From: a bacterium
GTDB lineage: Bacteria; Myxococcota_A; UBA9160; UBA4427
Length of the DNA stretch: 64,000 nucleotides
Direction of reading: 5' to 3'
Assembly (NCBI GenBank): GCA_024742285.1
Contig: JANSYR010000005.1
Span: 62,001-126,000 of the forward strand
Positions 1-64,000 of the stretch are shown here, one piece after another. The position numbers and the translations under genes are program-made. How positions within the stretch are numbered: the first letter of the stretch is position 1; each line of letters opens with the position of its first letter. The notes below the pieces were generated by a model. That model was given only the letters and a program-made list of their open reading frames with translations. It had not been told where the DNA came from and did no database searches.

Positions 1-849
1 GGATTCGACATGCGATCCCTCGCCGGGGACCGCTACCCGCCGCCGGATTGGCACCTCGAGAAGATCCAGGAGGAGATGAGCTGCCCCGAGCCCAAGCATC
101 GGATGATGCGCGTGATCAAGCGCATGGGTGAGCAGGTCGTCCCGGACTTCTCGGACATCGACTGGGACGTCGAGCTCGCCGCGTTCGGAGACATCGACTA
201 CCCGACCTACTACCGCCAGCCCTTCCACAGCGTGCCGGGCGGCTACCTCTCCGAAGCGGCGGCGGTCGGGGATCGCGGCGCGATGGAGGCGATCTACGAG
301 GAGGCCCACCCGCGCAAGTCGCTCGGCGTGCGCGACGAGCTCGCGGCCCTGGTTCCGCAGGACGCTCGGCTGGTCGTCGATCTCGGCGGTGGGACCGGTG
401 ACCTCGGCGCGGCGATCGCGCGGCGCCTTCCGGACGCGGCGGTCCGCTCGATCGATGCCTCGCCCTTCATGGTGATCGCCGGGCGCGTCCAGAACGCGGA
501 CGTCGGCAACCTGCGCCTGGATCAGGGATTCGCGGAAGCGACCGGCCTCGAGGACGGGAGCGTCGACGCCGTCGTCATCACCCTCGTCTTCCACGAGTGC
601 CCGGACAAGATCAAGCGCACGATCCTCGACGAAGTGAAGCGGATCCTCCGACCCGGCGGGACCCTCGTTCTCACGGACACGCCCCACGACGACCTCCACG
701 ACTACCGCGGTTTCTACGAGCCCTACAAGGAGCAGTGGCTGGTCTGGGACGAGACGGTCGTGCTCGGCGAGGCGGGCTTCGTCGGGATGGAGCGCCGCGA
801 CGTCGCACCGCCCCTCTGGAGCGTCGTCTGCACGAAGCCCGCTGATTGA
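1..849 (+). CDS. Class I SAM-dependent methyltransferase (5' end outside window)
   Basis: The protein carries a Rossmann-type SAM-binding core. Counting from the first in-window ATG (base 10), the glycine-rich motif VVDLGGGTG lies at about residues 122-130, the acidic strand-2 end (SIDAS) at about 148-152, and ARILRPGG-like post-II sequence near 215. This is the Methyltransf_11/25 type, so it transfers a methyl group from SAM to an unidentified small substrate. About 100 residues precede the core and may help bind substrate. The frame is open through base 1 and no ribosome binding site is visible before base 10, so the true start may lie upstream. A dispersed 21-nt repeat begins directly after the stop codon. 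The substrate cannot be deduced. Confidence 0.85.
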   Translation, partial: GFDMRSLAGDRYPPPDWHLEKIQEEMSCPEPKHRMMRVIKRMGEQVVPDFSDIDWDVELAAFGDIDYPTYYRQPFHSVPGGYLSEAAAVGDRGAMEAIYEEAHPRKSLGVRDELAALVPQDARLVVDLGGGTGDLGAAIARRLPDAAVRSIDASPFMVIAGRVQNADVGNLRLDQGFAEATGLEDGSVDAVVITLVFHECPDKIKRTILDEVKRILRPGGTLVLTDTPHDDLHDYRGFYEPYKEQWLVWDETVVLGEAGFVGMERRDVAPPLWSVVCTKPAD

Positions 850-870
850 TCGCCTGCGGGCGCTCGGCGA
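850..870 (-). repeat. Single copy of a dispersed 21-nt repeat
   Basis: The 21 nt directly after the methyltransferase stop codon are the exact reverse complement of a segment found twice in the tandem array at 19942-20020. It contains the small palindrome CGCCTGCGGGCG and sits at a gene 3' end, as the other copies do. It may be a REP-like intergenic element; a function in termination is only inferred. Confidence 0.6.
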
Positions 871-909
871 CGGGGGCGCGCGAGCGGTGGGCTGCTGCCG
901 AGTCCAGCG

Positions 910-1096
910 CTATTCGGTGATGCAGTAGAAGACCGTGCCTACGCACGTGTCCCCCCTCGACGGTTTCGACGGCGACGCCGAGGCTCGCCACGCAGGGCGT
1001 GTCCTCGAGCGTGCGTTCGAGGGCGGTGGGATCGATCGCGGGGCCGGTTCGGCGGAGAGCAGGACGGGGCTCCTGGCAGCGAATCCGGGAGGGCAT
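910..1096 (-). pseudogene. Possible small coding remnant with a one-base frameshift
   Basis: On the minus strand, the frame from about 1060 down to 972 has the G/C-ending codon pattern of real genes here (for example ALERTLEDTPCVASLGVAVE). It then loses coding character at a run of six Gs on that strand. Dropping one G joins it to the neighbouring frame, which ends GDTCVGTVFYCITE and a stop at 910. The intact product would be about 60 residues with paired cysteines. No family is recognised and the N-terminus is uncertain. It could equally be noncoding; the rest of the 850-1187 gap shows nothing else apart from the short repeat. Confidence 0.25.
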
Positions 1097-1187
1097 CGCG
1101 AATCCGAGGCCGCCAGCACGGAGCGCCCGGCTTCTCTATCGTGACCCCGCCCCGACGAGGTCGGGCGTCGCTGAGGAGATCGGATCG

Positions 1188-2405
1188 ATGACGGACCGCG
1201 CGCGTGATCGACTCGTCTCGGGAGAGGCCTGGGACGACTTCTGCGAGACGCTCAAGGTGGCGGGTCGCGTGATCGAAGGTTTCGGCGACGAGCCCTCCGA
1301 TCTCGAGCGCGCCGAGTGGTATCGCTTTCTCTCCCGCCTCACGCGCAACGGCTTCGAGCGCATGGTGGAGAACTGCGAGCCGGAGCGACCGCGGCTGCGG
1401 GACGCGCCGTGGCGCCAGAGCATCAACGTCCAGAGCCCCGATCAGGATCACCTGATGTGCGAGTTCGTCGACGGAAGCCACGAGTACCGGATCCGCGGCA
1501 ACCGCGGGACGCTGCCGTACTTCGTGGTCGCGACCTGGGCGGCGCCTCAACCCGCCGACCTCGGTGCCCGCGACTGGGCGGGGGCCGGCGTCGCGTCGCT
1601 TCCCGAGTTCGACCCGACGAATCTCACGACGACGTCCTTCCTCTCGAGTCGGGAGCTCGAGTTCGACGCGAACGGGAACTTCGAGCTGATCCTCTCGCAG
1701 TCGCCGCCCGAGAAGAACGGGCTCGCGCTCCAGCCGGAGACGACGGGCCTGCTGATCCGGACCGTCTACAACGACCGCAGCACGGTCGTCCCCCCGACCT
1801 TCGAGATCGAACGTCTCGACCAGCCGGCACCGCGACCGATCCGGGCGGCCGAGATGAGCGAAGGCCTCGCGAAGACCGCGCAGATCGTGCTCGGCTACGC
1901 GGAACTCGTTCGCGCCTGGTGGTTCGACAACCTCTCCCAGCGTCCGAACACGATCGACTTCTCCGAGGCGACCTACCTGAGCAACGGCGGCGTGCTCGAT
2001 CGGCTCCACGGCTTCGGCTGTTGGCGCAAGCCGAAGGAGACGGCGCTCGTCGTCCGCTTCACGCCCGCCGAGTGCGAGCACTGGATCCTCCAGGTCTGCA
2101 ATCGATGGCAGGAGAACCTCGACGTCTACGAGGACGGCCAGGGCTACATCACGAAATTCAAGGCGGCGTTCGAGGAAGACGGGTCGATCCTCGCGGTGAT
2201 GGCCGACCGCGACCCCGGGATCGGCGGCAACTGGATCGACACCTTCGACCACGAGGCAGGGGTGTTCAGTCTCCGGCTGATCCAGACCGAGGGCGCGCCC
2301 GCAGTCACGATCCAGGAGGTCCCGCTCGCGGCGCTCGAGGAGAAGGGGATCGCGGCCCTCGACGCCGTCGAACCGATCCTGAGCGGCGGGCCCTCGGCGA
2401 CTTGA
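1188..2405 (+). CDS. DUF1214-type protein, paralog 1
   Basis: This 405-residue protein has the layout shared by four proteins in this window: an N-terminal helical region, a beta-rich middle starting around EYRIRGNRGT, and a C-terminal segment with the signature RDPGIGGNWIDT followed by a His and a basic FSLRL strand. That matches the DUF1214 family, whose biochemical function is not established. The ATG at 1188 was chosen because a GAGGAG-like site lies about 9 bases upstream; the open frame extends further upstream without coding character. The next gene overlaps its stop codon, so permease and DUF1214 protein are probably cotranslated. No signal peptide or membrane segment is seen. Confidence 0.75.
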   Translation: MTDRARDRLVSGEAWDDFCETLKVAGRVIEGFGDEPSDLERAEWYRFLSRLTRNGFERMVENCEPERPRLRDAPWRQSINVQSPDQDHLMCEFVDGSHEYRIRGNRGTLPYFVVATWAAPQPADLGARDWAGAGVASLPEFDPTNLTTTSFLSSRELEFDANGNFELILSQSPPEKNGLALQPETTGLLIRTVYNDRSTVVPPTFEIERLDQPAPRPIRAAEMSEGLAKTAQIVLGYAELVRAWWFDNLSQRPNTIDFSEATYLSNGGVLDRLHGFGCWRKPKETALVVRFTPAECEHWILQVCNRWQENLDVYEDGQGYITKFKAAFEEDGSILAVMADRDPGIGGNWIDTFDHEAGVFSLRLIQTEGAPAVTIQEVPLAALEEKGIAALDAVEPILSGGPSAT

Positions 2406-3865
2406 GCACGCAGGCTGCGCGAGCCGGGCAGTCCGGCGATCGAACGGGCCCGGAGCTCGCACGGGTCCTCGGTTTCCGGGACCTGCTCTTCATCGCGATG
2501 GGCCAGATCATCGGCGCCGGCGTCGTCGCCCTGACGGGCGTCGCCATCGGCATGACCGGTCCCGCCGTCGTGCTCGCCTATCCGGCGGCGGCGCTCTTCT
2601 CGATCGTGGTGGCGCTTCCGATCGTGATCGCCGGCGGCGCGCTCCCGACCGTCGGCGGATTCTACGTGTGGACCTCGCGACTGGGCGGGGCGTGGATGGG
2701 GTCCGGGGTCCTGATGCTGATCCTGCTGGCCAGCATCAGCCTGGGCCTCTACGGAACCTCTTTCGGCCTCTACTTGAATCCGATCCTGCCCATCCTCTCG
2801 GTGAACGGCTGGGGGATCGTGGTGCTCGTCGTGCTCTTCGGGGCGAACCTCCTGGGGCTCCGGATGGCCGCGGGGGTCCAGTCGGTGCTCGTTCTCGTGC
2901 TGCTCTCGGCGCTCGCGATCTATGCGGGCTTCGCTCTCCCCGAGGTCGATCCGGCGCGGCTCGATCCGATGATGCCCCACGGTGTCGGCGGGTTCCTTTC
3001 CGCGATCTTCCTGCTCAAGTTCGCGACCGGGGGCGCGCACCTCGTGGTCGGCCTCGGGGGGGAGGTCGAGAACGCCGAGCACACCCTGCCGCGTGTGATG
3101 GTCCTCGCGACGTTGATCGTCGCGGTCTTCTACGCTGGGATCGCGCTGGCGGCGGTCGGCGTCGTGCCCTGGCGCGAGATGGTCGACCAGCCGCTGACCG
3201 TGGCAGGCCGGGCCTTCCTTCCGGGCTGGGCGCTGACCTATTTCCTGGTCGGCGGCGCGGGCATCGCGATCGTGACGACCCTCAACGCCCAGTTCATCCA
3301 GCTCCCACGCAACTTCCTGGTCGCCGCCTGGGACGGCTTGCTCCCCGAGTCGCTCGGGCGGCTCAACCGGTTCGGTGCGCCCTGGGTGATCCTGTCGATC
3401 ATGGCCGTGATCGGGCTCGTTCCCCTCGTCGCGGGTCTCGACATCAGCGCGATCGCGCGGGCGACGACGATCGCGGCGACCCTTCCCGCGCTCTTCGTCT
3501 ACTGGGCCGTCCTGCGGATCCCGAAGGCCCACCCGGAGCGCTTCGCGCGCTCGATCCTGCGGCCCGGGCCGCTCGGGATGGGGGCGCTCTTCGTCTTCTC
3601 GGAGATCTCGGCGATCCTGGGCGTGATCCTGCTCGGGCGCGATCTGCCCGTGGGCGTGGTCCTGGGGCTCGCGGGAGGTGCCGTCCTCGCGTTCGCCTGG
3701 TACCCGATCCGTCGTCGATTGCTCGCGCGGAGAGGTGTCGATCTCGAGGCCCGGATGCGCGACCCGGCCATCCTGGTCGGCGAGGCCGACTCGCGCGACG
3801 TCGTCGGGCAGGACGGTCAGTTCAGACGCGGGCCTCCGGCCAGAGCCGAAGGAAGTTCTCGCTGA
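2402..3865 (+). CDS. APC-superfamily amino acid/polyamine permease
   Basis: A 487-residue integral membrane protein with about 12 hydrophobic segments. The first carries the APC signature GQIIGAGVVALTG, where unwound TM1 of this fold binds substrate. It would import an amino acid or related amine across the inner membrane; the substrate cannot be read from sequence. The likely start is TTG at 2402, overlapping the upstream TGA in TTGA, because the first downstream ATG (about 2499) would cut into TM1. The overlap implies translational coupling to the DUF1214 gene. Its 3' end overlaps the convergent amidohydrolase gene by 44 bp. Confidence 0.85.
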   Translation: MSTQAARAGQSGDRTGPELARVLGFRDLLFIAMGQIIGAGVVALTGVAIGMTGPAVVLAYPAAALFSIVVALPIVIAGGALPTVGGFYVWTSRLGGAWMGSGVLMLILLASISLGLYGTSFGLYLNPILPILSVNGWGIVVLVVLFGANLLGLRMAAGVQSVLVLVLLSALAIYAGFALPEVDPARLDPMMPHGVGGFLSAIFLLKFATGGAHLVVGLGGEVENAEHTLPRVMVLATLIVAVFYAGIALAAVGVVPWREMVDQPLTVAGRAFLPGWALTYFLVGGAGIAIVTTLNAQFIQLPRNFLVAAWDGLLPESLGRLNRFGAPWVILSIMAVIGLVPLVAGLDISAIARATTIAATLPALFVYWAVLRIPKAHPERFARSILRPGPLGMGALFVFSEISAILGVILLGRDLPVGVVLGLAGGAVLAFAWYPIRRRLLARRGVDLEARMRDPAILVGEADSRDVVGQDGQFRRGPPARAEGSSR

Positions 3866-4994
3866 AGAACTTCGTCTGCGCTTCGGCGGAGACGCTCGCG
3901 ACGGACCGCTCGAACTTCCCGATCGGATCGCGGCCGCCTTCGACGTGGGGATAGTCGCTCGAGAAGAGGTAGAGCTCTTCGTTCGAGTCGGCGATCAGCT
4001 GCGCCACGTCTTCGTGAGGGAAGGGCGTGAAGCCCATTTGCGCCGTGAGCTGCTCCGAGGGCTTGCGTTCGAAGCGAACGCTCTTGTCCACGCGCCCATA
4101 GATGCTCGTGACCGAGTCGAGTCGTCGCAGCATCTCGGGAACCCAGCCCGCACCGAGCTCGACGGCCGCGCCGCGCAGCGTAGGATGCCGTTCGAAGACC
4201 CCGTCGAGGAGCAGCACGGAGAGGAAGGCTTCCGGCGTCTGGTGCATGAGTGCGGCGTCCTTCGTCCGGACGTTCTCGCCGCCCCCGAAGAAGTCCTTGA
4301 CCTTGCTGCGGCCGTTGTTGCTCCAGGCCTTGAGCGAATGGAGCGGGGAACCCCCGACGTGGAGTACGAAGGGGACGCCGGCTTCCGCGAGTCGCGCCCA
4401 GAAGGGCTCGAGGTCGACGTGGCCGGGAGAGATGTCGATCGGAGCGCGGTGGGGCACCCAGATCGCTTCGAGACCCGCCTCGATCGCGAAGTCGAGCTCC
4501 GCGATCGCGGCGGCGGGATCGTCGAGGGCGCAGACACCGACGCCCATCAGGCGATCGTCGTCCCCGCAGAACGCGGCCATGTGCCGATTGTGGGCCCGCG
4601 CGGCGCCGTATTTCCATCGGGTCGACTTCTTCGAGCTCGGGTGGAAGGGCGAGACGACGCTGTGGGTCGCGAAGACGAGCTGCTTCTTGAACCCGAGCAG
4701 ATCCATCGCCTGGGTCCGCTGCGCGCCGTCGAAGGCGCCGAGTGCGTGGATCTCCTTCGACTTCGCGATCAGCTCGTCGCCGTAGGCGAGGTGCTCGGCG
4801 ACGTGTTCGGCGCTGTGTCCGCCGTCCCGCAGGTAGGCGTCCACGTCCTCCTGCTTGTTCATCGACGCCGTGTAGTCGATCAGCGGCAGCTCGTCGCGGA
4901 GGTCCGGGTCCGCGTAGACGCGCAGGAAATCCGGCAGCTCCATGATGTGGCTGTCGGCATCGTAGTAGGGGCGGGCATCGGGGGCGTAGACCAT
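3822..4994 (-). CDS. Amidohydrolase-2 family metal-dependent hydrolase, paralog A
   Basis: A 390-residue TIM-barrel protein of the amidohydrolase-2 (ACMSD/LigJ-like) family. The N-terminal metal motif DADSH is at residues 12-16, a barrel-strand histidine is in FVLHVGG, and the final catalytic aspartate is in FSSDYPH near the C-terminus. Such enzymes hydrolyse or decarboxylate aromatic-derived carboxylates; the substrate here is unknown. The ATG at 4994 was chosen over longer options because GAGGAG lies directly upstream and the deduced N-terminus matches the two other paralogs in the window. It starts 10 bp after the CoA-transferase gene, so the two are probably one operon. Confidence 0.88.
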   Translation of the reverse strand: MVYAPDARPYYDADSHIMELPDFLRVYADPDLRDELPLIDYTASMNKQEDVDAYLRDGGHSAEHVAEHLAYGDELIAKSKEIHALGAFDGAQRTQAMDLLGFKKQLVFATHSVVSPFHPSSKKSTRWKYGAARAHNRHMAAFCGDDDRLMGVGVCALDDPAAAIAELDFAIEAGLEAIWVPHRAPIDISPGHVDLEPFWARLAEAGVPFVLHVGGSPLHSLKAWSNNGRSKVKDFFGGGENVRTKDAALMHQTPEAFLSVLLLDGVFERHPTLRGAAVELGAGWVPEMLRRLDSVTSIYGRVDKSVRFERKPSEQLTAQMGFTPFPHEDVAQLIADSNEELYLFSSDYPHVEGGRDPIGKFERSVASVSAEAQTKFFSENFLRLWPEARV

Positions 4995-5004
4995 GGGGTT
5001 CTCC

Positions 5005-6318
5005 TCACTCGTCGTAGCGACCGACCACGCCGGCCGCGCGCCAATTCGCCACCTGCTCGGCGCTCGCGCCGATCTCGCCGAGGACCTCGTCGGTATGGGC
5101 ACCGAGGGGCGGGGAGGGCAGCCGCGCGCCGAGCGGCGTCGCGTCCATCTTGAGCGGCGTCGTCGCTGCGCGATAGCGGCCGAGGGCGTGGTGTTCGAAC
5201 TCGCGGATATAGCCGTTCGCGACCGCCTGCTCGTCGTCGAAGATCTCGTGGGGGAAGTTCATCTGGGCGCAGGGGACGCCGTGCTCGCGCAGGTGGGAGA
5301 GCCACTCTTCGGTGTCGCGGGTGGCGAAGAGCGCTTCGGCTTCTTCCTGCAGGAGCTCGAGGGCCCTCCGGCCGCGAGCGTCGGACGGGTCGAACCCGTG
5401 CAGGCCGCGTGGATCGACCAGCCCGGTGGCCTTCCGGAAGCGCTCGTTCAGGCGCGGGGAGAGGCAGCCCACGGAGAGGAACCCGTCCCGGGTGCGGTAG
5501 TGCCGGAAGTAGATGTTCCCGGCCGGCCAGCCGCCGAAGTGATCGCGAAACTCGGTCTGTTGGGCGTCGAACCCGGCGCCGGTCGCCCGCAGCTCGGCCA
5601 GCCGCTCGGCGAACGCGTCCATGTGGTCCCCATCGAGGTCCTCAAAGCGGAAGATCATGTTGGAGATGAGGCCGAGCGCGGTGTGGAAGAGGGAGGTCTC
5701 GACGCGCTGGCCCGCCCCGGTGCGGTCGCGGTGGCGGACGGCGGTCACGACGGCGAGGGAGGAGAGCATGCCGGTCACGATGTCGGCGAGGGCGGGGCGA
5801 ACGAAACGCGGCGTCGTGCCGCTCTCGTCCGGTGACGCCAGCAGGGCCGACAGGCCCGAGAGCCCCATGGCGACGACGTCGTAGCCGCCGTCCATCGCGA
5901 GCGGTCCCTGCGAGCCGTAGGGGGAGTTCTCCAGATAGACGAGGCGCGGGTTCACTTCCCGGAGGCGCGCGTAGTCGAGGCCGTAGCGCGCGACGTCCGA
6001 CCCCTTCATGGAGACGAGGACGATGTCGGCCTCCGTGACGAGCCGGTCGATCACGTCGCGGCTCTCCGGGTGGGTGAGGTCGAGGCAAAGGCTCCGCTTG
6101 CCGCGGTTGCACATCGCGAAGTCGCGACCCTCGTGCTTCACGTGGGTCCGGTTCTGCAGACGGTAGGTGTCCCCACGTCGCGGCTCGACCTTGACCACGT
6201 CCGCGCCCATGTCCGCGAGGACCTTGCCGCAGTAGGGAATCGCCAGCGCTTGCGCGAACTCGATCACGCGGAGGTCGTGGAGAGCGCCCTGCGGCGCGTT
6301 CGTCGACTCGCAGCCCAT
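5005..6318 (-). CDS. CaiB/BaiF family (class III) CoA-transferase
   Basis: A 437-residue class III CoA-transferase. The N-terminus shows the family pattern LRVIEFAQALAIPYCGKVLADMG leading to GADVVKVEP. The nucleophilic aspartate that forms the acyl anhydride is probably in ALADIVTGM, about residue 178. These enzymes move CoA between carboxylic acids, often to activate a substrate for beta-oxidation. It lies just upstream of amidohydrolase A on the same strand with a 10-bp gap, suggesting that the two act on the same carboxylate. Length is normal for a single-domain member. Confidence 0.9.
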   Translation of the reverse strand: MGCESTNAPQGALHDLRVIEFAQALAIPYCGKVLADMGADVVKVEPRRGDTYRLQNRTHVKHEGRDFAMCNRGKRSLCLDLTHPESRDVIDRLVTEADIVLVSMKGSDVARYGLDYARLREVNPRLVYLENSPYGSQGPLAMDGGYDVVAMGLSGLSALLASPDESGTTPRFVRPALADIVTGMLSSLAVVTAVRHRDRTGAGQRVETSLFHTALGLISNMIFRFEDLDGDHMDAFAERLAELRATGAGFDAQQTEFRDHFGGWPAGNIYFRHYRTRDGFLSVGCLSPRLNERFRKATGLVDPRGLHGFDPSDARGRRALELLQEEAEALFATRDTEEWLSHLREHGVPCAQMNFPHEIFDDEQAVANGYIREFEHHALGRYRAATTPLKMDATPLGARLPSPPLGAHTDEVLGEIGASAEQVANWRAAGVVGRYDE

Positions 6319-6442
6319 CGCGGGATGCTACCGCGCCGGATTCGGCCCGCCGCCGGTGAATCCCGACTCGGCGTCGCGGTCGAACGGGTATGTTTGGTCC
6401 GGGGTCCGTGCGGCGTCTGCCGTGCCGGGCCGGGAGGGAGCC

Positions 6443-7090
6443 ATGCTGCGCGACCTGGTCGAGAACGCGAACCAGTACTTCATCCGCCAGAAGAAGGAGT
6501 GGACGGAGATCCTGGTCGACTTCGAGACCCGCAATCAGTATCAGATCCTGTCGGAGGACCAGACGGAGGTCGGAACGATCTCGGAGATCTCGAGCGGGAT
6601 CGGCGGCTTCATGAAGCGGAACTTCTTCGGCTCCCACCGCTCTCTCGACGTCCGCGTGCACGACGCCGATGGTTCCCCGGTCCTCCGTCTGGAACGGCCC
6701 TTCTTCTTTCTGTTCTCGTCGCTCGAGGTCCTCGCCGAGGGCGGGGCGCGACTCGGTCGCGTCGAGCGCCGCTTCGGAATCCTGTACAAGAAATACGACC
6801 TGCTCGACGAGCACGGCCACTGCTTCGCCCGGGTCGCGAGCCCGCTCTGGCGGCTGTGGACCTTCCCCGTGGACCACGAGCGGGAAGGCGGGAAGGCAGA
6901 GGTCTCGAAGAAGTGGGGCGGGGCGCTGCGTGAGATCTTCGCGGACGCGGACACGTTCCGGGTGGTGATCGAGAGCGGGACCTGGACGGGGCCCGAGCGC
7001 TGGGTCCTCTTCGCCGCGGCGATCTCGATCGACTTCGACTTCTTCGAGAACAACCAGGGCTCGGACGGATTGCTGTCCTTCGGCGACTAG
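6443..7090 (+). CDS. Phospholipid scramblase / LURP-one-related protein
   Basis: A 215-residue protein resembling the scramblase/LURP-one (Tubby-like barrel) family: repeated short beta strands, a YQILSEDQTEVGTISE segment, SLDVRVHDADGSPVLRLERPF, and a C-terminal hydrophobic stretch (VLFAAAISIDFDF). In eukaryotes related proteins bind lipids or membranes; the bacterial role is not established. The ATG at 6443 has GGAGG just upstream, whereas longer readings lack one. It is transcribed alone and faces the thiolase-like gene across a hairpin at 7097-7121. Confidence 0.65.
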   Translation: MLRDLVENANQYFIRQKKEWTEILVDFETRNQYQILSEDQTEVGTISEISSGIGGFMKRNFFGSHRSLDVRVHDADGSPVLRLERPFFFLFSSLEVLAEGGARLGRVERRFGILYKKYDLLDEHGHCFARVASPLWRLWTFPVDHEREGGKAEVSKKWGGALREIFADADTFRVVIESGTWTGPERWVLFAAAISIDFDFFENNQGSDGLLSFGD

Positions 7091-7096
7091 TCCATC

Positions 7097-7121
7097 GGCG
7101 CTTCGCGCCTCTCGAAGCGCC
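7097..7121. terminator. Hairpin between convergent genes
   Basis: Perfect 9-bp inverted repeat GGCGCTTCG / CGAAGCGCC with a 7-nt loop, placed between the stops of the scramblase-like and thiolase-like genes. There is no U-tract on either side, so a bidirectional terminator is inferred from position and stem strength only. Confidence 0.5.
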
Positions 7122-7170
7122 CCTTGGAGGGCGCTCCTTGCGCTGAAGGCTCGGGGAGGTGGCTCGGGAC

Positions 7171-8322
7171 TCAGGCCTTGCCGAGGACCATGCCGCCGCG
7201 GCCGCCGGCGACGAGGGCGTGCTCGGCGCCTTCGACCTGGTTGGCGGCTTCGCCGCGGATCTGGCGGACGCCTTCGAGGATGTTGTTGACGCCGTGGATG
7301 TAGGCCTCGCCGAGGAGGCCGCCGTGGGGGTTCACGGGGATCGTACCGCCGAGCTCGATGTGGCCGTTCTTGACGAAGTCGACGCTCTCGCCGGCCTTGC
7401 AGAAGCCGTAGCCCTCGAGCTGCATGAAGACGATCGGGCTGAAGTTCTCGTACATCGTGGCGACGTCCATGTCCGAAGGGCCGAGCCCCGTCATCTCCCA
7501 GAGCCGGCTCGCCGCGCGGTAGTTCTCCTCGTAGCGGGAGAGGTCGTCCTGGTAGTAGTTGAACATGACGTGGCCATGGATCAGCTGGGCGTCGACGATT
7601 CCGCGGATCGAGACCGCGGGCTTCGCCAGGTCCTTGGCGCGTTCGGGCGTCGTGATCACCAGCGCGACGCCGCCGTCGCTCTCCTGGCAGCAGTCGAGCA
7701 GGCGCAGGATCGGCTCGACGATCCAGCGCGAGCTCTGGTGGTCTTCCAGGGTGATCGGCCGCTCGTAGAACCAGGCGGCGGGGTTCGTCGCCGCGTGCTT
7801 GCGCGCGACGACGGGGTAGTGGCCGAAGTCCTCGTTGGTGAATCCGTATCGATCCATGTAGCGCTGGAACGTGAGCGAGTAGATCTTGGCCGGGGTGTCG
7901 AGGCCGAAGGGCAGGTACCAGTTCCAGCCGACGGTCGTCCCGGGATCCTGGGGCTGGCCGAACCGGTGGCCCGAGCGCTCGTTGAAGGCGCGCCACACGA
8001 GCATGTGCTTCGCCGCGCCGCTCGCGACTGCGGCGGCAGCCTGCATGATCGTCGTGTTCGCGCCGGCGCCGCCGAAGGGGGCCCGCGACCAGTAGTTGAC
8101 TTCCTGGATCCCGAGGGCCCGCATCAGCAGGAGCTCGTCGCTCGAGTCGAGGGTGAACGTCGCCATCCCGTCGATGTCGGCCGGCTCGAGTCCGGCATCG
8201 CGAATCGCGGCGAGGCTGGCCTCGGCGGCGAGCTGGAGCTCGCTCCGGCCGGAGTTCTTCGAGAACTCGGTCTGGCCGATCCCGACGATCGCGGCCTGGT
8301 CGCGGAGGGTACGCTCCGTCAT
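7171..8322 (-). CDS. Thiolase-fold lipid-transfer (Ltp2-like) enzyme, probable retro-aldolase subunit
   Basis: A 383-residue thiolase-superfamily protein. It starts AAIVGIGQTEF, as SCP-x/Ltp proteins do, and ends in VNPHGGLLGEAYIHGV and AGGRGGMVLG. The usual thiolase nucleophile region reads GGAGANTTIMQAA with no Cys, and the C-terminal Cys is missing too, so it should not be a true thiolase. In Ltp2, from actinobacterial steroid degradation, a Cys-less thiolase fold pairs with a DUF35 protein to cleave a C-C bond by retro-aldol reaction. The overlapping DUF35 gene upstream supports that reading. The steroid substrate itself is not shown. Confidence 0.75.
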   Translation of the reverse strand: MTERTLRDQAAIVGIGQTEFSKNSGRSELQLAAEASLAAIRDAGLEPADIDGMATFTLDSSDELLLMRALGIQEVNYWSRAPFGGAGANTTIMQAAAAVASGAAKHMLVWRAFNERSGHRFGQPQDPGTTVGWNWYLPFGLDTPAKIYSLTFQRYMDRYGFTNEDFGHYPVVARKHAATNPAAWFYERPITLEDHQSSRWIVEPILRLLDCCQESDGGVALVITTPERAKDLAKPAVSIRGIVDAQLIHGHVMFNYYQDDLSRYEENYRAASRLWEMTGLGPSDMDVATMYENFSPIVFMQLEGYGFCKAGESVDFVKNGHIELGGTIPVNPHGGLLGEAYIHGVNNILEGVRQIRGEAANQVEGAEHALVAGGRGGMVLGKA

Positions 8323-8750
8323 CCGCCGTCTCCGGTGGGGCGGAACTGCGGAAGGATCTGGGGGGCCTCGCGGTTCATACTCGGGAACTCGACCCAGGTG
8401 AGCTCGACCGGGAGGCCGAAGCGGACGTCGTCGAGCGTGCACTCGACGAGGTTCGCCACGAACCGCACGCCTTCTTCGAGGTCGAGGACGACGATGATCC
8501 GCGGCGCGGCGTCGGGCTCGGTCGGGTGATGGGAGACGAGCCAGCTGTAGACCGTGGCGCGCCCGCTCGCTTCCTGTGTGTCCCACTCGAGGGCGTTGCA
8601 CTCGGCGCACATCGGCGCTGGGGGCTGCCGGAGCGCGCCGCAGGCGGTGCATTTCTGGAGCAGGAACCGCTTTTGCGCGACCCCGTCCCAGAAGAACTGG
8701 TCGACGCCGTCGGGCGTCGGCGCGATCACACTCGGGGTGGAGTCCGCCAC
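8319..8750 (-). CDS. DUF35 OB-fold protein with rubredoxin-like zinc ribbon
   Basis: A 143-residue DUF35 protein: N-terminal helix (FFWDGVAQKRFLLQKC), a four-cysteine zinc ribbon (CTAC at 34-37, CAEC at 48-51), then an OB fold. DUF35 proteins are partners of thiolase-fold enzymes, binding the acyl-CoA and opening or stabilising the active site. The GTG at 8750 lies 2 bp after the upstream amidohydrolase stop. Its 3' end overlaps the thiolase-fold gene start by 4 bp (ATGA), so the two subunits are probably made in coupled fashion. Confidence 0.88.
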   Translation of the reverse strand: MADSTPSVIAPTPDGVDQFFWDGVAQKRFLLQKCTACGALRQPPAPMCAECNALEWDTQEASGRATVYSWLVSHHPTEPDAAPRIIVVLDLEEGVRFVANLVECTLDDVRFGLPVELTWVEFPSMNREAPQILPQFRPTGDGG

Positions 8751-8752
8751 GC

Positions 8753-9874
8753 CTAGAGGTTCCAGACCCGCGTCGCGTTGCCGTGGACGATCTTCGCGCG
8801 GTCCTCGGCGGGAATCCCGTCGAACATGTTGTTCACGATCTCCCGCGAGCGCGGCCAGCTCGTGACCGGGTGGGGATAGTCCGAGGACCACATAATGTTG
8901 TCGACGCCGAGACGCTCGGTCGCGAGGCGATAGGCGTTCGGCTCGTCGATGAAGGTCAGGAACACGTTCTGGTGGAAATAGTGGCTCGGCGGCTTCGAGA
9001 TCGCCGGGAATTCGTAGCCCTGTCGCGCCTTCAGGTCGTCGACGATGTAGAGCCACCAATCGACCCAGCCGAGCCCGGGCTCGACGAAGACGACCTTGAG
9101 CTTCGGGAAACGCTCGAAGACGCCGCCCATGATGAACATGCCGAGGGGCTCGGCGGTCGTGAGGGCGACGGCGCCGACGAAGATGCCCTTCTGCGGGGTC
9201 GGGTCGCGCTGGGCGAGGCTCTCGAGCTGGGTGTTCAGCCCGATGTGGAGACAGACCGGGAGACCGGTCTCGCTGATGACCTGCCAGAGCGGGTCATAGC
9301 GGGTATCCCAGTAGTCGGGGAGGCCGAGCTCCGCCGGGTAGACCGGAAGCTGGAGGGACTTGCCGCCGGTTTCGGCGACCCACTTCACCTCGGCGACGGC
9401 GGCCTCGATGTCGTGGATCGGAATCTGGTACGACACGACCATGCGTTCGCGATCGATCTCGGCGAAGTCGTGCATCGTCGTGTTGAAGGCGCGGGTCGCC
9501 TCGCGGTTGCCCTCCTTCAGCAGGTAGAGGTAGCGGAAGGCGCTCACCTCGCAGTACATGACCGACTTCTCGATCCCGTCCGCGTCGAGATCCTCGAGGC
9601 GGGCCTTCGCGTCCGTGTGGCCCGGCCGCCCGGCGGCGGGGTAGTTGCGACCCTCGAGCGAGTCCATCCGCCGGACCTCGGCGTCGGGCAGGTCCTGCTG
9701 CTTCCGCCAGAGCGCGTTCGCCTCGGAGCTCATGGTCTTCGCCATGCCCATGCCGAACTCCATCAGCGCGGCGTCGTAGGCGCCGTGGTACTTCGAGGCG
9801 AGGTTCGCCTTGATGGCGTCGTGGGCGAGGTCGACGTGGTCGTCGGACGAGATCAGGCGTTCGGCTGCGGCCAT
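8753..9874 (-). CDS. Amidohydrolase-2 family metal-dependent hydrolase, paralog B
   Basis: A 373-residue amidohydrolase-2 enzyme: N-terminal SSDDHVD (metal ligands about D11 and H13), a barrel histidine in VCLHIGL, a GGVFERFP-type loop and a terminal catalytic aspartate in SSDYPHP. It heads the operon that also encodes the DUF35 and thiolase-fold subunits, so it may hydrolyse or decarboxylate an intermediate of the same degradative route. The ATG at 9874 is preceded by a GGAG-rich site. A MarR-type regulator is divergent 174 bp away and is the likely controller. Confidence 0.87.
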   Translation of the reverse strand: MAAAERLISSDDHVDLAHDAIKANLASKYHGAYDAALMEFGMGMAKTMSSEANALWRKQQDLPDAEVRRMDSLEGRNYPAAGRPGHTDAKARLEDLDADGIEKSVMYCEVSAFRYLYLLKEGNREATRAFNTTMHDFAEIDRERMVVSYQIPIHDIEAAVAEVKWVAETGGKSLQLPVYPAELGLPDYWDTRYDPLWQVISETGLPVCLHIGLNTQLESLAQRDPTPQKGIFVGAVALTTAEPLGMFIMGGVFERFPKLKVVFVEPGLGWVDWWLYIVDDLKARQGYEFPAISKPPSHYFHQNVFLTFIDEPNAYRLATERLGVDNIMWSSDYPHPVTSWPRSREIVNNMFDGIPAEDRAKIVHGNATRVWNL

Positions 9875-9898
9875 CGGGAGGGCCCTCCAGCGGCGGAT

Positions 9899-9915
9899 GC
9901 CCACGCGCGGTGGGC
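9899..9915. promoter_or_regulatory. Candidate operator between amidohydrolase operon and marR
   Basis: Perfect inverted repeat GCCCAC-N5-GTGGGC in the 174-bp divergent intergenic region, 25 bp upstream of the amidohydrolase B start. MarR-family regulators usually bind such dyads in the region they share with a target operon. Binding is inferred from location and symmetry only. Confidence 0.4.
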
Positions 9916-9939
9916 GGTCCGGATCGGGTTCGCCCCACC

Positions 9940-9967
9940 TTGATACCCGCCTGGCGGAAAATAGACA
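9940..9967 (+). promoter_or_regulatory. Possible sigma-70 promoter for the MarR gene
   Basis: TTGATA and TAGACA hexamers are separated by 16 bp, in the only AT-richer stretch of this intergenic region and about 80 bp before the MarR start. The match to consensus is moderate, so this is a tentative call. Confidence 0.35.
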
Positions 9968-10048
9968 AGGGCCTTTCGTATTTTTCGCGGACGGTCTAGC
10001 CTTGGTGCCGCACGCCGGACGAGGGCCGGCGAGGCGGAGGAGAGACGT

Positions 10049-10528
10049 GTGAGCGGCGACGGCCCGCAGAAGACGACGCCGACGGCGAACGGACTGCTGC
10101 GCCACCTGATCGGTGCGGCGAACGCGATCCGGGGAGAGATCGGCGCCGAGATCGAGGGGCTGGGCCACGAGTATTCTCCCGCCGCCTCGCATCTGATCGT
10201 GAACCTCCCCTCCGAGGGGCTCGGGATGTCCGAGCTCGCGGATCGCCTCCGGCTCACGCCTCAGCGGACCGGGCAGCTGGTCCAGAATCTCGAGTCTTTC
10301 GGCTACGTGGAGCGGATCCCGGAGCCCGAGGACGGGCGGGCCCGTCGCGTCGTCTTCACCGACCGCGGCCGGGAGCTCCTCGCCGACATCGATCGGATCG
10401 ACGAGCGATATACGAAGCTCGTGGCCGAACGGCTCGGCCCCGAGCGATTCGCGCGGCTCTGTGAGGACGCCGAGTTCCTGGACCGCGCATTCCGCGACGA
10501 CGATGAGTTGATCGACCTGCGACGCTGA
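10049..10528 (+). CDS. MarR-family transcriptional regulator
   Basis: A 159-residue winged-helix regulator: MSELADRLRLTPQRTGQLVQNLESFGYVERIPEPEDGRARRVVFTDRG-type helix-turn-helix and wing, with the wing arginines typical of MarR proteins near residue 90, flanked by dimerisation helices. Start GTG at 10049 has GGAGGAGAG upstream. It is divergent from the amidohydrolase/DUF35/thiolase-fold operon and probably represses it until an aromatic or acyl ligand binds. The ligand is unknown. Confidence 0.88.
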   Translation: MSGDGPQKTTPTANGLLRHLIGAANAIRGEIGAEIEGLGHEYSPAASHLIVNLPSEGLGMSELADRLRLTPQRTGQLVQNLESFGYVERIPEPEDGRARRVVFTDRGRELLADIDRIDERYTKLVAERLGPERFARLCEDAEFLDRAFRDDDELIDLRR

Positions 10529-10570
10529 TCACGAACGCCGACCGCCACGACGCGGCGGCGGGGAGTTCGA

Positions 10571-10921
10571 ATGGTTCTGCTCAGCCTCGACATCGACGGA
10601 ACGCTCGAGGTCGGGGACCCGCCCGGCTGGATCCCGCTCAGCTGGATCCATCGCGCGCAGGCCCTGGGCTACGTCGTCGGCTCGGCCTCCGATCGGACCA
10701 AGAGCGACCAGCGCCTGCTCTGGGAGCGCCACGGGATCGTCCTCGACTTCATCGACCACAAGCACAAGCTCGACGAAGTGAAGGCACGCTTCCCGCACAC
10801 GACGCGCTGGATCCACATCGGCGACGGCGAGGCGGACTCGCTCTACGCGCGGATGCACGGCTTCGAGTTCCACTTCGTGGACGCCGTCCCGGAAGAGGGC
10901 TCGCCGGGCTGGATCTTCTAG
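10571..10921 (+). CDS. Small HAD-like phosphohydrolase
   Basis: A 116-residue protein with HAD motif I (SLDIDGT; nucleophile D7, acid D9), a possible motif II serine in GSASDRT, lysine near residue 66 and motif IV GDGEADS at 84-90. There is no large cap domain, so it is close to a minimal HAD core. It would hydrolyse a phosphate ester; the substrate is not inferable. It follows the MarR gene by 42 bp and may be cotranscribed with it. Confidence 0.7.
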   Translation: MVLLSLDIDGTLEVGDPPGWIPLSWIHRAQALGYVVGSASDRTKSDQRLLWERHGIVLDFIDHKHKLDEVKARFPHTTRWIHIGDGEADSLYARMHGFEFHFVDAVPEEGSPGWIF

Positions 10922-10934
10922 CGCCAGGGGATCG

Positions 10935-11099
10935 CTAGCGACCGGGGCGCGCCGGCGGCGCCGCCGACATCGGCGGCGCGGGCTCCAGGTCCGAGCAGGA
11001 CTCGAAGTAGCCGCAGCGCGGACAGCGGATCTTGCACTTGAGGCCGTCCATGGGCCCCGTGCAGTTCGGACAGACGTAGCGGCTCGCGTCTTCGCTCAT
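10935..11099 (-). CDS. Zinc-ribbon miniprotein (54 aa)
   Basis: A short gene starting ATG at 11099 with an AGGGGGGATC-type ribosome binding site directly upstream. The 54-residue product contains CPNC (C10, C13), CKIRCPRC (C22, C26, C29) and another Cys at 35. This treble pattern is typical of small zinc ribbons, followed by a Pro/Ala-rich tail. It lies between the HAD gene and the ABC exporter. The role is unknown; zinc binding is inferred from the Cys spacing. Confidence 0.7.
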   Translation of the reverse strand: MSEDASRYVCPNCTGPMDGLKCKIRCPRCGYFESCSDLEPAPPMSAAPPARPGR

Positions 11100-11135
11100 G
11101 ATCCCCCCTGTCGAGGCCGGAGCGTAGCTGCTCGA

Positions 11136-13055
11136 TCAGGCCGCGTCGCCGCGCGCGGGGTCTCCCGGCGCACCGGTGAGCTGCATGCGCGCGAGATCCG
11201 CATAGAGCCCGCCCTCGGCAACGAGCGCTTCGTGGCGTCCGCTGGACACGACCCGCCCGCCGTCGACGACCAGGATGCGGTCGGCGCCGCGAACCGTCGC
11301 GAGCCGGTGGGCGATCACGATCGTCGTGCGGCCCTTCATCAATCGCTCGAGGGCCTGCTGGACGAGTCGCTCGCTCTGGGAGTCGAGGCTGCTCGTCGCT
11401 TCGTCGAGGAGCAGGATCGGCGCGTCCTTCAAGACCGCGCGGGCGATCGCGACGCGCTGACGCTGGCCTCCGGAGAGGGTCATGCCGTTCTCGCCGAGCA
11501 TCGTGTCGTAGCCCCGCGGCAGGTCGCGCACGAACTCGTCGACGAGCGCGACGGCCGCCGCGGCCTCGACTTCCGCATCGGTGGCCTCCGGCCTGCCATA
11601 GCGGATGTTCTCCCTCAGGTTCTCCGTGAAGATCGCCGTTTCCTGGGGAACGATCGACATCCGTGCGCGGACGTCGCGCGGATCGGCGTCGCGCACGTCG
11701 ACGCCGTCGACGCGGATCGCGCCGGCCTGGGGGTCGTAGAAGCGGAGCAGCAGGCGGAGGACGGTGCTCTTGCCGGCGCCGGAGGGGCCGACGATCGCGA
11801 CGGTCTCGCCGGGATCGGCTCGGAAGCCGAGGCTCGAGAGGGCTGCGACTTCGGGCCGGGTCGGGTAGCGGAAGTCGACGCCCGCGAACTCGACGAGGCC
11901 GACCGGCGGCTCCGGGAGGGCGACGGGGTTCGCGGCGATCTCGATCTCGGGCTCGACCCCGAGCAGCTCGAAGAGCCGCTCGGCGGCACCTGCGGCGAGC
12001 TGCACGTCGCCCCAGACCTCGGCCACCGCGGCGAGGGCGACCGCGCTCATCAGCGCGTACATCACGAAGGAACTCAGGTCGCCGCCGGTCATCGAACCTT
12101 CCAGCACGTCGCGGGCGCCGATCCAGACGATCGCGATCACGAAGGCGAGGACGAGGGACATCACGAGGGCGGTCAGGCCGGCGCGCGCGATCATCCGCGC
12201 CCGGGCCGCGTCGAAGGCGACTTCGACGACGTTCCGGTAGCGGCTTCGATCGGCCGCCTCGTGGGTGAAGGCCTGGACCGTCTGGATGAACGAGAGCGCT
12301 TCGCTCGCGAACACGTTCGTGTCGGCGAGCGTGTCCTGACTGCGGCGACTGAGTCGCCGCACGAGCCGACCGAAGAGCAGGAGCGGCGCGAGAATCAGCG
12401 GGATCGCGATCAGCACGAGGCCGGCGAGGCGCGGGCTCGTCCAGAAGAGGAGGGCGGTCGCGCCCACGAGCATGAAGGCGTTGCGGAGGGCGATCGAGAC
12501 CGTGGAACCGACGACGGTCTTGATCAGCGTCGTGTCCGTCGTGAGCCGCGCCTGGATCTCGCCCGTGTGGTTCTTCTCGAAGAACGCGGGGCTCTGGCCG
12601 ACGATGTGGTCGAAGACCGCGGCGCGCAGGTCGGTCACGACGCGCTCGCCGATCCACGAGACCAGATAGAACCGGATCGAGCTGGTCAGGCCGGCCAGCA
12701 GACCCACGCCGATCAGGACGAGGAAGGTCCGGTCGATGGCGCCGGCATTTTCCTGTCCGAAGCCCGTGTCGATCACGGCGCTAAAAGCCATCGGGAAGGA
12801 GAGGGTGACCGCGGTCGACGCGACGAGTGCGATCAGCGCCAGGATCGCCGTGCCCTTGTAGCGCGCCACGAAGGGAAGCAGCCCGCGAAGGGGCTTCAGG
12901 TCCTTGCCCTTCGGGCGGCGGCGCGCCGTCTCGTCGTCCGACGCGGTCGCCGGGTCGACGGGGGCAGCGGCAGCGCCCTCGGTCTGGGCGATCTCCTCGA
13001 CCGGGTCGGCGTCGACGGGCGGGATCGCGTCGGGTGTGGAGGCGGAGCTGCTCAA
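11136..13055 (-). CDS. ABC exporter, fused membrane and ATPase domains (MsbA/ABCB type)
   Basis: A 639-residue half-transporter. A charged, Ala/Pro-rich N-terminal tail of about 55 residues precedes six membrane helices, then a nucleotide-binding domain with Walker A GPSGAGKST (about residue 425), signature LSGGQRQR, Walker B ILLLDEATS and an H-loop in IAHRL. It would act as a homodimer exporting a lipid or drug-like substrate from the cytoplasm. The likely start is TTG at 13055, because upstream reading runs into the divergent SDR gene. A weak ribosome binding site leaves the start somewhat uncertain. Confidence 0.85.
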   Translation of the reverse strand: MSSSASTPDAIPPVDADPVEEIAQTEGAAAAPVDPATASDDETARRRPKGKDLKPLRGLLPFVARYKGTAILALIALVASTAVTLSFPMAFSAVIDTGFGQENAGAIDRTFLVLIGVGLLAGLTSSIRFYLVSWIGERVVTDLRAAVFDHIVGQSPAFFEKNHTGEIQARLTTDTTLIKTVVGSTVSIALRNAFMLVGATALLFWTSPRLAGLVLIAIPLILAPLLLFGRLVRRLSRRSQDTLADTNVFASEALSFIQTVQAFTHEAADRSRYRNVVEVAFDAARARMIARAGLTALVMSLVLAFVIAIVWIGARDVLEGSMTGGDLSSFVMYALMSAVALAAVAEVWGDVQLAAGAAERLFELLGVEPEIEIAANPVALPEPPVGLVEFAGVDFRYPTRPEVAALSSLGFRADPGETVAIVGPSGAGKSTVLRLLLRFYDPQAGAIRVDGVDVRDADPRDVRARMSIVPQETAIFTENLRENIRYGRPEATDAEVEAAAAVALVDEFVRDLPRGYDTMLGENGMTLSGGQRQRVAIARAVLKDAPILLLDEATSSLDSQSERLVQQALERLMKGRTTIVIAHRLATVRGADRILVVDGGRVVSSGRHEALVAEGGLYADLARMQLTGAPGDPARGDAA

Positions 13056-13170
13056 GTCGGGTCCAATCGGGGCGCGGGCGCGCGGGCGGAGTCTAACGCC
13101 TGCGTCGCTCCGGCGTCGGATCCCTGGGCTAGGCTCGAACGCTCGCGCGAAGCAGGGGGACGGGACCGAG

Positions 13171-13959
13171 ATGGATCGAACGTTGAAGGGCAGGGTGGCG
13201 CTCGTGACCGGGGCCGGACCGGGGATCGGTCGTTCGACCGCGATCGCCTGCGCCCGGGACGGGGCGGACGTCGTCGTGGCCGCGCGGCGGCGGGAACCAC
13301 TCGACGAGCTGGCGAAGGAGATCGCCGAGGAGACGGGCAGGCGAACGCTTGCGATCCCCTCCGACCTGACGGACCTCGAGGCGAGTGCAGCGCTCGTCGA
13401 GCGGACGATCGACGAATTCGGCCGCCTCGACGTGCTGGTGAACGTCGCGACGGCGAGCTTCTTCCGCGGGAAGCTCGTCGACAACGACTGGTCGACCTAC
13501 TCGGACTCGGTCCAGATGAACGTGATCGGGACGATGAAGCTCTGCGCCGATGCCGCCCGGAAGATGGCCGAAGCGGGCGGCGGCTCGATCATCAACATCG
13601 GGACCCTCGCGACGACCGCGCTCCAGGCCCAGAACGGCGAGTACTCGTCGACGAAGCTCGCGATGGTCGGCTTGTCGAAGACCCTCGCGCGGGAGATGGG
13701 CGGGAAGAACGTTCGCGTCAACGTGGTCACGCCCGGGTACACGACCGGAGAAGGCCTCACGCGGCTCTTCGAAGAGATGGGCGCCCACGCCGGGGTCTCG
13801 GGAGACGAGATGAGCGCGCAGGTCGCGCGCGGCGTCGCGCTGAAGCGCCACGTCGATCCCGACGACATCGCCGAGGCGTGCGTCTACCTCGGCTCCGATC
13901 GGGCCCGCAACGTCACCGGGGTCGAGCTCCACGTGACCGCGGGCGCGATGATCGTCTGA
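13171..13959 (+). CDS. Short-chain dehydrogenase/reductase with Thr in the catalytic Ser position
   Basis: A 262-residue classical SDR: cofactor motif TGAGPGIG at residues 13-20 and catalytic YSSTK with Y158 and K162. The residue 13 before the Tyr, normally Ser, is T145 in NIGTLA, and the usual NAG motif reads NVA. Threonine may still support hydride transfer, but this is unusual. It probably oxidises or reduces a hydroxyacyl or alcohol intermediate with NAD(P). It heads a plus-strand group with a crotonase and a kinase-like protein. Confidence 0.85.
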   Translation: MDRTLKGRVALVTGAGPGIGRSTAIACARDGADVVVAARRREPLDELAKEIAEETGRRTLAIPSDLTDLEASAALVERTIDEFGRLDVLVNVATASFFRGKLVDNDWSTYSDSVQMNVIGTMKLCADAARKMAEAGGGSIINIGTLATTALQAQNGEYSSTKLAMVGLSKTLAREMGGKNVRVNVVTPGYTTGEGLTRLFEEMGAHAGVSGDEMSAQVARGVALKRHVDPDDIAEACVYLGSDRARNVTGVELHVTAGAMIV

Positions 13960-14014
13960 CCCCGGCCCACCTTCGTTCGGCGTCGTAGCGTCCGCTCGTC
14001 GCCCAGGAGTCTCC

Positions 14015-14794
14015 ATGTCTGAGTCCGCCCACGTCACCATCGACGACCCCACCGAGGGGGTGCGTCGCTTCACGCTGAACCGACCCGAGAAGCGCAACGC
14101 GATGGACAATCGGCTGCGGCGTGAGCTGCTCGACGGGTTGCGCGCCGCGGACGAGGACGCCGCGATCAAGGTCTCGATCATCCGCGGGGCCGGGAAGTGC
14201 TTCTCGTCGGGCTACGACCTGGGCAGCGACCTCGGGAGCGACCAGCCCTACTGGACCTCCGAGGTCGGCATGAAGTGGGCGCGTCACGTGACCGCCGGCT
14301 GGACCTCGCTCTGGGATCTCTACAAGCCGGTGATCGCACAGGTCCACGGCTATGCGATGGCCGGGGGACTCGAGCTCGTCGGGGCCTGCGATCTCGCGTA
14401 CGGAGCCGAGGATGCGAAGTTCTCGCATCCGGTCACGCGCTTCGCGTTGCCGGACTTCGACTGGTTCCCGACCCATCTCCCGCCGCGGGTCGCGATGGAG
14501 CTGCAGGTCGCCGGGCGCGTCTTCCTGGGGACCGAGGCGGCGCAGGCTGGAATCATCAACCAGGCATTCCCGGCCGAGGAGCTCGAGGCGAAGGTGCTCG
14601 AGATCGCGAGCCATATGGCGGCGACCCCGTCGGCGGTTCTCGCGGTCAACAAGCGCGCGGTCCACACGGCGATCGAGGCGCGCGGGGGGCGCTCGGTCAT
14701 CCGAACCCTCGGTGATCTCCAGGCGGGGCCGCATCTCCAGTCCCTCGGCGGCGACGCGATCCTCGAGCAGGTGAAGAGCGGGAACAAACGATGA
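14015..14794 (+). CDS. Crotonase-fold enoyl-CoA hydratase/isomerase family protein
   Basis: A 259-residue crotonase. The oxyanion-hole glycines and first catalytic Glu are present (MAGGLE, E120), but the position of the second hydratase Glu is V140 in FSHPVTRF. That argues against a standard enoyl-CoA hydratase and for another crotonase reaction such as isomerisation or C-C bond chemistry. AGGAGTCTCC precedes the ATG. The next gene starts within its stop codon (ATGA), implying translational coupling with the kinase-like protein. Confidence 0.83.
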   Translation: MSESAHVTIDDPTEGVRRFTLNRPEKRNAMDNRLRRELLDGLRAADEDAAIKVSIIRGAGKCFSSGYDLGSDLGSDQPYWTSEVGMKWARHVTAGWTSLWDLYKPVIAQVHGYAMAGGLELVGACDLAYGAEDAKFSHPVTRFALPDFDWFPTHLPPRVAMELQVAGRVFLGTEAAQAGIINQAFPAEELEAKVLEIASHMAATPSAVLAVNKRAVHTAIEARGGRSVIRTLGDLQAGPHLQSLGGDAILEQVKSGNKR

Positions 14795-15867
14795 GCCACG
14801 TGCCCGCGCACAGTGGCGAGATCGATGCGGCGTGGCTGACCGATGCGCTCCAGCCGCGTCACCCGGGCGTCCGCGTGGCGTCGGTCGACCTCGCCGACAG
14901 CGCGGAGGTCACGAACTCGCACGCCTGGCTGGGTGTCCGCTACGCGCCGGATTCGAAGCCCGGCCCGACCTCGCTCTTCGGGAAGCTGCTGCCGAACGAC
15001 CCGATGCGGCGGGTCGCGATCGCCCAGACCCGCATGGGGCTCCGCGAAGCGAAGTTCTACGACACCCTCGCGCCGAAGCTCTCGCTTCGCGTGCCCGAGG
15101 CCCACGTCGTCCGCTACGAGGAGGACGAGGGCGGCGCCTTCGTGATCCTCCTCGAAGACTTGAACGCGAGCGGGTGCACCGTGTCGAGCGGTCCCGAGAG
15201 CCCGACGCCGGACCAGGCCGCCCGGGCCCTCGAAGACCTGGCGGCGATGCACGTCCGCTTCGAGGATCCGGCCGTTCGCGAGAAGGAGGCGGGCTGGGTC
15301 ACGCCGCCGGATCCGCCCAGCGACTACGGGGCCGTCCGGCTCCAGGAGGGCCTCGATCATCACCGCGACAAGCTGACCGACGCCTTCGCAGAGATGTCCG
15401 AGGTCTACATCGCGAAGCAGGACGCGCTTCATGCCGTCTGGGCGGCGGGGCCTCGAACCGTGATCCACGGCGATACCCACATCGGCAACGTCTTCTTCGA
15501 CGGTGACACGGTCGGCTTCCTCGACTGGGGGATCATCACGCTCGCGAACCCGCTCCGGGACGTCAGCTACTTCCTCAACATGTGCCTGTCGGTCGAGGAT
15601 CGCCGGGCCCGCGAAGGCGATCTGATCCGGCACTACCTGGGCGCGAGGAAGGCCCTCGGTGGACAGGAGATCGGCTTCGACGAAGCCTGGAAGACCCACC
15701 GCCTGCAGGCGAGCTATCTCGCCGTGGCCTCCTGTCAGATCGTGACGTTCCCGGAGGACGTCACGCCACGACGCAGGCAGTTCGCCGCGGCGTTCCTCGA
15801 ACGGGCCAGCGCGGCCCTCGAGGATCTCGAGAGCCGCGCGGCGCTCCGGGAGTTCGCCGGGATCTGA
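14791..15867 (+). CDS. Aminoglycoside-phosphotransferase-like (APH/ACAD10-type) kinase
   Basis: A 358-residue protein-kinase-like fold. The catalytic loop HGDTHIGNVFF carries the Brenner motif HxDxxxxN, and DWG replaces DFG at the metal-binding site. An N-lobe lysine (FGKLL) is also visible. Members near acyl-CoA genes can phosphorylate hydroxyacyl-CoA, as the ACAD10/11 kinase domains do. The 4-bp overlap with a crotonase gene makes that analogy attractive, though antibiotic phosphorylation is not excluded. No membrane segment is seen. Confidence 0.78.
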   Translation: MSHVPAHSGEIDAAWLTDALQPRHPGVRVASVDLADSAEVTNSHAWLGVRYAPDSKPGPTSLFGKLLPNDPMRRVAIAQTRMGLREAKFYDTLAPKLSLRVPEAHVVRYEEDEGGAFVILLEDLNASGCTVSSGPESPTPDQAARALEDLAAMHVRFEDPAVREKEAGWVTPPDPPSDYGAVRLQEGLDHHRDKLTDAFAEMSEVYIAKQDALHAVWAAGPRTVIHGDTHIGNVFFDGDTVGFLDWGIITLANPLRDVSYFLNMCLSVEDRRAREGDLIRHYLGARKALGGQEIGFDEAWKTHRLQASYLAVASCQIVTFPEDVTPRRRQFAAAFLERASAALEDLESRAALREFAGI

Positions 15868-15894
15868 GCTTCTGCACCGCGCGGGTGGCCGGGA

Positions 15895-16932
15895 TCAGCC
15901 CGCGTCGCGCATTGCCTTCGTCACGTGCGACCACTTCTCGCGCATCGCCGGGTCGTCGAAATGGTCCGCCGCCGTGTAGGACGTGATCCGCACGTTCGGT
16001 GCGACGTCGCGGTAGGTCTCGACCAGCTTCGGCCCGAGATCGTTCCAGCTCGCCTCGACCACGTAGTGCGAGAGCACGTCGTCGGACATCAGGGCCTGCA
16101 TGCCTGCAATGTCGCCCTTCCTCTGGAGGGCGCTCAGCTCCTGTCCCATGCCCTCGTAGCCGTGGTGCTCCATGATCGACTCGTAGCCCGGCGTCGAGCC
16201 GTAGAACGCGCACATCATGCGCGCGTGGTTGCGGGTCTTCTCGAGCTCTTCGTCCGTGTCGCCGACGGCGGTCATCACCGGGATCGAGAACGTGATCTCG
16301 TCGAGAGAGCGTCCGCTCCGCGCGCAGCCTTCCTCGATCGCGGTCCGCTGGGCCTCCTTCACGAACGACGGCGAGTGGAAGGGGTGGACGTGGATCCCGT
16401 CGGCGACCTCGCCCACGAGCCGGCTCATGTAGGGGCGGACGGCGGAGACGTAGATCGGCGGGGCGGGGACCTCGATCGGGCCCGGGCTCCACATGTCGGG
16501 CAGGAGCGAGAGGTTGTAGTACTCGCCCTCGTAGGAGAGCTTCTCTTCCTTGTTGAAGGCGCGGAAGATCGCCTTGACGCTTTCGACGTACTCCTTGAGG
16601 CGCGGTCCGGGGGGCGAGAACTCGGTGCTGTAGCGGCGCTCGATGTGTGCCTTGACCTGGGAGCCGAGGCCGAGGATGAAACGTCCGCCGGTCGACGCCG
16701 CGAGCTCCCAGGCGATCCCGGCGGTCACCATGGGGCTGCGCGGAAAGGCGACGGCGATGCCCGTGCCGATGATGAGGGACTCGGTCGAGAGGGCCGAGGC
16801 GGTGGCGGCGAGATAGGCGGAGCGACCGCCGTCGGTCCACCAGATCGCCCCGAAGCCCGCTTCCTCGACGTGTCGGGCGTGGGCGTAGCTGTCCTGGATC
16901 TTGCCCGGGTGGGCGATGATGTCGAGTTCCAT
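15895..16932 (-). CDS. Luciferase-like (LLM) flavin/F420-dependent oxidoreductase, paralog 1
   Basis: A 345-residue TIM-barrel luciferase-family protein. The N-terminal strand MELDIIAHPGK, the GAIWWTDGG loop, GTGIAVAFPRSP and an ASTGGRFILGLGSQ segment are typical of LLM-class F420- or FMN-dependent enzymes. The substrate is unknown. ATG at 16932 has AGGAGA upstream. An IS481 element now separates it from the NTF2-like gene. Removing the element and one target-site copy leaves the two genes about 50 bp apart on the same strand, so they were probably cotranscribed before insertion. Confidence 0.85.
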   Translation of the reverse strand: MELDIIAHPGKIQDSYAHARHVEEAGFGAIWWTDGGRSAYLAATASALSTESLIIGTGIAVAFPRSPMVTAGIAWELAASTGGRFILGLGSQVKAHIERRYSTEFSPPGPRLKEYVESVKAIFRAFNKEEKLSYEGEYYNLSLLPDMWSPGPIEVPAPPIYVSAVRPYMSRLVGEVADGIHVHPFHSPSFVKEAQRTAIEEGCARSGRSLDEITFSIPVMTAVGDTDEELEKTRNHARMMCAFYGSTPGYESIMEHHGYEGMGQELSALQRKGDIAGMQALMSDDVLSHYVVEASWNDLGPKLVETYRDVAPNVRITSYTAADHFDDPAMREKWSHVTKAMRDAG

Positions 16933-16980
16933 CGGGTCGGATTCTCCTGCGACGCGGGTGGGTCGCGCCGATTCGGGTCG

Positions 16981-16986
16981 CCTAGC
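16981..16986 (+). repeat. Target-site duplication of IS481 element, left copy (CCTAGC)
   Basis: CCTAGC immediately precedes the left terminal inverted repeat and is repeated exactly at 18028-18033 after the right one. Confidence 0.85.
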
Positions 16987-17011
16987 TGTGGGACCTACGC
17001 GGCTCGTTGAC
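16987..17011 (+). repeat. Left terminal inverted repeat of IS481 element
   Basis: 25 bp beginning TGTGGGACC and ending GTTGAC; 20/25 identical to the complement of 18003-18027. The transposase stop codon lies inside it. Confidence 0.88.
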
Positions 17012-17936
17012 GGTATTCCCTGAGTCGCTGCATGGGCGTCTTCTTGCCGAGCGAGCGATGGGGTCGCTGGTGATTGTAGTGCTTGACCCAGGGTCGCAAG
17101 CTCTCGGCTCGCATCGCTGAGCTGCGGAACACGTAGCGGTAGGCCCACCGGCGCTTCATCGTCTGGATGAAGCGCTCGGCCTTCCCATTCGTACGCGGCG
17201 TATAGGGCCGTGTGAAGCTCTGTCGGATGCCCACGCTCTGGCAGAGCGCCGTGAAGGCGTTCGAGCTGTAGCACTTGGCGTTGTCGCTCAGAACGCGCCG
17301 AGGCTCGATCCCGAGACTTTGGAACCACCTGATCGCTCGCTGGAAGAACAGCGTCGCGTACCTCGCGTTCTCCGATGGATGGATCTCCGCATAGGCCAGG
17401 CGCGTGTGGTCGTCGACGCAGACGAAGACGACTTCGTAGCCGATGCCTCGGTTCTTCCGCTTTCGGTTTCCGTGGATGGCGTGGCCTACGCCCTGGATCT
17501 TCGCGTAGCGCTTCGCATCGATGTGCAGAAGCCCGCCCGGCACGTCGTGCTCGTAGCGCTTCGGCGGATCGAGCGCCTCCTGAAGCCGCCAGATCTTCCC
17601 GACGCCTTCCGCCTTCAAGCGCTTGGAGACGGTCGACACGGGGACACCGAGCTCCTGAGCGATCTCCCAGGCCGCTCGGCCGCGACGACGGAGCTTGACC
17701 ATCCTCTGGACGAGCTTGGCGGGTGTCTTCGAGGGCTGTCGCTTCGCCGTAGACGGGCGGTCTTGGAGTCCCTCGTTTCCGTGTTCCTTGAAGCGGTTCA
17801 GCCACTTGTAGGCGGTCTGGCGGCTCACGCCTCCGGCGCGAGCCGCCTTGGCCACGGGCCAGTTCAGCTCGAGAACACGTCGGACGAGCAGACGACGGGA
17901 CTTCGGGGTCAGCTTCGCGTTAGGATGCAACTGCAC
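16995..17936 (-). CDS. IS481-family transposase
   Basis: A 313-residue DDE transposase. It has an N-terminal helix-turn-helix (VAKAARAGGVSRQTAYKWLNRF), a second DNA-binding region (AWEIAQELGVPVSTVSKRL), and an rve-type catalytic core with D in LHIDAKRY, D in VLSDNAKCY and E in NGKAERFIQT. The C-terminus HYNHQRPHRSLGKKTP is characteristic of IS481/IS3-type enzymes. Start GTG at 17936 has AAGGAGA upstream. The frame is uninterrupted and full length, so the element may be active. Confidence 0.95.
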   Translation of the reverse strand: MQLHPNAKLTPKSRRLLVRRVLELNWPVAKAARAGGVSRQTAYKWLNRFKEHGNEGLQDRPSTAKRQPSKTPAKLVQRMVKLRRRGRAAWEIAQELGVPVSTVSKRLKAEGVGKIWRLQEALDPPKRYEHDVPGGLLHIDAKRYAKIQGVGHAIHGNRKRKNRGIGYEVVFVCVDDHTRLAYAEIHPSENARYATLFFQRAIRWFQSLGIEPRRVLSDNAKCYSSNAFTALCQSVGIRQSFTRPYTPRTNGKAERFIQTMKRRWAYRYVFRSSAMRAESLRPWVKHYNHQRPHRSLGKKTPMQRLREYRQRAA

Positions 17937-18002
17937 CTGAGATCTCCTTCTGTCGGAGTTGGAGTTGTGGTGAACCCCATTTCCGCAGTGGATTTCTCAG
18001 GT

Positions 18003-18027
18003 GTCAACAACCCGCTTGGGTCCCTCA
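18003..18027 (-). repeat. Right terminal inverted repeat of IS481 element
   Basis: Read on the minus strand it begins TGAGGGACC and ends GTTGAC; pairs with 16987-17011 at 20 of 25 positions. Confidence 0.88.
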
Positions 18028-18033
18028 CCTAGC
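18028..18033 (+). repeat. Target-site duplication of IS481 element, right copy (CCTAGC)
   Basis: Exact copy of 16981-16986. It contains the CTA that is the stop codon of the minus-strand NTF2-like gene. Confidence 0.85.
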
Positions 18034-18517
18034 GCCCTTCCGGGTGCGCGGGCTCCATCGGGAAGTGGTTGAAGAGCACGTTGTAGGCGTGCCAGGTGTT
18101 CCAGTGTTCGGTCAGGTACTTGATGCGCCCTTCGTCGTCGAAGCGGAAGACGAAGCAGTAGACGTTCGTGTAGTCCCGTCCGCCGTGGGTCTTTGCGCGC
18201 ATCGTGTGTTGCCGCACGACGTAGTCCCCGTCGGCGAGCACCACCTCGTCCTCGTTCCGGATCGTCGAGACGTCGTAGGCGTCCACGCCCCGGTTCGTCT
18301 TCTTCTCCGAAGGGCCGGAGGTGGCACCGGTCAGGATGCCGTGAATGGCGGCGCGCCCCTTGTGCTCCGTCTCGCCGCCTTCGCCCACGAAAGGCAGCCC
18401 GTTCCACCAGACCGCGTCCTCGGTGAAGAGCAGGGACTTGTCCTCGGGATTGGTCGTATCGAAGAGTCGGGCGACGACCCCCATGTTGCGCTCTTCTTCC
18501 GGCGTGTAGCGAGGCAT
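18029..18517 (-). CDS. SnoaL/NTF2-like protein, paralog 1
   Basis: A 162-residue protein with the NTF2-like cone pattern: N-terminal helices (EEERNMGVVARLFDTTNPED), a strand ending FTEDAVWWNGLPF, and C-terminal beta strands (DYTNVYCFVFRFDDEGRIKYLTEHWNTWHA). SnoaL-like folds act as isomerases, dehydratases or cyclases or have no known activity; none can be assigned here. ATG at 18517 is preceded by a GAGG-containing site. The gene is complete even though an IS481 element sits exactly at its stop codon. It is divergent from amidohydrolase C, with 235 bp between them and no clear promoter seen. Confidence 0.78.
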   Translation of the reverse strand: MPRYTPEEERNMGVVARLFDTTNPEDKSLLFTEDAVWWNGLPFVGEGGETEHKGRAAIHGILTGATSGPSEKKTNRGVDAYDVSTIRNEDEVVLADGDYVVRQHTMRAKTHGGRDYTNVYCFVFRFDDEGRIKYLTEHWNTWHAYNVLFNHFPMEPAHPEGR

Positions 18518-18752
18518 GCCTGCATCCTCAGGATCTCGCGAGACAGGAGCGTCTCGGGAGGCCGATCGTACCGAATGTGTCGACGGCGACCGCGGGCGGC
18601 GACTGGCGCCTCGCGTCGGACCGGCTAGGACCGCTGCGCGTCGGTGAAGGCGATCCTTCGCGACCTCGACGTTGCCGGTTTGACGCGGCCTGGCGGATCG
18701 TCGAGAGTCGTGGGGCGGCGATCGTCTGATCCGCGACGCCAGGAGGCCGTTC

Positions 18753-19937
18753 ATGATCTTCGACATCGATTCGCACTTCGAGCCCGGCAACGATTGGCTC
18801 GAGCCCTATCCGGCGCTCCGGGCGAAGCTCCCGAAATTCCATCCCGCGATCACCGCCGTCGAAGGGATCGCGGGCGACCTGCTTCGGATGGTGCCCGAGT
18901 CGGAGCGGCCGCCGATGGACGAGCTCGTGCCGCCGGGGCTCGCGATCCTCTTCGGCGAGGAGAAGGCGGGCGAGGCCGAACGTCGTGCGGAGTTCGAGGG
19001 CAAGAACCAGCGGGAGGTCGCGGACGCGGCGGCCCGCGTGAAGTGGATGGACGAGCAGGGCATCGACGTCCAGAACGTGATCTGTCTCGCGGGCTACGGC
19101 TTCGAACTCGCGATCGGGGACCAGGATCTGCCGCTCCTCCAGGAGATCACCGCCACCTGCAACGACTGGCTCGCGACGACCTGCGAGCAGGCGGGGGGGC
19201 GTCTGCTCCCCGTGACGGGACTCGTCTACCACGACCTCGACTGGGCGATCGCAGAGCTGACGAAGATGCGTGAGCGTGGCAGTCGGATCTTCCTGATTCC
19301 CGGCTACCCGGTCGGCGGCTATCCGCCGTGTCACCCCCACTGGGACCGGCTCTGGTCCGCGGCCACGGATCTCGGGATGACGCCGATGCTCCACGTCGGC
19401 CTCGAGCGGATGGACTTCGATCCCGGCTGGGCGAACCTGGGCACCGACACGACGAAGCTCCGCTACTTCTCTTCGAGCTTCGGGCACGTCGGCGCCCAGA
19501 TGCTCGTGAACGCGTTCATCTTCAACGGGGTCTTCGAGCGACACCCGAAGCTGACGGTGCTCCTCGCGGAGCTCGGGACGGGCTGGCTGCCCTACATCTA
19601 CCGCGACATCGACGGCCGGATCGAAGCGTCGAGCGATCTCTTCCTCGGCAAGTACGACCTGCCCCTCAAGCCGAGCGAGTACCTCGCGCGGAACGTGAAG
19701 GGGACGCCGCTCTCCTGGAGCCGGGACCAGCCGGTGCGCCAGACGATGGCGGACCTGCCCGACGAGATGCTCGTCTTCTCGTCGGACTTCCCCCACTTCG
19801 AGGGCTTCAGCGATCCCATGGGCTACTACCGCGAGCAGCTCGCGCCCCTCGACGAGCGCACGCGAGAGCGCTTCTTCGGCGGTACGATGCTCGACGTCTA
19901 CGCGCGCATGGGCGACCCGATCACGCGCCCGGCCTGA
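18753..19937 (+). CDS. Amidohydrolase-2 family metal-dependent hydrolase, paralog C
   Basis: A 394-residue amidohydrolase-2 protein: metal motif DIDSH at residues 4-8, barrel histidine in MLHVGLE, NGVFERHPKL loop and catalytic aspartate in FSSDFPHFEG. It resembles paralogs A and B in architecture and in the GVFER(H/F)P segment, so the window holds three diverged copies. The substrate is unknown. CCAGGAGG lies upstream of the ATG. A 29-bp tandem repeat begins 4 bp after its stop. Confidence 0.88.
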   Translation: MIFDIDSHFEPGNDWLEPYPALRAKLPKFHPAITAVEGIAGDLLRMVPESERPPMDELVPPGLAILFGEEKAGEAERRAEFEGKNQREVADAAARVKWMDEQGIDVQNVICLAGYGFELAIGDQDLPLLQEITATCNDWLATTCEQAGGRLLPVTGLVYHDLDWAIAELTKMRERGSRIFLIPGYPVGGYPPCHPHWDRLWSAATDLGMTPMLHVGLERMDFDPGWANLGTDTTKLRYFSSSFGHVGAQMLVNAFIFNGVFERHPKLTVLLAELGTGWLPYIYRDIDGRIEASSDLFLGKYDLPLKPSEYLARNVKGTPLSWSRDQPVRQTMADLPDEMLVFSSDFPHFEGFSDPMGYYREQLAPLDERTRERFFGGTMLDVYARMGDPITRPA

Positions 19938-19941
19938 ACGT

Positions 19942-20020
19942 CGCCCGCAGGCGAAGGACAGCTCGCCGAGCGCCCGCAGGCGACGGACAGCTCGCCGAGC
20001 GCCCGCAGGCGACGGATCAG
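19942..20020. repeat. Tandem 29-bp repeat, about 2.7 copies
   Basis: Units start at 19942, 19971 and 20000; the third is truncated at the stop of the sulfotransferase gene. Each contains two small palindromes, CGCCCGCAGGCG and CTCGCCGAG. The array fills the whole gap between two convergent genes. A 21-nt core recurs inverted at 850-870. There are no unique spacers, so it is not a CRISPR array. Confidence 0.85.
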
Positions 20021-21303
20021 TCGTTCGGGACCTGGAACGCCTGCTGGTAGCGCGCGAAGCGCGGGCGCAGGGTCGCGGGCGGAGCGCCCAGGTCGTCGTG
20101 TGCGTACGCGTGCGCGCCATGCTTCTCTCGCGGATTCGCGTCGAGGGCCGACTGGAGCGCCGTCGCCGTCCCCTCCGTGAAGCGCCGGTCGAAGACGGCG
20201 TAGAGGCCGCGTGCGGTCTCGATCGGAGCGTGCAGGAAATCGCGGAAATGGCTGTGGTGGACCCGGTCCGCCGGCAGCGTGCCCTGCGCCGTCCAGTCGA
20301 CGAGGCGTTCGAACGTCTTCTCGTACCGCCGAAGGTGGCTCGCCGCGATCGAGCCGGGATCGACGTGGTCGCTGTGGGCCCAGCGGAGGTTGGCGATCAG
20401 GCTCGTGAGGGAAGCGAGGAGAGTGAGCGGATCGCGATGGGTGACGGCGACCCGGGCATCGGGATAGGTCTCGAAGAGCGTCGGGAGCGCGTGGAGATGG
20501 ACCGGCGACTTGAGCACCCAGTCGGTCGGGCCGTGCCCGCGTTGGAGGACCTGGAGGACGAGTCGGTGCATCCGATAGGCGTCGCGCATGTCCTCGGCCT
20601 CGAGGAAGCGTTCGAACGTGGGGACGTGGAAGCGGGCGGTCAGCTCCTCGGACTGGAACGCGAAGGTCTGGGCCGACAGGCATTCCTTCGGCTTTCGCCC
20701 CCCGTACTCGTGGGCCTGGAGGAGGCCGGACACGACGGTCTGTGGGCGGACGAGCTCACGGTCGGCGAGGGCGATCCGGGGATCGCGGGCGAAGCGTTCG
20801 GGATCCGGAGACGGAGGCGGGACCGGGCGAAGCAGCTCCCAGGCCTCGGGGACGCGGTGGCGCGGATCGGCGGCGAGCAGGGCGAAGAGGATCGTCGTGC
20901 CGGTTCGTGGCGCCCCTGCGACGAAGAGGGGCGCCCGGATGCGTTCCTCCTGGACCCCGGGATCGGCGCGCAGGGTGTCCATCAGCTGGAGCCGGACTTC
21001 GAGCACGCGCAGCAGGAAGCGCCGCGTCATCCAACGCCCGAGCACGTTCAGTCGGGCCTCGTTCGCCAGCGCCTCGAGGAAACGGTCGAGCCGGTCGAAG
21101 GCCGGACCGCTCGGAAAGTCCGGGTGGCCGAAGGCTTCGTCCGAGGCGGCGCCGGTCGCGAAGACCCGTCCCTGGCCGGCCGCGGCCTCGCCGACGAGAC
21201 GCTCGCGCGTGAGCGGGAGCGCCGCCTCCTCGGCGATCGGCGCGATTTCGCCTGCGTTCGCCGCGCGGACCCAGTCCGGTCGTTCGGGCGGTGTCCAGGG
21301 CAC
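20017..21303 (-). CDS. Sulfotransferase-family protein
   Basis: A 428-residue protein with the PAPS-binding 5'-phosphosulfate loop FVAGAPRTGTT (about residue 125) and the 3'-phosphate region with the conserved Arg/Ser (VAVTHRDPLTLLASL). This is the Sulfotransfer_3 type common in bacteria with many lipid genes. It would sulfate a hydroxyl group, perhaps on a sterol or lipid; the substrate is unproven. Start GTG at 21303 lies 3 bp after the stop of DUF1214 paralog 2, indicating one operon. Confidence 0.85.
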   Translation of the reverse strand: MPWTPPERPDWVRAANAGEIAPIAEEAALPLTRERLVGEAAAGQGRVFATGAASDEAFGHPDFPSGPAFDRLDRFLEALANEARLNVLGRWMTRRFLLRVLEVRLQLMDTLRADPGVQEERIRAPLFVAGAPRTGTTILFALLAADPRHRVPEAWELLRPVPPPSPDPERFARDPRIALADRELVRPQTVVSGLLQAHEYGGRKPKECLSAQTFAFQSEELTARFHVPTFERFLEAEDMRDAYRMHRLVLQVLQRGHGPTDWVLKSPVHLHALPTLFETYPDARVAVTHRDPLTLLASLTSLIANLRWAHSDHVDPGSIAASHLRRYEKTFERLVDWTAQGTLPADRVHHSHFRDFLHAPIETARGLYAVFDRRFTEGTATALQSALDANPREKHGAHAYAHDDLGAPPATLRPRFARYQQAFQVPND

Positions 21304-21306
21304 GGC

Positions 21307-22488
21307 TCAGGTCCGGAAGCGCCAGGCGAGGTGGCGTTTGCGCGCGCGCACGTCCTCGCGTCGCGCGGCGGCGTCGACCGTCGGCGTGTCGGGCGGCAGG
21401 CTCTCGCGCACGTCCGCGAGCCGCACGACGCGACTCGAAGGCGTCGGGTCGCTCTCGGGCCAGAACCATCGGAAGGTCAGGAGCCCGTCCCGGTGGCCCG
21501 CGGTGTCGAGCCAGTTCGGGACGCCCGGATCTGCGTGGGCGAGGACGAAGCGGATCCGTCCGTCGCTGCTCGGGATCGCCTGGTGTTGGTTGATCGAGGT
21601 GATGCGATGGATCGGGTCGACCTGCTCGAACCAGCCCATCGTGGCGAGCTGGAGCCCCCAGTAGCGCGCGCGGGGCTCGTCGGTCTCGATCACGAGGGCT
21701 TCGCCGGGGGCGAGATCCCAGAAGAGGAACGCGTAGCGGGCGTCGGAGAGGCCCTTCGCGACCGTCTGCTGGGGCGCGAAGACGTTGTCCGTGGCCTTGG
21801 CGCGGTGGTCCTTCAGGTAATCGTTCCAGCCGAAGACGCTCGACTCGACCTGCTCGAGGGCGTGGTCCAGCTGATGGGCGAGGGTCTCGGCGCACGGCAT
21901 GGGCGCCGGGACGTCGTCGAGGCACTCGATCGTGAACGTGGCGGGCTCGCGCTCCTGCCAGTCGACGTAGTACTCGCGGAGCGAGAGGGTCGTCACGCCT
22001 TCCGGGATCGGGAAGAAGTCGGGGTCGGAGCCGTCGCCGCCGACGAGGATCTCGAAGTCGTCGCCCGACTCGATGCCTCGCTCGACCGAGGTGATCGACG
22101 CCTTCGTGCCCCACTCCTTCATGTGCATGAAGCCCACGCGGAAGGTGATCACGAAGTGCTCGCAGCTGTTCATGCGACCGGCGATCCGGTAGCGCCGGGC
22201 CGGGTCGATCCGCGCGTGGTGGTATGCGTTGTCCTGGTTCGGGCCGCCCCACTGGGTGACGAGATCGTTGCTGCGGTGGAAGAAGGGCGTGTCGGGATCA
22301 CCGTGCGGGATCGCCCAGCCGAGCCAGCAGGAGACCTGGTCGGCGAGATGGGCGATCCCCTCGGTCCGGTCGCGGGGATCGTTCGGGAAGTCGTCCTCGA
22401 GGATCCGCTCGCCGAGCGCCTCGATGCGCTGGCAGAAGCGCTTCCAGGCTTCGACTTCCGGGGATCGGGAGGGGTCGGGATCGGGCAC
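21307..22488 (-). CDS. DUF1214-type protein, paralog 2
   Basis: A 393-residue DUF1214 protein. Marker segments are the middle ARRYRIAGRMNS, a tryptophan-containing YWGLQLATMGWF strand, and the C-terminal signature HADPGVPNWLDTAGHRDGLLTFRW. GTG at 22488 has GGAG 9 bases upstream, and upstream reading loses coding character. Gene order SDR, DUF1214, sulfotransferase on one strand with short gaps suggests a shared function on a hydroxylated lipophilic compound, which is inference. No signal peptide is visible. Confidence 0.8.
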   Translation of the reverse strand: MPDPDPSRSPEVEAWKRFCQRIEALGERILEDDFPNDPRDRTEGIAHLADQVSCWLGWAIPHGDPDTPFFHRSNDLVTQWGGPNQDNAYHHARIDPARRYRIAGRMNSCEHFVITFRVGFMHMKEWGTKASITSVERGIESGDDFEILVGGDGSDPDFFPIPEGVTTLSLREYYVDWQEREPATFTIECLDDVPAPMPCAETLAHQLDHALEQVESSVFGWNDYLKDHRAKATDNVFAPQQTVAKGLSDARYAFLFWDLAPGEALVIETDEPRARYWGLQLATMGWFEQVDPIHRITSINQHQAIPSSDGRIRFVLAHADPGVPNWLDTAGHRDGLLTFRWFWPESDPTPSSRVVRLADVRESLPPDTPTVDAAARREDVRARKRHLAWRFRT

Positions 22489-22517
22489 GGAGACTCCAGG
22501 GGGCGTACGAGCGCCGG

Positions 22518-23306
22518 CTAGGCGCGCATGATCCCGCCGCCGTCGACCATGAAGGTCTGGCCGGTCATGTACTGGCTCGCGTCGGACAGGAGGAAGGCGA
22601 CCACGGGCGCGATGTCGTCCTCGGGGTCGCCGTCCCGGCCGAGCGGGTGGTCCGCATACATCTCGGCGAAGGCCTTTGCTCGTTCGCTGTTCTCTTCCAT
22701 GACCGGCATGCGGTGGGCAACGCTCGCGGGGCAGACGCAGTTCACGGTGATCCCGAAGCCGCCCCATTCCCGGGCGGCGGTCCGGGTCAACGAGCGGACG
22801 GCTTCCTTGGCGGCGGAGTAGGGGCCGTAGCCGGGGACGCCGGTGTTCCCCATCGACGAGCCGAAGGTCACGATCCGACCGCGGCCGGCCTCGCGCATGG
22901 TGGGGAGAACCGCCTGCATCAGGAAGAGCGTCCCCTTCGGCCCCGTCTCCAGGACGAGGTCGAAGTCGGATTCGGTCACGTCCTCGAGGTTCGTGACCGG
23001 GCGAAAAGACTGGGCGTTCGCGACCAGGCCGTCGATCGTTCCGAAGGCGTCGAGGGTCGCTTCGACGACGGCCGCGCTCGAGGTGGCCTCGCCCACGTTC
23101 GCCTGCATCGTCCGGTGGGGCACTCCGGCTTCGGAGAGCTCCTTCGCGACGGCGTCGAGGCGTTCGGGCTTGCGCCCGGTCACCATCAGCTGGCACCCGG
23201 CGCGGGCGAGGACGCGCACGATGCCGAGCCCGATGCCGCGGGTGCCGCCGGTCACGATGACCGTCTGGCCGGAGAGATTCGCCCTGACTTCCTGGTTCAC
23301 GTCCAT
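22518..23306 (-). CDS. Short-chain dehydrogenase/reductase
   Basis: A 262-residue classical SDR: VTGGTRGIG cofactor motif near residues 18-26, VANAQ in the NAG position, catalytic Ser in FGSSMGN, and YSAAK as the catalytic Tyr/Lys pair. The C-terminal FMVDGG is typical of 3-oxoacyl-ACP reductase-like SDRs. It is the first gene of the minus-strand run leading to DUF1214 paralog 2 and the sulfotransferase. Confidence 0.9.
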   Translation of the reverse strand: MDVNQEVRANLSGQTVIVTGGTRGIGLGIVRVLARAGCQLMVTGRKPERLDAVAKELSEAGVPHRTMQANVGEATSSAAVVEATLDAFGTIDGLVANAQSFRPVTNLEDVTESDFDLVLETGPKGTLFLMQAVLPTMREAGRGRIVTFGSSMGNTGVPGYGPYSAAKEAVRSLTRTAAREWGGFGITVNCVCPASVAHRMPVMEENSERAKAFAEMYADHPLGRDGDPEDDIAPVVAFLLSDASQYMTGQTFMVDGGGIMRA

Positions 23307-23363
23307 CGCGACACGATAGCGACCCGTCGGCGGGGGCCAGCCGACGTCTCGCGCGAGGGAGGA

Positions 23364-24152
23364 TCAGTCGGGCGCGTCCGCGACGCGAGCCAGCGCCGTC
23401 GTCGTGATGCGGCGCTCGCGCCCCCGATCTCGAAGGACGATCCGGAGCATCCGATCCTCTGGCGTGCCGACCCAGGTGGCGTCGCTCTCGACCGGACCGA
23501 CGGACGCCGAAGCCAGGTAGCGGAGGTCGAGCTCGCTCACGACCTGCGGGCGACCGAGGGCGGCCTCCGCGCAGGCGACTGCCCCGCACTCGACGGCGAG
23601 GGCGACGAGCGCGCCCTGCATCACGCCTTCCGGGTTCAGCAGCGCCGGGCCGAGGGGAACGCGGATCCGCCCCCGGCTCGCATCGACCGTGTCGACGCCC
23701 ACCTCGTCGGCCAGAGGACGCGTGAGCGGATGACTCGGGAGAGGCGTAGGCGTCGCGAGGCTCGCCGGGTCGGGGGCGTCCGAGGGATCCCGAGCGATGC
23801 GCGAAAAGGTGGTCTCACCGTAGGCCCAGGGGAGCCCCTCGGCCTCGAGGGTGACGGCCGTCGTCACGAGGCGTCGCCCGCTGCGCAGGCGTTCGCCGCG
23901 GGCCTCGATCCGCGAAGGCACGCCGGGGCGGGCGATGCGAAGGGAGAGGTCGCTGGTGAACGTCGCGTCGACGCCGGCGACCGCGCGGGTGCAGACGCCG
24001 CCGAGGATGTCGACCGCCGAAGCGACGACGGTCGCCCGGAGTGCGCCGGCGGCGCAGACTTGCGGATAGGGCGTGATGGACAGGGATTGCGCGGCCAGGT
24101 CGAGGTCGCCGAAGCCATAGCGAGTGAAGAAGGGCTGCGACTCGCTCATCAC
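23364..24152 (-). CDS. Double-hotdog thioesterase (PaaI/acyl-CoA thioesterase-like)
   Basis: A 262-residue protein with two hotdog-like halves, roughly residues 25-120 and 150-258. The second contains the NPEGVMQGALVALAVECGAVA stretch, resembling the GG(V/A)HGG..ALAE thioesterase motif. It probably hydrolyses an acyl-CoA thioester. It starts 3 bp after the stop of the phosphodiesterase gene and is probably cotranscribed with it. Methionines at 1 and 2 leave a one-residue ambiguity in the start. Confidence 0.7.
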   Translation of the reverse strand: MMSESQPFFTRYGFGDLDLAAQSLSITPYPQVCAAGALRATVVASAVDILGGVCTRAVAGVDATFTSDLSLRIARPGVPSRIEARGERLRSGRRLVTTAVTLEAEGLPWAYGETTFSRIARDPSDAPDPASLATPTPLPSHPLTRPLADEVGVDTVDASRGRIRVPLGPALLNPEGVMQGALVALAVECGAVACAEAALGRPQVVSELDLRYLASASVGPVESDATWVGTPEDRMLRIVLRDRGRERRITTTALARVADAPD

Positions 24153-24155
24153 GGG

Positions 24156-25427
24156 TCAGTCGAGGCCCATGCAGTTCGCGTAGTAGGTCACCGCGGCGGG
24201 CCAGTCCGAGAAGATCGCACTCACGCCGACCTCGGTATGGAGCGCGTGGATCACGCGATAGACGTCGCCGTCGTTGCGGAGCGCGGGGAGCACCGGTCCC
24301 AGATAGAAATCGCGCTCCCGGCCTTCGATCGTGCCGTCGCGGATGCGCCCCGACCGCTCGAGCGTCCAGGCGACGAGCTCGAGGCCGGCGGCGCGCGCGC
24401 GCTTCGCGAAGTCGCTGGCGACGAGTCGTCCCGCCTCGTCCAGCGCGAGCAGCATCGCCGTCGGTGGCGCAAGGGTCCGGAAGCCCTGGGCGTGGAGCGC
24501 GGCGAGGGCCTCGTCGTCGAGGGCCACGTGCTCGTCCGTGGCTCCGACGAGCCAGACCGCCTGCGCTCCGAATTCGGGGGCGGTCCGGATCCAGTGACGG
24601 ATCACCTCGGGGTCGAAGCTCTGCATGCGAACTCGCGATGCGGGCACGTTCGCGGCGCGGTAATCCTCGACGAGCCGATCGGCGAAATCCGTGAGGGTGT
24701 AGTCGCCCTCGAAGGGCATGTCCGCCTTCGGGTGCTTCAACTCCGGCGTCATGTCGAGTCCGAGCGCGTCGGCGAGGGCGATGCTCTCCGCGTGGGAGAG
24801 GACGCCTTCGCCCGTCGTGTAGAGATCGGTTCTCATGGCCGGGGTCGCCGCGGCGAAGTCTTCCGGGCGGGTCGCGCGCCAGTCGGCGGCGTCCATCTTC
24901 GCTTCGAGCGTCCGGAGCTCCGCGAAGGTGTAGTCGTGGGTGCAGCAGGTCGCCCGGGCCGGGTCTTCGCCGATCGCAGGCTCGAAGGGGACGCGACAGC
25001 GATCCGCGAGGGGCGTCGCCAGGAGGTTCGTCGTCGTTGCGAGGTCACATTGGGAATGGCGACAGACGAGGACCCGGTCCTTCGTGAAAGTCACGTCGCA
25101 TTCCAGCTTGCCGGCGCCGAGCACCGCTGCGGCGCGATAGGAGGCGCGAGTGTGTTCGGGGAATTGGAGCGGAGCTCCGCGGTGGCCGATCGAGAAACGG
25201 CTCGGACGAAAGGGGCCGCTCCGACAGGCCTCGAGCTGGTCCCGGAGCGGGCCCGGCTCGAGCAGGTCGAGCAGGTAGAAGGGGCGGGGGCCGAGCTGGA
25301 CGGCCCCCTGGCTCGCTTCGACGCGACGCGTCCCGGACGTGGCGCAACCGGAGAGGAGGGCCGCGAGCGCGGCGGTGAGCGCGAGACCGCGGAGACACCG
25401 CGTGATTCTCGCACGAGGACGCGTCAC
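24156..25427 (-). CDS. Glycerophosphodiester phosphodiesterase-like lipoprotein
   Basis: A 423-residue protein with a lipoprotein signal (hydrophobic LALTAALAALLSGC, lipidated Cys about residue 28) followed by a GDPD TIM barrel: GHRGAPLQFPEHT with the catalytic His, CDVTFTKDRVLVCRHSQCD, and the metal Glu in MTPELKHP. It would hydrolyse glycerophosphodiesters at the outer or inner membrane surface. Seven further cysteines in the mature part suggest disulphides in an exported protein. GTG at 25427 has AGGAGA 8 bases upstream; TTG at 25430 is an alternative. Confidence 0.83.
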   Translation of the reverse strand: MTRPRARITRCLRGLALTAALAALLSGCATSGTRRVEASQGAVQLGPRPFYLLDLLEPGPLRDQLEACRSGPFRPSRFSIGHRGAPLQFPEHTRASYRAAAVLGAGKLECDVTFTKDRVLVCRHSQCDLATTTNLLATPLADRCRVPFEPAIGEDPARATCCTHDYTFAELRTLEAKMDAADWRATRPEDFAAATPAMRTDLYTTGEGVLSHAESIALADALGLDMTPELKHPKADMPFEGDYTLTDFADRLVEDYRAANVPASRVRMQSFDPEVIRHWIRTAPEFGAQAVWLVGATDEHVALDDEALAALHAQGFRTLAPPTAMLLALDEAGRLVASDFAKRARAAGLELVAWTLERSGRIRDGTIEGRERDFYLGPVLPALRNDGDVYRVIHALHTEVGVSAIFSDWPAAVTYYANCMGLD

Positions 25428-25573
25428 CAATCGATTCTCCTTCGATCTGCCGGCGACCCGACGAGGGGGAGGACGGCGTTCCCGAGCCGTCGGGATTCCG
25501 TATGCTCGGGCTTCGCGAATCTAGCGCGTCCGGAGTCCCCGGACGGCTCGAGCCGCAGGCAAGGGAACCCCTC

Positions 25574-26623
25574 ATGAAGCTCGGTTGCGCCATCGAATAC
25601 GCGGGACGGACCGTCGAAGTCCCGGTCGAGAAGATCAAGTGGCTCGAGTCGCTCGGCTATGACTCGGTGTGGACGGCGGAGGCCTACGGCTCCGACGCGA
25701 TCACGCCCCTCGCCTACATCGCCGCGCATACCGAACGCATCCGGCTCGGGACGGGCGTGATCCAGGTGGGCGCGCGGACGCCGACGATGACGGCGATGCA
25801 GCTGGCGACGGTCGATCAGATGGCCGGCGGCGGTCGCGTGATCGGGGGGCTCGGGCTCTCGGGACCGCAGATCGTCGAGGGCTGGTACGGCACGCCCTGG
25901 GGCAAACCGAAGGATCGGCTGCGCGACTACGTGACGATCATCAACAAGATCTATGCGCGGGAGGGCTACCTCGAGCACGACGGGCCGGAGATCCGGTTGC
26001 CCTACGACGGCCCTGGATCGTCGGGGCTGGGCAAGCCGCTCAAGTCGATGCTCCACTTCCCGCAGAAGCCGAAGATCTGGCTCGGGACCGGCGCGCCGGC
26101 GATGGTCAAGATGACGGCGGAGATCGCCGACGGATGGCTCGCTTTCGGCATGCGCCGGGGCAACGTCGACACGTTCAAGGCCTGCTTCGAAGAAGGCTTC
26201 GCCCGCGCGGGCAACGGCAAGGGCTACGACGACTTCGAGATCCAGGGCGGCATCTCGGTCACGATCACCGACGACATCAAGGGCGCCGTCCAGGCCAACA
26301 AGCCCTTCATCGCGCTCTACGTGGGCGGCATGGGGCACCCGACGCTCAACTTCCACCACAAGCGGATGCACCGTGAAGGGTGGGGCGAGGCCGCCGACCG
26401 GATCCTCGAGCTCTTCCAGGCGGGCAAGCGCGAAGAGGCGATCGAAGCGGTACCCGACGAGTACGTCGACGAAGGCGCGCTGATCGGCAACGTCGACCGG
26501 ATCAAGTCGCGCTGGCGCGACCTCTGGGAAGACATGCCCTACACGGGCGTCACGGTTCGTACCCAGCAGGACGAGGCGTACGAGCTGATGGCGGATCTCG
26601 TCGGCGCGCGGGACCAGGCCTAG
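25574..26623 (+). CDS. Luciferase-like (LLM) flavin/F420-dependent oxidoreductase, paralog 2
   Basis: A 349-residue TIM-barrel LLM protein: KLGCAIEYAGR start, LGYDSVWTAEAYGSDA, RLGTGVIQVGARTP and the F420/FMN-binding-type IWLGTGAPAM segment. It resembles the mycobacterial-type F420-dependent dehydrogenases/reductases. The substrate is unknown. ATG at 25574 is preceded by an AGGGAA site. It is transcribed alone and ends at a strong GC hairpin at 26629-26652. Confidence 0.87.
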   Translation: MKLGCAIEYAGRTVEVPVEKIKWLESLGYDSVWTAEAYGSDAITPLAYIAAHTERIRLGTGVIQVGARTPTMTAMQLATVDQMAGGGRVIGGLGLSGPQIVEGWYGTPWGKPKDRLRDYVTIINKIYAREGYLEHDGPEIRLPYDGPGSSGLGKPLKSMLHFPQKPKIWLGTGAPAMVKMTAEIADGWLAFGMRRGNVDTFKACFEEGFARAGNGKGYDDFEIQGGISVTITDDIKGAVQANKPFIALYVGGMGHPTLNFHHKRMHREGWGEAADRILELFQAGKREEAIEAVPDEYVDEGALIGNVDRIKSRWRDLWEDMPYTGVTVRTQQDEAYELMADLVGARDQA

Positions 26624-27018
26624 CGCCGCGCGCCCCGACGGAGCGGGGCGCGGGCACGTGCCCGCCCGCACGTTTCGGGGGCGGGACGCCCGGTCGCGTT
26701 CTGATCCACGATTCTGCGGGACCTCGGCGGCCTTCGGGATCACCCATGGAACGGAGACGCCACGCGGCCCTTCCGGGTGTCGCGTGGTTCGCCGGAGACC
26801 CCACACGCCCTGCGGCGCTGCCGCATGTGGGGGCTCGGCGCGCTCGGACGGAATCGGTTTCGGGGAGCGGATCGCGCTCGTGGAAGCTCGCATGCGGTTG
26901 CGGCTGGTCCCGCTTCCCGCTGGCCCCTCGGCCGGTGATCCGATCCCGTCGGGCGCGTTCTCTCCGGTCGGATGGCCTGGGTCCGGCCGGAGGGCGGAGG
27001 TCTTCGTCCGTGCGGCGA
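26624..27018. other. 395-bp intergenic region without convincing gene
   Basis: Apart from the terminator-like hairpin at its left edge, this gap holds several GC-rich inverted repeats, including CCACGCG/CGCGTGG around 26760-26790 and CCCACA/TGTGGG with an inner GCGGC/GCCGC around 26800-26835. Frames on both strands are open in places but lack the codon bias of neighbouring genes. A structured RNA or decayed sequence is possible; nothing firm is seen. Confidence 0.4.
26629..26652 (+). terminator. GC-rich hairpin after the LLM gene
   Basis: Perfect 9-bp stem CGCGCCCCG / CGGGGCGCG with a 6-nt loop starting 6 bp after the stop codon. No U-tract follows, so the termination role is inferred. Confidence 0.5.
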
Positions 27019-28167
27019 TCAAGTCCCGCCGGCGCGCAGGCTCGCCAGGGGGACCACCTCGCAGCGGGGTTGCTGGATGTCGCCTTCGGGGAGGAGGAAT
27101 CGCCAGTAGAGCGTGCCGGCCGGGTGCCCTTCGGTGTCGATCCAGTTGGGCACGCCCGGATCCTCGTGGGCGACGACGAACCGGAACCGACCTTCATCGT
27201 CGGCCTGCATCTGTTTCCGGTTCAGCGAGCACGACCGATAGCGGTAGTCCGGGGCCTGCTGGAAACGATTCCAGAACATCACGTTCGCGTAGACGCACTC
27301 GGGCCAGCGCCCCTCGACGACGAGGGCGTCGTCCGGGCCCAGGACCACGAGACCGGCGCAGTAGGCGTTGTCGACCGCGCCCGCGCCACCCCCCTCGCTC
27401 GGGATCCATTTCATCGGTTTCGGAAGCGTGTTCGGGACGAGCGAGAACCATTCGGGCTGCTGGCTCGGATCCGGATTCGCCGGGCGTGCGAGCGTCTGCC
27501 CATGGACGAAGTTCATGGCGGCGGCGAGCTTGTCCGCGAGTCGCTCGGGGCCGAGGGGACGCGGGAATCCGGGTTCGTCGAGACACTCGATCTCGAGCTC
27601 GACCCGCTTCGCGGGATCCGCCATTCCGCAGCGCTCGTCCTCCCAGTAGTGGCGGGAGATCACGCAGTTCGGCTTGCCCGGCTGCATGTGGAGCGCGCCG
27701 GGGGTCTCGGTCGGGAGGAGGTCGATCTCGAAGCTTCCGTCCTCGGCGATGGGGAACTCCGTGTGGTTGAGGGCGGAGATCACGCCATCGTTCCAGTCGC
27801 CTTCTGCCTTGCCCGTGTAGACCGTGAAGCTGAGGTACACCTCGTCCTGCATGCGACCACGGATGCGGTAGCGCCGGCTCGGATCGAGCGGCGCACAGTG
27901 GGCTGGATTGTCCGCTCCTTCTCCACCCCACTTGAGCACCGGACTCGCGAGTGGCGCGAAGCGAGGTCGCGACGCATCGTTGTCGACCCAGACGTCGAGG
28001 GCCGCCTTCACGAGGTGGAGCAGCATGTGCTCCCCCTCGGCGACGTCGGAGGCCGAGGCGACTCGGCGCTCCTCCGAGAGGAAGTCGCGGTCGACTTCCT
28101 CGATCAGCGAGAGGAAGGCGCGGAGCGCCTCCCGGCTGGCCACGCTCTGTTCGGAGGACTGCGACAT
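27019..28167 (-). CDS. DUF1214-type protein, paralog 3
   Basis: A 382-residue DUF1214 protein: RRYRIRGRMQDEVYLSF in the middle, a YANVMFWNRF strand, and the C-terminal signature HEDPGVPNWIDTEGHPAGTLYWRF. It begins 7 bp after a crotonase gene on the same strand, so the pair is probably cotranscribed. This third copy is clearly diverged from paralogs 1, 2 and 4, indicating old duplications. Enzymatic function is not established for the family. Confidence 0.8.
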   Translation of the reverse strand: MSQSSEQSVASREALRAFLSLIEEVDRDFLSEERRVASASDVAEGEHMLLHLVKAALDVWVDNDASRPRFAPLASPVLKWGGEGADNPAHCAPLDPSRRYRIRGRMQDEVYLSFTVYTGKAEGDWNDGVISALNHTEFPIAEDGSFEIDLLPTETPGALHMQPGKPNCVISRHYWEDERCGMADPAKRVELEIECLDEPGFPRPLGPERLADKLAAAMNFVHGQTLARPANPDPSQQPEWFSLVPNTLPKPMKWIPSEGGGAGAVDNAYCAGLVVLGPDDALVVEGRWPECVYANVMFWNRFQQAPDYRYRSCSLNRKQMQADDEGRFRFVVAHEDPGVPNWIDTEGHPAGTLYWRFLLPEGDIQQPRCEVVPLASLRAGGT

Positions 28168-28174
28168 GGGCCGT

Positions 28175-28993
28175 TCAGTCGTTCGGCAGGTCGTAGCTCG
28201 GCGTGCGCTTCTCGAAGTTCGCCTTCACCGATTCGATCTGATTGGGCGAGCCGACGAGCTGACCCTGGAGATGCGCTTCGAGCTCGAGGCCGGTCCGGTC
28301 GTCCGCGCGCCAGGTCTCTTCGAGCAGCCGCTTGCCGCGACGGATCGCGTCCGGCGACTTGGTGGCGATCTCGGCGGCGAGCTCGAGGGCATCGTCGAGG
28401 GGGCGTTCGGAGACGTGGGTCGCGAGGCCGAGCTCCTTGGCGGCAGGGCCGTCGAGGATCCGGCCGGTCCAGGTCAACTCCTTGGCCACGTCGAGGGACA
28501 CGACTTCGCGCAGGGTCTGCGAGATGCCCACGTCGGGAATCAGTCCCCACTTGATCTCGAGGATCGAGAAGCGCACGTCCGGGGCGACGAAGCGGATGTC
28601 CGCCCCGAGCGCGATCTGGGCCCCGGCGCCGTAGGCCACGCCGTGGATCGCGCCGATCACCGGCATCGGCAGTCGCTTCCAGATGATCGCCGCACGCTGG
28701 AACGCATTCTCCGGACGTCCCCCTCCGTCACTCTTCAGGCTGCCGCCCGCACCGGGCGCGTCCGCGTCACGGCTGACCATCCCCTGCATCGACTCCATGT
28801 CGAGGCCAGCGGAGAAGGCGCGGCCGTTGCCCGAGAGCACGACGGCGCGGACCTCGCGGTTGTCTTCGAGGGAAGCCCCCGCCTCGTAGATCGCCTTCCA
28901 CATGGCCGGGTTGACTGCGTTCATCTTCTCGGGGCGATTCAGGCGGACGTCGGCGACGTGGTCCTTGATGTCGATCGTGACGAGGTCGGACAT
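28175..28993 (-). CDS. Crotonase-fold enoyl-CoA hydratase/isomerase family protein
   Basis: A 272-residue crotonase: oxyanion-hole segment FSAGLDM, GVAYGAGAQIALGADI, and FSILEIKWGLIPDVG. The first hydratase Glu position is Q126, while E146 and D154 are kept, like the Glu/Asp pair of dienoyl-CoA isomerases (ECH1). A double-bond isomerase is therefore more likely than a hydratase. AGGAA precedes the ATG. It lies directly upstream of DUF1214 paralog 3. Confidence 0.83.
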   Translation of the reverse strand: MSDLVTIDIKDHVADVRLNRPEKMNAVNPAMWKAIYEAGASLEDNREVRAVVLSGNGRAFSAGLDMESMQGMVSRDADAPGAGGSLKSDGGGRPENAFQRAAIIWKRLPMPVIGAIHGVAYGAGAQIALGADIRFVAPDVRFSILEIKWGLIPDVGISQTLREVVSLDVAKELTWTGRILDGPAAKELGLATHVSERPLDDALELAAEIATKSPDAIRRGKRLLEETWRADDRTGLELEAHLQGQLVGSPNQIESVKANFEKRTPSYDLPND

Positions 28994-29110
28994 GGGCGTT
29001 CCTTTCGGCGGGCCGAGCGGGCGGGCGGGGCCCGCGCATTATAGGCAGGCCGTCCCGGGCGGAATCGAACCCTGGGTCGGGCCCTGGCGGGCGGGCTCGC
29101 GGCCGGAGGC

Positions 29111-29230
29111 GGGTCAGGCCGCGGCCTGCTCCGTGGGTCAGGCTTTGGCCTGCGCCGTGGGTCAGGCTTCGGCCTGCGCCGTGGGTCAGGCTTTGGCCTG
29201 CGCCGTGGGTCAGGCCTCGGCCTGCTCCTT
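29111..29230 (-). repeat. Five tandem 24-bp units derived from a gene 3' end
   Basis: Units begin at 29111, 29135, 29159, 29183 and 29207 and differ at a few positions. The last one contains the final six codons and stop of the CMD gene at 29210-29590. Because 24 is a multiple of 3, each further unit repeats the same in-frame ending with its own TGA. Read on, they encode PTAQAKA, PTAQAEA, PTAQAKA and PTEQAAA, each followed by stop. There are no unique spacers, so this is not CRISPR. Confidence 0.88.
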
Positions 29231-29590
29231 GGCGACCTCGGCGATCTTCTCCTCGACGATGCCGATCAGCGCCGCGGCGCGGGGGTAGCCGGAGTACTGC
29301 GCGATCATGAGGAGCAGCTCGCGGACGTCTTCCGGTCTGAGCTCGCCGTTCTTCAGCGCCGCCTTCACCTGGATCCCGAAGGTCATCGCCTCGCCCTTCT
29401 CGGCGATGATACCGAGCAGCAGGATCCGGCGATCACGGATCGACATCACGTCCCGCGCCCACTGCTCGGCGAAGACCTGCTCGAGCATGATGTCGGTGAA
29501 GACATTGCCCTCCGGCGGCGTGACGACGTCTCCCGCGTACACCTTCTTGATCATCTCGAGTCCGCGTTCGCGGCGGGTCTTCTCGGCCAT
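29210..29590 (-). CDS. Carboxymuconolactone decarboxylase (CMD) family protein without cysteines
   Basis: A 126-residue CMD-type protein: ERGLEMIKKVYAGD N-terminus as in gamma-carboxymuconolactone decarboxylase, SIRDRRILLLGIIAEKGEA, and YSGYPRAAALIGIVEEKI. It has no cysteine, so it cannot be an AhpD-type peroxidase; the CMD-type decarboxylase or a related lyase/isomerase role fits better. ATG at 29590 has AGGAGAGAG upstream. It follows the NTF2-like gene by 21 bp. Its last codons and stop are the parent of a tandem repeat extending to 29111. Confidence 0.82.
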   Translation of the reverse strand: MAEKTRRERGLEMIKKVYAGDVVTPPEGNVFTDIMLEQVFAEQWARDVMSIRDRRILLLGIIAEKGEAMTFGIQVKAALKNGELRPEDVRELLLMIAQYSGYPRAAALIGIVEEKIAEVAKEQAEA

Positions 29591-29611
29591 CTCGATCTCT
29601 CTCCTGTCGAT

Positions 29612-30025
29612 TCAGTCTGCGTCGGGTTGCTCGATGGCCATGTCCGCCATCTCCCAGAAGCCTCGTAGATTCGTGAGCTTGCCGGCTTCGTTCACGCGAT
29701 ACGTGAAGATTCCGGAGACCCGCGCGGTCACCCCGTTCGGGAACTTCGTGGTCAACGTGAGGTGATGCGCCGACTCCATCCCCGCGGTTCGGGAGTCGCG
29801 CGCCTCGATCGTCAGGTCGTTCGGGCCGATGTTGGCGTCGAAGAAGGCACTCAGCTCCTCCTTGCCGTGCACGCCCTTGCCGGTCGGGTTCGTCGGGGCG
29901 ACGCCGATCGGGTCCTCGACGACGACGTCGTCGGCCATGAGGTCGAGCCAGGCGAGCTTGTCTCCCGCCTGGGCGGCCTTCCAGGAGCCGCGGGCGGCGA
30001 TCATCGCGGGATGGTCTTCGGTCAT
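29612..30025 (-). CDS. SnoaL/NTF2-like protein, paralog 2
   Basis: A 137-residue ketosteroid-isomerase-like NTF2 fold: helix AARGSWKAAQAGDKLAWLDLM, the characteristic DVVVEDPIG strand with Asp residues, GKEELSAFFD, and beta strands HHLTLTTKFPNG and VSGIFTYRVNEAGKLTNLRGFW. It may isomerise or bind a steroid- or polyketide-like molecule; the activity is unproven. GAGGAAC precedes the ATG. It sits between the RfbH-like gene and the Cys-less CMD gene in the minus-strand cluster. Confidence 0.8.
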   Translation of the reverse strand: MTEDHPAMIAARGSWKAAQAGDKLAWLDLMADDVVVEDPIGVAPTNPTGKGVHGKEELSAFFDANIGPNDLTIEARDSRTAGMESAHHLTLTTKFPNGVTARVSGIFTYRVNEAGKLTNLRGFWEMADMAIEQPDAD

Positions 30026-30056
30026 CGTTCGTTCCTCGCTACGGAAGTCCGCTTCG

Positions 30057-31316
30057 TCAGGCGATCCGCTCTTCGACGGTGATCTCGCCGCCGGCCTCGA
30101 TGAAGTCCTCGATCACCTGGTACAGGTACTCGCAGTCCTCGCGGGTCATCGTCGGGTGACAGGGGAGCATGATGCCGTGCTCCATGATCTGATCGCAGTT
30201 GCCGAGGCCGTCGGGGTGGACGCGGTACTCGTGGTTCTTCAGCTGCGGATGGCGGGTGATGTTCCCCGAGAAGATGACCCGGCTCATGATCCCGGAGTCC
30301 TCGAGCTGGCGCTGGAGCTTGCGGCGGCTCCAGCCGGTCTCGGGACGGAGCTGGATCGGGTAGCAGAGCCAGGTCGTCTCGGTGTCCGGGAGGACCGTCG
30401 GGAGGACGAACTTGTCCTCGTGCTGGCGCAGGTACTCGGTGTGCCACTGGAAGCGCTCCTCGCGGAGCTTCCAGAGCGTGTCGATCTTGTCCATCTGGCC
30501 CAGGCCGAACGCGGCGCCGCATTCGTTCGGAATGAACCCGTACGCGTTCTCCTCGAAGATGAAGAGCCCGTCGTACTCGACGCCGTCGAGGTCCTCGAGG
30601 AACCGGCCGTCGCTGTTCTCCATCTGCGTGCCGAACATGTACTTCTCGGAGGAGCGCCCCCAGGCCCGGAGGTGGAGCGCGCGGTCGAGATACTTGTCGT
30701 CGTCGAAGAAGACCATCCCGCCGTTCCCGAGCGCGGTGATGATGTGGAAGATCGAGAAGCTCGTGATCGAGATGTCCGCGCGGGTCGCCGTCTTGCGGCC
30801 GCGGAGGGACCCGCCGAGGGTGTCCGCGGAATCGTGGATCACGAAGAGGTCGTGCTCGTCGGCGTATTTTCGGACGAGGTCCCAGTCGCAGATCCCGCCG
30901 ACCAGATCCGGGATCAGGATCGCCCGGGTCGCGTCGGTCACCACGTCGGGGATCTGGTCGACGCGGACCTGGTAGTCCGAGAGACCGACGTCGAGGAAGA
31001 CCGGCGTACAGCCGGCGTGGTAGATCGCGGCGACGTCGGACGAGAAGGTGAGGGCGGGCGTGATCACCTCGCTGCCGAGCGGCAGGTTCGCGAGCCGCAT
31101 CGCGATCATCAGCGCGGAGGAGCCCGAGTTCACCATCACGCCGTGCTGCATGCCCATGTACTCGGCGACCCGCGCCTCGAATTCCATGACCTTGGCGCCC
31201 GGGACCAGGCCCATCGGATCCGAGAGCTGCGCGTTCACCCGGTCGATCTCGTTCTGGTCGAAGAGGGCGCCGCCGTAGCGGACGACGCGGGGCTCGATTC
31301 GGGACGGTGCGGACAT
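30057..31316 (-). CDS. RfbH/ColD-like PLP/PMP-dependent sugar 3-dehydratase (DegT family)
   Basis: A 419-residue DegT/DnrJ/EryC1/StrS-fold protein. The lysine that binds PLP in aminotransferases is replaced by H191 (ITSFSIFHIITALGNGG), as in the 3-dehydratases E1/RfbH and ColD, which keep the cofactor as PMP and remove a sugar C3 hydroxyl. D162 (HDSAD) would contact the pyridine nitrogen. The C-terminal FSGNITRHPQLKNHEYRV resembles RfbH. The Cys cluster of the iron-sulfur E1 type is absent (HLRAWGRSSEKYMFG), so it is closer to ColD chemistry. GAGGAG precedes the ATG. Confidence 0.75.
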   Translation of the reverse strand: MSAPSRIEPRVVRYGGALFDQNEIDRVNAQLSDPMGLVPGAKVMEFEARVAEYMGMQHGVMVNSGSSALMIAMRLANLPLGSEVITPALTFSSDVAAIYHAGCTPVFLDVGLSDYQVRVDQIPDVVTDATRAILIPDLVGGICDWDLVRKYADEHDLFVIHDSADTLGGSLRGRKTATRADISITSFSIFHIITALGNGGMVFFDDDKYLDRALHLRAWGRSSEKYMFGTQMENSDGRFLEDLDGVEYDGLFIFEENAYGFIPNECGAAFGLGQMDKIDTLWKLREERFQWHTEYLRQHEDKFVLPTVLPDTETTWLCYPIQLRPETGWSRRKLQRQLEDSGIMSRVIFSGNITRHPQLKNHEYRVHPDGLGNCDQIMEHGIMLPCHPTMTREDCEYLYQVIEDFIEAGGEITVEERIA

Positions 31317-31327
31317 GGCGGCTCCTC

Positions 31328-31369
31328 GAGTGATCGGACCCGCGCGAGATCGCACGGGCCCGATCACTC
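31328..31369 (-). promoter_or_regulatory. Inverted repeat in the leader of the RfbH-like gene
   Basis: GAGTGATCGG (31328-31337) and CCGATCACTC (31360-31369) form a perfect 10-bp repeat, with a further CCCG/CGGG pairing inside. It starts 12 bp before the ATG and directly abuts the ribosome binding site. It could be an operator, an attenuator, or an intrinsic hairpin ending the upstream selenoprotein transcript; the sequence does not decide which. Confidence 0.6.
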
Positions 31370-31392
31370 TAGGTCACTGGAGCGGCCCGCGG

Positions 31393-31977
31393 CTATCCGG
31401 TTTCGAGGGCGGGGTGCGCCTCCGGCAGCGCGCAGACCGCGCCCTCCGAGAAGCCCTGATCCGCGACGTCGAAGCCGCGGTTGAAGCGCGCGCGGAAGTT
31501 CTCGAGGGCGATCACGCCGGTCAGCTCGACCAGCTGCTCCTCGGAGAAGTGCTCGAGCAGCGTTTCCACCTGCGCGTCCGTGGCCGTCGCCGGCGTCCGG
31601 GTGAGCGCCGCGGTGTAGTCGAGGACGAGCTTCTCGAGCGGATCGAACGCCTCGCTCTCCGCGTGGCGGACGAGGGCGCGCAGCTGCTCTTCGGTGATGC
31701 CTTGTTCTCTGCCGACGGCAGAGTTGATGTCCAGTCAGAACACGCACCCGATCATGGACGCCGCCTTCAGGCACGCCAGGGTCTTCAGCCGGTCGGGGAC
31801 GCTCCGCGCGCGGTCGAGGCTGACCTGGAGGAGTCCCGCTCCCCACATCGTCGGGCTGCTCTTCGCCATGATCCGTAGCGGGTCCGGCACGGCACCGGCC
31901 TCCTTCGCTGCGGCGGCAAAGACGCGCTTCGTCATGAAGCTCGCCTCTTGGTCTCCTACGCCTTCGATCCTCGCCAT
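31393..31977 (-). CDS. AhpD/CMD-family selenoprotein with CxxU active site (UGA at 31735-31737)
   Basis: The frame from ATG 31977 (GAGGAG upstream) reaches UGA at codon 81 and then continues for 113 codons, with normal codon bias, to TAG at 31393. Translation across the UGA gives ASMIGC78-V-F-U81-LDINSA. The UGA thus replaces the second Cys of the CxxC redox motif of AhpD-like proteins, and both sides match the family (downstream DYTAALTRTP and LVELTGVIALENFRARFN). A perfect hairpin at bacterial-SECIS spacing follows. Product is 194 residues including selenocysteine, probably a peroxidase or thiol oxidoreductase. N replaces the usual His after the motif. A disrupted gene is the alternative but is less likely. 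Confidence 0.85.
31707..31723 (-). promoter_or_regulatory. Bacterial SECIS-like hairpin
   Basis: In the mRNA (minus strand) the sequence CUCUGCC-GUC-GGCAGAG begins 11 nt after the UGA. It gives a 7-bp perfect stem with a 3-nt apical loop whose first base is G, 19 nt after the UGA. Bacterial SECIS elements place a small G-containing loop about 16-37 nt after the UGA, for SelB binding. The stem forces TCT and AGA codons, which are unusual in this GC-rich gene set. Confidence 0.8.
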
Positions 31978-32435
31978 CACGTGTCTCCTCTTCGTCTCGG
32001 TCGGTCGAGTCCGTCGTCTTCGCGCGCCCATCGCCAGGCGATCCAGGGGATCGCCACGCCCGGGAAGTAGACGCCGGGCAGGTCGAGGAGCCAGTGGTCG
32101 TGGCCGAGGGCGCCGCGGAGAGTGTCGTAGGCATGCAGTGCGGCGTGCGCGGCGAGGAAGATCGCCGCGACGGACACCAGGGGAACCCGAGCGCGCGGTC
32201 GCCGATCGGCCCAGACCAGTGCGATCCCCGTCGCGAGGAACGCGCAGCCGATGTCGCGTACGAAGTGGGGGTTGAAGGGGCCGGTATCGGGGACCGCTGC
32301 CGGGAGATCGGTGTACCAGTGCATGGGACCGACCAGCATCCAGAGCGCGTTTCCGATCGAGAGGACACCGGTCGCGAGTACGATCCAGGCGAGCGCATCG
32401 CGCTTCGTTTCGTGCCGGGCGTCGAGAGCGTCCAT
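31977..32435 (-). CDS. Small integral membrane protein, four predicted TM segments
   Basis: A 152-residue hydrophobic protein with segments at about residues 15-37, 62-79, 86-103 and 122-136, and a conserved-looking loop MHWYTDLPAAVPDTGPFNPHFVRDIG before TM2. No named family is recognised. Its stop codon shares one base with the ATG of the downstream selenoprotein gene (TGATG), so the two are almost certainly coupled. That suggests a membrane partner or redox substrate for the selenoprotein. ATG at 32435. Confidence 0.75.
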   Translation of the reverse strand: MDALDARHETKRDALAWIVLATGVLSIGNALWMLVGPMHWYTDLPAAVPDTGPFNPHFVRDIGCAFLATGIALVWADRRPRARVPLVSVAAIFLAAHAALHAYDTLRGALGHDHWLLDLPGVYFPGVAIPWIAWRWAREDDGLDRPRRRGDT

Positions 32436-32550
32436 CGGGTCCTCCGGGTTCGGCCCACAGGGGCGGGCACAGGGGGAAAGGTTCCCGATCCGGCGACGAA
32501 TCGCGTGACCCGGGTTCAGGGCGGCCGAGCGCGCCGACCGGAGCGCTCGC

Positions 32551-33591
32551 CTACTGCCGTCCGCGGCCGTGATGCGTGAAACGGAGCGCCCGGTCCGCGT
32601 CGATGTGCCCCTCCGCGGCGAGCCAGCGGACCGTGTCCATCAGGGTCTCGATCGGATCCCGGAACTTCACCCCGAGCTCGCGCTCGGCCAGGCTGGCGTC
32701 GAACGCGACCCATTGGGTCGCGAGGCGCGTGGCCTCCCGGGACAGGACGGGATCGATGTCGACGAAGGGGCGGAGTCGGTCGCCCAGGCGCCCGAAGAAG
32801 CGGACGGCGCGACCGGGGATCTTCGCCCGCGGAAGCCGGATGCCGGCGGCGCGGTCGAGGAGCTCCGCGTACTCCTCCCAGGGGAGGAAGCGAGCGGTGG
32901 CGATGAAGCGGCCCGGCTGCGGCGGCGTTCGTTCGATGAGCGCCAGGTGGAGGGCCGCGAGGTCGCGCACGTCGACGGTCTGGAAGCCCGAGCTGGTGAT
33001 CATCACGCTCGCCTGCATCATCTGAGCGAGACCGTGCATCGCTTCCGAGAGCCCGGGATCGTCCGGACCGATCACCCCCGGCGGATACACGATCGAGATC
33101 GGCGCGCCCTGTTCCTGCAGGCCGCGCAGGTGGTTCTCCGGCGCGGTCTTCGAGCGAGCGTAGGTGTCGCCGCCCTTCACGATCGGGGTGTCTTCGTCGG
33201 CGACCTCGAGCCCGGTCGTGTCGAAGAGCGCCGTCGTCGAGAGGTGGACGATCCGCTGGAGGCCGTCTTCCAGGGCGCGGTCGATCAGGAGCCGAACGGA
33301 GCGGAGATTGTCGCGTGCGACCTGTCGGGCCTCGGCGCGGGAGACCGCGAGGGCGACCGGGGCGGCGGTGTGGACGAGACCGTCGCATTCGCGGAGCGCA
33401 TCGACCGTCGCGGGACCGGACGTGATCTTGCCGACGACGAGATCCTCGAGGACCCGTGGCGTGTCGGCCCAGAGCCGTCGCGCCTTCTCCTCGTCGCGGA
33501 CGAGGAGCTTCACGTCGTGCCCCGCCGCGAGGAGGGCGCGAACCGTGTGGGAACCGATGAAGCCGGTCCCGCCGGTGACGAGAATGCGCAT
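32551..33591 (-). CDS. NAD-dependent epimerase/dehydratase family (extended SDR)
   Basis: A 346-residue extended SDR: MRILVTGGTGFIGS at the N-terminus binds NAD(P), STTALF carries the catalytic Ser/Thr region and DTYARSKTAPE the catalytic Tyr-x-x-x-Lys. Sequence such as VHTAAPVALAVS and VDVRDLAALHLALIE resembles 3-beta-hydroxysteroid dehydrogenase or dihydroflavonol reductase-like members rather than nucleotide-sugar epimerases. The substrate is not certain. ATG at 33591 with GGGAGAAGGAAG upstream. It lies 115 bp upstream of the membrane protein and selenoprotein genes on the same strand. Confidence 0.83.
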   Translation of the reverse strand: MRILVTGGTGFIGSHTVRALLAAGHDVKLLVRDEEKARRLWADTPRVLEDLVVGKITSGPATVDALRECDGLVHTAAPVALAVSRAEARQVARDNLRSVRLLIDRALEDGLQRIVHLSTTALFDTTGLEVADEDTPIVKGGDTYARSKTAPENHLRGLQEQGAPISIVYPPGVIGPDDPGLSEAMHGLAQMMQASVMITSSGFQTVDVRDLAALHLALIERTPPQPGRFIATARFLPWEEYAELLDRAAGIRLPRAKIPGRAVRFFGRLGDRLRPFVDIDPVLSREATRLATQWVAFDASLAERELGVKFRDPIETLMDTVRWLAAEGHIDADRALRFTHHGRGRQ

Positions 33592-33727
33592 CTTCCTTCT
33601 CCCTACGAGAGCGTATCGTCCCGCGAAGCCGGCGACACCGCGGCGTGTCGAGCGCGCCGAGAGGGGCGCGGCGCCCCCGCTGTGCTGGGGTCTTTCTACA
33701 TCGCCTGCGGGGGCTATCGTCGGAGGC

Positions 33728-33745
33728 CCGGCGCGCGCGCGCCGG
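33728..33745. promoter_or_regulatory. 18-bp perfect palindrome before the serine hydrolase gene
   Basis: CCGG(CG)5CCGG-type sequence, identical to its own reverse complement, 16 bp before the ATG of the serine hydrolase. It is simple alternating GC, so it may be chance in a GC-rich genome or a regulator site. Confidence 0.3.
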
Positions 33746-33761
33746 ACCACCGGGGGGTGAC

Positions 33762-35000
33762 ATGTCGATATCCGGATCCGTGGCCGCGGCCTTCTGGCCC
33801 GTGGCGAAGGCCTTCGAACGTCAGATCGACAGCAGCGGCGGGGGCGCCGCGGTCTGCGTCTACTACGAGGGGCGGAAGGTCGTCGACCTGTGGGGCGGCG
33901 TGCGCGACGAGCACGGCCGGCCCTGGCGCGAAGAGACCATGTCGATGTCGTTCTCCACGTCGAAGGGGATCACGTCGACTCTCCTCAATCAGCTCGTCGA
34001 TCGCGGCGAGCTCGACTACGACGATCCGATCGCCCGCTACTGGCCGGAGTTCGGCGCGAACGGCAAGGGCACGATCAGCGTCCGGGACCTGATGACCCAC
34101 CGCGCCGGCCTCTCCCGGATCCGGCCCCTGATCGATCGCGGAGATCGGATCCTCGACTGGGAGTACATGACCGACGCCCTCGCGGCGGCGGAAGCGAAGC
34201 CCACGACCCACAGCGCCTATCACGCCTTGACCTATGGCTGGCTGACCGGCGAGCTGATCCAGCGCATCACCGGCCGGGAGCTGGGCGACGTGATCCGCGA
34301 CGAGCTCGAAGCGCCGCTCGATCTCGACGGGATCTACATCGGTGCGACGCCGGACGCGAAGGCGCGGGCCGCGCAGCTCTCGGGTCGGCCGGGCGCGTCG
34401 CGCTCGGGGCTCATGGATCGGATCTTCTCCGATCGGACGGCGACGGCGCTGACGCGACTGAATCGTCTGGTCGGGTCGCGCCTCGACGTGAAGCACCTGC
34501 TCGACGCCCTCGTTCCGCCGGACGGCGCCGAGGCGCTCTTCGACGGGGATCGGATCCTCGACGTGCCGGTGCCCGCGGCGAACGGTCTCTTCACGGCGCG
34601 CTCGCTCGCGCGCATCTACGCGGCGATCGCGGAGGAGGGGAGCCTCGACGGGACGCGCCTGTTCTCGCCCGCCGCCGTGCGCCGAATGAGCCAGGTCCAG
34701 GTGAAGACCGCCGACCGCGTCCTGCCCATCCGCATGTACTGGCGGCTCGGCTACCACACGGCCTTCACCTTCAAGGGCGGCCTGCGAACCGCCTTCGGCC
34801 ACTTCGGCTTCGGCGGTTCCGGGGCCTGGGCGGATCCCTCGCGGCGCCTGTCGGTCGCGATGATCAACAACAGGGTGGGCGGCACGCCCTTCGGCGACAT
34901 CCGGATCGCGGCGATCGGGTCATCGGTCCTCAAGGCGACGAAGCGGATCGCACGGGACGGCGCGAGCGCGACCGTCCTCCGCCCCGAGCTCGTGGCGTAG
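33762..35000 (+). CDS. Beta-lactamase-fold serine hydrolase (class C/EstB-like)
   Basis: A 412-residue beta-lactamase-family protein. The nucleophile motif is STSK (S65-K68), the Tyr motif region is HALTYGWLTGE, and the third motif HFGFGGSGAWADP lies near residue 348. No signal peptide is seen, so it is likely cytoplasmic, as are esterases of this family (EstB/LAAC type) rather than periplasmic beta-lactamases. It probably cleaves an ester or a lactone. ATG at 33762 has GGGGGG upstream. It is transcribed alone, divergent from the epimerase. Confidence 0.85.
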   Translation: MSISGSVAAAFWPVAKAFERQIDSSGGGAAVCVYYEGRKVVDLWGGVRDEHGRPWREETMSMSFSTSKGITSTLLNQLVDRGELDYDDPIARYWPEFGANGKGTISVRDLMTHRAGLSRIRPLIDRGDRILDWEYMTDALAAAEAKPTTHSAYHALTYGWLTGELIQRITGRELGDVIRDELEAPLDLDGIYIGATPDAKARAAQLSGRPGASRSGLMDRIFSDRTATALTRLNRLVGSRLDVKHLLDALVPPDGAEALFDGDRILDVPVPAANGLFTARSLARIYAAIAEEGSLDGTRLFSPAAVRRMSQVQVKTADRVLPIRMYWRLGYHTAFTFKGGLRTAFGHFGFGGSGAWADPSRRLSVAMINNRVGGTPFGDIRIAAIGSSVLKATKRIARDGASATVLRPELVA

Positions 35001-35037
35001 CGCAGGATCCGTCTGTCTCAGGCTGCCGTGCTTCGGT

Positions 35038-35145
35038 CTGGGGAGAGAGGGCACCGTGCTCGGACAAGTCCGCGCGCAGGGGCACCTCGCTCGGTCGTCT
35101 GCACAGCGCGCGCGGACAACTGCGCGCGGCACCCTCTCTCCCCAG
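35038..35145. repeat. Nested inverted repeats, 14 bp outer and 10 bp inner
   Basis: Outer arms CTGGGGAGAGAGGG (35038-35051) and CCCTCTCTCCCCAG (35132-35145) are perfect complements. Inside them GTCCGCGCGC (35068-35077) and GCGCGCGGAC (35108-35117) are perfect complements. The whole 108 bp can fold into one long two-stem structure in either strand. It could be a structured RNA, a cruciform or a protein site; no transposase is nearby. Confidence 0.8.
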
Positions 35146-35397
35146 CCCTGCGGACGGTGGGGGAGTCAGAACTTCTCAGCAGACGCGTGACGGGTTGGAG
35201 AACGGTCGCGCTCGCGTCGAAATCCGGGAAGCGACCTCGTCCCGGGAGCGCGGCGGGCGCGTGCGCCGCGCGCAGTTTGGCAGGCGCCGACGGGCCGTCA
35301 GCCGAGCCCCGACGTCCGGCAAGCCGCCATGTTTGAGCACGGTGTACGTGCCCGCCGCGCTTTGGCACGGCCGCCACAACCCAGCCACGAAAAGCGA

Positions 35398-35429
35398 AAG
35401 GGCGCCCGGACCGCAGTCCGGACGCCCTT
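35398..35429 (-). terminator. Rho-independent terminator of glnII
   Basis: On the minus strand a stem AAGGGCG-x-CCGGAC closes a 4-nt loop with GTCCGG-x-CGCCCTT and is followed by TTTCGCTTTTCG, a broken T-tract. It lies about 45 bp after the glnII stop codon. Confidence 0.85.
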
Positions 35430-35472
35430 CTGTTCGAACGTCGTGCCGGCGAGGCCGGCCCGTAGGTCGACC

Positions 35473-36498
35473 CTACGCCTTGATGTTCGCCGAGGCCGCC
35501 TTCGCGGTCTTCACGATGATCGAGGCGACCTTGTAGGGGTCGGCGTTGGACGCCGGGCGGCGATCCTCGAGCCAGCCCTTCCAGCCGTTCTCGACCGTCG
35601 CGATCGGGATGCGGATGGACGCACCGCGATCGGAGACGCCGTAGCTGAACTGGTCGATCGACTGCGTCTCGTGCTGTCCGGTGAGGCGCTGGTCGTTGTC
35701 CGCGCCGTAGACCGCGATGTGGTCCGCGACGACGGGCTCGAAGGCCTTGCAGACCTGGTCGTAGACGGCCTGGTCACCGCAGGTGCGGAGCAGCGTGTTC
35801 GAGAAGTTGGCGTGCATGCCGGAGCCGTTCCAATCGCCCTTGACCGGCTTCGGCTCCCACTCGATCGCCATGCCGTACTTCTCGGCGGTCCGCTCGAGCA
35901 GGTAGCGCGAGACCCAGGTCTCGTCGCCGGCCTTGGCGGCGCCCTTCGCGAACACCTGGTACTCCCACTGTCCGCACATCACCTCGGCGTTGATGCCCTC
36001 GACGTTGATTCCGGCGTCGAGGCAGAGGTCGAGGTGCTCTTCGACGATCTCGCGGCCGACCGCGTTCTCCGCGCCGACCGAGCAGTAGTACTGGCCCTGG
36101 GGGTTCGGGAAGCCGCCGGGCGGGAAGCCGATCGGGGCACGGTTCTCGGGGTCCCAGATGCAGTACTCCTGCTCGAAGCCGAACCAGAAGTCGTCATCCG
36201 CGTCGTCGATCGTCGCTCGGCCGTTCGACTCGTGCGGCGTGCCGTCGGGGTTGAGCACCTCGGTCATGACGAGGAAGCCGTTCTTGCGACCCGGGTCCGG
36301 GTAGCAGGCGACCGGCTTGAGGAGGCAGTCGGAGGATCCGCCCTCGGCCTGCTCGGTCGAGGAGCCATCGAACGACCACATGGGGCAGTCTTCGAGGTTG
36401 CCCGAGAAGTCCTCGACGACCTTCGTCTTGCTTCGCAGGCTCTGGGTCGGCTTGTAACCATCAAGCCAGATGTATTCGAGCTTGGCCTTGGTACCCAT
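35473..36498 (-). CDS. glnII: Type II (eukaryotic-like) glutamine synthetase
   Basis: A 341-residue GSII enzyme, much shorter than the roughly 470-residue GSI. Diagnostic segments are YIWLDGYKPTQSLRSKTK, WSFDGSSTEQAEGGSSDCLLKPV, WFGFEQEY, the ammonium/glutamate site region EVMCGQWEYQVF, and NGSGMHANFS. It condenses glutamate and ammonia with ATP to glutamine. GGAGG precedes the ATG at 36498. A sigma-54 promoter lies about 280 bp upstream and a terminator just downstream, so it is a single-gene unit under nitrogen control. GSII lacks the adenylylation control of GSI. Confidence 0.95.
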   Translation of the reverse strand: MGTKAKLEYIWLDGYKPTQSLRSKTKVVEDFSGNLEDCPMWSFDGSSTEQAEGGSSDCLLKPVACYPDPGRKNGFLVMTEVLNPDGTPHESNGRATIDDADDDFWFGFEQEYCIWDPENRAPIGFPPGGFPNPQGQYYCSVGAENAVGREIVEEHLDLCLDAGINVEGINAEVMCGQWEYQVFAKGAAKAGDETWVSRYLLERTAEKYGMAIEWEPKPVKGDWNGSGMHANFSNTLLRTCGDQAVYDQVCKAFEPVVADHIAVYGADNDQRLTGQHETQSIDQFSYGVSDRGASIRIPIATVENGWKGWLEDRRPASNADPYKVASIIVKTAKAASANIKA

Positions 36499-36774
36499 TC
36501 GGGGGGACCTCCATTCGTTGGGTCTGGTGAATCGTCTTCTGCTCGCCGCGGCGGGCGTCGTCGATTCGGGTTGGTTGCTGGGAGCGCTCTCGATTGCGTT
36601 CACAGGTCTTCGCGGAGACGCCCCCAGGGCCGCGACCGACTCGGATGAGCCGATACGCGCACGCTTCCGGGTCTCCCCTCGCCATCTCCACATGCGCCCG
36701 CGGGTCGGCAGCGACGCCGACGTACTCGGGGGCTTGCGGGTCAGCTCGGATCGAGCTCCACGGTTCTCAGGAGA

Positions 36775-36791
36775 AGCAACGACTGTGCCAA
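36775..36791 (-). promoter_or_regulatory. Sigma-54 (-24/-12) promoter of glnII
   Basis: Minus-strand TTGGCAC-N5-TTGCT matches the sigma-54 consensus at all invariant bases, with GG and GC separated by exactly 10 bp. Transcription should start near 36764 and requires an NtrC-type activator bound upstream. Confidence 0.88.
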
Positions 36792-36845
36792 AGCCGGACC
36801 GGGGACTCAATGTCTCATCGCAGTCGAAATCCGGCCGAGAGTCGC

Positions 36846-36921
36846 CTGAGCGCCGTCTCAGCGCTGCGTGATCCGGCCCGGGGCCGAGCCTCGGCCGAGG
36901 CGCTGCCCGCTGAGTGGGCAG
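36846..36921. promoter_or_regulatory. Palindrome cluster, candidate enhancer sites
   Basis: Three dyads lie 55-130 bp upstream of the sigma-54 promoter: CTGAG-N6-CTCAG near 36846-36861, the perfect 14-bp palindrome GCCTCGGCCGAGGC at 36888-36901, and CTGCCC-N7-GGGCAG at 36903-36921. Placement fits sites for a sigma-54 activator, but none matches the enteric NtrC consensus, so this is inference. Confidence 0.45.
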
Positions 36922-36976
36922 AAGTCGGCACGACTGCCCTCGAACCGGGCAACGGCGCGTCGGTCGCCCGGATCGA

Positions 36977-37006
36977 TTGACGGTCGGATCGGTTCCTTCC
37001 TAGGAT
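36977..37006 (+). promoter_or_regulatory. Sigma-70-like promoter for the Rieske oxygenase gene
   Basis: TTGACG and TAGGAT are separated by 18 bp, ending about 60 bp before the ATG at 37067, in the AT-richest part of this stretch. Confidence 0.55.
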
Positions 37007-37066
37007 CGTTCTCGCGGCCCGGCGTTCCCAACGACGGGCCTTCCCCTTCGCCCTGGAGACCCGACG

Positions 37067-38374
37067 ATGGCTGCCTCGACCCCGCTCGCCACCCCGATGG
37101 AGCGCGCTCCCGATCCCGGGATCGAGTACGCCCCGATCCCGAAATCCCGCTACACGAGCGACGCGTTCGCGGCGCTCGAGTGGGAGCACATGTGGACGAA
37201 GACCTGGGTCTGCGCGGGGCGCGTTTCGGATCTCGACCGGCCCGGCGACTACTTCACCTTCGAGCTGGGCCCGGAATCGATCCTCGTGATCAAGCAGCCC
37301 GATGGCAGCGTCCGCGCCCGATACAACGTGTGCATGCACCGCGGCAACCGCCTGCGCGAGCCCGGACGGGGCCACGCCGAGAAGTTCTCCTGCCTCTTCC
37401 ACGGGTGGGAGTACGGGATCGACGGCGGGCTGCTCGGTGCCCAGGATCCCGAGTGTTTTCCGCAGGGCGTTCCGAGCGACAAGCTCTCCCTGCGCCCGGT
37501 CCTCTGCGACACCTGGGCGGGCTTCGTATTCGTGAACCTCGACCCGCAGGCGGAGCCGCTCCACACCTACCTGGGCGTGATCCCCGAGCATCTCGATCCC
37601 TACCACTTCGAAGACTGGAAGCTCTCCTTCGACGCGACGATCGAGATCGAGTGCAACTGGAAGACGAGCGTCGACGCGTTCAACGAGGCCTACCACCTGG
37701 CCGCGACGCATACCTGGACCCTCGCGTTCAGCGACGACACGCGGACGCTCTACGACTGCTACGACAAGCACACGCGCATGATCTTCCCCGAGGTCCAGGC
37801 GAGTCTGCGGCATCCCGGCGCGAACACGGTCACTCCGGAGATCAAGGAGATGTTCCTCTCGCGGGTCGGGATCACCGACTTCGAGGGCTCCGCGGACGAG
37901 GCGCGTACGGCCTTCGCCGAGCAGCAGAAGAAGATCGCGCCGTCCCTCGGCGCGAACCTCGACGACCTGAACGAGGCGCAGCTCTGCGACGACTTCCACT
38001 ACACGGTCTTTCCGAACATGACCTTCAATACCCATGCGCTCTTCACGTGGGTGTTCACGCATCGGCCGCATCCGACGGATCCGAACAAGATGTACTTCGA
38101 CTTCTGGAACCTGATGAACGCACCGGGCGTCGACATGCCGCGACCGGAGAAGCAGTTCTTCTCGACCGCCAACGGAGACACCCTCGCGGGTGTCTGCGAC
38201 GGAGGGGACCTGGTCGACGAGGACCTCTACAACCTGCCGCGGATCCAGGCCGGGATGAACTCGCGGGCGTTCGAGGACCTCCACCTGGGCGAGCAGGAGG
38301 TCCGCATCCTCCACCACCACCGAACCCTCGACGAGTACATCGAGCGTGGGCGGGCGGCGGACGGCGGTGTCTGA
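37067..38374 (+). CDS. Rieske non-haem iron oxygenase, large (alpha) subunit
   Basis: A 435-residue aromatic-ring-hydroxylating-dioxygenase-type alpha subunit. The Rieske [2Fe-2S] ligands are C89-M-H91 and C109-L-F-H112. The mononuclear iron histidines are H210 and H215 in NEAYHLAATH, with the bridging Asp (VDAFNE) before them. It activates O2 to hydroxylate an aromatic, alicyclic or quaternary amine substrate; which one is not readable. The next gene encodes a Rieske ferredoxin that overlaps its stop and would deliver electrons. No reductase gene is in the window. Confidence 0.9.
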   Translation: MAASTPLATPMERAPDPGIEYAPIPKSRYTSDAFAALEWEHMWTKTWVCAGRVSDLDRPGDYFTFELGPESILVIKQPDGSVRARYNVCMHRGNRLREPGRGHAEKFSCLFHGWEYGIDGGLLGAQDPECFPQGVPSDKLSLRPVLCDTWAGFVFVNLDPQAEPLHTYLGVIPEHLDPYHFEDWKLSFDATIEIECNWKTSVDAFNEAYHLAATHTWTLAFSDDTRTLYDCYDKHTRMIFPEVQASLRHPGANTVTPEIKEMFLSRVGITDFEGSADEARTAFAEQQKKIAPSLGANLDDLNEAQLCDDFHYTVFPNMTFNTHALFTWVFTHRPHPTDPNKMYFDFWNLMNAPGVDMPRPEKQFFSTANGDTLAGVCDGGDLVDEDLYNLPRIQAGMNSRAFEDLHLGEQEVRILHHHRTLDEYIERGRAADGGV

Positions 38375-38702
38375 CCCGGACGCGTCCGAGAGGCTCCACT
38401 GGGTGGACGTGCCGATCGCGTTGCCACCCGAGGGACAGGCGGCGTCGTTCTCGGTGGGCGATCTGGCGCTGCTGCTCTGCAACGCCGACGGCACGCCCTA
38501 CGTGCTGCACGACGAGTGTCCGCATGTGCGGGTCTCGATGGCCGGGGCGCTCATCCGGGGTACGATTCTCGAGTGTCCGCTGCACGGCGGGCGGATGGAC
38601 GTTCGGGACGGCTCGCCGCAGGGGATGCCGATCCGACGCCCTGGAACCTGTTATGCGGTCCGCGGGGAGGGGGAGGCCCTCCAGGTCGCGGTGCCCGCTT
38701 GA
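38367..38702 (+). CDS. Rieske-type [2Fe-2S] ferredoxin
   Basis: A 111-residue Rieske ferredoxin with ligands C51-P-H53 and C70-P-L-H73. It most likely passes electrons to the oxygenase encoded just upstream. GTG at 38367 (MSDPDASERL) was chosen because it gives an N-terminus of normal length and an 8-bp overlap with the oxygenase stop; GTG at 38346 is an alternative. No reductase follows, so electrons must come from a reductase encoded elsewhere. Confidence 0.85.
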   Translation: MSDPDASERLHWVDVPIALPPEGQAASFSVGDLALLLCNADGTPYVLHDECPHVRVSMAGALIRGTILECPLHGGRMDVRDGSPQGMPIRRPGTCYAVRGEGEALQVAVPA

Positions 38703-38752
38703 TCGTCGCGCGCGACGGGCGCGAGGCGGCGCTGCGCAATGAGGAGAGAGCC

Positions 38753-40489
<1,737 letters not shown>

Positions 40490-40535
40490 AGCGGACTCGG
40501 AATCGAGTCGACGACTTCGAGAGAGGAGAGCCACG

Positions 40536-41075
40536 ATGAAGGTCAGTTGGTCGCATTGCGTACTCAAGGTGCGGGACATCGAGGCGATGATCTCGTTCTA
40601 CTCGGACACGCTCGGGTTCGTCGTGGCCGATCGAGGTCCTCTCCCGGGCCCCGAGAATCCGGAGATCGTCTTCCTGAGCGGGAGCTCGAGTGATCATCAC
40701 CAGATCGCCCTGGTCGCCTCGCGGGGCGACGAAGACGCTACGAGCCTCGACCACAACGCCTTCCGGGTAGAGTCGATCGGCGACGTCAAGACGATGATCG
40801 AGCGCGTGACCAAGGATCCGAGGGTGAAGGCCGCGCTGCCGCTCACCCACGGCAACGCCGTCTCCGTCTACTTCGCGGATCCCGAAGGCAACGGGATCGA
40901 GGTCTTCTGCGACACGCCCTGGCACGTGAAGCAGCCGGCCGGGCAGGTCTGGGATCCGTCGATGTCCGACGAGGAGGTGCTCGCGGACGTCCGGTCGAAG
41001 TTCGAGGACGATTCGGAGTTCTGCCCGATCGAGGAATACCAGGCCCGGAAGGCGAAGGAGTTCGGCGAGCGCTGA
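40536..41075 (+). CDS. VOC-superfamily (glyoxalase/extradiol dioxygenase-like) protein
   Basis: A 179-residue single VOC module plus a C-terminal tail. Candidate metal ligands are H7 (SHCVLKV), H55/Q56 (DHHQIALV), H73 and E122 (GNGIEVF). DPEGNGIE is the usual VOC C-terminal strand. It may be an extradiol ring-cleaving or lyase/isomerase enzyme acting after the Rieske oxygenase in the same run. GAGGAGAG lies upstream of the ATG at 40536. The last 50 residues (VWDPSMSDEEVLADVRSK...) are helical and outside the module. Confidence 0.8.
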   Translation: MKVSWSHCVLKVRDIEAMISFYSDTLGFVVADRGPLPGPENPEIVFLSGSSSDHHQIALVASRGDEDATSLDHNAFRVESIGDVKTMIERVTKDPRVKAALPLTHGNAVSVYFADPEGNGIEVFCDTPWHVKQPAGQVWDPSMSDEEVLADVRSKFEDDSEFCPIEEYQARKAKEFGER

Positions 41076-41214
41076 AGGGACGTCGGCTGCGCGCGATTCC
41101 CTCGGCAGCCGGATTCCGGTACGTTCCCACCGACCCAGGGTGAGGCCAAGGGGCGCCGTCGCACGGACCGGGATCCGACCGCGGCCGCACGGGCCCGATT
41201 CAGGAGCGGGCCTC

Positions 41215-42771
41215 TTGCGGATTCGGATCCTCGGAACAGGGCTCGCGCTCTGTATGGTCGGGCTCGGCGTCTTCGCCTGGAAAGTGCTCGTCCTCGAGCT
41301 GCCGATCCTGCCGGCCGAGCCGCAGGGACTCTGGCAGGTGGGGTTGCGCGTGAGCGCCGTGCCCGGCGCGGATGCGTTCAGCCTGGACGCCGCGATGCCG
41401 TCCCCCGACGCCCGCCAGTTCATCTTCGGCGAACGTTTCTCGTCCGGGCGTCTCCGGCTCGGCGTTCGGGACGAGGCGACCGGTCGCCGAGCGCTATGGC
41501 GTGGGACGGGCCGTCGAGGCATCGACGTCGATCTCCTGTTCCGGGTCCAGCTCGCGGCGAGCGACGGCGAGCTTCCGGTGCGCAACGGGTCGAAGCCGGT
41601 CCCCGAGGAGATCCGTCGTGTCTTCACGGCGCCCTCGAGTACGATTCCTTCGACGTCGAGCGAGATCGGCGAGGTCCTTTCGGGGATCGAGCTGCCTCGA
41701 GCGGACGACGTCGGCGGACGCGTGCGCTCCATCTATGCGTTCGTGGTTCACGAGACGCGGACCGGCCGGACGGACGATCCGATCCTGACGCTGCGCGATC
41801 GCGAGGGGAACGACGTCGGCCGTGAGCGGCTTCTCGTCGCGATGCTCCGACGAGCGGAGATTCCGGCGCGGCTCGTGCGCGGGCTCGAGCTCGACGAGCC
41901 GCGAGCGGCCGAGCGGGTCTGGGCCGAGGTCTGGGTCGACGGCTGGGTGGCGCTCTCCGCGACGCGTCGGTTCGTCGGGTCGGCGCCACTCGACTATCTG
42001 GCGCTCTCGACGGCGGATCGCCCCCTCGTGAGCGGGAACGCGCTCCGCTCGATCGACTACGAGTTCGCGGCGATCCGAGAGCGGCTGAGCCCCCAGGAGC
42101 TGGCGACGCTCATGATGCCCTCCGAGGGCGTCTTCGAGAAGATCTCGCTGCATCGGCTCCCGGTCGGACTCCAGGCTGGGCTACGGCTCCTGCTGCTGAT
42201 GCCGCTGGGTGCCTTGATCCTGACGCTGCTCCGGAACGTCGTCGGCCTGCCTTCGTACGGAACGTTCATGCCGATGCTGATCGCGCTCGCACTGCGCGGG
42301 ACCGGACTCGGAATCGGGCTTGCACTCATCCTGCTGGTGTTGCTGATCGGCGTCGCGGGTCGCCTCCTCGTCACGAAGCTTCGCCTCCTGCTGGTTCCGC
42401 GCCTCTCGTTCCTGCTCTGCGTCGTCGTCGCGAGCGTGACGGCGATGGCCTTGATCGGGTTCGACTACGACGATCGGAATTTCTACGCGGGTCTGGTCTT
42501 TCCGATCGTGATCTTGACGATGCTGATCGAGCGTTTCTCGATCACGCTGTCCGAGGAGGGCTTCCAGCCGGCCGCGGTTCGTGCCGGTTCGTCGGTGCTT
42601 CTCGCGATCATGCTCTATCCGCTGTTCTCGAGCGCGATCGTCGAGCACGTGATGTTCTCGTTCCCCGAGTGGATCCTGGTGGTGATGGGCGTCCTGGTCT
42701 GGCTCGGCGGCTATACCGGGTATCGCGTAACGGACGTCATTCGCTTTCGCAGTCTGGCTTCCCGCGAATGA
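41215..42771 (+). CDS. Inactive-transglutaminase membrane protein with C-terminal seven-TM domain
   Basis: A 518-residue protein with one N-terminal membrane helix, a periplasmic region including a transglutaminase-like fold (VRSIYAFVVHETRTG, ERLLVAMLRRAEIPARLVRGLEL), and about seven C-terminal membrane helices from residue 320. It matches the inactive transglutaminase/7TM family found next to RimK-like ligases in proteobacteria. TTG at 41215 has AGGAG 8 bases upstream. The catalytic Cys expected in LLVAMLRRAEIPAR is absent, consistent with an inactive enzyme. Its stop overlaps the next gene by 4 bp. Confidence 0.82.
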   Translation: MRIRILGTGLALCMVGLGVFAWKVLVLELPILPAEPQGLWQVGLRVSAVPGADAFSLDAAMPSPDARQFIFGERFSSGRLRLGVRDEATGRRALWRGTGRRGIDVDLLFRVQLAASDGELPVRNGSKPVPEEIRRVFTAPSSTIPSTSSEIGEVLSGIELPRADDVGGRVRSIYAFVVHETRTGRTDDPILTLRDREGNDVGRERLLVAMLRRAEIPARLVRGLELDEPRAAERVWAEVWVDGWVALSATRRFVGSAPLDYLALSTADRPLVSGNALRSIDYEFAAIRERLSPQELATLMMPSEGVFEKISLHRLPVGLQAGLRLLLLMPLGALILTLLRNVVGLPSYGTFMPMLIALALRGTGLGIGLALILLVLLIGVAGRLLVTKLRLLLVPRLSFLLCVVVASVTAMALIGFDYDDRNFYAGLVFPIVILTMLIERFSITLSEEGFQPAAVRAGSSVLLAIMLYPLFSSAIVEHVMFSFPEWILVVMGVLVWLGGYTGYRVTDVIRFRSLASRE

Positions 42772-43757
42772 TCGTTCAGCGATTGAGACAAGCGGGCGTG
42801 CTCGGGATGAACCAGCGAAACTTCGACTACGTTCAGGGGTTCAACGATCGTCGTCTCTACCCGGTCGTCGACGACAAGGTGCGGACGAAGGAGATGTGCG
42901 CGGAGGCAGGCGTTCCGACGCCCGAGACCCTCGCCGTCGTGACGCAGCTCCACGAGATCCGTTCGCTCGAGACCCGCCTGGAGCGCGAAGACGCTTTCGT
43001 GATCAAGCCGGCGCGCGGGTCGCAGGGCAATGGCATCCTCGTGGCGACCGATCGCTGCGACGACCACTGGCAGCGCGCGAGTGGTCGCCCGATCACGCGC
43101 GAGGACCTCCACTTTCGCGTCTGCGAGATCCTCTCCGGGCTCTACTCGCTGTCGGGGCAGCCCGATCACGCGCTGGTCGAAGAATGCCTGCACGTGCATC
43201 CCTCTCTCTCCCAGGTCGTACACGGCGGCGTTCCCGACCTTCGCGTGATCGTTTTCCGGAGGCACCCCGTCATGGTCATGCTTCGCCTGCCGACCCGGGC
43301 GGCGGACGGTCGCGCGAATCTCCACCAGGGCGCGATCGGCGTAGGCTTGTCGCTGATCGACGGTCGACCCCTGGGAGCGGTGTGTGAATCGAGCCCGATC
43401 GAGATCCATCCGGACACCAACGCCCGCCTCGCCGACATCGAAGTCCCCGATTTCGCCGGCCTGCTGCGGATCGCGACCGTCGCTGGCACGTTCAGCGAGC
43501 TAGGCTACGTCGGCGTCGATCTCGTCCTCGATGCCGAGCGCGGCCCGGTAATCCTCGAGCTGAACGCGCGGCCAGGCCTCGCGATCCAGCTCGCGAACGG
43601 AGCCGGCCTCGCGCGCAGGCTGTCCTGGCTCGACGAGGCGATCGACGAGTCGGCGCCGCTCGAGGATCGAATCGATTTGGCGAGAAGGGCGGAAATCGAA
43701 TGCCGCGGCCGAACGCGTACGAGCTTCTCTCCGGCGTGCTCCTCGCATGTGCGGTGA
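42768..43757 (+). CDS. RimK-like ATP-grasp ligase (alpha-L-glutamate ligase-like)
   Basis: A 329-residue ATP-grasp protein: lysine in FVIKPARGSQGNGI, a metal-binding acidic segment VGVDLVLDAERGPVILELNARPG, and an N-terminal FNDRRLYPVVDDKVRTKEMC that matches the glutamate-ligase-like family paired with the inactive transglutaminase protein. It would ligate an amino acid to a carboxylate using ATP; the acceptor is unknown. ATGA overlap with the upstream gene implies coupling. Confidence 0.85.
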   Translation: MIVQRLRQAGVLGMNQRNFDYVQGFNDRRLYPVVDDKVRTKEMCAEAGVPTPETLAVVTQLHEIRSLETRLEREDAFVIKPARGSQGNGILVATDRCDDHWQRASGRPITREDLHFRVCEILSGLYSLSGQPDHALVEECLHVHPSLSQVVHGGVPDLRVIVFRRHPVMVMLRLPTRAADGRANLHQGAIGVGLSLIDGRPLGAVCESSPIEIHPDTNARLADIEVPDFAGLLRIATVAGTFSELGYVGVDLVLDAERGPVILELNARPGLAIQLANGAGLARRLSWLDEAIDESAPLEDRIDLARRAEIECRGRTRTSFSPACSSHVR

Positions 43758-44959
43758 TGAGCGGAGTGGCGCACGCCCAGACGTACGACGTGGAGTACGC
43801 GGCGAAGATCCTGCCCGACACGGGGATCGCGCGAGTGACGATCACCGTGGCGCAGCGCGATGCACAACTCATCGAAGTCTCCTCCGCCCTCGAAGGAGAC
43901 CATTGGTTCGATTTCGCCGCAGACGGCGAGCTCGAGACTCCGGAAGCAGGCGGCTTTCGGTGGCTCGTCCCGCCGCGCGGCGGCGTCCTCGAGTACTCCG
44001 CGCGCATCGACCGCGTGCGGGGCGAGGAGGGGTACGACTCCCGCTGCATGCCGGATTGGATGCTGACGCGCGCGGAAGACCTCTTCCCGCCGATGGCGGC
44101 GAGGTTCGCGTCCGGTGCACGAGCGAATTCGACGATGCTCCTCGACGTCCCTCCGCGATGGGATCTGGTCTCCGCGTTCGAATCCGAAGGGGTGAACTTC
44201 GTCGTCGAGCAAGCGGGACGAAGTCTCGACCAGCCGAAGGGGTGGCTCCTGGCGGGTCGGATCGAGCGACTCTCGGAGACGATCGCGGGAAGTGTCGTCA
44301 CCATCGGAGCGCCCAGGCGCCACGCCGCGCGTCTTCGTGACACGATGACCGTGCTGCGCTTCACGCTTCCGACGCTGGCCGAGGCAGCGGGCAGGATGCC
44401 CGCGCGAATCGCGATCGTGGTCGGCGACGACCCGATGTGGCGCGGTGGCCTCGCCGGGCCGGATTCGCTGTTCCTGCACGCCGATCGGCCTTTCATCGAC
44501 TCCGACGGGACGAGCCCGCTGATCCACGAGCTCGTTCACGTCATCACGCATGCGCGAAACGCGCCCGGCTACGACTGGCTCGTCGAGGGGCTGGCCGAGT
44601 ACTACGCGCTCCAGGTGCTGAGACGGAGCGGCGCGGTCAGCGAACGGACGCACGCGGAGAGCCTCGAACGTCTCCGCGAGCGAGGAGAGTCCGTGCGACG
44701 ATTCGTCGGGGAATCGTCCGGAGCGGAGACGGCGCGCGCCGTCTGGCTGATGCATCGGCTAGACGAGACGATCCGCACCGAGACGCAGGGCGAGTTCGAT
44801 CTCGATTCGGTCCTCGCGGCGTTGGTGGAGGACGTGACCGTGCTCGACCGCGAGCGCCTTCTGGAGGCGATCGAGCGGACCACGGGCGTCGGTGCGTCCG
44901 CGCGTACGATCCTCGATTCAGCGCCGGACTCGGAGCCCCGGTTCGCCGTCGCGCCGTAG
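43700..44959 (+). CDS. Exported zinc metallopeptidase with HExxH...E motif (M1/M61-like)
   Basis: A 419-residue protein with an N-terminal signal (LLSGVLLACAVMSGVAHAQ, cleavage about residue 26) and a gluzincin active site: H276-E-L-V-H280 and E296 in YDWLVEGLAEYYA. The spacing of 15 residues between the second His and the Glu is slightly short for M1 but plausible for an M61-like fold. It is predicted to be periplasmic. It overlaps the ATP-grasp gene by 58 bp, so it belongs to the same unit, in the place where other proteobacteria have a retropepsin-like protease. Confidence 0.75.
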   Translation: MPRPNAYELLSGVLLACAVMSGVAHAQTYDVEYAAKILPDTGIARVTITVAQRDAQLIEVSSALEGDHWFDFAADGELETPEAGGFRWLVPPRGGVLEYSARIDRVRGEEGYDSRCMPDWMLTRAEDLFPPMAARFASGARANSTMLLDVPPRWDLVSAFESEGVNFVVEQAGRSLDQPKGWLLAGRIERLSETIAGSVVTIGAPRRHAARLRDTMTVLRFTLPTLAEAAGRMPARIAIVVGDDPMWRGGLAGPDSLFLHADRPFIDSDGTSPLIHELVHVITHARNAPGYDWLVEGLAEYYALQVLRRSGAVSERTHAESLERLRERGESVRRFVGESSGAETARAVWLMHRLDETIRTETQGEFDLDSVLAALVEDVTVLDRERLLEAIERTTGVGASARTILDSAPDSEPRFAVAP

Positions 44960-45231
44960 GGCGGAGGCGCGCTCCTGCGGCACTGTCTCGGCGAAAGTCC
45001 GAGCCCGACCGAGTCGATGGTCGACGCCGGCCCTGCCGGAGTCAGTGGATTCTCGCGGAGGGTGGCGGAGCTCGGGACTCGCCGGAGGCGTTCGAACCGA
45101 GGCGAGGTCGCTCCGCGTCCGGTCGTCGGCTGGCCGACCCTTCAGAAAGGACTAAGGTCACTGCGACCAGCACGACGGAGCGCGCGGGTTCGCCGCGGAA
45201 GTCGGTGCACGGTCTCATGGAGGACGAGAGA

Positions 45232-45459
45232 GTGAAGATGGGTAGATTGACCGGGCTGGCGCTACTTGGAATCGTGATCGCGATCTTCCTTGCCGGATGC
45301 GACGACAAGAGCGGATTCGAGCAGGCGGGCGAAGAGATCGACGAGGCGATCGAGGATACGCGCAACGGCGGCGAGACCCTTGGGAACAAGATCGACGACG
45401 CCATCGACGACGTACGCGAGGGAGCCGAGGACGCCAAGCGCGAACTCCAGGGAAACTGA
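45232..45459 (+). CDS. Small charged lipoprotein
   Basis: A 75-residue product with a lipoprotein signal peptide (LTGLALLGIVIAIFLAGC) and a short, strongly charged helical mature part with repeats of the type EEIDEAIEDTRNGGETLGNKIDDAIDD. It would be anchored in the outer or inner membrane, perhaps binding envelope components like entericidin-type or YtxH-like peptides; no family is certain. GTG at 45232 has GGAGGA 8 bases upstream; ATG at 45217 or 45238 are alternatives. Confidence 0.7.
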   Translation: MKMGRLTGLALLGIVIAIFLAGCDDKSGFEQAGEEIDEAIEDTRNGGETLGNKIDDAIDDVREGAEDAKRELQGN

Positions 45460-45534
45460 ACCGGGGCGCGCTCGAGGGCGCTCGTCGCGTAGCTCCAGGC
45501 GTCGTCGGTTGCGTCGGTTGCGTCGGTATCGGTC

Positions 45535-48500
45535 CTACCAGGTGTCGACGAAGCTTCGCCGGCCCTTCGGGATCGGACCGAAGGCGTCGAGGCCACGCAG
45601 GATGCGGTCGCGGGTCTCCGCCGGGTCGATCACGGCGTCGAACTCGAGCGCGGCCGCCGCATTCAACGCCTTGCCCTTGTCGTACATGACCCCGACGAGC
45701 TTCTCGAAGAGCGCGTTCCGTTCTTCGTCCGTCGCGCAGGCGTCGAGATCCTTCTTGAAGCCCAGATTGACGGCCCCCTCGAGGCCCATTCCGCCGATCT
45801 CGCCGGTCGGCCAGGCGACCGTGTCGAAAGGCGCGGTGAAGCCGCCGCCGGCCATGGCCTGGGCGCCGAGGCCGTAGCCCTTGCGCGTGATCACGCAGAA
45901 GAGCGGGACCGAGACGTTCGCGCCGACCGTGAAGAGCCGTGAGACCTTGCGGACCTGCTGACGCGCCTCGATGTCCGGGCCGACCATGAAGCCGGGGGTG
46001 TCGCAGAGCGAGACGACCGGCAGGCCGAAGGCGTCGCAGAGCTGGAGGAAGCGCGCGGCCTTCTCGCCGCCCTCGTCGTCGATCGCGCCGCCGAGGTACA
46101 TCGGGTCGTTGGCGACGAGCCCGACCGGTCGGCCCTCGATCCGGACCAGCGCCGTGACCATGCCCGGCGCCCAGGCGCGGCGGAGCTCGAGCACGCTGTC
46201 CAGATCGCAGAGGCCGGCAATCAGCTCGCGCACGTCGTAGATCCGGCGGCGGTTCTCGGGAATCACGTGGCGCAGGATCCGTGGGTCGGGTGCCTCCCAG
46301 CCTTCGGTCTCGCCCTGGAAGTAGGCGAGGTACTTCTTCGCGACGACGGCCGCCTCCTCTTCGTCCTCGACCAGGATGTCGATCACGCCGTTCGGTGCCT
46401 GGACGGAGGTCGGGCCGATCTCCTTCGGCGAATAGACGCCGAGGCCGCCGCCCTCGATCATGGCCGGGCCCCCCATGCCGAGACACGCATCGCGGGTCGC
46501 GATGATCACGTCGGCGCAGCCCGCGAAGGCGGCGCTCCCGGCGAAGCAGTAGCCCGACACGACGGCGACCCGCGGCACCTTGCCCGAGAGCTTCGCGAAG
46601 GCGGAGAAGCTGGTGATGTTCAGCCCCGCGACGAAGACGTCGCTCGCGTCGGTGTCGTTCGGCCGCCCGCCGCCGCCCTCCGGATAGAAGATCACGGGCA
46701 TCCGGCCGTGCTCGGCGATCTCGAGGATCCGGTCGATCTTCTTGTGGTGGAAGAAGCCCTGGGTCCCGGCGAGGACCGTCGCGTCGACGACCAGCAGGGC
46801 GCAGCGGGCCGCGTCGGCGTCGAAGAGGTCGCCATTGACGCGGCCGGTGCCGGTGATGATCGCGTCGGCCGGGGTCTTCGCCTGGAGCTCTCCGACCGGC
46901 CGGATCTTCTTCATGGCGGCGATCGCGAGGGCGCCGTATTCCGAGAAGCTGCCCTCGTCGCAGACGGCGGCGAGGTTCTCGCGGGCCGTGCGCTGGCCGC
47001 GGGACCTTCGCCGCTCGACGGCCTCGGGGCGGGCGGCGTCCTGGAGGAGGGCGCCGCGGGCGCGGACGGCTTCGAGGTCGGGTCGGATCCGGTCGAGATC
47101 GAGCGCGGCGCGTACGCCATCGTCGCTCCCGGTGTCCGCGGACGCGGCGAGGGCGAGCAGGACCTGATCTTCCGCGACGACGTCGCCGACCTCGGCGAAG
47201 CACGCCGCGACGGTCCCGCCCGTGCTCGCTTCGATCACGTGTTCCATCTTCATCGACTCGAGGACCGCGAGGGGCGCGCCCGCGGCGACGAGATCTCCGA
47301 CCGCGACGTTCCACTCGAGGACGGTTCCGATCAGCGGTGCACGAACGGCGATCTGCTCGTCCGGGAGATCCGGCTCGGCGACCGTCGTCGGTCGGTCGGG
47401 GACCGGCTCACTCGTGTCCCCTCCTCGATCCGCGCGCTCGGCGCGGGCGGCCGCCCGTCGCGCGGCCTCGTCGGCGAGCTCGCGCGCGTGGGCGTCGACG
47501 AAGCGGGTCGTCGCCGCGCCCGACAGCGTCTCCGGGCGTTCGACCAGGGCCGCGAGCCAGTCGAGGTTCGTCGCGGGGCCGGTGATCCGGAACTCGTCGA
47601 GGGCGCGCCGGAGGCGCGCCGCGAGGCGGAACTCGTCGTGGTCCGAGCGTACGATCAGCTTGGCGAGGAGGGAATCGAAGGCCGGGTGGGGCGCGAGGCC
47701 TTCGCGCAGCGCGGCGTCGACCCGGATCCCGGGGCCGCTGGCCGGGCGCCAGGTCGTGATCGTCCCGCTGCTCGGGTGGGCCTCCCCTTCGCCGTCGAGG
47801 GTCTCCGCGAGAATACGGAGCTGGACCGCGCGACCGCGGCATGGCGGCGCGGTGTCGAGTCCGAGCTCGGCGAGCGTGCGACCTTCGGCGAGGGCCAGCT
47901 GGACGTCGACGAGGTCGACGCCGGTGATCTCCTCGGTGACCGTGTGTTCGACCTGGAGTCGTGCGTTCGCCTCCATGAAGAACGCTTCGCCGCCGGCGTC
48001 GACCAGGAACTCGAAGGTCCCTACGCCGACGAAGCCGGCCGCCTTGGCGAGGGCGCGGGCCTCTTCGATGAGTCGATCGCGGAGGGGCGCGGCGAGGCCC
48101 GGTGCCGGGGCGAGCTCGACGAGCTTCTGGTGGCGGCGCTGGAGGGAACAGTCGCGCTCCCAGAGGTGACCGATCGCGCCGCTCTCGTCGGCCACGATCT
48201 GGATCTCGATGTGTCGCGCATCTTCGACGACGCGCTCGGCGTAGAGCGTGCCCACGCCGAAGGCCCGCTCGGCTTCGGAGGCGCAGCGTTCGAAGTGCCC
48301 CGCGACGTCGTCTCCCTGCTCGATCCGGCGCATGCCGCGGCCACCGCCACCGGAGACGGCCTTCAACAGGATCGCGACCCCGTCCGGCTGGGCAGCGAGG
48401 AAGGCCTCGACGGCTTCGACGCTCGCAGGGGCCTCGACGCCGGGGACGACGGGAACGTTCTGTCGCGTCGCGAGTGCGCGCGCGGCGTCCTTGTCGCCGA

Positions 48501-48840
48501 AGAGGGCGAGGGCCTCCGGCGAGGGCCCGACGAAGGTGAGCCCCGCGTCCGCGCAGGCCCGGGCGAGGTCCGCGCTCTCCGAGAGGAAGCCGTAGCCCGG
48601 ATGGAGCGCGTCGCAGCCCTCGGCCTTCGCCACGCGGATCAGGTCGGCGGCGTCGAGATAGGCGGCCGCGCCCCGTCCGGCGAGGGGGACGATCGCGTCG
48701 GCGCCGTAGCCTTCGGCGAGGGCGGCGTCTTCTGGCGCGTGGACTGCGACGGACTCGACGCCACGCTCTCGGGCGGTGCGGGCGATGCGCAGGGCGATCT
48801 CGCCGCGGTTCGCGATCAGCAGGCGTCGGATCGGGGGCAT
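45535..48840 (-). CDS. Single-polypeptide acyl-CoA carboxylase (biotin carboxylase + BCCP + carboxyltransferase)
   Basis: A 1101-residue fusion. Residues 1-450 are the biotin carboxylase ATP-grasp (ANRGEIALRIARTARE, GGGGRGMR, EVQVEHTVTEE-type QVEHTVTEEITG). Then comes a biotinyl domain with ESMKMEH, and a carboxyltransferase (crotonase-like beta and alpha halves) from about residue 620 to the end (GGGGRPNDTDASDVFVAGLN, GGGFTAPFDTVAWPTGEIGGMG). All three activities needed to carboxylate acetyl- or propionyl-CoA are present in one chain. The substrate is not determined. The CoA-transferase gene ends 1 bp before its start, making an operon. Confidence 0.9.
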   Translation of the reverse strand: MPPIRRLLIANRGEIALRIARTARERGVESVAVHAPEDAALAEGYGADAIVPLAGRGAAAYLDAADLIRVAKAEGCDALHPGYGFLSESADLARACADAGLTFVGPSPEALALFGDKDAARALATRQNVPVVPGVEAPASVEAVEAFLAAQPDGVAILLKAVSGGGGRGMRRIEQGDDVAGHFERCASEAERAFGVGTLYAERVVEDARHIEIQIVADESGAIGHLWERDCSLQRRHQKLVELAPAPGLAAPLRDRLIEEARALAKAAGFVGVGTFEFLVDAGGEAFFMEANARLQVEHTVTEEITGVDLVDVQLALAEGRTLAELGLDTAPPCRGRAVQLRILAETLDGEGEAHPSSGTITTWRPASGPGIRVDAALREGLAPHPAFDSLLAKLIVRSDHDEFRLAARLRRALDEFRITGPATNLDWLAALVERPETLSGAATTRFVDAHARELADEAARRAAARAERADRGGDTSEPVPDRPTTVAEPDLPDEQIAVRAPLIGTVLEWNVAVGDLVAAGAPLAVLESMKMEHVIEASTGGTVAACFAEVGDVVAEDQVLLALAASADTGSDDGVRAALDLDRIRPDLEAVRARGALLQDAARPEAVERRRSRGQRTARENLAAVCDEGSFSEYGALAIAAMKKIRPVGELQAKTPADAIITGTGRVNGDLFDADAARCALLVVDATVLAGTQGFFHHKKIDRILEIAEHGRMPVIFYPEGGGGRPNDTDASDVFVAGLNITSFSAFAKLSGKVPRVAVVSGYCFAGSAAFAGCADVIIATRDACLGMGGPAMIEGGGLGVYSPKEIGPTSVQAPNGVIDILVEDEEEAAVVAKKYLAYFQGETEGWEAPDPRILRHVIPENRRRIYDVRELIAGLCDLDSVLELRRAWAPGMVTALVRIEGRPVGLVANDPMYLGGAIDDEGGEKAARFLQLCDAFGLPVVSLCDTPGFMVGPDIEARQQVRKVSRLFTVGANVSVPLFCVITRKGYGLGAQAMAGGGFTAPFDTVAWPTGEIGGMGLEGAVNLGFKKDLDACATDEERNALFEKLVGVMYDKGKALNAAAALEFDAVIDPAETRDRILRGLDAFGPIPKGRRSFVDTW

Positions 48841-48841
48841 G

Positions 48842-51262
48842 TTATTCGATGGCTCCGGCGATCACGAGCTCGGTGATCGCGTCGTCGTCGAGACCGAGGA
48901 TCTCTCCGAGGATGGACTGGTTGTGTTCGCCGAGGCCCGGGCACGGGGAGAGGACGCCGGGGGTGGCGGAGAGGTGCATGCGCGGCGCCTCGTAGGGGAG
49001 CAGGCCGTGGCTTCCGTACTCGATCGGCACAAAGTGCTCTCGTGCGGCGAGCTGGGGGTCGGCGAAGGCGCCGGGGCTGTCGATCACGCGGTGCGCCGGG
49101 ACCCCCTCCGATTGGAGCGCGGTCTCCACCTCCCCCAGATCGCGGTCGCGGGTCCAGGACTCGATCTCCTGGTCGAGGGCGGCGCGGTGCTCGAGTCGGG
49201 CTTCGGGCGTCGCGAAACGCGGGTCGCTCTCCCAGCTCCGCCCGGCGATCTTCGCGAGCGCCTGCCATGCGTCGTCGTCCGGTGCCGCGATCGCGAGCCA
49301 CCGCTCGTCGCCGTCCGCGGCATAGACGCCCGACGGTGCATGGTGCGGCGAGGCATTGCCACGGGCCTCGAGGATCCGACCGTTCACCGTGTAGTCGAGA
49401 ATCGCCGAGCCCAGGAAGTGCATCGAGCACTCCGCCTGGGAGAGATCGATGTGCTGGCCCAGGCCCGTGCGCTTGCGGTGCTCGAGGGCCGCGAGAATCG
49501 CCGGGGTCGCGAAGCGGGGCGAGACATAGTCGGTGTAGGCCATGAAGGGCGCCGAGGGGTTGCGGTCGGGCCAGCCGGTCACGAATCCGAAGCCGGCGAG
49601 CGCCGAGCCCATCGTTCCGTAGCCGGCCAGCAGGCGTTGGGGGCCGGTTCCGCCGCAAAGGGAGCTCGAGAGCATGACGAGATCCGGCCGCCGTTCTCGA
49701 AGGCGCGCCCAGTCGAGCCCGAAGCCCTCCATCGCTTTCGGCGAGAAGTTCTCGACGACGACGTCCGCCCAGTCGATCAGGCGCTTCGCGACGTCGATCC
49801 CCTCCGGCGTCTTCAGGTTCAAGCCGATCGACTGCTTCCCGAGATTCACGTTGGAGAAGTTCGCGGTGTTCTCCGGGCCGGGGACGTCGTCGACGTAGGG
49901 GCCGTTGCTCCGGAGGGCATCCGGCGCGCTCGAGGCTTCGACCTTGATGACCGTCGCGCCGAAGTCGGCGAGCAGGCGCGTGATCGCGGGGCCCGCGTAG
50001 ACCCAGGTGAAGTCGAGGACCTTGAGGCCTTCGAGGGGAGGGCGGCGCGCGCCGTCTCCGATGGACTCCGAGGGTTCCGTCGGCGTCCACGCGCCGTTCC
50101 AGCCGCCGAGGGCGGGGGCCGGACGATCGATCGTGAGGGGCGTCTCGCTGAAGCGGGCGAAGGGGCCCGGCAGACGCACGGGGCGATCGGCGCCGGGCTG
50201 CTCGACCGTCCGCCAGAAGTCCCGGGCTGCGAGCTGCTCGGATTCGACGAGGTCCTGCACGTTCGAGAGAGGGACGATCAGCAGCCTGCGTTCGAAGGCG
50301 GCGGCGAAGAGCTCGGCCTTCGTCTTCGTTCGCGTGAAGCGCTCGATCGCCTCCATCACCGCTTCGTGGGCCTCGACCGTCGTGTGACCGCCGAGGAACT
50401 TCGCGCCGTAGGCGACCCAGTCCTCGGCGCGGAGCACGTCGTTCGACATTCCCTCTTCGTCCATCCAATCGAAGAAGCGCTGGGTCGAGTACCCGATCGG
50501 GACACCGAAGAGCAGGGTGAGGTTGACGTAGCCGTCCTTGCAGGGATAGATGAAGCGCAGGCGATAGCCGGCGACGGCGACGCCGCCCCCGGACCGCGAC
50601 ATCTGCGTCCCTCGCCAGCCGTGGGCCAGGACCCCGGACTGACCGGACTGCATCATCGAGATCTGTGCCGACACATCGACGTGTTGGCCGCGTCCGGATC
50701 CTTCGCGCTCGGCGAGAGCGATCAGGATGCCGCTCGCGGCATCGCCGCCGGCGTGGAGGAACGCCTGGGGAACGCTGCAGGTGAGCGGTGCGCGATCGGC
50801 GTCACCCGTCATCCACATCGCGTGGGACGCGGCGGTGACCGTGAGGTCCGTCGCCGCCCAGTCGCGCTTGGGGCCCGTCTCGCCGAAGGGCGAGACCGTC
50901 GCCACGACGAGGCGTGGATGGCGCTTCCGCAGCGCCTCCGGTGCGAAGCCCGCCACGCGAAGGTCGGGGAAGCTTCGATCGTCGATCCACACGTCGGCGG
51001 CCGCTGCGAGGTCGGTCAGGCGATCGCGGCCGGCCTCACTCGCCAGGTCGATCTCGACGGAGGCCTTGCCGCGATGGGTCGCCCAGAACTCGAGGCTGCG
51101 CTCGGGGTCGGGCGTGTCGCCGGCGAAGGGACCGAGGCCGCGGGACGCGGCGCCTCCGGGCGGCTCGACGAGCACGACCTCGGCGCCGAGGTCCGAGAGG
51201 ATGCGGCCGGCGACGCTGGCGCCGCCGTCGGTCAGGTCGAGCACACGCAAATGGGAGAGCAT
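48842..51262 (-). CDS. Fused double-domain CaiB/BaiF CoA-transferase
   Basis: An 806-residue protein with two class III CoA-transferase domains: residues 1-400 (LRVLDLTDGGASVAGRILSDLGAEVVLVEPP) and about 415-806 (LKVLDFTWVYAGPAITRLLADFGATVIKVEA). A candidate nucleophilic Asp is visible in domain 2 (AYTDYVSP), and in domain 1 AGGDAASG could serve. Ordinary members work as dimers of single-domain chains; here both halves are in one polypeptide. It is the first gene of the operon with the fused carboxylase, so it may activate the acid that the carboxylase then uses. Confidence 0.87.
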   Translation of the reverse strand: MLSHLRVLDLTDGGASVAGRILSDLGAEVVLVEPPGGAASRGLGPFAGDTPDPERSLEFWATHRGKASVEIDLASEAGRDRLTDLAAAADVWIDDRSFPDLRVAGFAPEALRKRHPRLVVATVSPFGETGPKRDWAATDLTVTAASHAMWMTGDADRAPLTCSVPQAFLHAGGDAASGILIALAEREGSGRGQHVDVSAQISMMQSGQSGVLAHGWRGTQMSRSGGGVAVAGYRLRFIYPCKDGYVNLTLLFGVPIGYSTQRFFDWMDEEGMSNDVLRAEDWVAYGAKFLGGHTTVEAHEAVMEAIERFTRTKTKAELFAAAFERRLLIVPLSNVQDLVESEQLAARDFWRTVEQPGADRPVRLPGPFARFSETPLTIDRPAPALGGWNGAWTPTEPSESIGDGARRPPLEGLKVLDFTWVYAGPAITRLLADFGATVIKVEASSAPDALRSNGPYVDDVPGPENTANFSNVNLGKQSIGLNLKTPEGIDVAKRLIDWADVVVENFSPKAMEGFGLDWARLRERRPDLVMLSSSLCGGTGPQRLLAGYGTMGSALAGFGFVTGWPDRNPSAPFMAYTDYVSPRFATPAILAALEHRKRTGLGQHIDLSQAECSMHFLGSAILDYTVNGRILEARGNASPHHAPSGVYAADGDERWLAIAAPDDDAWQALAKIAGRSWESDPRFATPEARLEHRAALDQEIESWTRDRDLGEVETALQSEGVPAHRVIDSPGAFADPQLAAREHFVPIEYGSHGLLPYEAPRMHLSATPGVLSPCPGLGEHNQSILGEILGLDDDAITELVIAGAIE

Positions 51263-51400
51263 CGGTCCTCCGGGCCTGCGTCCGGCCGGGTCGCGGCCCG
51301 CTCAGTATGGTGCAGATCGGGATCGAATTGGTCACCATCGAGCGTCCGTGCGGCGACGCTGCGTCCTCGTTCGGGTGGCCCGAATCCCGAGAGGAATCCC

Positions 51401-52039
51401 ATGCTCGACCTCGATCCCGATACCCTGCTGACGACGACCCGCGCGGTCCGGAAACGTCTGGACTTCGACCGTCCGGTTCCGCGCGAGCTGATCCAGGAAT
51501 GCCTGGAGATCGCCTTCCAGGCGCCCAACGGCGGGAACATGAACAACTGGCGCTGGATCGTCGTCGACGACCCGGAGCTCGTCGCGAAGGTCGCGGCGAT
51601 CTACAACGGCGGGCTCGACGACTACATCGCGACCCTCGACCAGAGCGGCGGCTATCCCGGTGCCGTCGTGCCGCGGGCGGACCTGATCAGCACGTCGGTC
51701 GACCATCTTCGGGAGAACTTCCACCGCCTCCCCGCGGTGCTCTTGCCGGTCTTCGCGGGACGGATGGAGGAGGCGAACCTCTTCTTCCAGGCAAGCGGCT
51801 GGGGCTCGATCATCCAGTCGGTCTGGAGCTTCATGCTCGCCCTTCGGGCGCGGGGGCTCGGCAGCGCCTGGACGACCGGGCACCTCTGGCGGGAGGCGGA
51901 CCTCGCGAAGCTGCTCGACATCCCCGGTCACTTCACGCAGGTCGGGCTCTTTCCGATTGCCTATACGATCGGCACCGATTTCAAACCGGCGTTTCGAAAG
52001 AACTCGGCGGAGGTCATCGGCTGGAACGGATTCGGCTGA
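51401..52039 (+). CDS. Nitroreductase-family FMN-dependent oxidoreductase
   Basis: A 212-residue nitroreductase-fold protein. TTTRAVRKRLDFDRPV is the FMN phosphate-binding start, APNGGNMNNWRWIVV a typical strand, and GLGSAWTTGHL the C-terminal flavin-contact segment. It should reduce nitro, quinone or enone groups with NAD(P)H and FMN. ATG at 51401 has GAGAGG upstream. It is divergent from the CoA-transferase gene, with 138 bp between them. Confidence 0.87.
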   Translation: MLDLDPDTLLTTTRAVRKRLDFDRPVPRELIQECLEIAFQAPNGGNMNNWRWIVVDDPELVAKVAAIYNGGLDDYIATLDQSGGYPGAVVPRADLISTSVDHLRENFHRLPAVLLPVFAGRMEEANLFFQASGWGSIIQSVWSFMLALRARGLGSAWTTGHLWREADLAKLLDIPGHFTQVGLFPIAYTIGTDFKPAFRKNSAEVIGWNGFG

Positions 52040-52084
52040 ATCGCGTTCATTCGCCTACGAAAGTGGGTGAAATCGCCCGAGACG

Positions 52085-52113
52085 TTGACACTTCCCGCTT
52101 CGGTGGCTATGTA
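52085..52113 (+). promoter_or_regulatory. Strong sigma-70 promoter of the tetR-RND operon
   Basis: TTGACA and TATGTA with exactly 17 bp between them, about 50 bp before the TetR start. This is the closest match to the sigma-70 consensus in the window. Confidence 0.82.
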
Positions 52114-52118
52114 ACGGT

Positions 52119-52134
52119 GGTCAAACGACTGACC
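52119..52134 (+). promoter_or_regulatory. Candidate TetR operator
   Basis: Inverted repeat GGTCA-N6-TGACC placed 5 bp after the -10 hexamer. A TetR-family repressor bound here would block transcription start or clearance, giving autoregulation of the operon. Confidence 0.65.
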
Positions 52135-52162
52135 GCCCGTCAAGTCACAGGACCCCCGTTCA

Positions 52163-52909
52163 ATGAGTTCATCGTCCCCCAGGGAGCTTCCCGGGGACGC
52201 CAGCGCCTCCCGCCTCGCCGAGCGGATCCCCGCGATCCGCGACGACGAGAAAGCCAAGAAGGCCGGGAAGGGCAGCCCTGCCGACGAGTCCGCGCGAAGC
52301 GCGGGGTCCCGTCAGGCGGAACGCCGCGAGCGCCAGCGTCAGGAGGCCCGTCGCACCATTCTCGATGCGACCGAGTCGCTCGTGATCGACAAGAACGGCT
52401 CGGATTTTTCGATCCGTGAGCTCGGCAAGCGCGCCGGATACTCCGCGCCCACCGTCTACCACTACTTCGGCGACAAGGACGGCCTGATCGAGGCGCTCCT
52501 CGAGGAACGCGTCTCGCGCCTCGCGAGCGAGCTCGAGCGGGTCGCACCGACCGGGGACGCCCAGGCGGACCTCCGGGCGATGCTCCTCGCCTATTTCCAC
52601 TTCAGCGCCGACAACCCGAACGTCACGCGTCTCATGTCGACGCTCTCCCGCAAGGGCGAGAGTCGCGAGCCCGAAGCGATGGAGCGCGTGAAGGACCACA
52701 TCGGCGATGCCGTCGATCGCTTCGGCGAGAGCGGCCGCCTCGGCGTCTTCGATCGTGACAGCGCCGGCCAGATTCTCTGGGCCTTCGCCTACGGCCTCGT
52801 CGCGATGCGCCTGTCCCAGCCCGATTTCATCCTGGACGACCGCTTCGTCGAGCGTGCGCTGGATGCCCTGTTCCTCGGCATGGCCGAGATGGAGAACCCT
52901 TCCTCATGA
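52163..52909 (+). CDS. TetR-family transcriptional regulator
   Basis: A 248-residue regulator with a long charged N-terminal tail (about 50 residues, SRQAERRERQRQEARRTILDATE) before a TetR helix-turn-helix: FSIRELGKRAGYSAPTVYHYFGDKDGLIEALLE. The C-terminal ligand domain follows. It heads the RND operon and overlaps the adaptor gene start by 4 bp (ATGA). It probably represses the pump until a substrate binds, acting at the dyad after the promoter. Confidence 0.9.
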   Translation: MSSSSPRELPGDASASRLAERIPAIRDDEKAKKAGKGSPADESARSAGSRQAERRERQRQEARRTILDATESLVIDKNGSDFSIRELGKRAGYSAPTVYHYFGDKDGLIEALLEERVSRLASELERVAPTGDAQADLRAMLLAYFHFSADNPNVTRLMSTLSRKGESREPEAMERVKDHIGDAVDRFGESGRLGVFDRDSAGQILWAFAYGLVAMRLSQPDFILDDRFVERALDALFLGMAEMENPSS

Positions 52910-54078
52910 CGCTCCTCCACGATTCTTCGAGGGGTCGCCTCCCTCGCGGCCTGGCCTCCATCCTCGTCGTCGCCGTCTCCCTCGCGAGCTTCGGATGCGC
53001 CGAAGAGGAACAGACGGTCGAGGAGCTGTTGCCCTCGGTCTCCGTCTACGTGCTCGAAGCGCGCACGCTCTCGGAGCAGATCAAGGCGAGCGGCGACCTC
53101 GAAGCGCAGTTCCACACGGAGATCGCCGCAGAGGTGGAAGGGCGCGTGACCGAGCTGACGATCGACGAAGGCGGGTCGGTCGAAGAGGGCGTCGTCGTGA
53201 TCGAGATCGATCCCGAGCGTCGCCAGCTCGACCTCGAGGCCGCGAAGGCGCGACTCGCGCAGAAGCGCGCAGAGCTCGCGAATCAGCAGCGGAAGACGCG
53301 GCGGATCCGGGAGCTGCGTTCCCAGAGCGTATCCTCGATCCAGCAGCTGGAAGAGGCCGAGACGATGCTGGCGCTCGCCCGGTCGGCCGTGAGTGCCGAG
53401 GTGGCCGCCGTCGGCGTCGCGGAACGGCGCGTCCGCGACTCGTCCGTCGCCGCACCCTTCGCGGGCCTCGTCGCCCGACGCTCCGTCGAGCTCGGCGAGT
53501 TCGTCCAGCCCGGCAAGTCGCTCTTCGAGCTCGTCGCGCTGGATCCGCTCGAGGCGATCTTCAGCCTGACCGAGCTCGACACCGAGCGCGTCCGCCTCGG
53601 GCAGACGGTCGAGATCAGCGTCGGCGCCTTCCCCGATCGAAAGTTCCAGGGCGTCGTGACCTTCGTCGCGCCGACGGTCGATCCCGACACCCGGACGCTG
53701 CGGATCAAGGCCGAAGTCGACAACGCGGAGGGGCACCTTCGACCGGGGCTCTTCGCTCGGATGAACCTCGGCGTCGCCGAGCGCACCAACGTGCTGATGG
53801 TACCGGCGGAGGCGCTGATCCAGCGGGTCGGCGGCGCTTCCATCTACCGCGTCGTGCCGACCGAGGAGAACGAGGGCCGTGTCGAACGCGTCTCCGTCGA
53901 GGTCGGCGCGACCGACGGCGACTTCGTCGAGGTGCGCGGGGACGTCCGACCGGGTGACCAGGTCGTGAGGCGGGGGCACGGCGGTCTCGCGAGTGGAATG
54001 TCCGTGGTCGTGCGTGGCGCGACGGCGTCCCGGCCCCAGGTCGCGGCGGGCGAAGAGCCGCGGGGGAACGACTCGTGA
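52906..54078 (+). CDS. RND efflux periplasmic adaptor (membrane fusion protein)
   Basis: A 390-residue adaptor with a lipoprotein-type signal (ASILVVAVSLASFGC), a lipoyl-like half GRVTELTIDEGGSVEEGVVVIEIDP, a coiled-coil hairpin (LDLEAAKARLAQKRAELANQQRKTRRIRE), the matching second half SSVAAPFAGLVARRSVELGEFV, and beta-barrel and membrane-proximal domains. It links the inner-membrane RND pump to an outer-membrane channel, which is not encoded here. Start overlaps the tetR stop; stop overlaps the RND gene start. Confidence 0.92.
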   Translation: MTLLHDSSRGRLPRGLASILVVAVSLASFGCAEEEQTVEELLPSVSVYVLEARTLSEQIKASGDLEAQFHTEIAAEVEGRVTELTIDEGGSVEEGVVVIEIDPERRQLDLEAAKARLAQKRAELANQQRKTRRIRELRSQSVSSIQQLEEAETMLALARSAVSAEVAAVGVAERRVRDSSVAAPFAGLVARRSVELGEFVQPGKSLFELVALDPLEAIFSLTELDTERVRLGQTVEISVGAFPDRKFQGVVTFVAPTVDPDTRTLRIKAEVDNAEGHLRPGLFARMNLGVAERTNVLMVPAEALIQRVGGASIYRVVPTEENEGRVERVSVEVGATDGDFVEVRGDVRPGDQVVRRGHGGLASGMSVVVRGATASRPQVAAGEEPRGNDS

Positions 54079-57000
54079 GCCTCTCCGATCTCTCGATCGC
54101 ACGCCCCGTCCTGACGTGGATGCTGACCCTCGCGCTCGCGACGTTCGGCGTCCTCGGCCTCGGCCGTCTCGGAATCGATCGCTACCCGGACATGACCATG
54201 CCCTTCGTCGGCGTGATCGTGACGCTGGACAGCGCGTCGCCGACGACGATGGAGGACGAGGTCGTCGATCCGCTCGAAGAGGCCTTCGCCACCATCGAAG
54301 GCATCCATCACACGTACTCGACCTCCGCCCAGGGCATGGCGCGGATCATGATGGAGTTCGAGCTCGAACACGACGTCGACATCGCCGCCCAGGACGTGCG
54401 CGACAAGATCAACATGAGCTTGAACGAGCTCCCGGACGACATCGATCCGCCGATCCTGGGCAAGGCGGACTTCTCGATGTTCCCGATCATCTACGCGCCG
54501 ATCACCTCCGACCTGCCGGCAACGGAGACGACGGAATACGTCGATCGCCACATCCGCCCCCTCGTCGAGAGCATCCCCGGCGCGGCGGGAACGGAGATCT
54601 ACGGAGAACAGGAGCGGAACATCCGGATCTGGATCGACCCCGACGAGCTGCGCGCCCGGAACCTCGCCGTCGGCGACGTGCTCGGGGCGCTGAGGCGCGA
54701 GCACGTCGAGCAACCCGGAGGCTACGTCGAGGGGAATACCGTCGAGTGGGCGCTCAAGACCGACGCGGAGTTCCGGTCGATCGACGAGCTGGCCGCGATG
54801 GTGATTACCTGGGAGGGCGACGCGCCGGTTCGCCTCCGGGACGTCGCACGGATCGAGGACGGGGCCGAGGACCTCCGCAAGGTCTCGCACATGAACGGCA
54901 AGCCGGGCCTCTCGATCGCGGTCAAGAAGCAGTCCGACGGGAACACGGTCGCGATCGTCGACGAGTTCATCGCGCGGATGGACAAGCTCCGGGGCAAGAC
55001 GCCCGACGGCATCCATATCGTCGAGAGCGAGGGCTTCATCGACAACTCGCAGACGATCCGCGAGTCCTTCGAAGAGACGATCGAGGCGCTCTGGGTCGGG
55101 GGACTCCTCGCGGTCGTCGTGGTGTTCGTGTTCGTACGCCGCTTCCGACCGACCCTGATCGTCGCAGCGGCGATCCCGATGTCGCTGGTCACGACCTTCG
55201 GGATGATCTGGCTCTTCGACTTCACGCTGAACACGATGACCCTGCTGGGGCTCACCCTCGCGATCGGTGTCGTGATCGACGACGCGATCATCGTTCTCGA
55301 GAACATCGAGCGGCACCGGGAAGGTGGCAAGGACGCGATGCGCGCCGCGCGCGAGGGAACGCGCGAGATCACCTTCGCCGCGATGGCGGCGACGTTCTCG
55401 GTGGCCGCGGTCTTCATTCCCGTCGCCTTCGCGTCGGGGATGATGGGGAGCTTCCTGACCGAGTTCGGGGTGACCGTCTCCGTGGCCGTGATCATCTCCC
55501 TGGTCGTGGCGCTCACGCTCACGCCGATGCTCGCGTCGCGCATGCCCCCGCCCAAGGAGCGAGGGCCGGACAGTCTTCATCAGCGCCTCGAGGTCTGGTT
55601 CACCGGCCTCGAGCAGCGCTACGCGCAGATCCTCGACTGGTCCCTCGCGAACCGCGGGAAGACGACGCTGATCGCGGTGGGGGCGATCGCGTTGGCGATC
55701 CTCGCCGGCTCGCGCCTGGACGGAGAGTTCATGCCCAAGTCCGATTCGGGCTTCTTGAGCATCGAGTTCCGTACGCCTCCGGGCACATCCCTCGAAGCCT
55801 CGACCGACATCCTCAATCAGAACGAGGAGTGGCTGCTCGCGCAGCCCGAGGTCGCCTCGACCTTCGCCGCGATCGGCCCGACGAGCATGAGCATCGGCGG
55901 CCCCTCGGACGGCATGCTCAACGCGCGCCTGAAGCCCCGCGATCAGCGCGAGCGCAGCGCCGAAGAGCTCATGCGCGCGACCCGCGAGGCGCTGTCCCAG
56001 ATTCCGGGGCAGGAGTTCTCCGTCATCGATCCGATGGCGAGCAGCGATCGTGATTTCGAGATCGAGATCATCGGGAACGCGAGCCTCGAGGAGCTCGACC
56101 ACTACTCGGACCTGATGCTCGGCGCCCTCGGGGCCGAGGGCGGCATGGTCGACCTCGACAAGAGCCTCCGGGTCGGCCTGCCGGAAGCGCTCGTCGTCCC
56201 GGATCGCGACAAAGCGGCGGCCCTCGGGATCGACGCGGCGACCGTCGCGGAAACGGTGCTCGCCATGATCGGTGGCCTCGACGTCGCGACCTTCCGCGAC
56301 GGCGAAGAGCGCCACGACGTGCGGATCCGCCTCGAAGAGGGCCAGCGGGCCAGCCTCGACGATATCGGGCAGCTCTGGGTCCGGACGCGAACCGGCGAAC
56401 TCGTCGATCTCCGCAACGTCGTCAGGATCGAGCGGAGCGCGACGGCTTCCTCGATCACGCGGACGGACCGCGTTCGGAGCGTCAAGCTGATGGCGAATCT
56501 CGACGGGATTCCGCTGTCCACGGCGATCGAGCGCGCCCAGCGCGCGGCGAAGAAGCTCCTGCCGTCGTCGATGAGCCTTCGCCTGGGCGGGGACGCGGAG
56601 GAGATGCGGGAGGCGGGAGAGCAGTTCATGCAGATGGTCCTCCTGGCCGTCCTCGTGATCTACATGGTCCTCGCGGCCCAGTTCGAGAGCTTCACGCAGC
56701 CGGTGATCGTGATGGCTGCGCTGCCCTTCTCGATGGTCGGCGCGCTCGGTGGACTCTGGATCTTCGACATGTCGCTCAATCTCTTCAGCATGATCGGCCT
56801 CGTGCTGCTTGTCGGGCTGGTGACGAAGAACTCGATCCTGCTCGTCGACTACGCGAATCAGCTCCGCGATACCGGGATGTCCGCCGAGGAGGCGATGCGT
56901 CAGGCGGCGCCGGTGCGCATGCGGCCGGTGATGATGACGGCGCTTTCGATGATCTTCGGGGTGCTCCCGACGGCGCTCGGGCTCGGCGCCGGCGGCGAGA

Positions 57001-57164
57001 CGCGCGCGCCGATGGCCGTCGCGACGGCGGCGGGCATGTTCTCGTCGATGATGCTGACGCTCCTGATCGTGCCGGTCTTCTATCTCGGACTCGAGAAGCT
57101 TCGCGACTTCTTCGCCCGGAAGCGGCGATCACGGACCGCGCACGCCAGCGAGCAGCCGGCCTGA
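54075..57164 (+). CDS. RND-family efflux transporter, inner-membrane pump
   Basis: A 1029-residue AcrB-type pump: N-terminal TM1 (RPVLTWMLTLALATFGVLGLG), periplasmic pore/docking domains, TM helices including the motif GLTLAIGVVIDDAIIVLENIERH with the proton-relay aspartates, and the second half LVGLVTKNSILLVDYANQLR. It would use proton influx to extrude lipophilic compounds, as a trimer with the adaptor. GTG at 54075 overlaps the adaptor stop (GTGA). No outer-membrane factor gene follows; a shared one must be used. Confidence 0.94.
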   Translation: MSLSDLSIARPVLTWMLTLALATFGVLGLGRLGIDRYPDMTMPFVGVIVTLDSASPTTMEDEVVDPLEEAFATIEGIHHTYSTSAQGMARIMMEFELEHDVDIAAQDVRDKINMSLNELPDDIDPPILGKADFSMFPIIYAPITSDLPATETTEYVDRHIRPLVESIPGAAGTEIYGEQERNIRIWIDPDELRARNLAVGDVLGALRREHVEQPGGYVEGNTVEWALKTDAEFRSIDELAAMVITWEGDAPVRLRDVARIEDGAEDLRKVSHMNGKPGLSIAVKKQSDGNTVAIVDEFIARMDKLRGKTPDGIHIVESEGFIDNSQTIRESFEETIEALWVGGLLAVVVVFVFVRRFRPTLIVAAAIPMSLVTTFGMIWLFDFTLNTMTLLGLTLAIGVVIDDAIIVLENIERHREGGKDAMRAAREGTREITFAAMAATFSVAAVFIPVAFASGMMGSFLTEFGVTVSVAVIISLVVALTLTPMLASRMPPPKERGPDSLHQRLEVWFTGLEQRYAQILDWSLANRGKTTLIAVGAIALAILAGSRLDGEFMPKSDSGFLSIEFRTPPGTSLEASTDILNQNEEWLLAQPEVASTFAAIGPTSMSIGGPSDGMLNARLKPRDQRERSAEELMRATREALSQIPGQEFSVIDPMASSDRDFEIEIIGNASLEELDHYSDLMLGALGAEGGMVDLDKSLRVGLPEALVVPDRDKAAALGIDAATVAETVLAMIGGLDVATFRDGEERHDVRIRLEEGQRASLDDIGQLWVRTRTGELVDLRNVVRIERSATASSITRTDRVRSVKLMANLDGIPLSTAIERAQRAAKKLLPSSMSLRLGGDAEEMREAGEQFMQMVLLAVLVIYMVLAAQFESFTQPVIVMAALPFSMVGALGGLWIFDMSLNLFSMIGLVLLVGLVTKNSILLVDYANQLRDTGMSAEEAMRQAAPVRMRPVMMTALSMIFGVLPTALGLGAGGETRAPMAVATAAGMFSSMMLTLLIVPVFYLGLEKLRDFFARKRRSRTAHASEQPA

Positions 57165-57171
57165 TCGTCAG

Positions 57172-58149
57172 ATGAGTCCGGACGGAAAGCTCGCGGTCTT
57201 CGTCGCGACGCGCTTCCTCGCCGAGGTCGAGGAAGCGTTCGCGTCGGCGTTCGAGGCCTCGTTCACGACCGACGAGGACGCGCCGCTCGAGGAGCTCGCG
57301 CGCCTGGTCGGGGAGGGGGCGCACTTCGACGTCGTGCTCTTCTCCCTGAACGTCCGGATGGGGGCGGCCGAGATCGAAGCCCTGCCCGAGAGCATCCGCG
57401 CGCTCGCGACCTACTCGGTCGGCACCGACCACATCGATTTCGCCGCGGTGCGAGCGCGTGATCTGGTCGTCTTCAACACGCCCGGCGTGCTCGCCGACTC
57501 GGTCGCAGAGGACGCGATCTTCCTGATGCTCGCCGGCGCGCGGCGCGCCACCGAGAGCATCGCGCTCATCCGCGAGCGGCGCTGGACCGGCTGGACCCCG
57601 AAGCAGCTCGTGGGCGTCCAGCTCTCCGGAAGGACGCTGGGCATTCTCGGCATGGGCGACATCGGCCGCCGGATCGCGACACGCGCACAGGCGCTCGGCA
57701 TGGACGTCCTCTACCACAACCGACGACCGCTCCCCGACGGCGAGGCCCGTGCCCTGGGCCATCGCGCGACGCCGGAGGCCCTGGTGGCGGACTCGGACGT
57801 GCTGATGATCGCCTGTCCCTCGACACCCGAGACCCGCGGAAGCGTGAACGCGGCGCTCCTCGAGCACGCTCGGGAAGACCTCCTCGTCGTGAACATCGCG
57901 CGTGGCGACATCGTCGACGACGACGGCCTGATCGCGGCCCTCCGCTCGGGTCGCATCCGCGGGGCGGCCCTCGACGTGTTCGCCGGCGAGCCGAACGTCG
58001 ACGAGCGCTACTTCGCGTTGCCGAACGTCTTCATGGTCCCGCACATCGGGAGCTCGACGATCGAAGCCCGGCTCGGAATGGGGCGCATCCTGATCGAAGG
58101 GCTCACGGCCTGGCGCGCCGGCGGGACGCCGCCGAACCGCGCGGTCTGA
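57172..58149 (+). CDS. D-2-hydroxyacid dehydrogenase (NAD-dependent)
   Basis: A 325-residue protein of the D-isomer 2-hydroxyacid dehydrogenase family: nucleotide motif LGILGMGDIGRRIA, catalytic Arg in NIARGDIVD, Glu in DVFAGEP and His in MVPHIGSSTIEAR. It interconverts a 2-oxoacid and the D-2-hydroxyacid using NAD(P). It follows the pump gene by 7 bp and may be cotranscribed, though its link to efflux is not obvious. Confidence 0.88.
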   Translation: MSPDGKLAVFVATRFLAEVEEAFASAFEASFTTDEDAPLEELARLVGEGAHFDVVLFSLNVRMGAAEIEALPESIRALATYSVGTDHIDFAAVRARDLVVFNTPGVLADSVAEDAIFLMLAGARRATESIALIRERRWTGWTPKQLVGVQLSGRTLGILGMGDIGRRIATRAQALGMDVLYHNRRPLPDGEARALGHRATPEALVADSDVLMIACPSTPETRGSVNAALLEHAREDLLVVNIARGDIVDDDGLIAALRSGRIRGAALDVFAGEPNVDERYFALPNVFMVPHIGSSTIEARLGMGRILIEGLTAWRAGGTPPNRAV

Positions 58150-58155
58150 GGCGCC

Positions 58156-59100
58156 TCAGGAGGTTCCTGCGTCCGAGCGGCGCGCAGCCGACGCGGCCAG
58201 GATCGTCTTCCAGCGGAACGGCGATGCCCACTGGGCGAAGTAGTTGCTCGGGAAGGCCTCGAGTCCCTCGACGCCGGCCTCGGTCGGGGGCTCCTTGTCG
58301 TCCGGGACGTAGCGGGTGCCGAAGATCGCGTCCCAGAAGAGATAGACGTTGCCGTAGTTCGTGTCGGCCTCGCCGCGCGCCTTCGAGTGGTGCCAGCGGT
58401 GGGCGTCCCCGATCGAGTAGATCCAGGACAGGGGGCCGAGCCGGATGGCGATGTTCGCGTGCTGGTAGATGTCGGCGCAGAGGGCCGCCACCGCGGTCAG
58501 CGCGAGGACGCGTTCGTCGATGCCGAGGGCGGCGAGGGGAATCACTCCGATGAAGCCGAATCGGAACACGACCTCCAGGGGATGGGCGCGGGTGCCGTTC
58601 AGGAAGTAGACGCGGCCGGGCTGATGATGCGTCGCGTGCAGACGCCACAGCCAGTCGGATGCGTGCATCACGCGGTGGGCCCAGTAGTCGAAGAACTCGC
58701 GGATGACCGTCGCGAGTACGACCTGGAGTGCTACGGGCCAGGCGTTCGGCCAGATCCCGCCGCCGAAGAGGCCGGCGATCGTGTCGGCGGAGGCAATCGC
58801 GATCCCGATCGCGAGGGGCGCGCACAGGGGCGGGACGATCACGTGGAGCGGGATGTAGAGGAGGTCGTTTCCGAGGTCGCCCTGGTTGCGGAACCAGTCG
58901 CGGTTCCAGGGCAGGACACGCTCCATCCCGCCGACGAAGAGCAGGCCGAGGATCGAGATCGGAAGCGCGACCGCGGCGGGTGAGACGCCTGCGTTCATCA
59001 TCAGCACGGCGGCCGCCAGGCCCGCGGCGACGGTCCCCGGGACGAGGGTGTAGGCGAGCACGCGCTCCCAGAACTGCTCGTGTCGGACGCCGTCTCGCAT
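58156..59100 (-). CDS. Fatty-acid-hydroxylase / sterol-desaturase-family membrane enzyme
   Basis: A 314-residue membrane protein with the histidine clusters of this di-iron family: HRVMH, HATHH, HRWHH and a lone His before the last (IYQHANIA). Four or more hydrophobic helices (TVAAGLAAAVLMM, ALPISILGLLFVGG, IPLHVIVPPLCAPLAIGIAIA, VIREFFDYW) place the iron site on the cytoplasmic side. It hydroxylates or desaturates a sterol-like or fatty-acyl chain. The substrate is unproven. It is convergent with the hydroxyacid dehydrogenase gene. Confidence 0.88.
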   Translation of the reverse strand: MRDGVRHEQFWERVLAYTLVPGTVAAGLAAAVLMMNAGVSPAAVALPISILGLLFVGGMERVLPWNRDWFRNQGDLGNDLLYIPLHVIVPPLCAPLAIGIAIASADTIAGLFGGGIWPNAWPVALQVVLATVIREFFDYWAHRVMHASDWLWRLHATHHQPGRVYFLNGTRAHPLEVVFRFGFIGVIPLAALGIDERVLALTAVAALCADIYQHANIAIRLGPLSWIYSIGDAHRWHHSKARGEADTNYGNVYLFWDAIFGTRYVPDDKEPPTEAGVEGLEAFPSNYFAQWASPFRWKTILAASAARRSDAGTS

Positions 59101-59236
59101 CGTGTCTCCCTTGGCGGATCGGCTCGCAGGCCGACCGGGGAACGGCCGCGCGGGGCGGTGAAGCCTGCGTTCTTCACGCTAGCGTAGGAAGCTCGGGAGC
59201 GGCGCGACGGCGCTCCATCACCAGGAGACCGAGGAC

Positions 59237-60352
59237 ATGGGCATGAGCGAAGCCGAAGAGCGGATTCTGAGCGGACGGATCTGGACCGATTTCTGTGACC
59301 GCCTGAAGGCGGCGGGCGACCTCGTTGCCGCAGAGGGGACGCCGACCGATACGCAGAACCGTGCCCTCGGCTACCGGTACCTCACGCGCCTGCTTCGTGG
59401 CGGGCTCGAGCGGGCCGTCGACTACGCCGATCCGCAATACCCGGGCTTCTACCGACTCGCGGACGAGACGAAGGGCGTCCTCAACGACAACCCCGACAAC
59501 TACTACGAGAACTGCGCGATCGACGGTCGGTTCGACTACCGGATCCACGGGACGCGAGGGACGGTCCCGTGGCTCTCGATCGGTGCGAAGGGCGGGGGCG
59601 GCACCGTCGACCAGATGGTCAGTACCGGCGAGATCGACTCGTCCCAGATCGAGCTGGACGAGGACGGGACCTTCGAGGTCTTCATGTCCAGGAATCCCCA
59701 GCCGAAGAACTGGCTGAAGATCACCGAGGACTCGACCAACATCGTCGTCCGCCAGACCTTCGGCGACCGCTCGAAGGAGACCCGGGCGATGATCGAGATC
59801 GAGTGCCTGAACCCGGAGCGCCCGAACAACAACCTCGACCCGGAGCAGCTCGAGGCGCAGCTCGGTGGCGCGCTCAACTTCATCGAGAGCACGGTCGGGC
59901 TCGGCCTGATGTGGACGCTCGACTACAAGGAGCGGACGCTGAACCAGCTCCCGTCCCACGACCAGGCGGTCCTGCAGGCGGCGGGCGGCGACCCGACGAT
60001 CAACTACTACCAGAGCCACTGGGCGCTCGAGCCGGACGAAGCCCTCGCGGTCCATATCCCGAAGCTGCCCGAATGCGCGACGTGGAACCTGCAGCTCTCG
60101 AATTTCTGGATGGAGAGCCTCGAGTTCCGTTTCTTCGACATCTCGGTCAACAAGTTCACGGCGCGCTACGAGGACGACGGATCGGTCAAGCTCCTGATCG
60201 CGCACGAGGATCCCGGCCCCGCCCACAAGAACTGGCTCAACACGTTGGGCCACAGCGAGGGCGGCATGCTCGGCCGGATCGTCGGCGCCGACGGCGGATG
60301 GCCGCCGGAGTGGAAGACCGAGGTCGTGAAGTTCGCCGACGTGAAGAGCTAG
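59237..60352 (+). CDS. DUF1214-type protein, paralog 4
   Basis: A 371-residue DUF1214 protein: FDYRIHGTRGTVPWLSIG in the middle, ATWNLQLSNFWMESLEFRF, and the C-terminal signature HEDPGPAHKNWLNTLGHSEGGMLGRI, where the usual PGVPNW reads PGPAHKNW. Its start MSEAEERILSGRIWTDFCDRLKAAGDLV is close to paralog 1 (RLVSGEAWDDFCETLKVAG), so these two are the nearest relatives. ATG at 59237 or 59243 are both served by upstream purine-rich sites. It is divergent from the hydroxylase gene. Confidence 0.82.
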   Translation: MGMSEAEERILSGRIWTDFCDRLKAAGDLVAAEGTPTDTQNRALGYRYLTRLLRGGLERAVDYADPQYPGFYRLADETKGVLNDNPDNYYENCAIDGRFDYRIHGTRGTVPWLSIGAKGGGGTVDQMVSTGEIDSSQIELDEDGTFEVFMSRNPQPKNWLKITEDSTNIVVRQTFGDRSKETRAMIEIECLNPERPNNNLDPEQLEAQLGGALNFIESTVGLGLMWTLDYKERTLNQLPSHDQAVLQAAGGDPTINYYQSHWALEPDEALAVHIPKLPECATWNLQLSNFWMESLEFRFFDISVNKFTARYEDDGSVKLLIAHEDPGPAHKNWLNTLGHSEGGMLGRIVGADGGWPPEWKTEVVKFADVKS

Positions 60353-60368
60353 CGGCCGCGGCGCGGGC

Positions 60369-61151
60369 TCAGAACGTCAGGCTCAGGCCGAAGGTCGGAC
60401 CGCGAAAGTCGAACTCGAGATCCGAGCCGTTTCCCTTGGCCTTCTCGTCAGCGTATCTGAATCGGCGGTAGCCGCCATAGACGCCGACGTTCTTCGTCAG
60501 GTTGAGCTGTCCGCCGGCTTCGAGATCCGTCGTTCCGGAGTGGCCGGCGGTCGTGGACGCCTGGGCGTAGAAGTCGATCAGCGGGATCGGGCGGAAACCC
60601 AGACGGAGCCCGAGGAGGAGGCCTGGGCTCACGTCCTCGTCGGTCTGCAGGAAGCCCGCGTTCTGCACGCGAACCCGGGTGTGGTCGATGCCCACGCCGA
60701 GCAGGGCTTCCACGGAGAACATGTCGAGGGCGCGCACGCCGGGGCGAAACGCGACGAAGCCGCGCTGGTTGTCGACGTCGATGCCCACCGTGGTCGGACC
60801 GGCGAGCTCGACGTCGAAATCGATCTCACGCCCGGCCGGCACGGGTTCGGACCCGTGGCCGTTCGTGCTCGCGTACTCGGCGACGACGGCCAGCGTCGCG
60901 ATGATGTCCTGCTCTGGCGGCTCTGCCTCGACGCCCGTGAGGGGGGCCGCACCCGCGACGAGGTCGAGCAGAGATCCTCGGCGGCGCGTGTCGTTGCCGG
61001 GGAGGATCTCGTACGTCGCCCGCCCGCCAGGCGTCGTCTGGCCTCGATCGTCGAAGTCCAGGTCGATCGGCCTCGGACCTTCACAGGTCGCGGCGATCGA
61101 GAGCAGGGCCGAAACGAGGAGCGCGGCGATCGAAGAGCGGGTCGATGACAA
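60369..61151 (-). CDS. Exported protein, possible outer-membrane beta-barrel
   Basis: A 260-residue protein with a hydrophobic N-terminal signal (IAALLVSALLSIAATC) and a mature part of alternating polar/hydrophobic strands (GFVAFRPGVRALDMFSVEALLGVGID, LLLGLRLGFRPIPLIDFYAQAS, NVGVYGGYRRFRYAD) ending in FGLSLTF with a terminal Phe, as in many outer-membrane barrels. No family is recognised. TTG at 61151 has GGAGGGAA upstream. The function is unknown. Confidence 0.6.
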   Translation of the reverse strand: MSSTRSSIAALLVSALLSIAATCEGPRPIDLDFDDRGQTTPGGRATYEILPGNDTRRRGSLLDLVAGAAPLTGVEAEPPEQDIIATLAVVAEYASTNGHGSEPVPAGREIDFDVELAGPTTVGIDVDNQRGFVAFRPGVRALDMFSVEALLGVGIDHTRVRVQNAGFLQTDEDVSPGLLLGLRLGFRPIPLIDFYAQASTTAGHSGTTDLEAGGQLNLTKNVGVYGGYRRFRYADEKAKGNGSDLEFDFRGPTFGLSLTF

Positions 61152-61217
61152 GGGTTCCCTCCATTGAGCGGAGAGAGGATAGGCGAGCCCCGAAGCGTTT
61201 CTTTCCTCCGGGGTCGA

Positions 61218-63128
61218 CTAACGTCCACCTGACGGCGAGTACCAGATCGGAGAGCTGTAGGCGCGATCCTGGACGCTTCGCGGCGCGCGCTCGTCGAGTG
61301 TGATGTCGAAGCGGGCGGCGTCGTAGGTGGACCACCGCGGCGTCGGAATCTCGATCACCCGGACATAGTAGAAGGCGTGCTGCTCGGGATCGAAGTCGTC
61401 GTCCTGCCAGAACACGGAGAGTTCCGCCGCCCCGATCGTGTTCGTGTAGGTGGCGCTCGCGACGTCGACGGTCGAGCCGACCTCGCGGATCCCGAAGAGC
61501 CCCCGGCGTCCTTCGCCGCCGAGGGCGACGTCGTGGATCTCCTCATGGAGGTCGCCGTCCGAATCCCGCCAGCCCTTCACGATCTGGACCCGATCGAGGT
61601 TCGCGCCGTTCGGGTCCTTGAGTGCGCGGACGACGAAGCGCGGCCCTTTCGTGCCCGTCCCCGCCTCGGGAAGATCGGCGCCCATCGGGACTCCGTCGCG
61701 ATACCCGCGGCGCACGAGGTCGGGGCGTGCCGCGTCGTCCTCCTCGAACTCCCAACCGCCGAAGAAGCGCAGGGTGATGCGTGAACCGGTCGTGGCGTAG
61801 ACCTCGCGCCGGCGCATCGCCTCGAAGAGCGCGGCCCGCGTGTTCTCCTTCGCCCAGACCGCGGCGTAGCCCGAGGCGACCCAGCTCCAGGCGTAGATGC
61901 CGCTGTCCTCCTGCGAGGCGGGCGGCGGGGCGAGGCGATGGGGGCCGGGCTCGAGCACCGAGAGCTTGCCCCAGAAATCGTTCTCGGCAGCGGTGGCGAG
62001 GGAGGTGTGTGCGTCGGTGCTTCCGATCACGCCCATCTTGAAGGGGTTCGCACCGATCCGCGCTTCCTCGCCGAGTCCATTCTTGAAGGCCTGGCGGAGG
62101 TACTCGTACTGGATCTGCTCGTCCTGCTTCGGCGTGGAGGGCGTCCCGATGTTCCCCGTGTCCCAGTTCTCGAAGTCCGCGAATTCGTCGTCGGGGGAGA
62201 GGAGGGGATGCGACTCGCTGTCGCCCTTGATCTGGGTGATCTCGGCGATCGGCTCGTGCCGACTGCGACGCAGCGCATAGTCGCGATCGAAGGGACGGCC
62301 ATCGCTCTGTTCGAGGGAGAACATCTGGCCGTTGCTCATGTTCGGGTTGTGGGGAATCGCGAGGATCGTCCCGCCGGTCTCCGATTCGTAGTCCTCCATG
62401 AAGTCCCAGAGATCTTCCGGGCGTTCTCCTTCGAACGAGGATCGCGGGATCATCCTGCCCGCGACGTCGCCGCCGTCGCCGTAGACCACGACCCGGTGGA
62501 GGTTGTCACCCCTGGGCATGGCGCTCCACTCGAATCCGATCAGCGCGCTGAATCGGCCCGGCTCGTTCGCCTCGTCCGCGAGCCGCGTGATCTCGTTCCA
62601 GATGCTCCGCTTGAAGGCGGCGTTGTCGATGATCGGCTCGGAGGCCATCAGGCTCGCGATCACCTCGGAGATGACCGCGTACTGGCTCTCCTCGTCCCCG
62701 CGAACACCTTCGGAGAGGCGTCGACCGACAGGGTCGGCCAGCAGGGCCGCGTCGCCCGCGCGGAGGGCCGGCAGCAGCCCCATGTATTCGGCGTGGTCGG
62801 AGACGACGAGGAAGTCGAGGGGCGCCTCGAGGCGCGCGGTCATGCCGTTGTTGGCGACGACGGCTTCCCCCTTCGCGAACCGGTACGCGTCTGCGGGAGA
62901 GAGCCGCGTGTTGCCCATCGAGTTCGCGTCCACGCTGAAGGAGCTGTGGACGTGCGTGTCCCCCCAGAAGACTTCCGTCGGGAAGTCGTCCCGGTGCGCC
63001 GGGGCGTATTGGCTCGGGGGCTCTGCCGCGGAGGCCTGCACGAGGCCTGCGGTAAGCCCGACTACGACGGCGAGTCGGAGCGTCGCCGATCCGGCGGGGG
63101 AAGGAAGAGGAGCATCGGAACGGGCCAT
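61218..63128 (-). CDS. Exported DUF3604-family protein
   Basis: A 636-residue protein with a signal peptide (LRLAVVVGLTAGLVQASAAE) and a PHP-like metal-binding start: VFWGDTHVHSSFSVDANSMG, FLVVSDHAEYMG and GVIGSTDAHTSLATAAEN supply the His/Asp ligands. This fits DUF3604, a family of large exported proteins with a phosphoesterase-like fold and no established substrate. The C-terminal third is beta-rich. ATG at 63128 gives a normal signal peptide. It is transcribed opposite to the bactofilin gene with a 205-bp gap. Confidence 0.85.
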   Translation of the reverse strand: MARSDAPLPSPAGSATLRLAVVVGLTAGLVQASAAEPPSQYAPAHRDDFPTEVFWGDTHVHSSFSVDANSMGNTRLSPADAYRFAKGEAVVANNGMTARLEAPLDFLVVSDHAEYMGLLPALRAGDAALLADPVGRRLSEGVRGDEESQYAVISEVIASLMASEPIIDNAAFKRSIWNEITRLADEANEPGRFSALIGFEWSAMPRGDNLHRVVVYGDGGDVAGRMIPRSSFEGERPEDLWDFMEDYESETGGTILAIPHNPNMSNGQMFSLEQSDGRPFDRDYALRRSRHEPIAEITQIKGDSESHPLLSPDDEFADFENWDTGNIGTPSTPKQDEQIQYEYLRQAFKNGLGEEARIGANPFKMGVIGSTDAHTSLATAAENDFWGKLSVLEPGPHRLAPPPASQEDSGIYAWSWVASGYAAVWAKENTRAALFEAMRRREVYATTGSRITLRFFGGWEFEEDDAARPDLVRRGYRDGVPMGADLPEAGTGTKGPRFVVRALKDPNGANLDRVQIVKGWRDSDGDLHEEIHDVALGGEGRRGLFGIREVGSTVDVASATYTNTIGAAELSVFWQDDDFDPEQHAFYYVRVIEIPTPRWSTYDAARFDITLDERAPRSVQDRAYSSPIWYSPSGGR

Positions 63129-63333
63129 GCGGGCCTCCCAGGGGCTGCGGGACGAGATCGAGCTTAGACCAGCACACTCGAGGGCGACTTTCGCGTCGTG
63201 GAGGTCCCCCTCCGCGTTTCGCGCGCAGGAAATGCGCATCGCGGATGCCGATTCGAGCGGGAAGCGCCCCGAACGGTCACGCTCTTCGGCGGGAGTACAC
63301 TCACGAAAGGGCGTATCGAGAGGGAGGGGCCAG

Positions 63334-64000
63334 ATGGGCCTGTTCAAGCGAGGCAAGAAGGACAAGGGGAAGTCCGGAGGGGACTCCAGGGACGCCACGC
63401 CGACCGATCCGGCGGAGGCCGAGACCGCCGAGTCGTCTCCCCAGAAGGTGGGCGTCGTCTCGGGGGTGTTGTCGACGACCGCGGAGACCGGAGAGGGCGA
63501 GCGCTCGCTCTTCGGGGACGTGGTGTCGCGGCGCTTCGGACCGAACGACGACGAAGGGGACGGCGTCACGCGTCCTCCCCGCCCCGAGGCAGAATCCATG
63601 AACGAAGACACGCCGCCGGAAGACGAGCAGCGCGAGGCCCCGGGCGAGCCCGCGAGCAGGGATCACCTGCGTGCGGTTGAGCCCCTTTTTCCCGATCATC
63701 CGGCGACGCCGGACCTGGAGGTCGACCCCATGGCGCACATCGGACGCGCGACGACGATCACTGGCAACATCGTGGCCGACGAGGATCTCGAGATCCAGGG
63801 CGTCGTCGAGGGCTCGGTCCGGCTCGCGAACCATCAGGTCACGATCGGGGCCGAGGGTCACGTGAAGGCGAGCGTCGATGCCGAGACCGTGATGGTCTAC
63901 GGGCGGATCACCGGCGACGTGATCGCCTCGGATCTCGTCGAGATCGAGAAGGGCGGCATCGTGGGCGGCGACATTCGCGCGCCGAGGATCGTGATGCACG
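63334..64000 (+). CDS. Bactofilin with long charged N-terminal extension (3' end outside window)
   Basis: The frame is open to the window end, giving 222 complete codons. A basic start MGLFKRGKKDKGKSGG and about 115 acidic, Pro-rich, probably disordered residues precede a bactofilin beta-helix from about residue 132: IGRATTITGNIVADEDLEIQG, VEGSVRLANHQVTIGAEGHV and VMVYGRITGDVIASDLVEI. Bactofilins are cytoskeletal polymers that scaffold envelope proteins. Typical bactofilins have short tails, so the extension is notable. GGGAGGGG precedes the ATG at 63334. The C-terminus is not in the window. Confidence 0.88.
   Translation, partial: MGLFKRGKKDKGKSGGDSRDATPTDPAEAETAESSPQKVGVVSGVLSTTAETGEGERSLFGDVVSRRFGPNDDEGDGVTRPPRPEAESMNEDTPPEDEQREAPGEPASRDHLRAVEPLFPDHPATPDLEVDPMAHIGRATTITGNIVADEDLEIQGVVEGSVRLANHQVTIGAEGHVKASVDAETVMVYGRITGDVIASDLVEIEKGGIVGGDIRAPRIVMH

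Follow-up and report, generated by a model that had tools for sequence, protein, structure and literature searches.

A probable AhpD-like selenoprotein with a CxxU motif and its DUF4345-like membrane-protein neighbor in a Myxococcota_A genome

Organization of the locus

The window, the whole 64,000-nt stretch of DNA analyzed here, carries on its minus strand a gene that almost certainly encodes a selenium-containing redox protein, as judged from its sequence and that of its relatives. The gene, the signals around its in-frame TGA and the adjoining membrane-protein gene are arranged as follows.

31977→31393, minus strand: AhpD/CMD-like selenoprotein gene, 194 codons plus TAG stop
31737-31735, minus strand: in-frame TGA, codon 81, read as selenocysteine (C78-V-F-U81)
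31707..31723, minus strand: SECIS-like hairpin CUCUGCC-GUC-GGCAGAG, 11 nt after the UGA
31984..31990 (approximate), minus strand: Shine-Dalgarno-like AGAGGAG, 5' of the selenoprotein ATG
32435-31977, minus strand: small four-helix membrane protein, DUF4345-like, 152 aa, its stop overlapping the selenoprotein ATG

The selenoprotein frame opens with an ATG at 31977, in the context AGACGAAGAGGAGACACGTG-ATG, and closes with a TAG at 31395-31393, both on the minus strand. An earlier note on this DNA gave the interval 31393-31977 correctly and named no strand; a plus-strand reading of it yields a meaningless translation and was rejected. The codon-81 TGA occupies the place of the second redox Cys of a CxxC motif, as the note had proposed, and read-through gives a product of 194 residues containing GCVF-U-LDINSAVGR, which matches the Pfam CMD family (PF02627) at 37.3 bits against a cut-off of 23. 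Downstream of the TGA the frame stays open for 113 codons. The GC content at third codon positions (GC3) is 0.875 on the 5' side and 0.912 on the 3' side, compared with 0.863 in neighboring genes, so the part beyond the TGA looks coding, with the normal codon bias claimed for it. Ordinary ORF calling ends at the TGA and reports a 98-aa ORF (31735-32031), the truncation that had been foreseen.

The membrane-protein gene overlaps the selenoprotein gene by one base (TGATG), a layout that makes translational coupling of the two genes probable. Its product, predicted to form four helices, contains invariant His/Asp residues and no conserved Cys pair. Pfam returns just weak DUF4345/DoxX_2 matches, with DUF4345 at 21.8 bits and thus below its cut-off of 26.5; eight of 13 homologues match DUF4345 at E<=0.01, and Foldseek finds no solved relative of the window protein (best E 0.37). 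Among the 12 rows closest to the window gene in the tree, nine have a homologue directly upstream, as do at least six Acidimicrobiales/Acidimicrobiia loci and at least three Cys-type genes. The arrangement with a coupled membrane protein, highlighted in the earlier note, is genuine and is conserved by some, not all, of the family, and its occurrence with both selenocysteine (Sec) and Cys versions suggests that the two-gene module predates the Sec/Cys difference.

The neighborhood of the pair includes genes for a luciferase-like monooxygenase and an enoyl-CoA hydratase. A GntR/MocR-like gene, so labeled from its sequence without a family scan, stands beside the pair at L063, L066, L067, L077 and L084 and at the Cys-type loci L053-L055, L057, L059 and L060, mostly upstream on the same strand and, in L077 and L084, downstream on the opposite strand; none was seen adjoining the pair in the window. 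A second CMD gene, PcaC-like and devoid of Cys (29210-29590, minus strand; PF02627, 24 bits), is encoded on that strand too, ~2 kb 3' of the selenoprotein gene and separated from it by SnoaL-like and DegT/DnrJ aminotransferase genes. Its 3' end is overlapped by a tandem repeat (29111-29232; period 24, 5.1 copies, 89% matches), whose units contain in-frame TGA codons on the minus strand past the PcaC-like stop.

Decoding of the codon-81 UGA

The genome (6.55 Mb, 56 contigs, 95% complete) encodes all four components, selA, selB, selC and selD, that the earlier note proposed to search for. tRNA-Sec is the sole match above the Rfam threshold (67.8 bits), and ARAGORN likewise reports a SeC tRNA with anticodon TCA. 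SelA scores 522.9 bits, SelD 259 bits and SelB 283.9 bits, the last comprising a GTPase domain and the winged-helix domains PF09106 and PF09107. SelA is encoded by 75 of 80 genomes from the order, so nearly all of this group uses selenocysteine.

The genome has two more CMD-type genes with a single in-frame TGA, in each case at a CxxU motif. One (L013, G000:C1:195629-195745; CFYU) belongs to NCBIfam NF041238 AhpD_rel_CFYUT (453 bits), and the other (L011, G000:C7:48507-48755; CDTU), which falls under every cut-off tried, may be another unnamed selenoprotein.

Within the 80 genomes of the order, all 20 clade loci, the window included, carry TGA at the codon-81 column, and its recurrence in the 19 further homologues is, on the aligned sequences, far beyond chance. 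In seven more distant homologues from the order, at ~30% identity or below, the corresponding columns read CxxC, and a Cys aligns with U81 in the solved structures PA0269 and Atu0492, which bears out the expectation of Cys at residue 81 in homologues. A scan of ~85,000 species genomes (GTDB) with two degenerate patterns, one (ARFNR) blind to Sec/Cys and the other including CxxC and detecting Cys codons only, yielded 35 relatives, of which 33 contain CxxU. TGA is present in all 34 loci covering the site; the remaining locus, L095, ends short of it, and L076, from a Gemmatimonadetes record, keeps the TGA with a broken frame 5' of it. The order and species-genome sets combined amount to 41 distinct homologous loci with TGA, 40 of them inside CxxU. 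When 284 phylum genomes were searched without any pattern, 17 matches reached E<=1e-22; each contains a TGA and none is a Cys form, its six new loci (L096–L101) counting for TGA presence only, irrespective of position. Since every locus that covers the site carries TGA and no Cys form turned up in the clade, the clade appears to be Sec-only within the sampled genomes. The loci come mostly from metagenome-assembled genomes and keep the phylum labels of their records. In the tree, a single branch of modest support (90/61) parts the Cys rows from the Sec rows, the latter comprising Myxococcota/Deltaproteobacteria, Acidobacteriota, Actinomycetota and Chloroflexota records.

The hairpin downstream of the UGA has a 7-bp stem and a 3-nt GUC loop that begins with G and starts 18 nt after the UGA. 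It fits the bacterial SECIS description of PMC1088965, a small G-containing apical loop directly after the UGA; Rfam at its gathering threshold gives no match within the window. The window hairpin by itself is unexceptional (folding z -0.96; P(7/7)=0.045 by codon chance), so the case rests on family comparison. Because the set of 31 sequences compared was chosen without the Acidimicrobiales, L052 and L090, its counts describe the main group rather than the whole clade. The hairpin is differently placed or weak in the Acidimicrobiales members, has 8 bp and a one-base shift in L052, and is replaced by another hairpin in L090. Across the 31 sequences its position is fixed and compensatory changes are present: pairing holds in 92.2% of cells, against 84.0% in shuffles and no more than 54.8% for a slid stem, 15 cells are doubly changed versus 2.9 in shuffles, and the covariation score is 0.257 versus 0.090 (0/500). 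Compensated stems include CTCGGCC/GGCCGAG, TTCCGC/GCGGAA and ACACTGC/GCAGTGT. Synonymous recoding of the same peptides, in which the window codon table applied to all species is an approximation, forms 3.87±0.22 of 7 pairs versus 6.45 observed (0/4000). The window stem is built with rare codons (TCT, 2.1% of Ser; AGA, 3.5% of Arg).

Selenocysteine is by far the best reading of the codon-81 TGA that these sequences suggest. A pseudogene, or a sequencing or assembly error in which a Cys codon became TGA, has next to no probability: TGA is one base from TGC or TGT and standard ORF calling stops there, but GC3 remains normal after the TGA, a covarying hairpin follows it, and orthologues already refute the idea, as the same-codon TGA recurs in ~40 independent species of several phyla with frames otherwise conserved, which excludes the sequencing error that the earlier note would have checked by resequencing. 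Equally negligible is reassignment of UGA (to Trp or Gly) or its reading by non-specific suppression, for although the frame is open under any code that makes TGA a residue, the upstream membrane gene terminates in TGA, residue 81 aligns with an invariant redox Cys rather than with Trp or Gly, and the genome holds a complete Sec machinery.

Fold, active site and relation to known families

The AlphaFold model of the selenoprotein (pLDDT 92.9, pTM 0.89) adopts an AhpD-like fold. All 37 Foldseek matches in the PDB at E<=0.001 are AhpD-like/CMD proteins, with TM-scores up to about 0.8 over the query; the debrominase Bmp8 ranks first, with PA0269, Atu0492 and several uncharacterized AhpD-like proteins close behind. 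C78, U81 and D83 are invariant in 33 sequences. The proton relay of AhpD comprises a Glu 12 residues before the first Cys and a His four residues after the second (PMC3141380). The corresponding positions are Thr66, with Glu in none of 33 relatives, and Asn85, with His in three of 33. The AhpD label given earlier holds for the superfamily and the CxxU motif; with the canonical Glu and His absent, alkylhydroperoxidase activity is only inferred. The one Cys homologue inspected (L053) likewise lacks the relay residues, so the idea that Sec replaces the relay is not uniquely supported. A further cysteine, C182, within GAxCxxP, is invariant throughout alignment A2 (19 sequences), which represents the subgroup closest to the window gene; Acidimicrobiales and the Cys homologues lack it, and in Dehalococcoidia its position is shifted.

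AhpD-like CxxU selenoproteins (COG2128/YciW; reference protein MCB9421940.1) have been known since 2005 and include 'AhpD-like 1/2' of the Sargasso and GOS surveys (PMC1088965, PMC2398784), so the precedent in marine surveys cited in the earlier note is genuine; PMC9312934 and PMC13188914 list such proteins as well. These families share with the window protein the superfamily, Sec at the second CxxC position and a hairpin after the UGA. They differ in having many Cys homologues (902 for 299 Sec proteins in AhpD-like 1), whereas none was found for the window clade. C182 and the membrane partner are features of the window clade that the accessible survey descriptions do not include; the clade may nonetheless correspond to AhpD-like 1.

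Among curated families, NCBIfam NF053654 GroundWater_YciW ('YciW-related (seleno)protein') gives a near full-length match (residues 1-175, E=6.4e-32) and matches all 33 clade members of alignment A3. The window protein scores 110.7 bits against its curated cut-off of 310 and is therefore not a member, but a relative of named families that do not cover it. TIGR01926 peroxid_rel (34.2 bits, cut-off 81.8) and TIGR00778 ahpD_dom (20.2 bits, cut-off 27.8) also remain below threshold. NF041238, although likewise a CMD-type CxxU selenoprotein family with a member in the same genome, is a different, longer family to which the window protein does not belong. PA0269 and Atu0492 have the same fold as the window protein, and their CxxC lies at the equivalent place (TM up to 0.88 on the target; 27% identity when structurally aligned), but they have Cys for Sec and keep a relay Glu (His in Atu0492) and His (PMC3141380) where the window protein has Thr66 and Asn85. 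Bmp8, a tetrabromopyrrole debrominase, combines the top fold match with a long profile match, yet shares only 20% identity, has CxxC without Sec and performs different chemistry. Literature searches on Bmp8 and NF053654/YciW returned no description of the window clade. The concept of CxxU AhpD-like selenoproteins is known, and the window gene adds a member; less ordinary are the apparent Sec-only state, C182 in the nearest subgroup and the frequent operon with a DUF4345-like gene.

Proposed function and significance

The reading frame, the alignment of TGA with Cys, the hairpin, the Sec machinery and the predicted fold, each established directly, lead us to assign a probability of about 95% to a selenocysteine-containing AhpD-like (COG2128/PF02627) thiol-redox protein whose Sec is inserted via SelB and the hairpin. 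SelB with Sec-tRNA would recognize the hairpin 3' of UGA-81 and insert selenocysteine into a CxxU active site predicted to sit at the N-terminus of helix 79-91. We infer that the U81 selenolate attacks a peroxide or another oxidized or electrophilic substrate and that C78, possibly joined in the window's subgroup by C182, then resolves the product. The resulting selenenylsulfide would be re-reduced by a thiol reductant of the cell. The low pKa of Sec would spare the classical AhpD Glu/His relay, and the co-translated DUF4345-like protein probably tethers the enzyme or supplies a membrane-borne substrate. The likeliest role is thus that of a Sec-dependent thiol-redox enzyme whose substrate is a peroxide or some other electrophile and which may work at the membrane.

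A second possibility, less favored but worth weighing, is that the selenoprotein serves mainly as a thiol-disulfide adaptor reducing AhpC, or as a membrane-linked reductant for its DUF4345-like partner, rather than as a direct peroxidase. M. tuberculosis AhpD serves AhpC as an adaptor (PMC3141380) and the operon link to the membrane protein is strong, but no ahpC was identified in the window neighborhood and the partner's cysteine content, described above, offers no conserved pair. Dehalogenation is improbable: here a Bmp8-like selenoprotein with no peroxidase role would attack halogenated aromatics through its selenolate, as deiodinases do. The best Foldseek matches are Bmp8 entries (6ohj/6ohi), the family profile aligns to most of the Bmp8 sequence (76 bits), the monooxygenase and hydratase genes lie nearby, and the peroxidase proton relay is missing. 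Against this, uncharacterized AhpD-like proteins match the profile equally (Atu0492, 81 bits), 2prr and 6k40 equal Bmp8 in TM-score, the identity to Bmp8 is low, and no halogen-related gene was identified in the vicinity.

Returning to the Sec-dependent thiol-redox enzyme, a bolder extension, which we consider doubtful, would make the clade an obligately Sec branch: a membrane-tethered two-protein module with the DUF4345-like partner and C182 as an extra resolving residue, with no reversion to Cys in four or more phyla because its chemistry (e.g., lipid hydroperoxide reduction or reductive dehalogenation) requires selenium.

The gene is prone to truncation or a pseudogene call, and no tested NCBIfam model covers it above its curated cut-off, even though it occurs widely among uncultivated Myxococcota, Acidobacteria, Actinomycetota and Chloroflexi. 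Three features merit further work: the apparent Sec-only state, C182 and the membrane partner. The pairing with a membrane protein in both Sec and Cys versions provides a concrete lead to DUF4345-like function, and an apparently Sec-only clade is well suited to studying why certain enzymes are unable to dispense with selenium.
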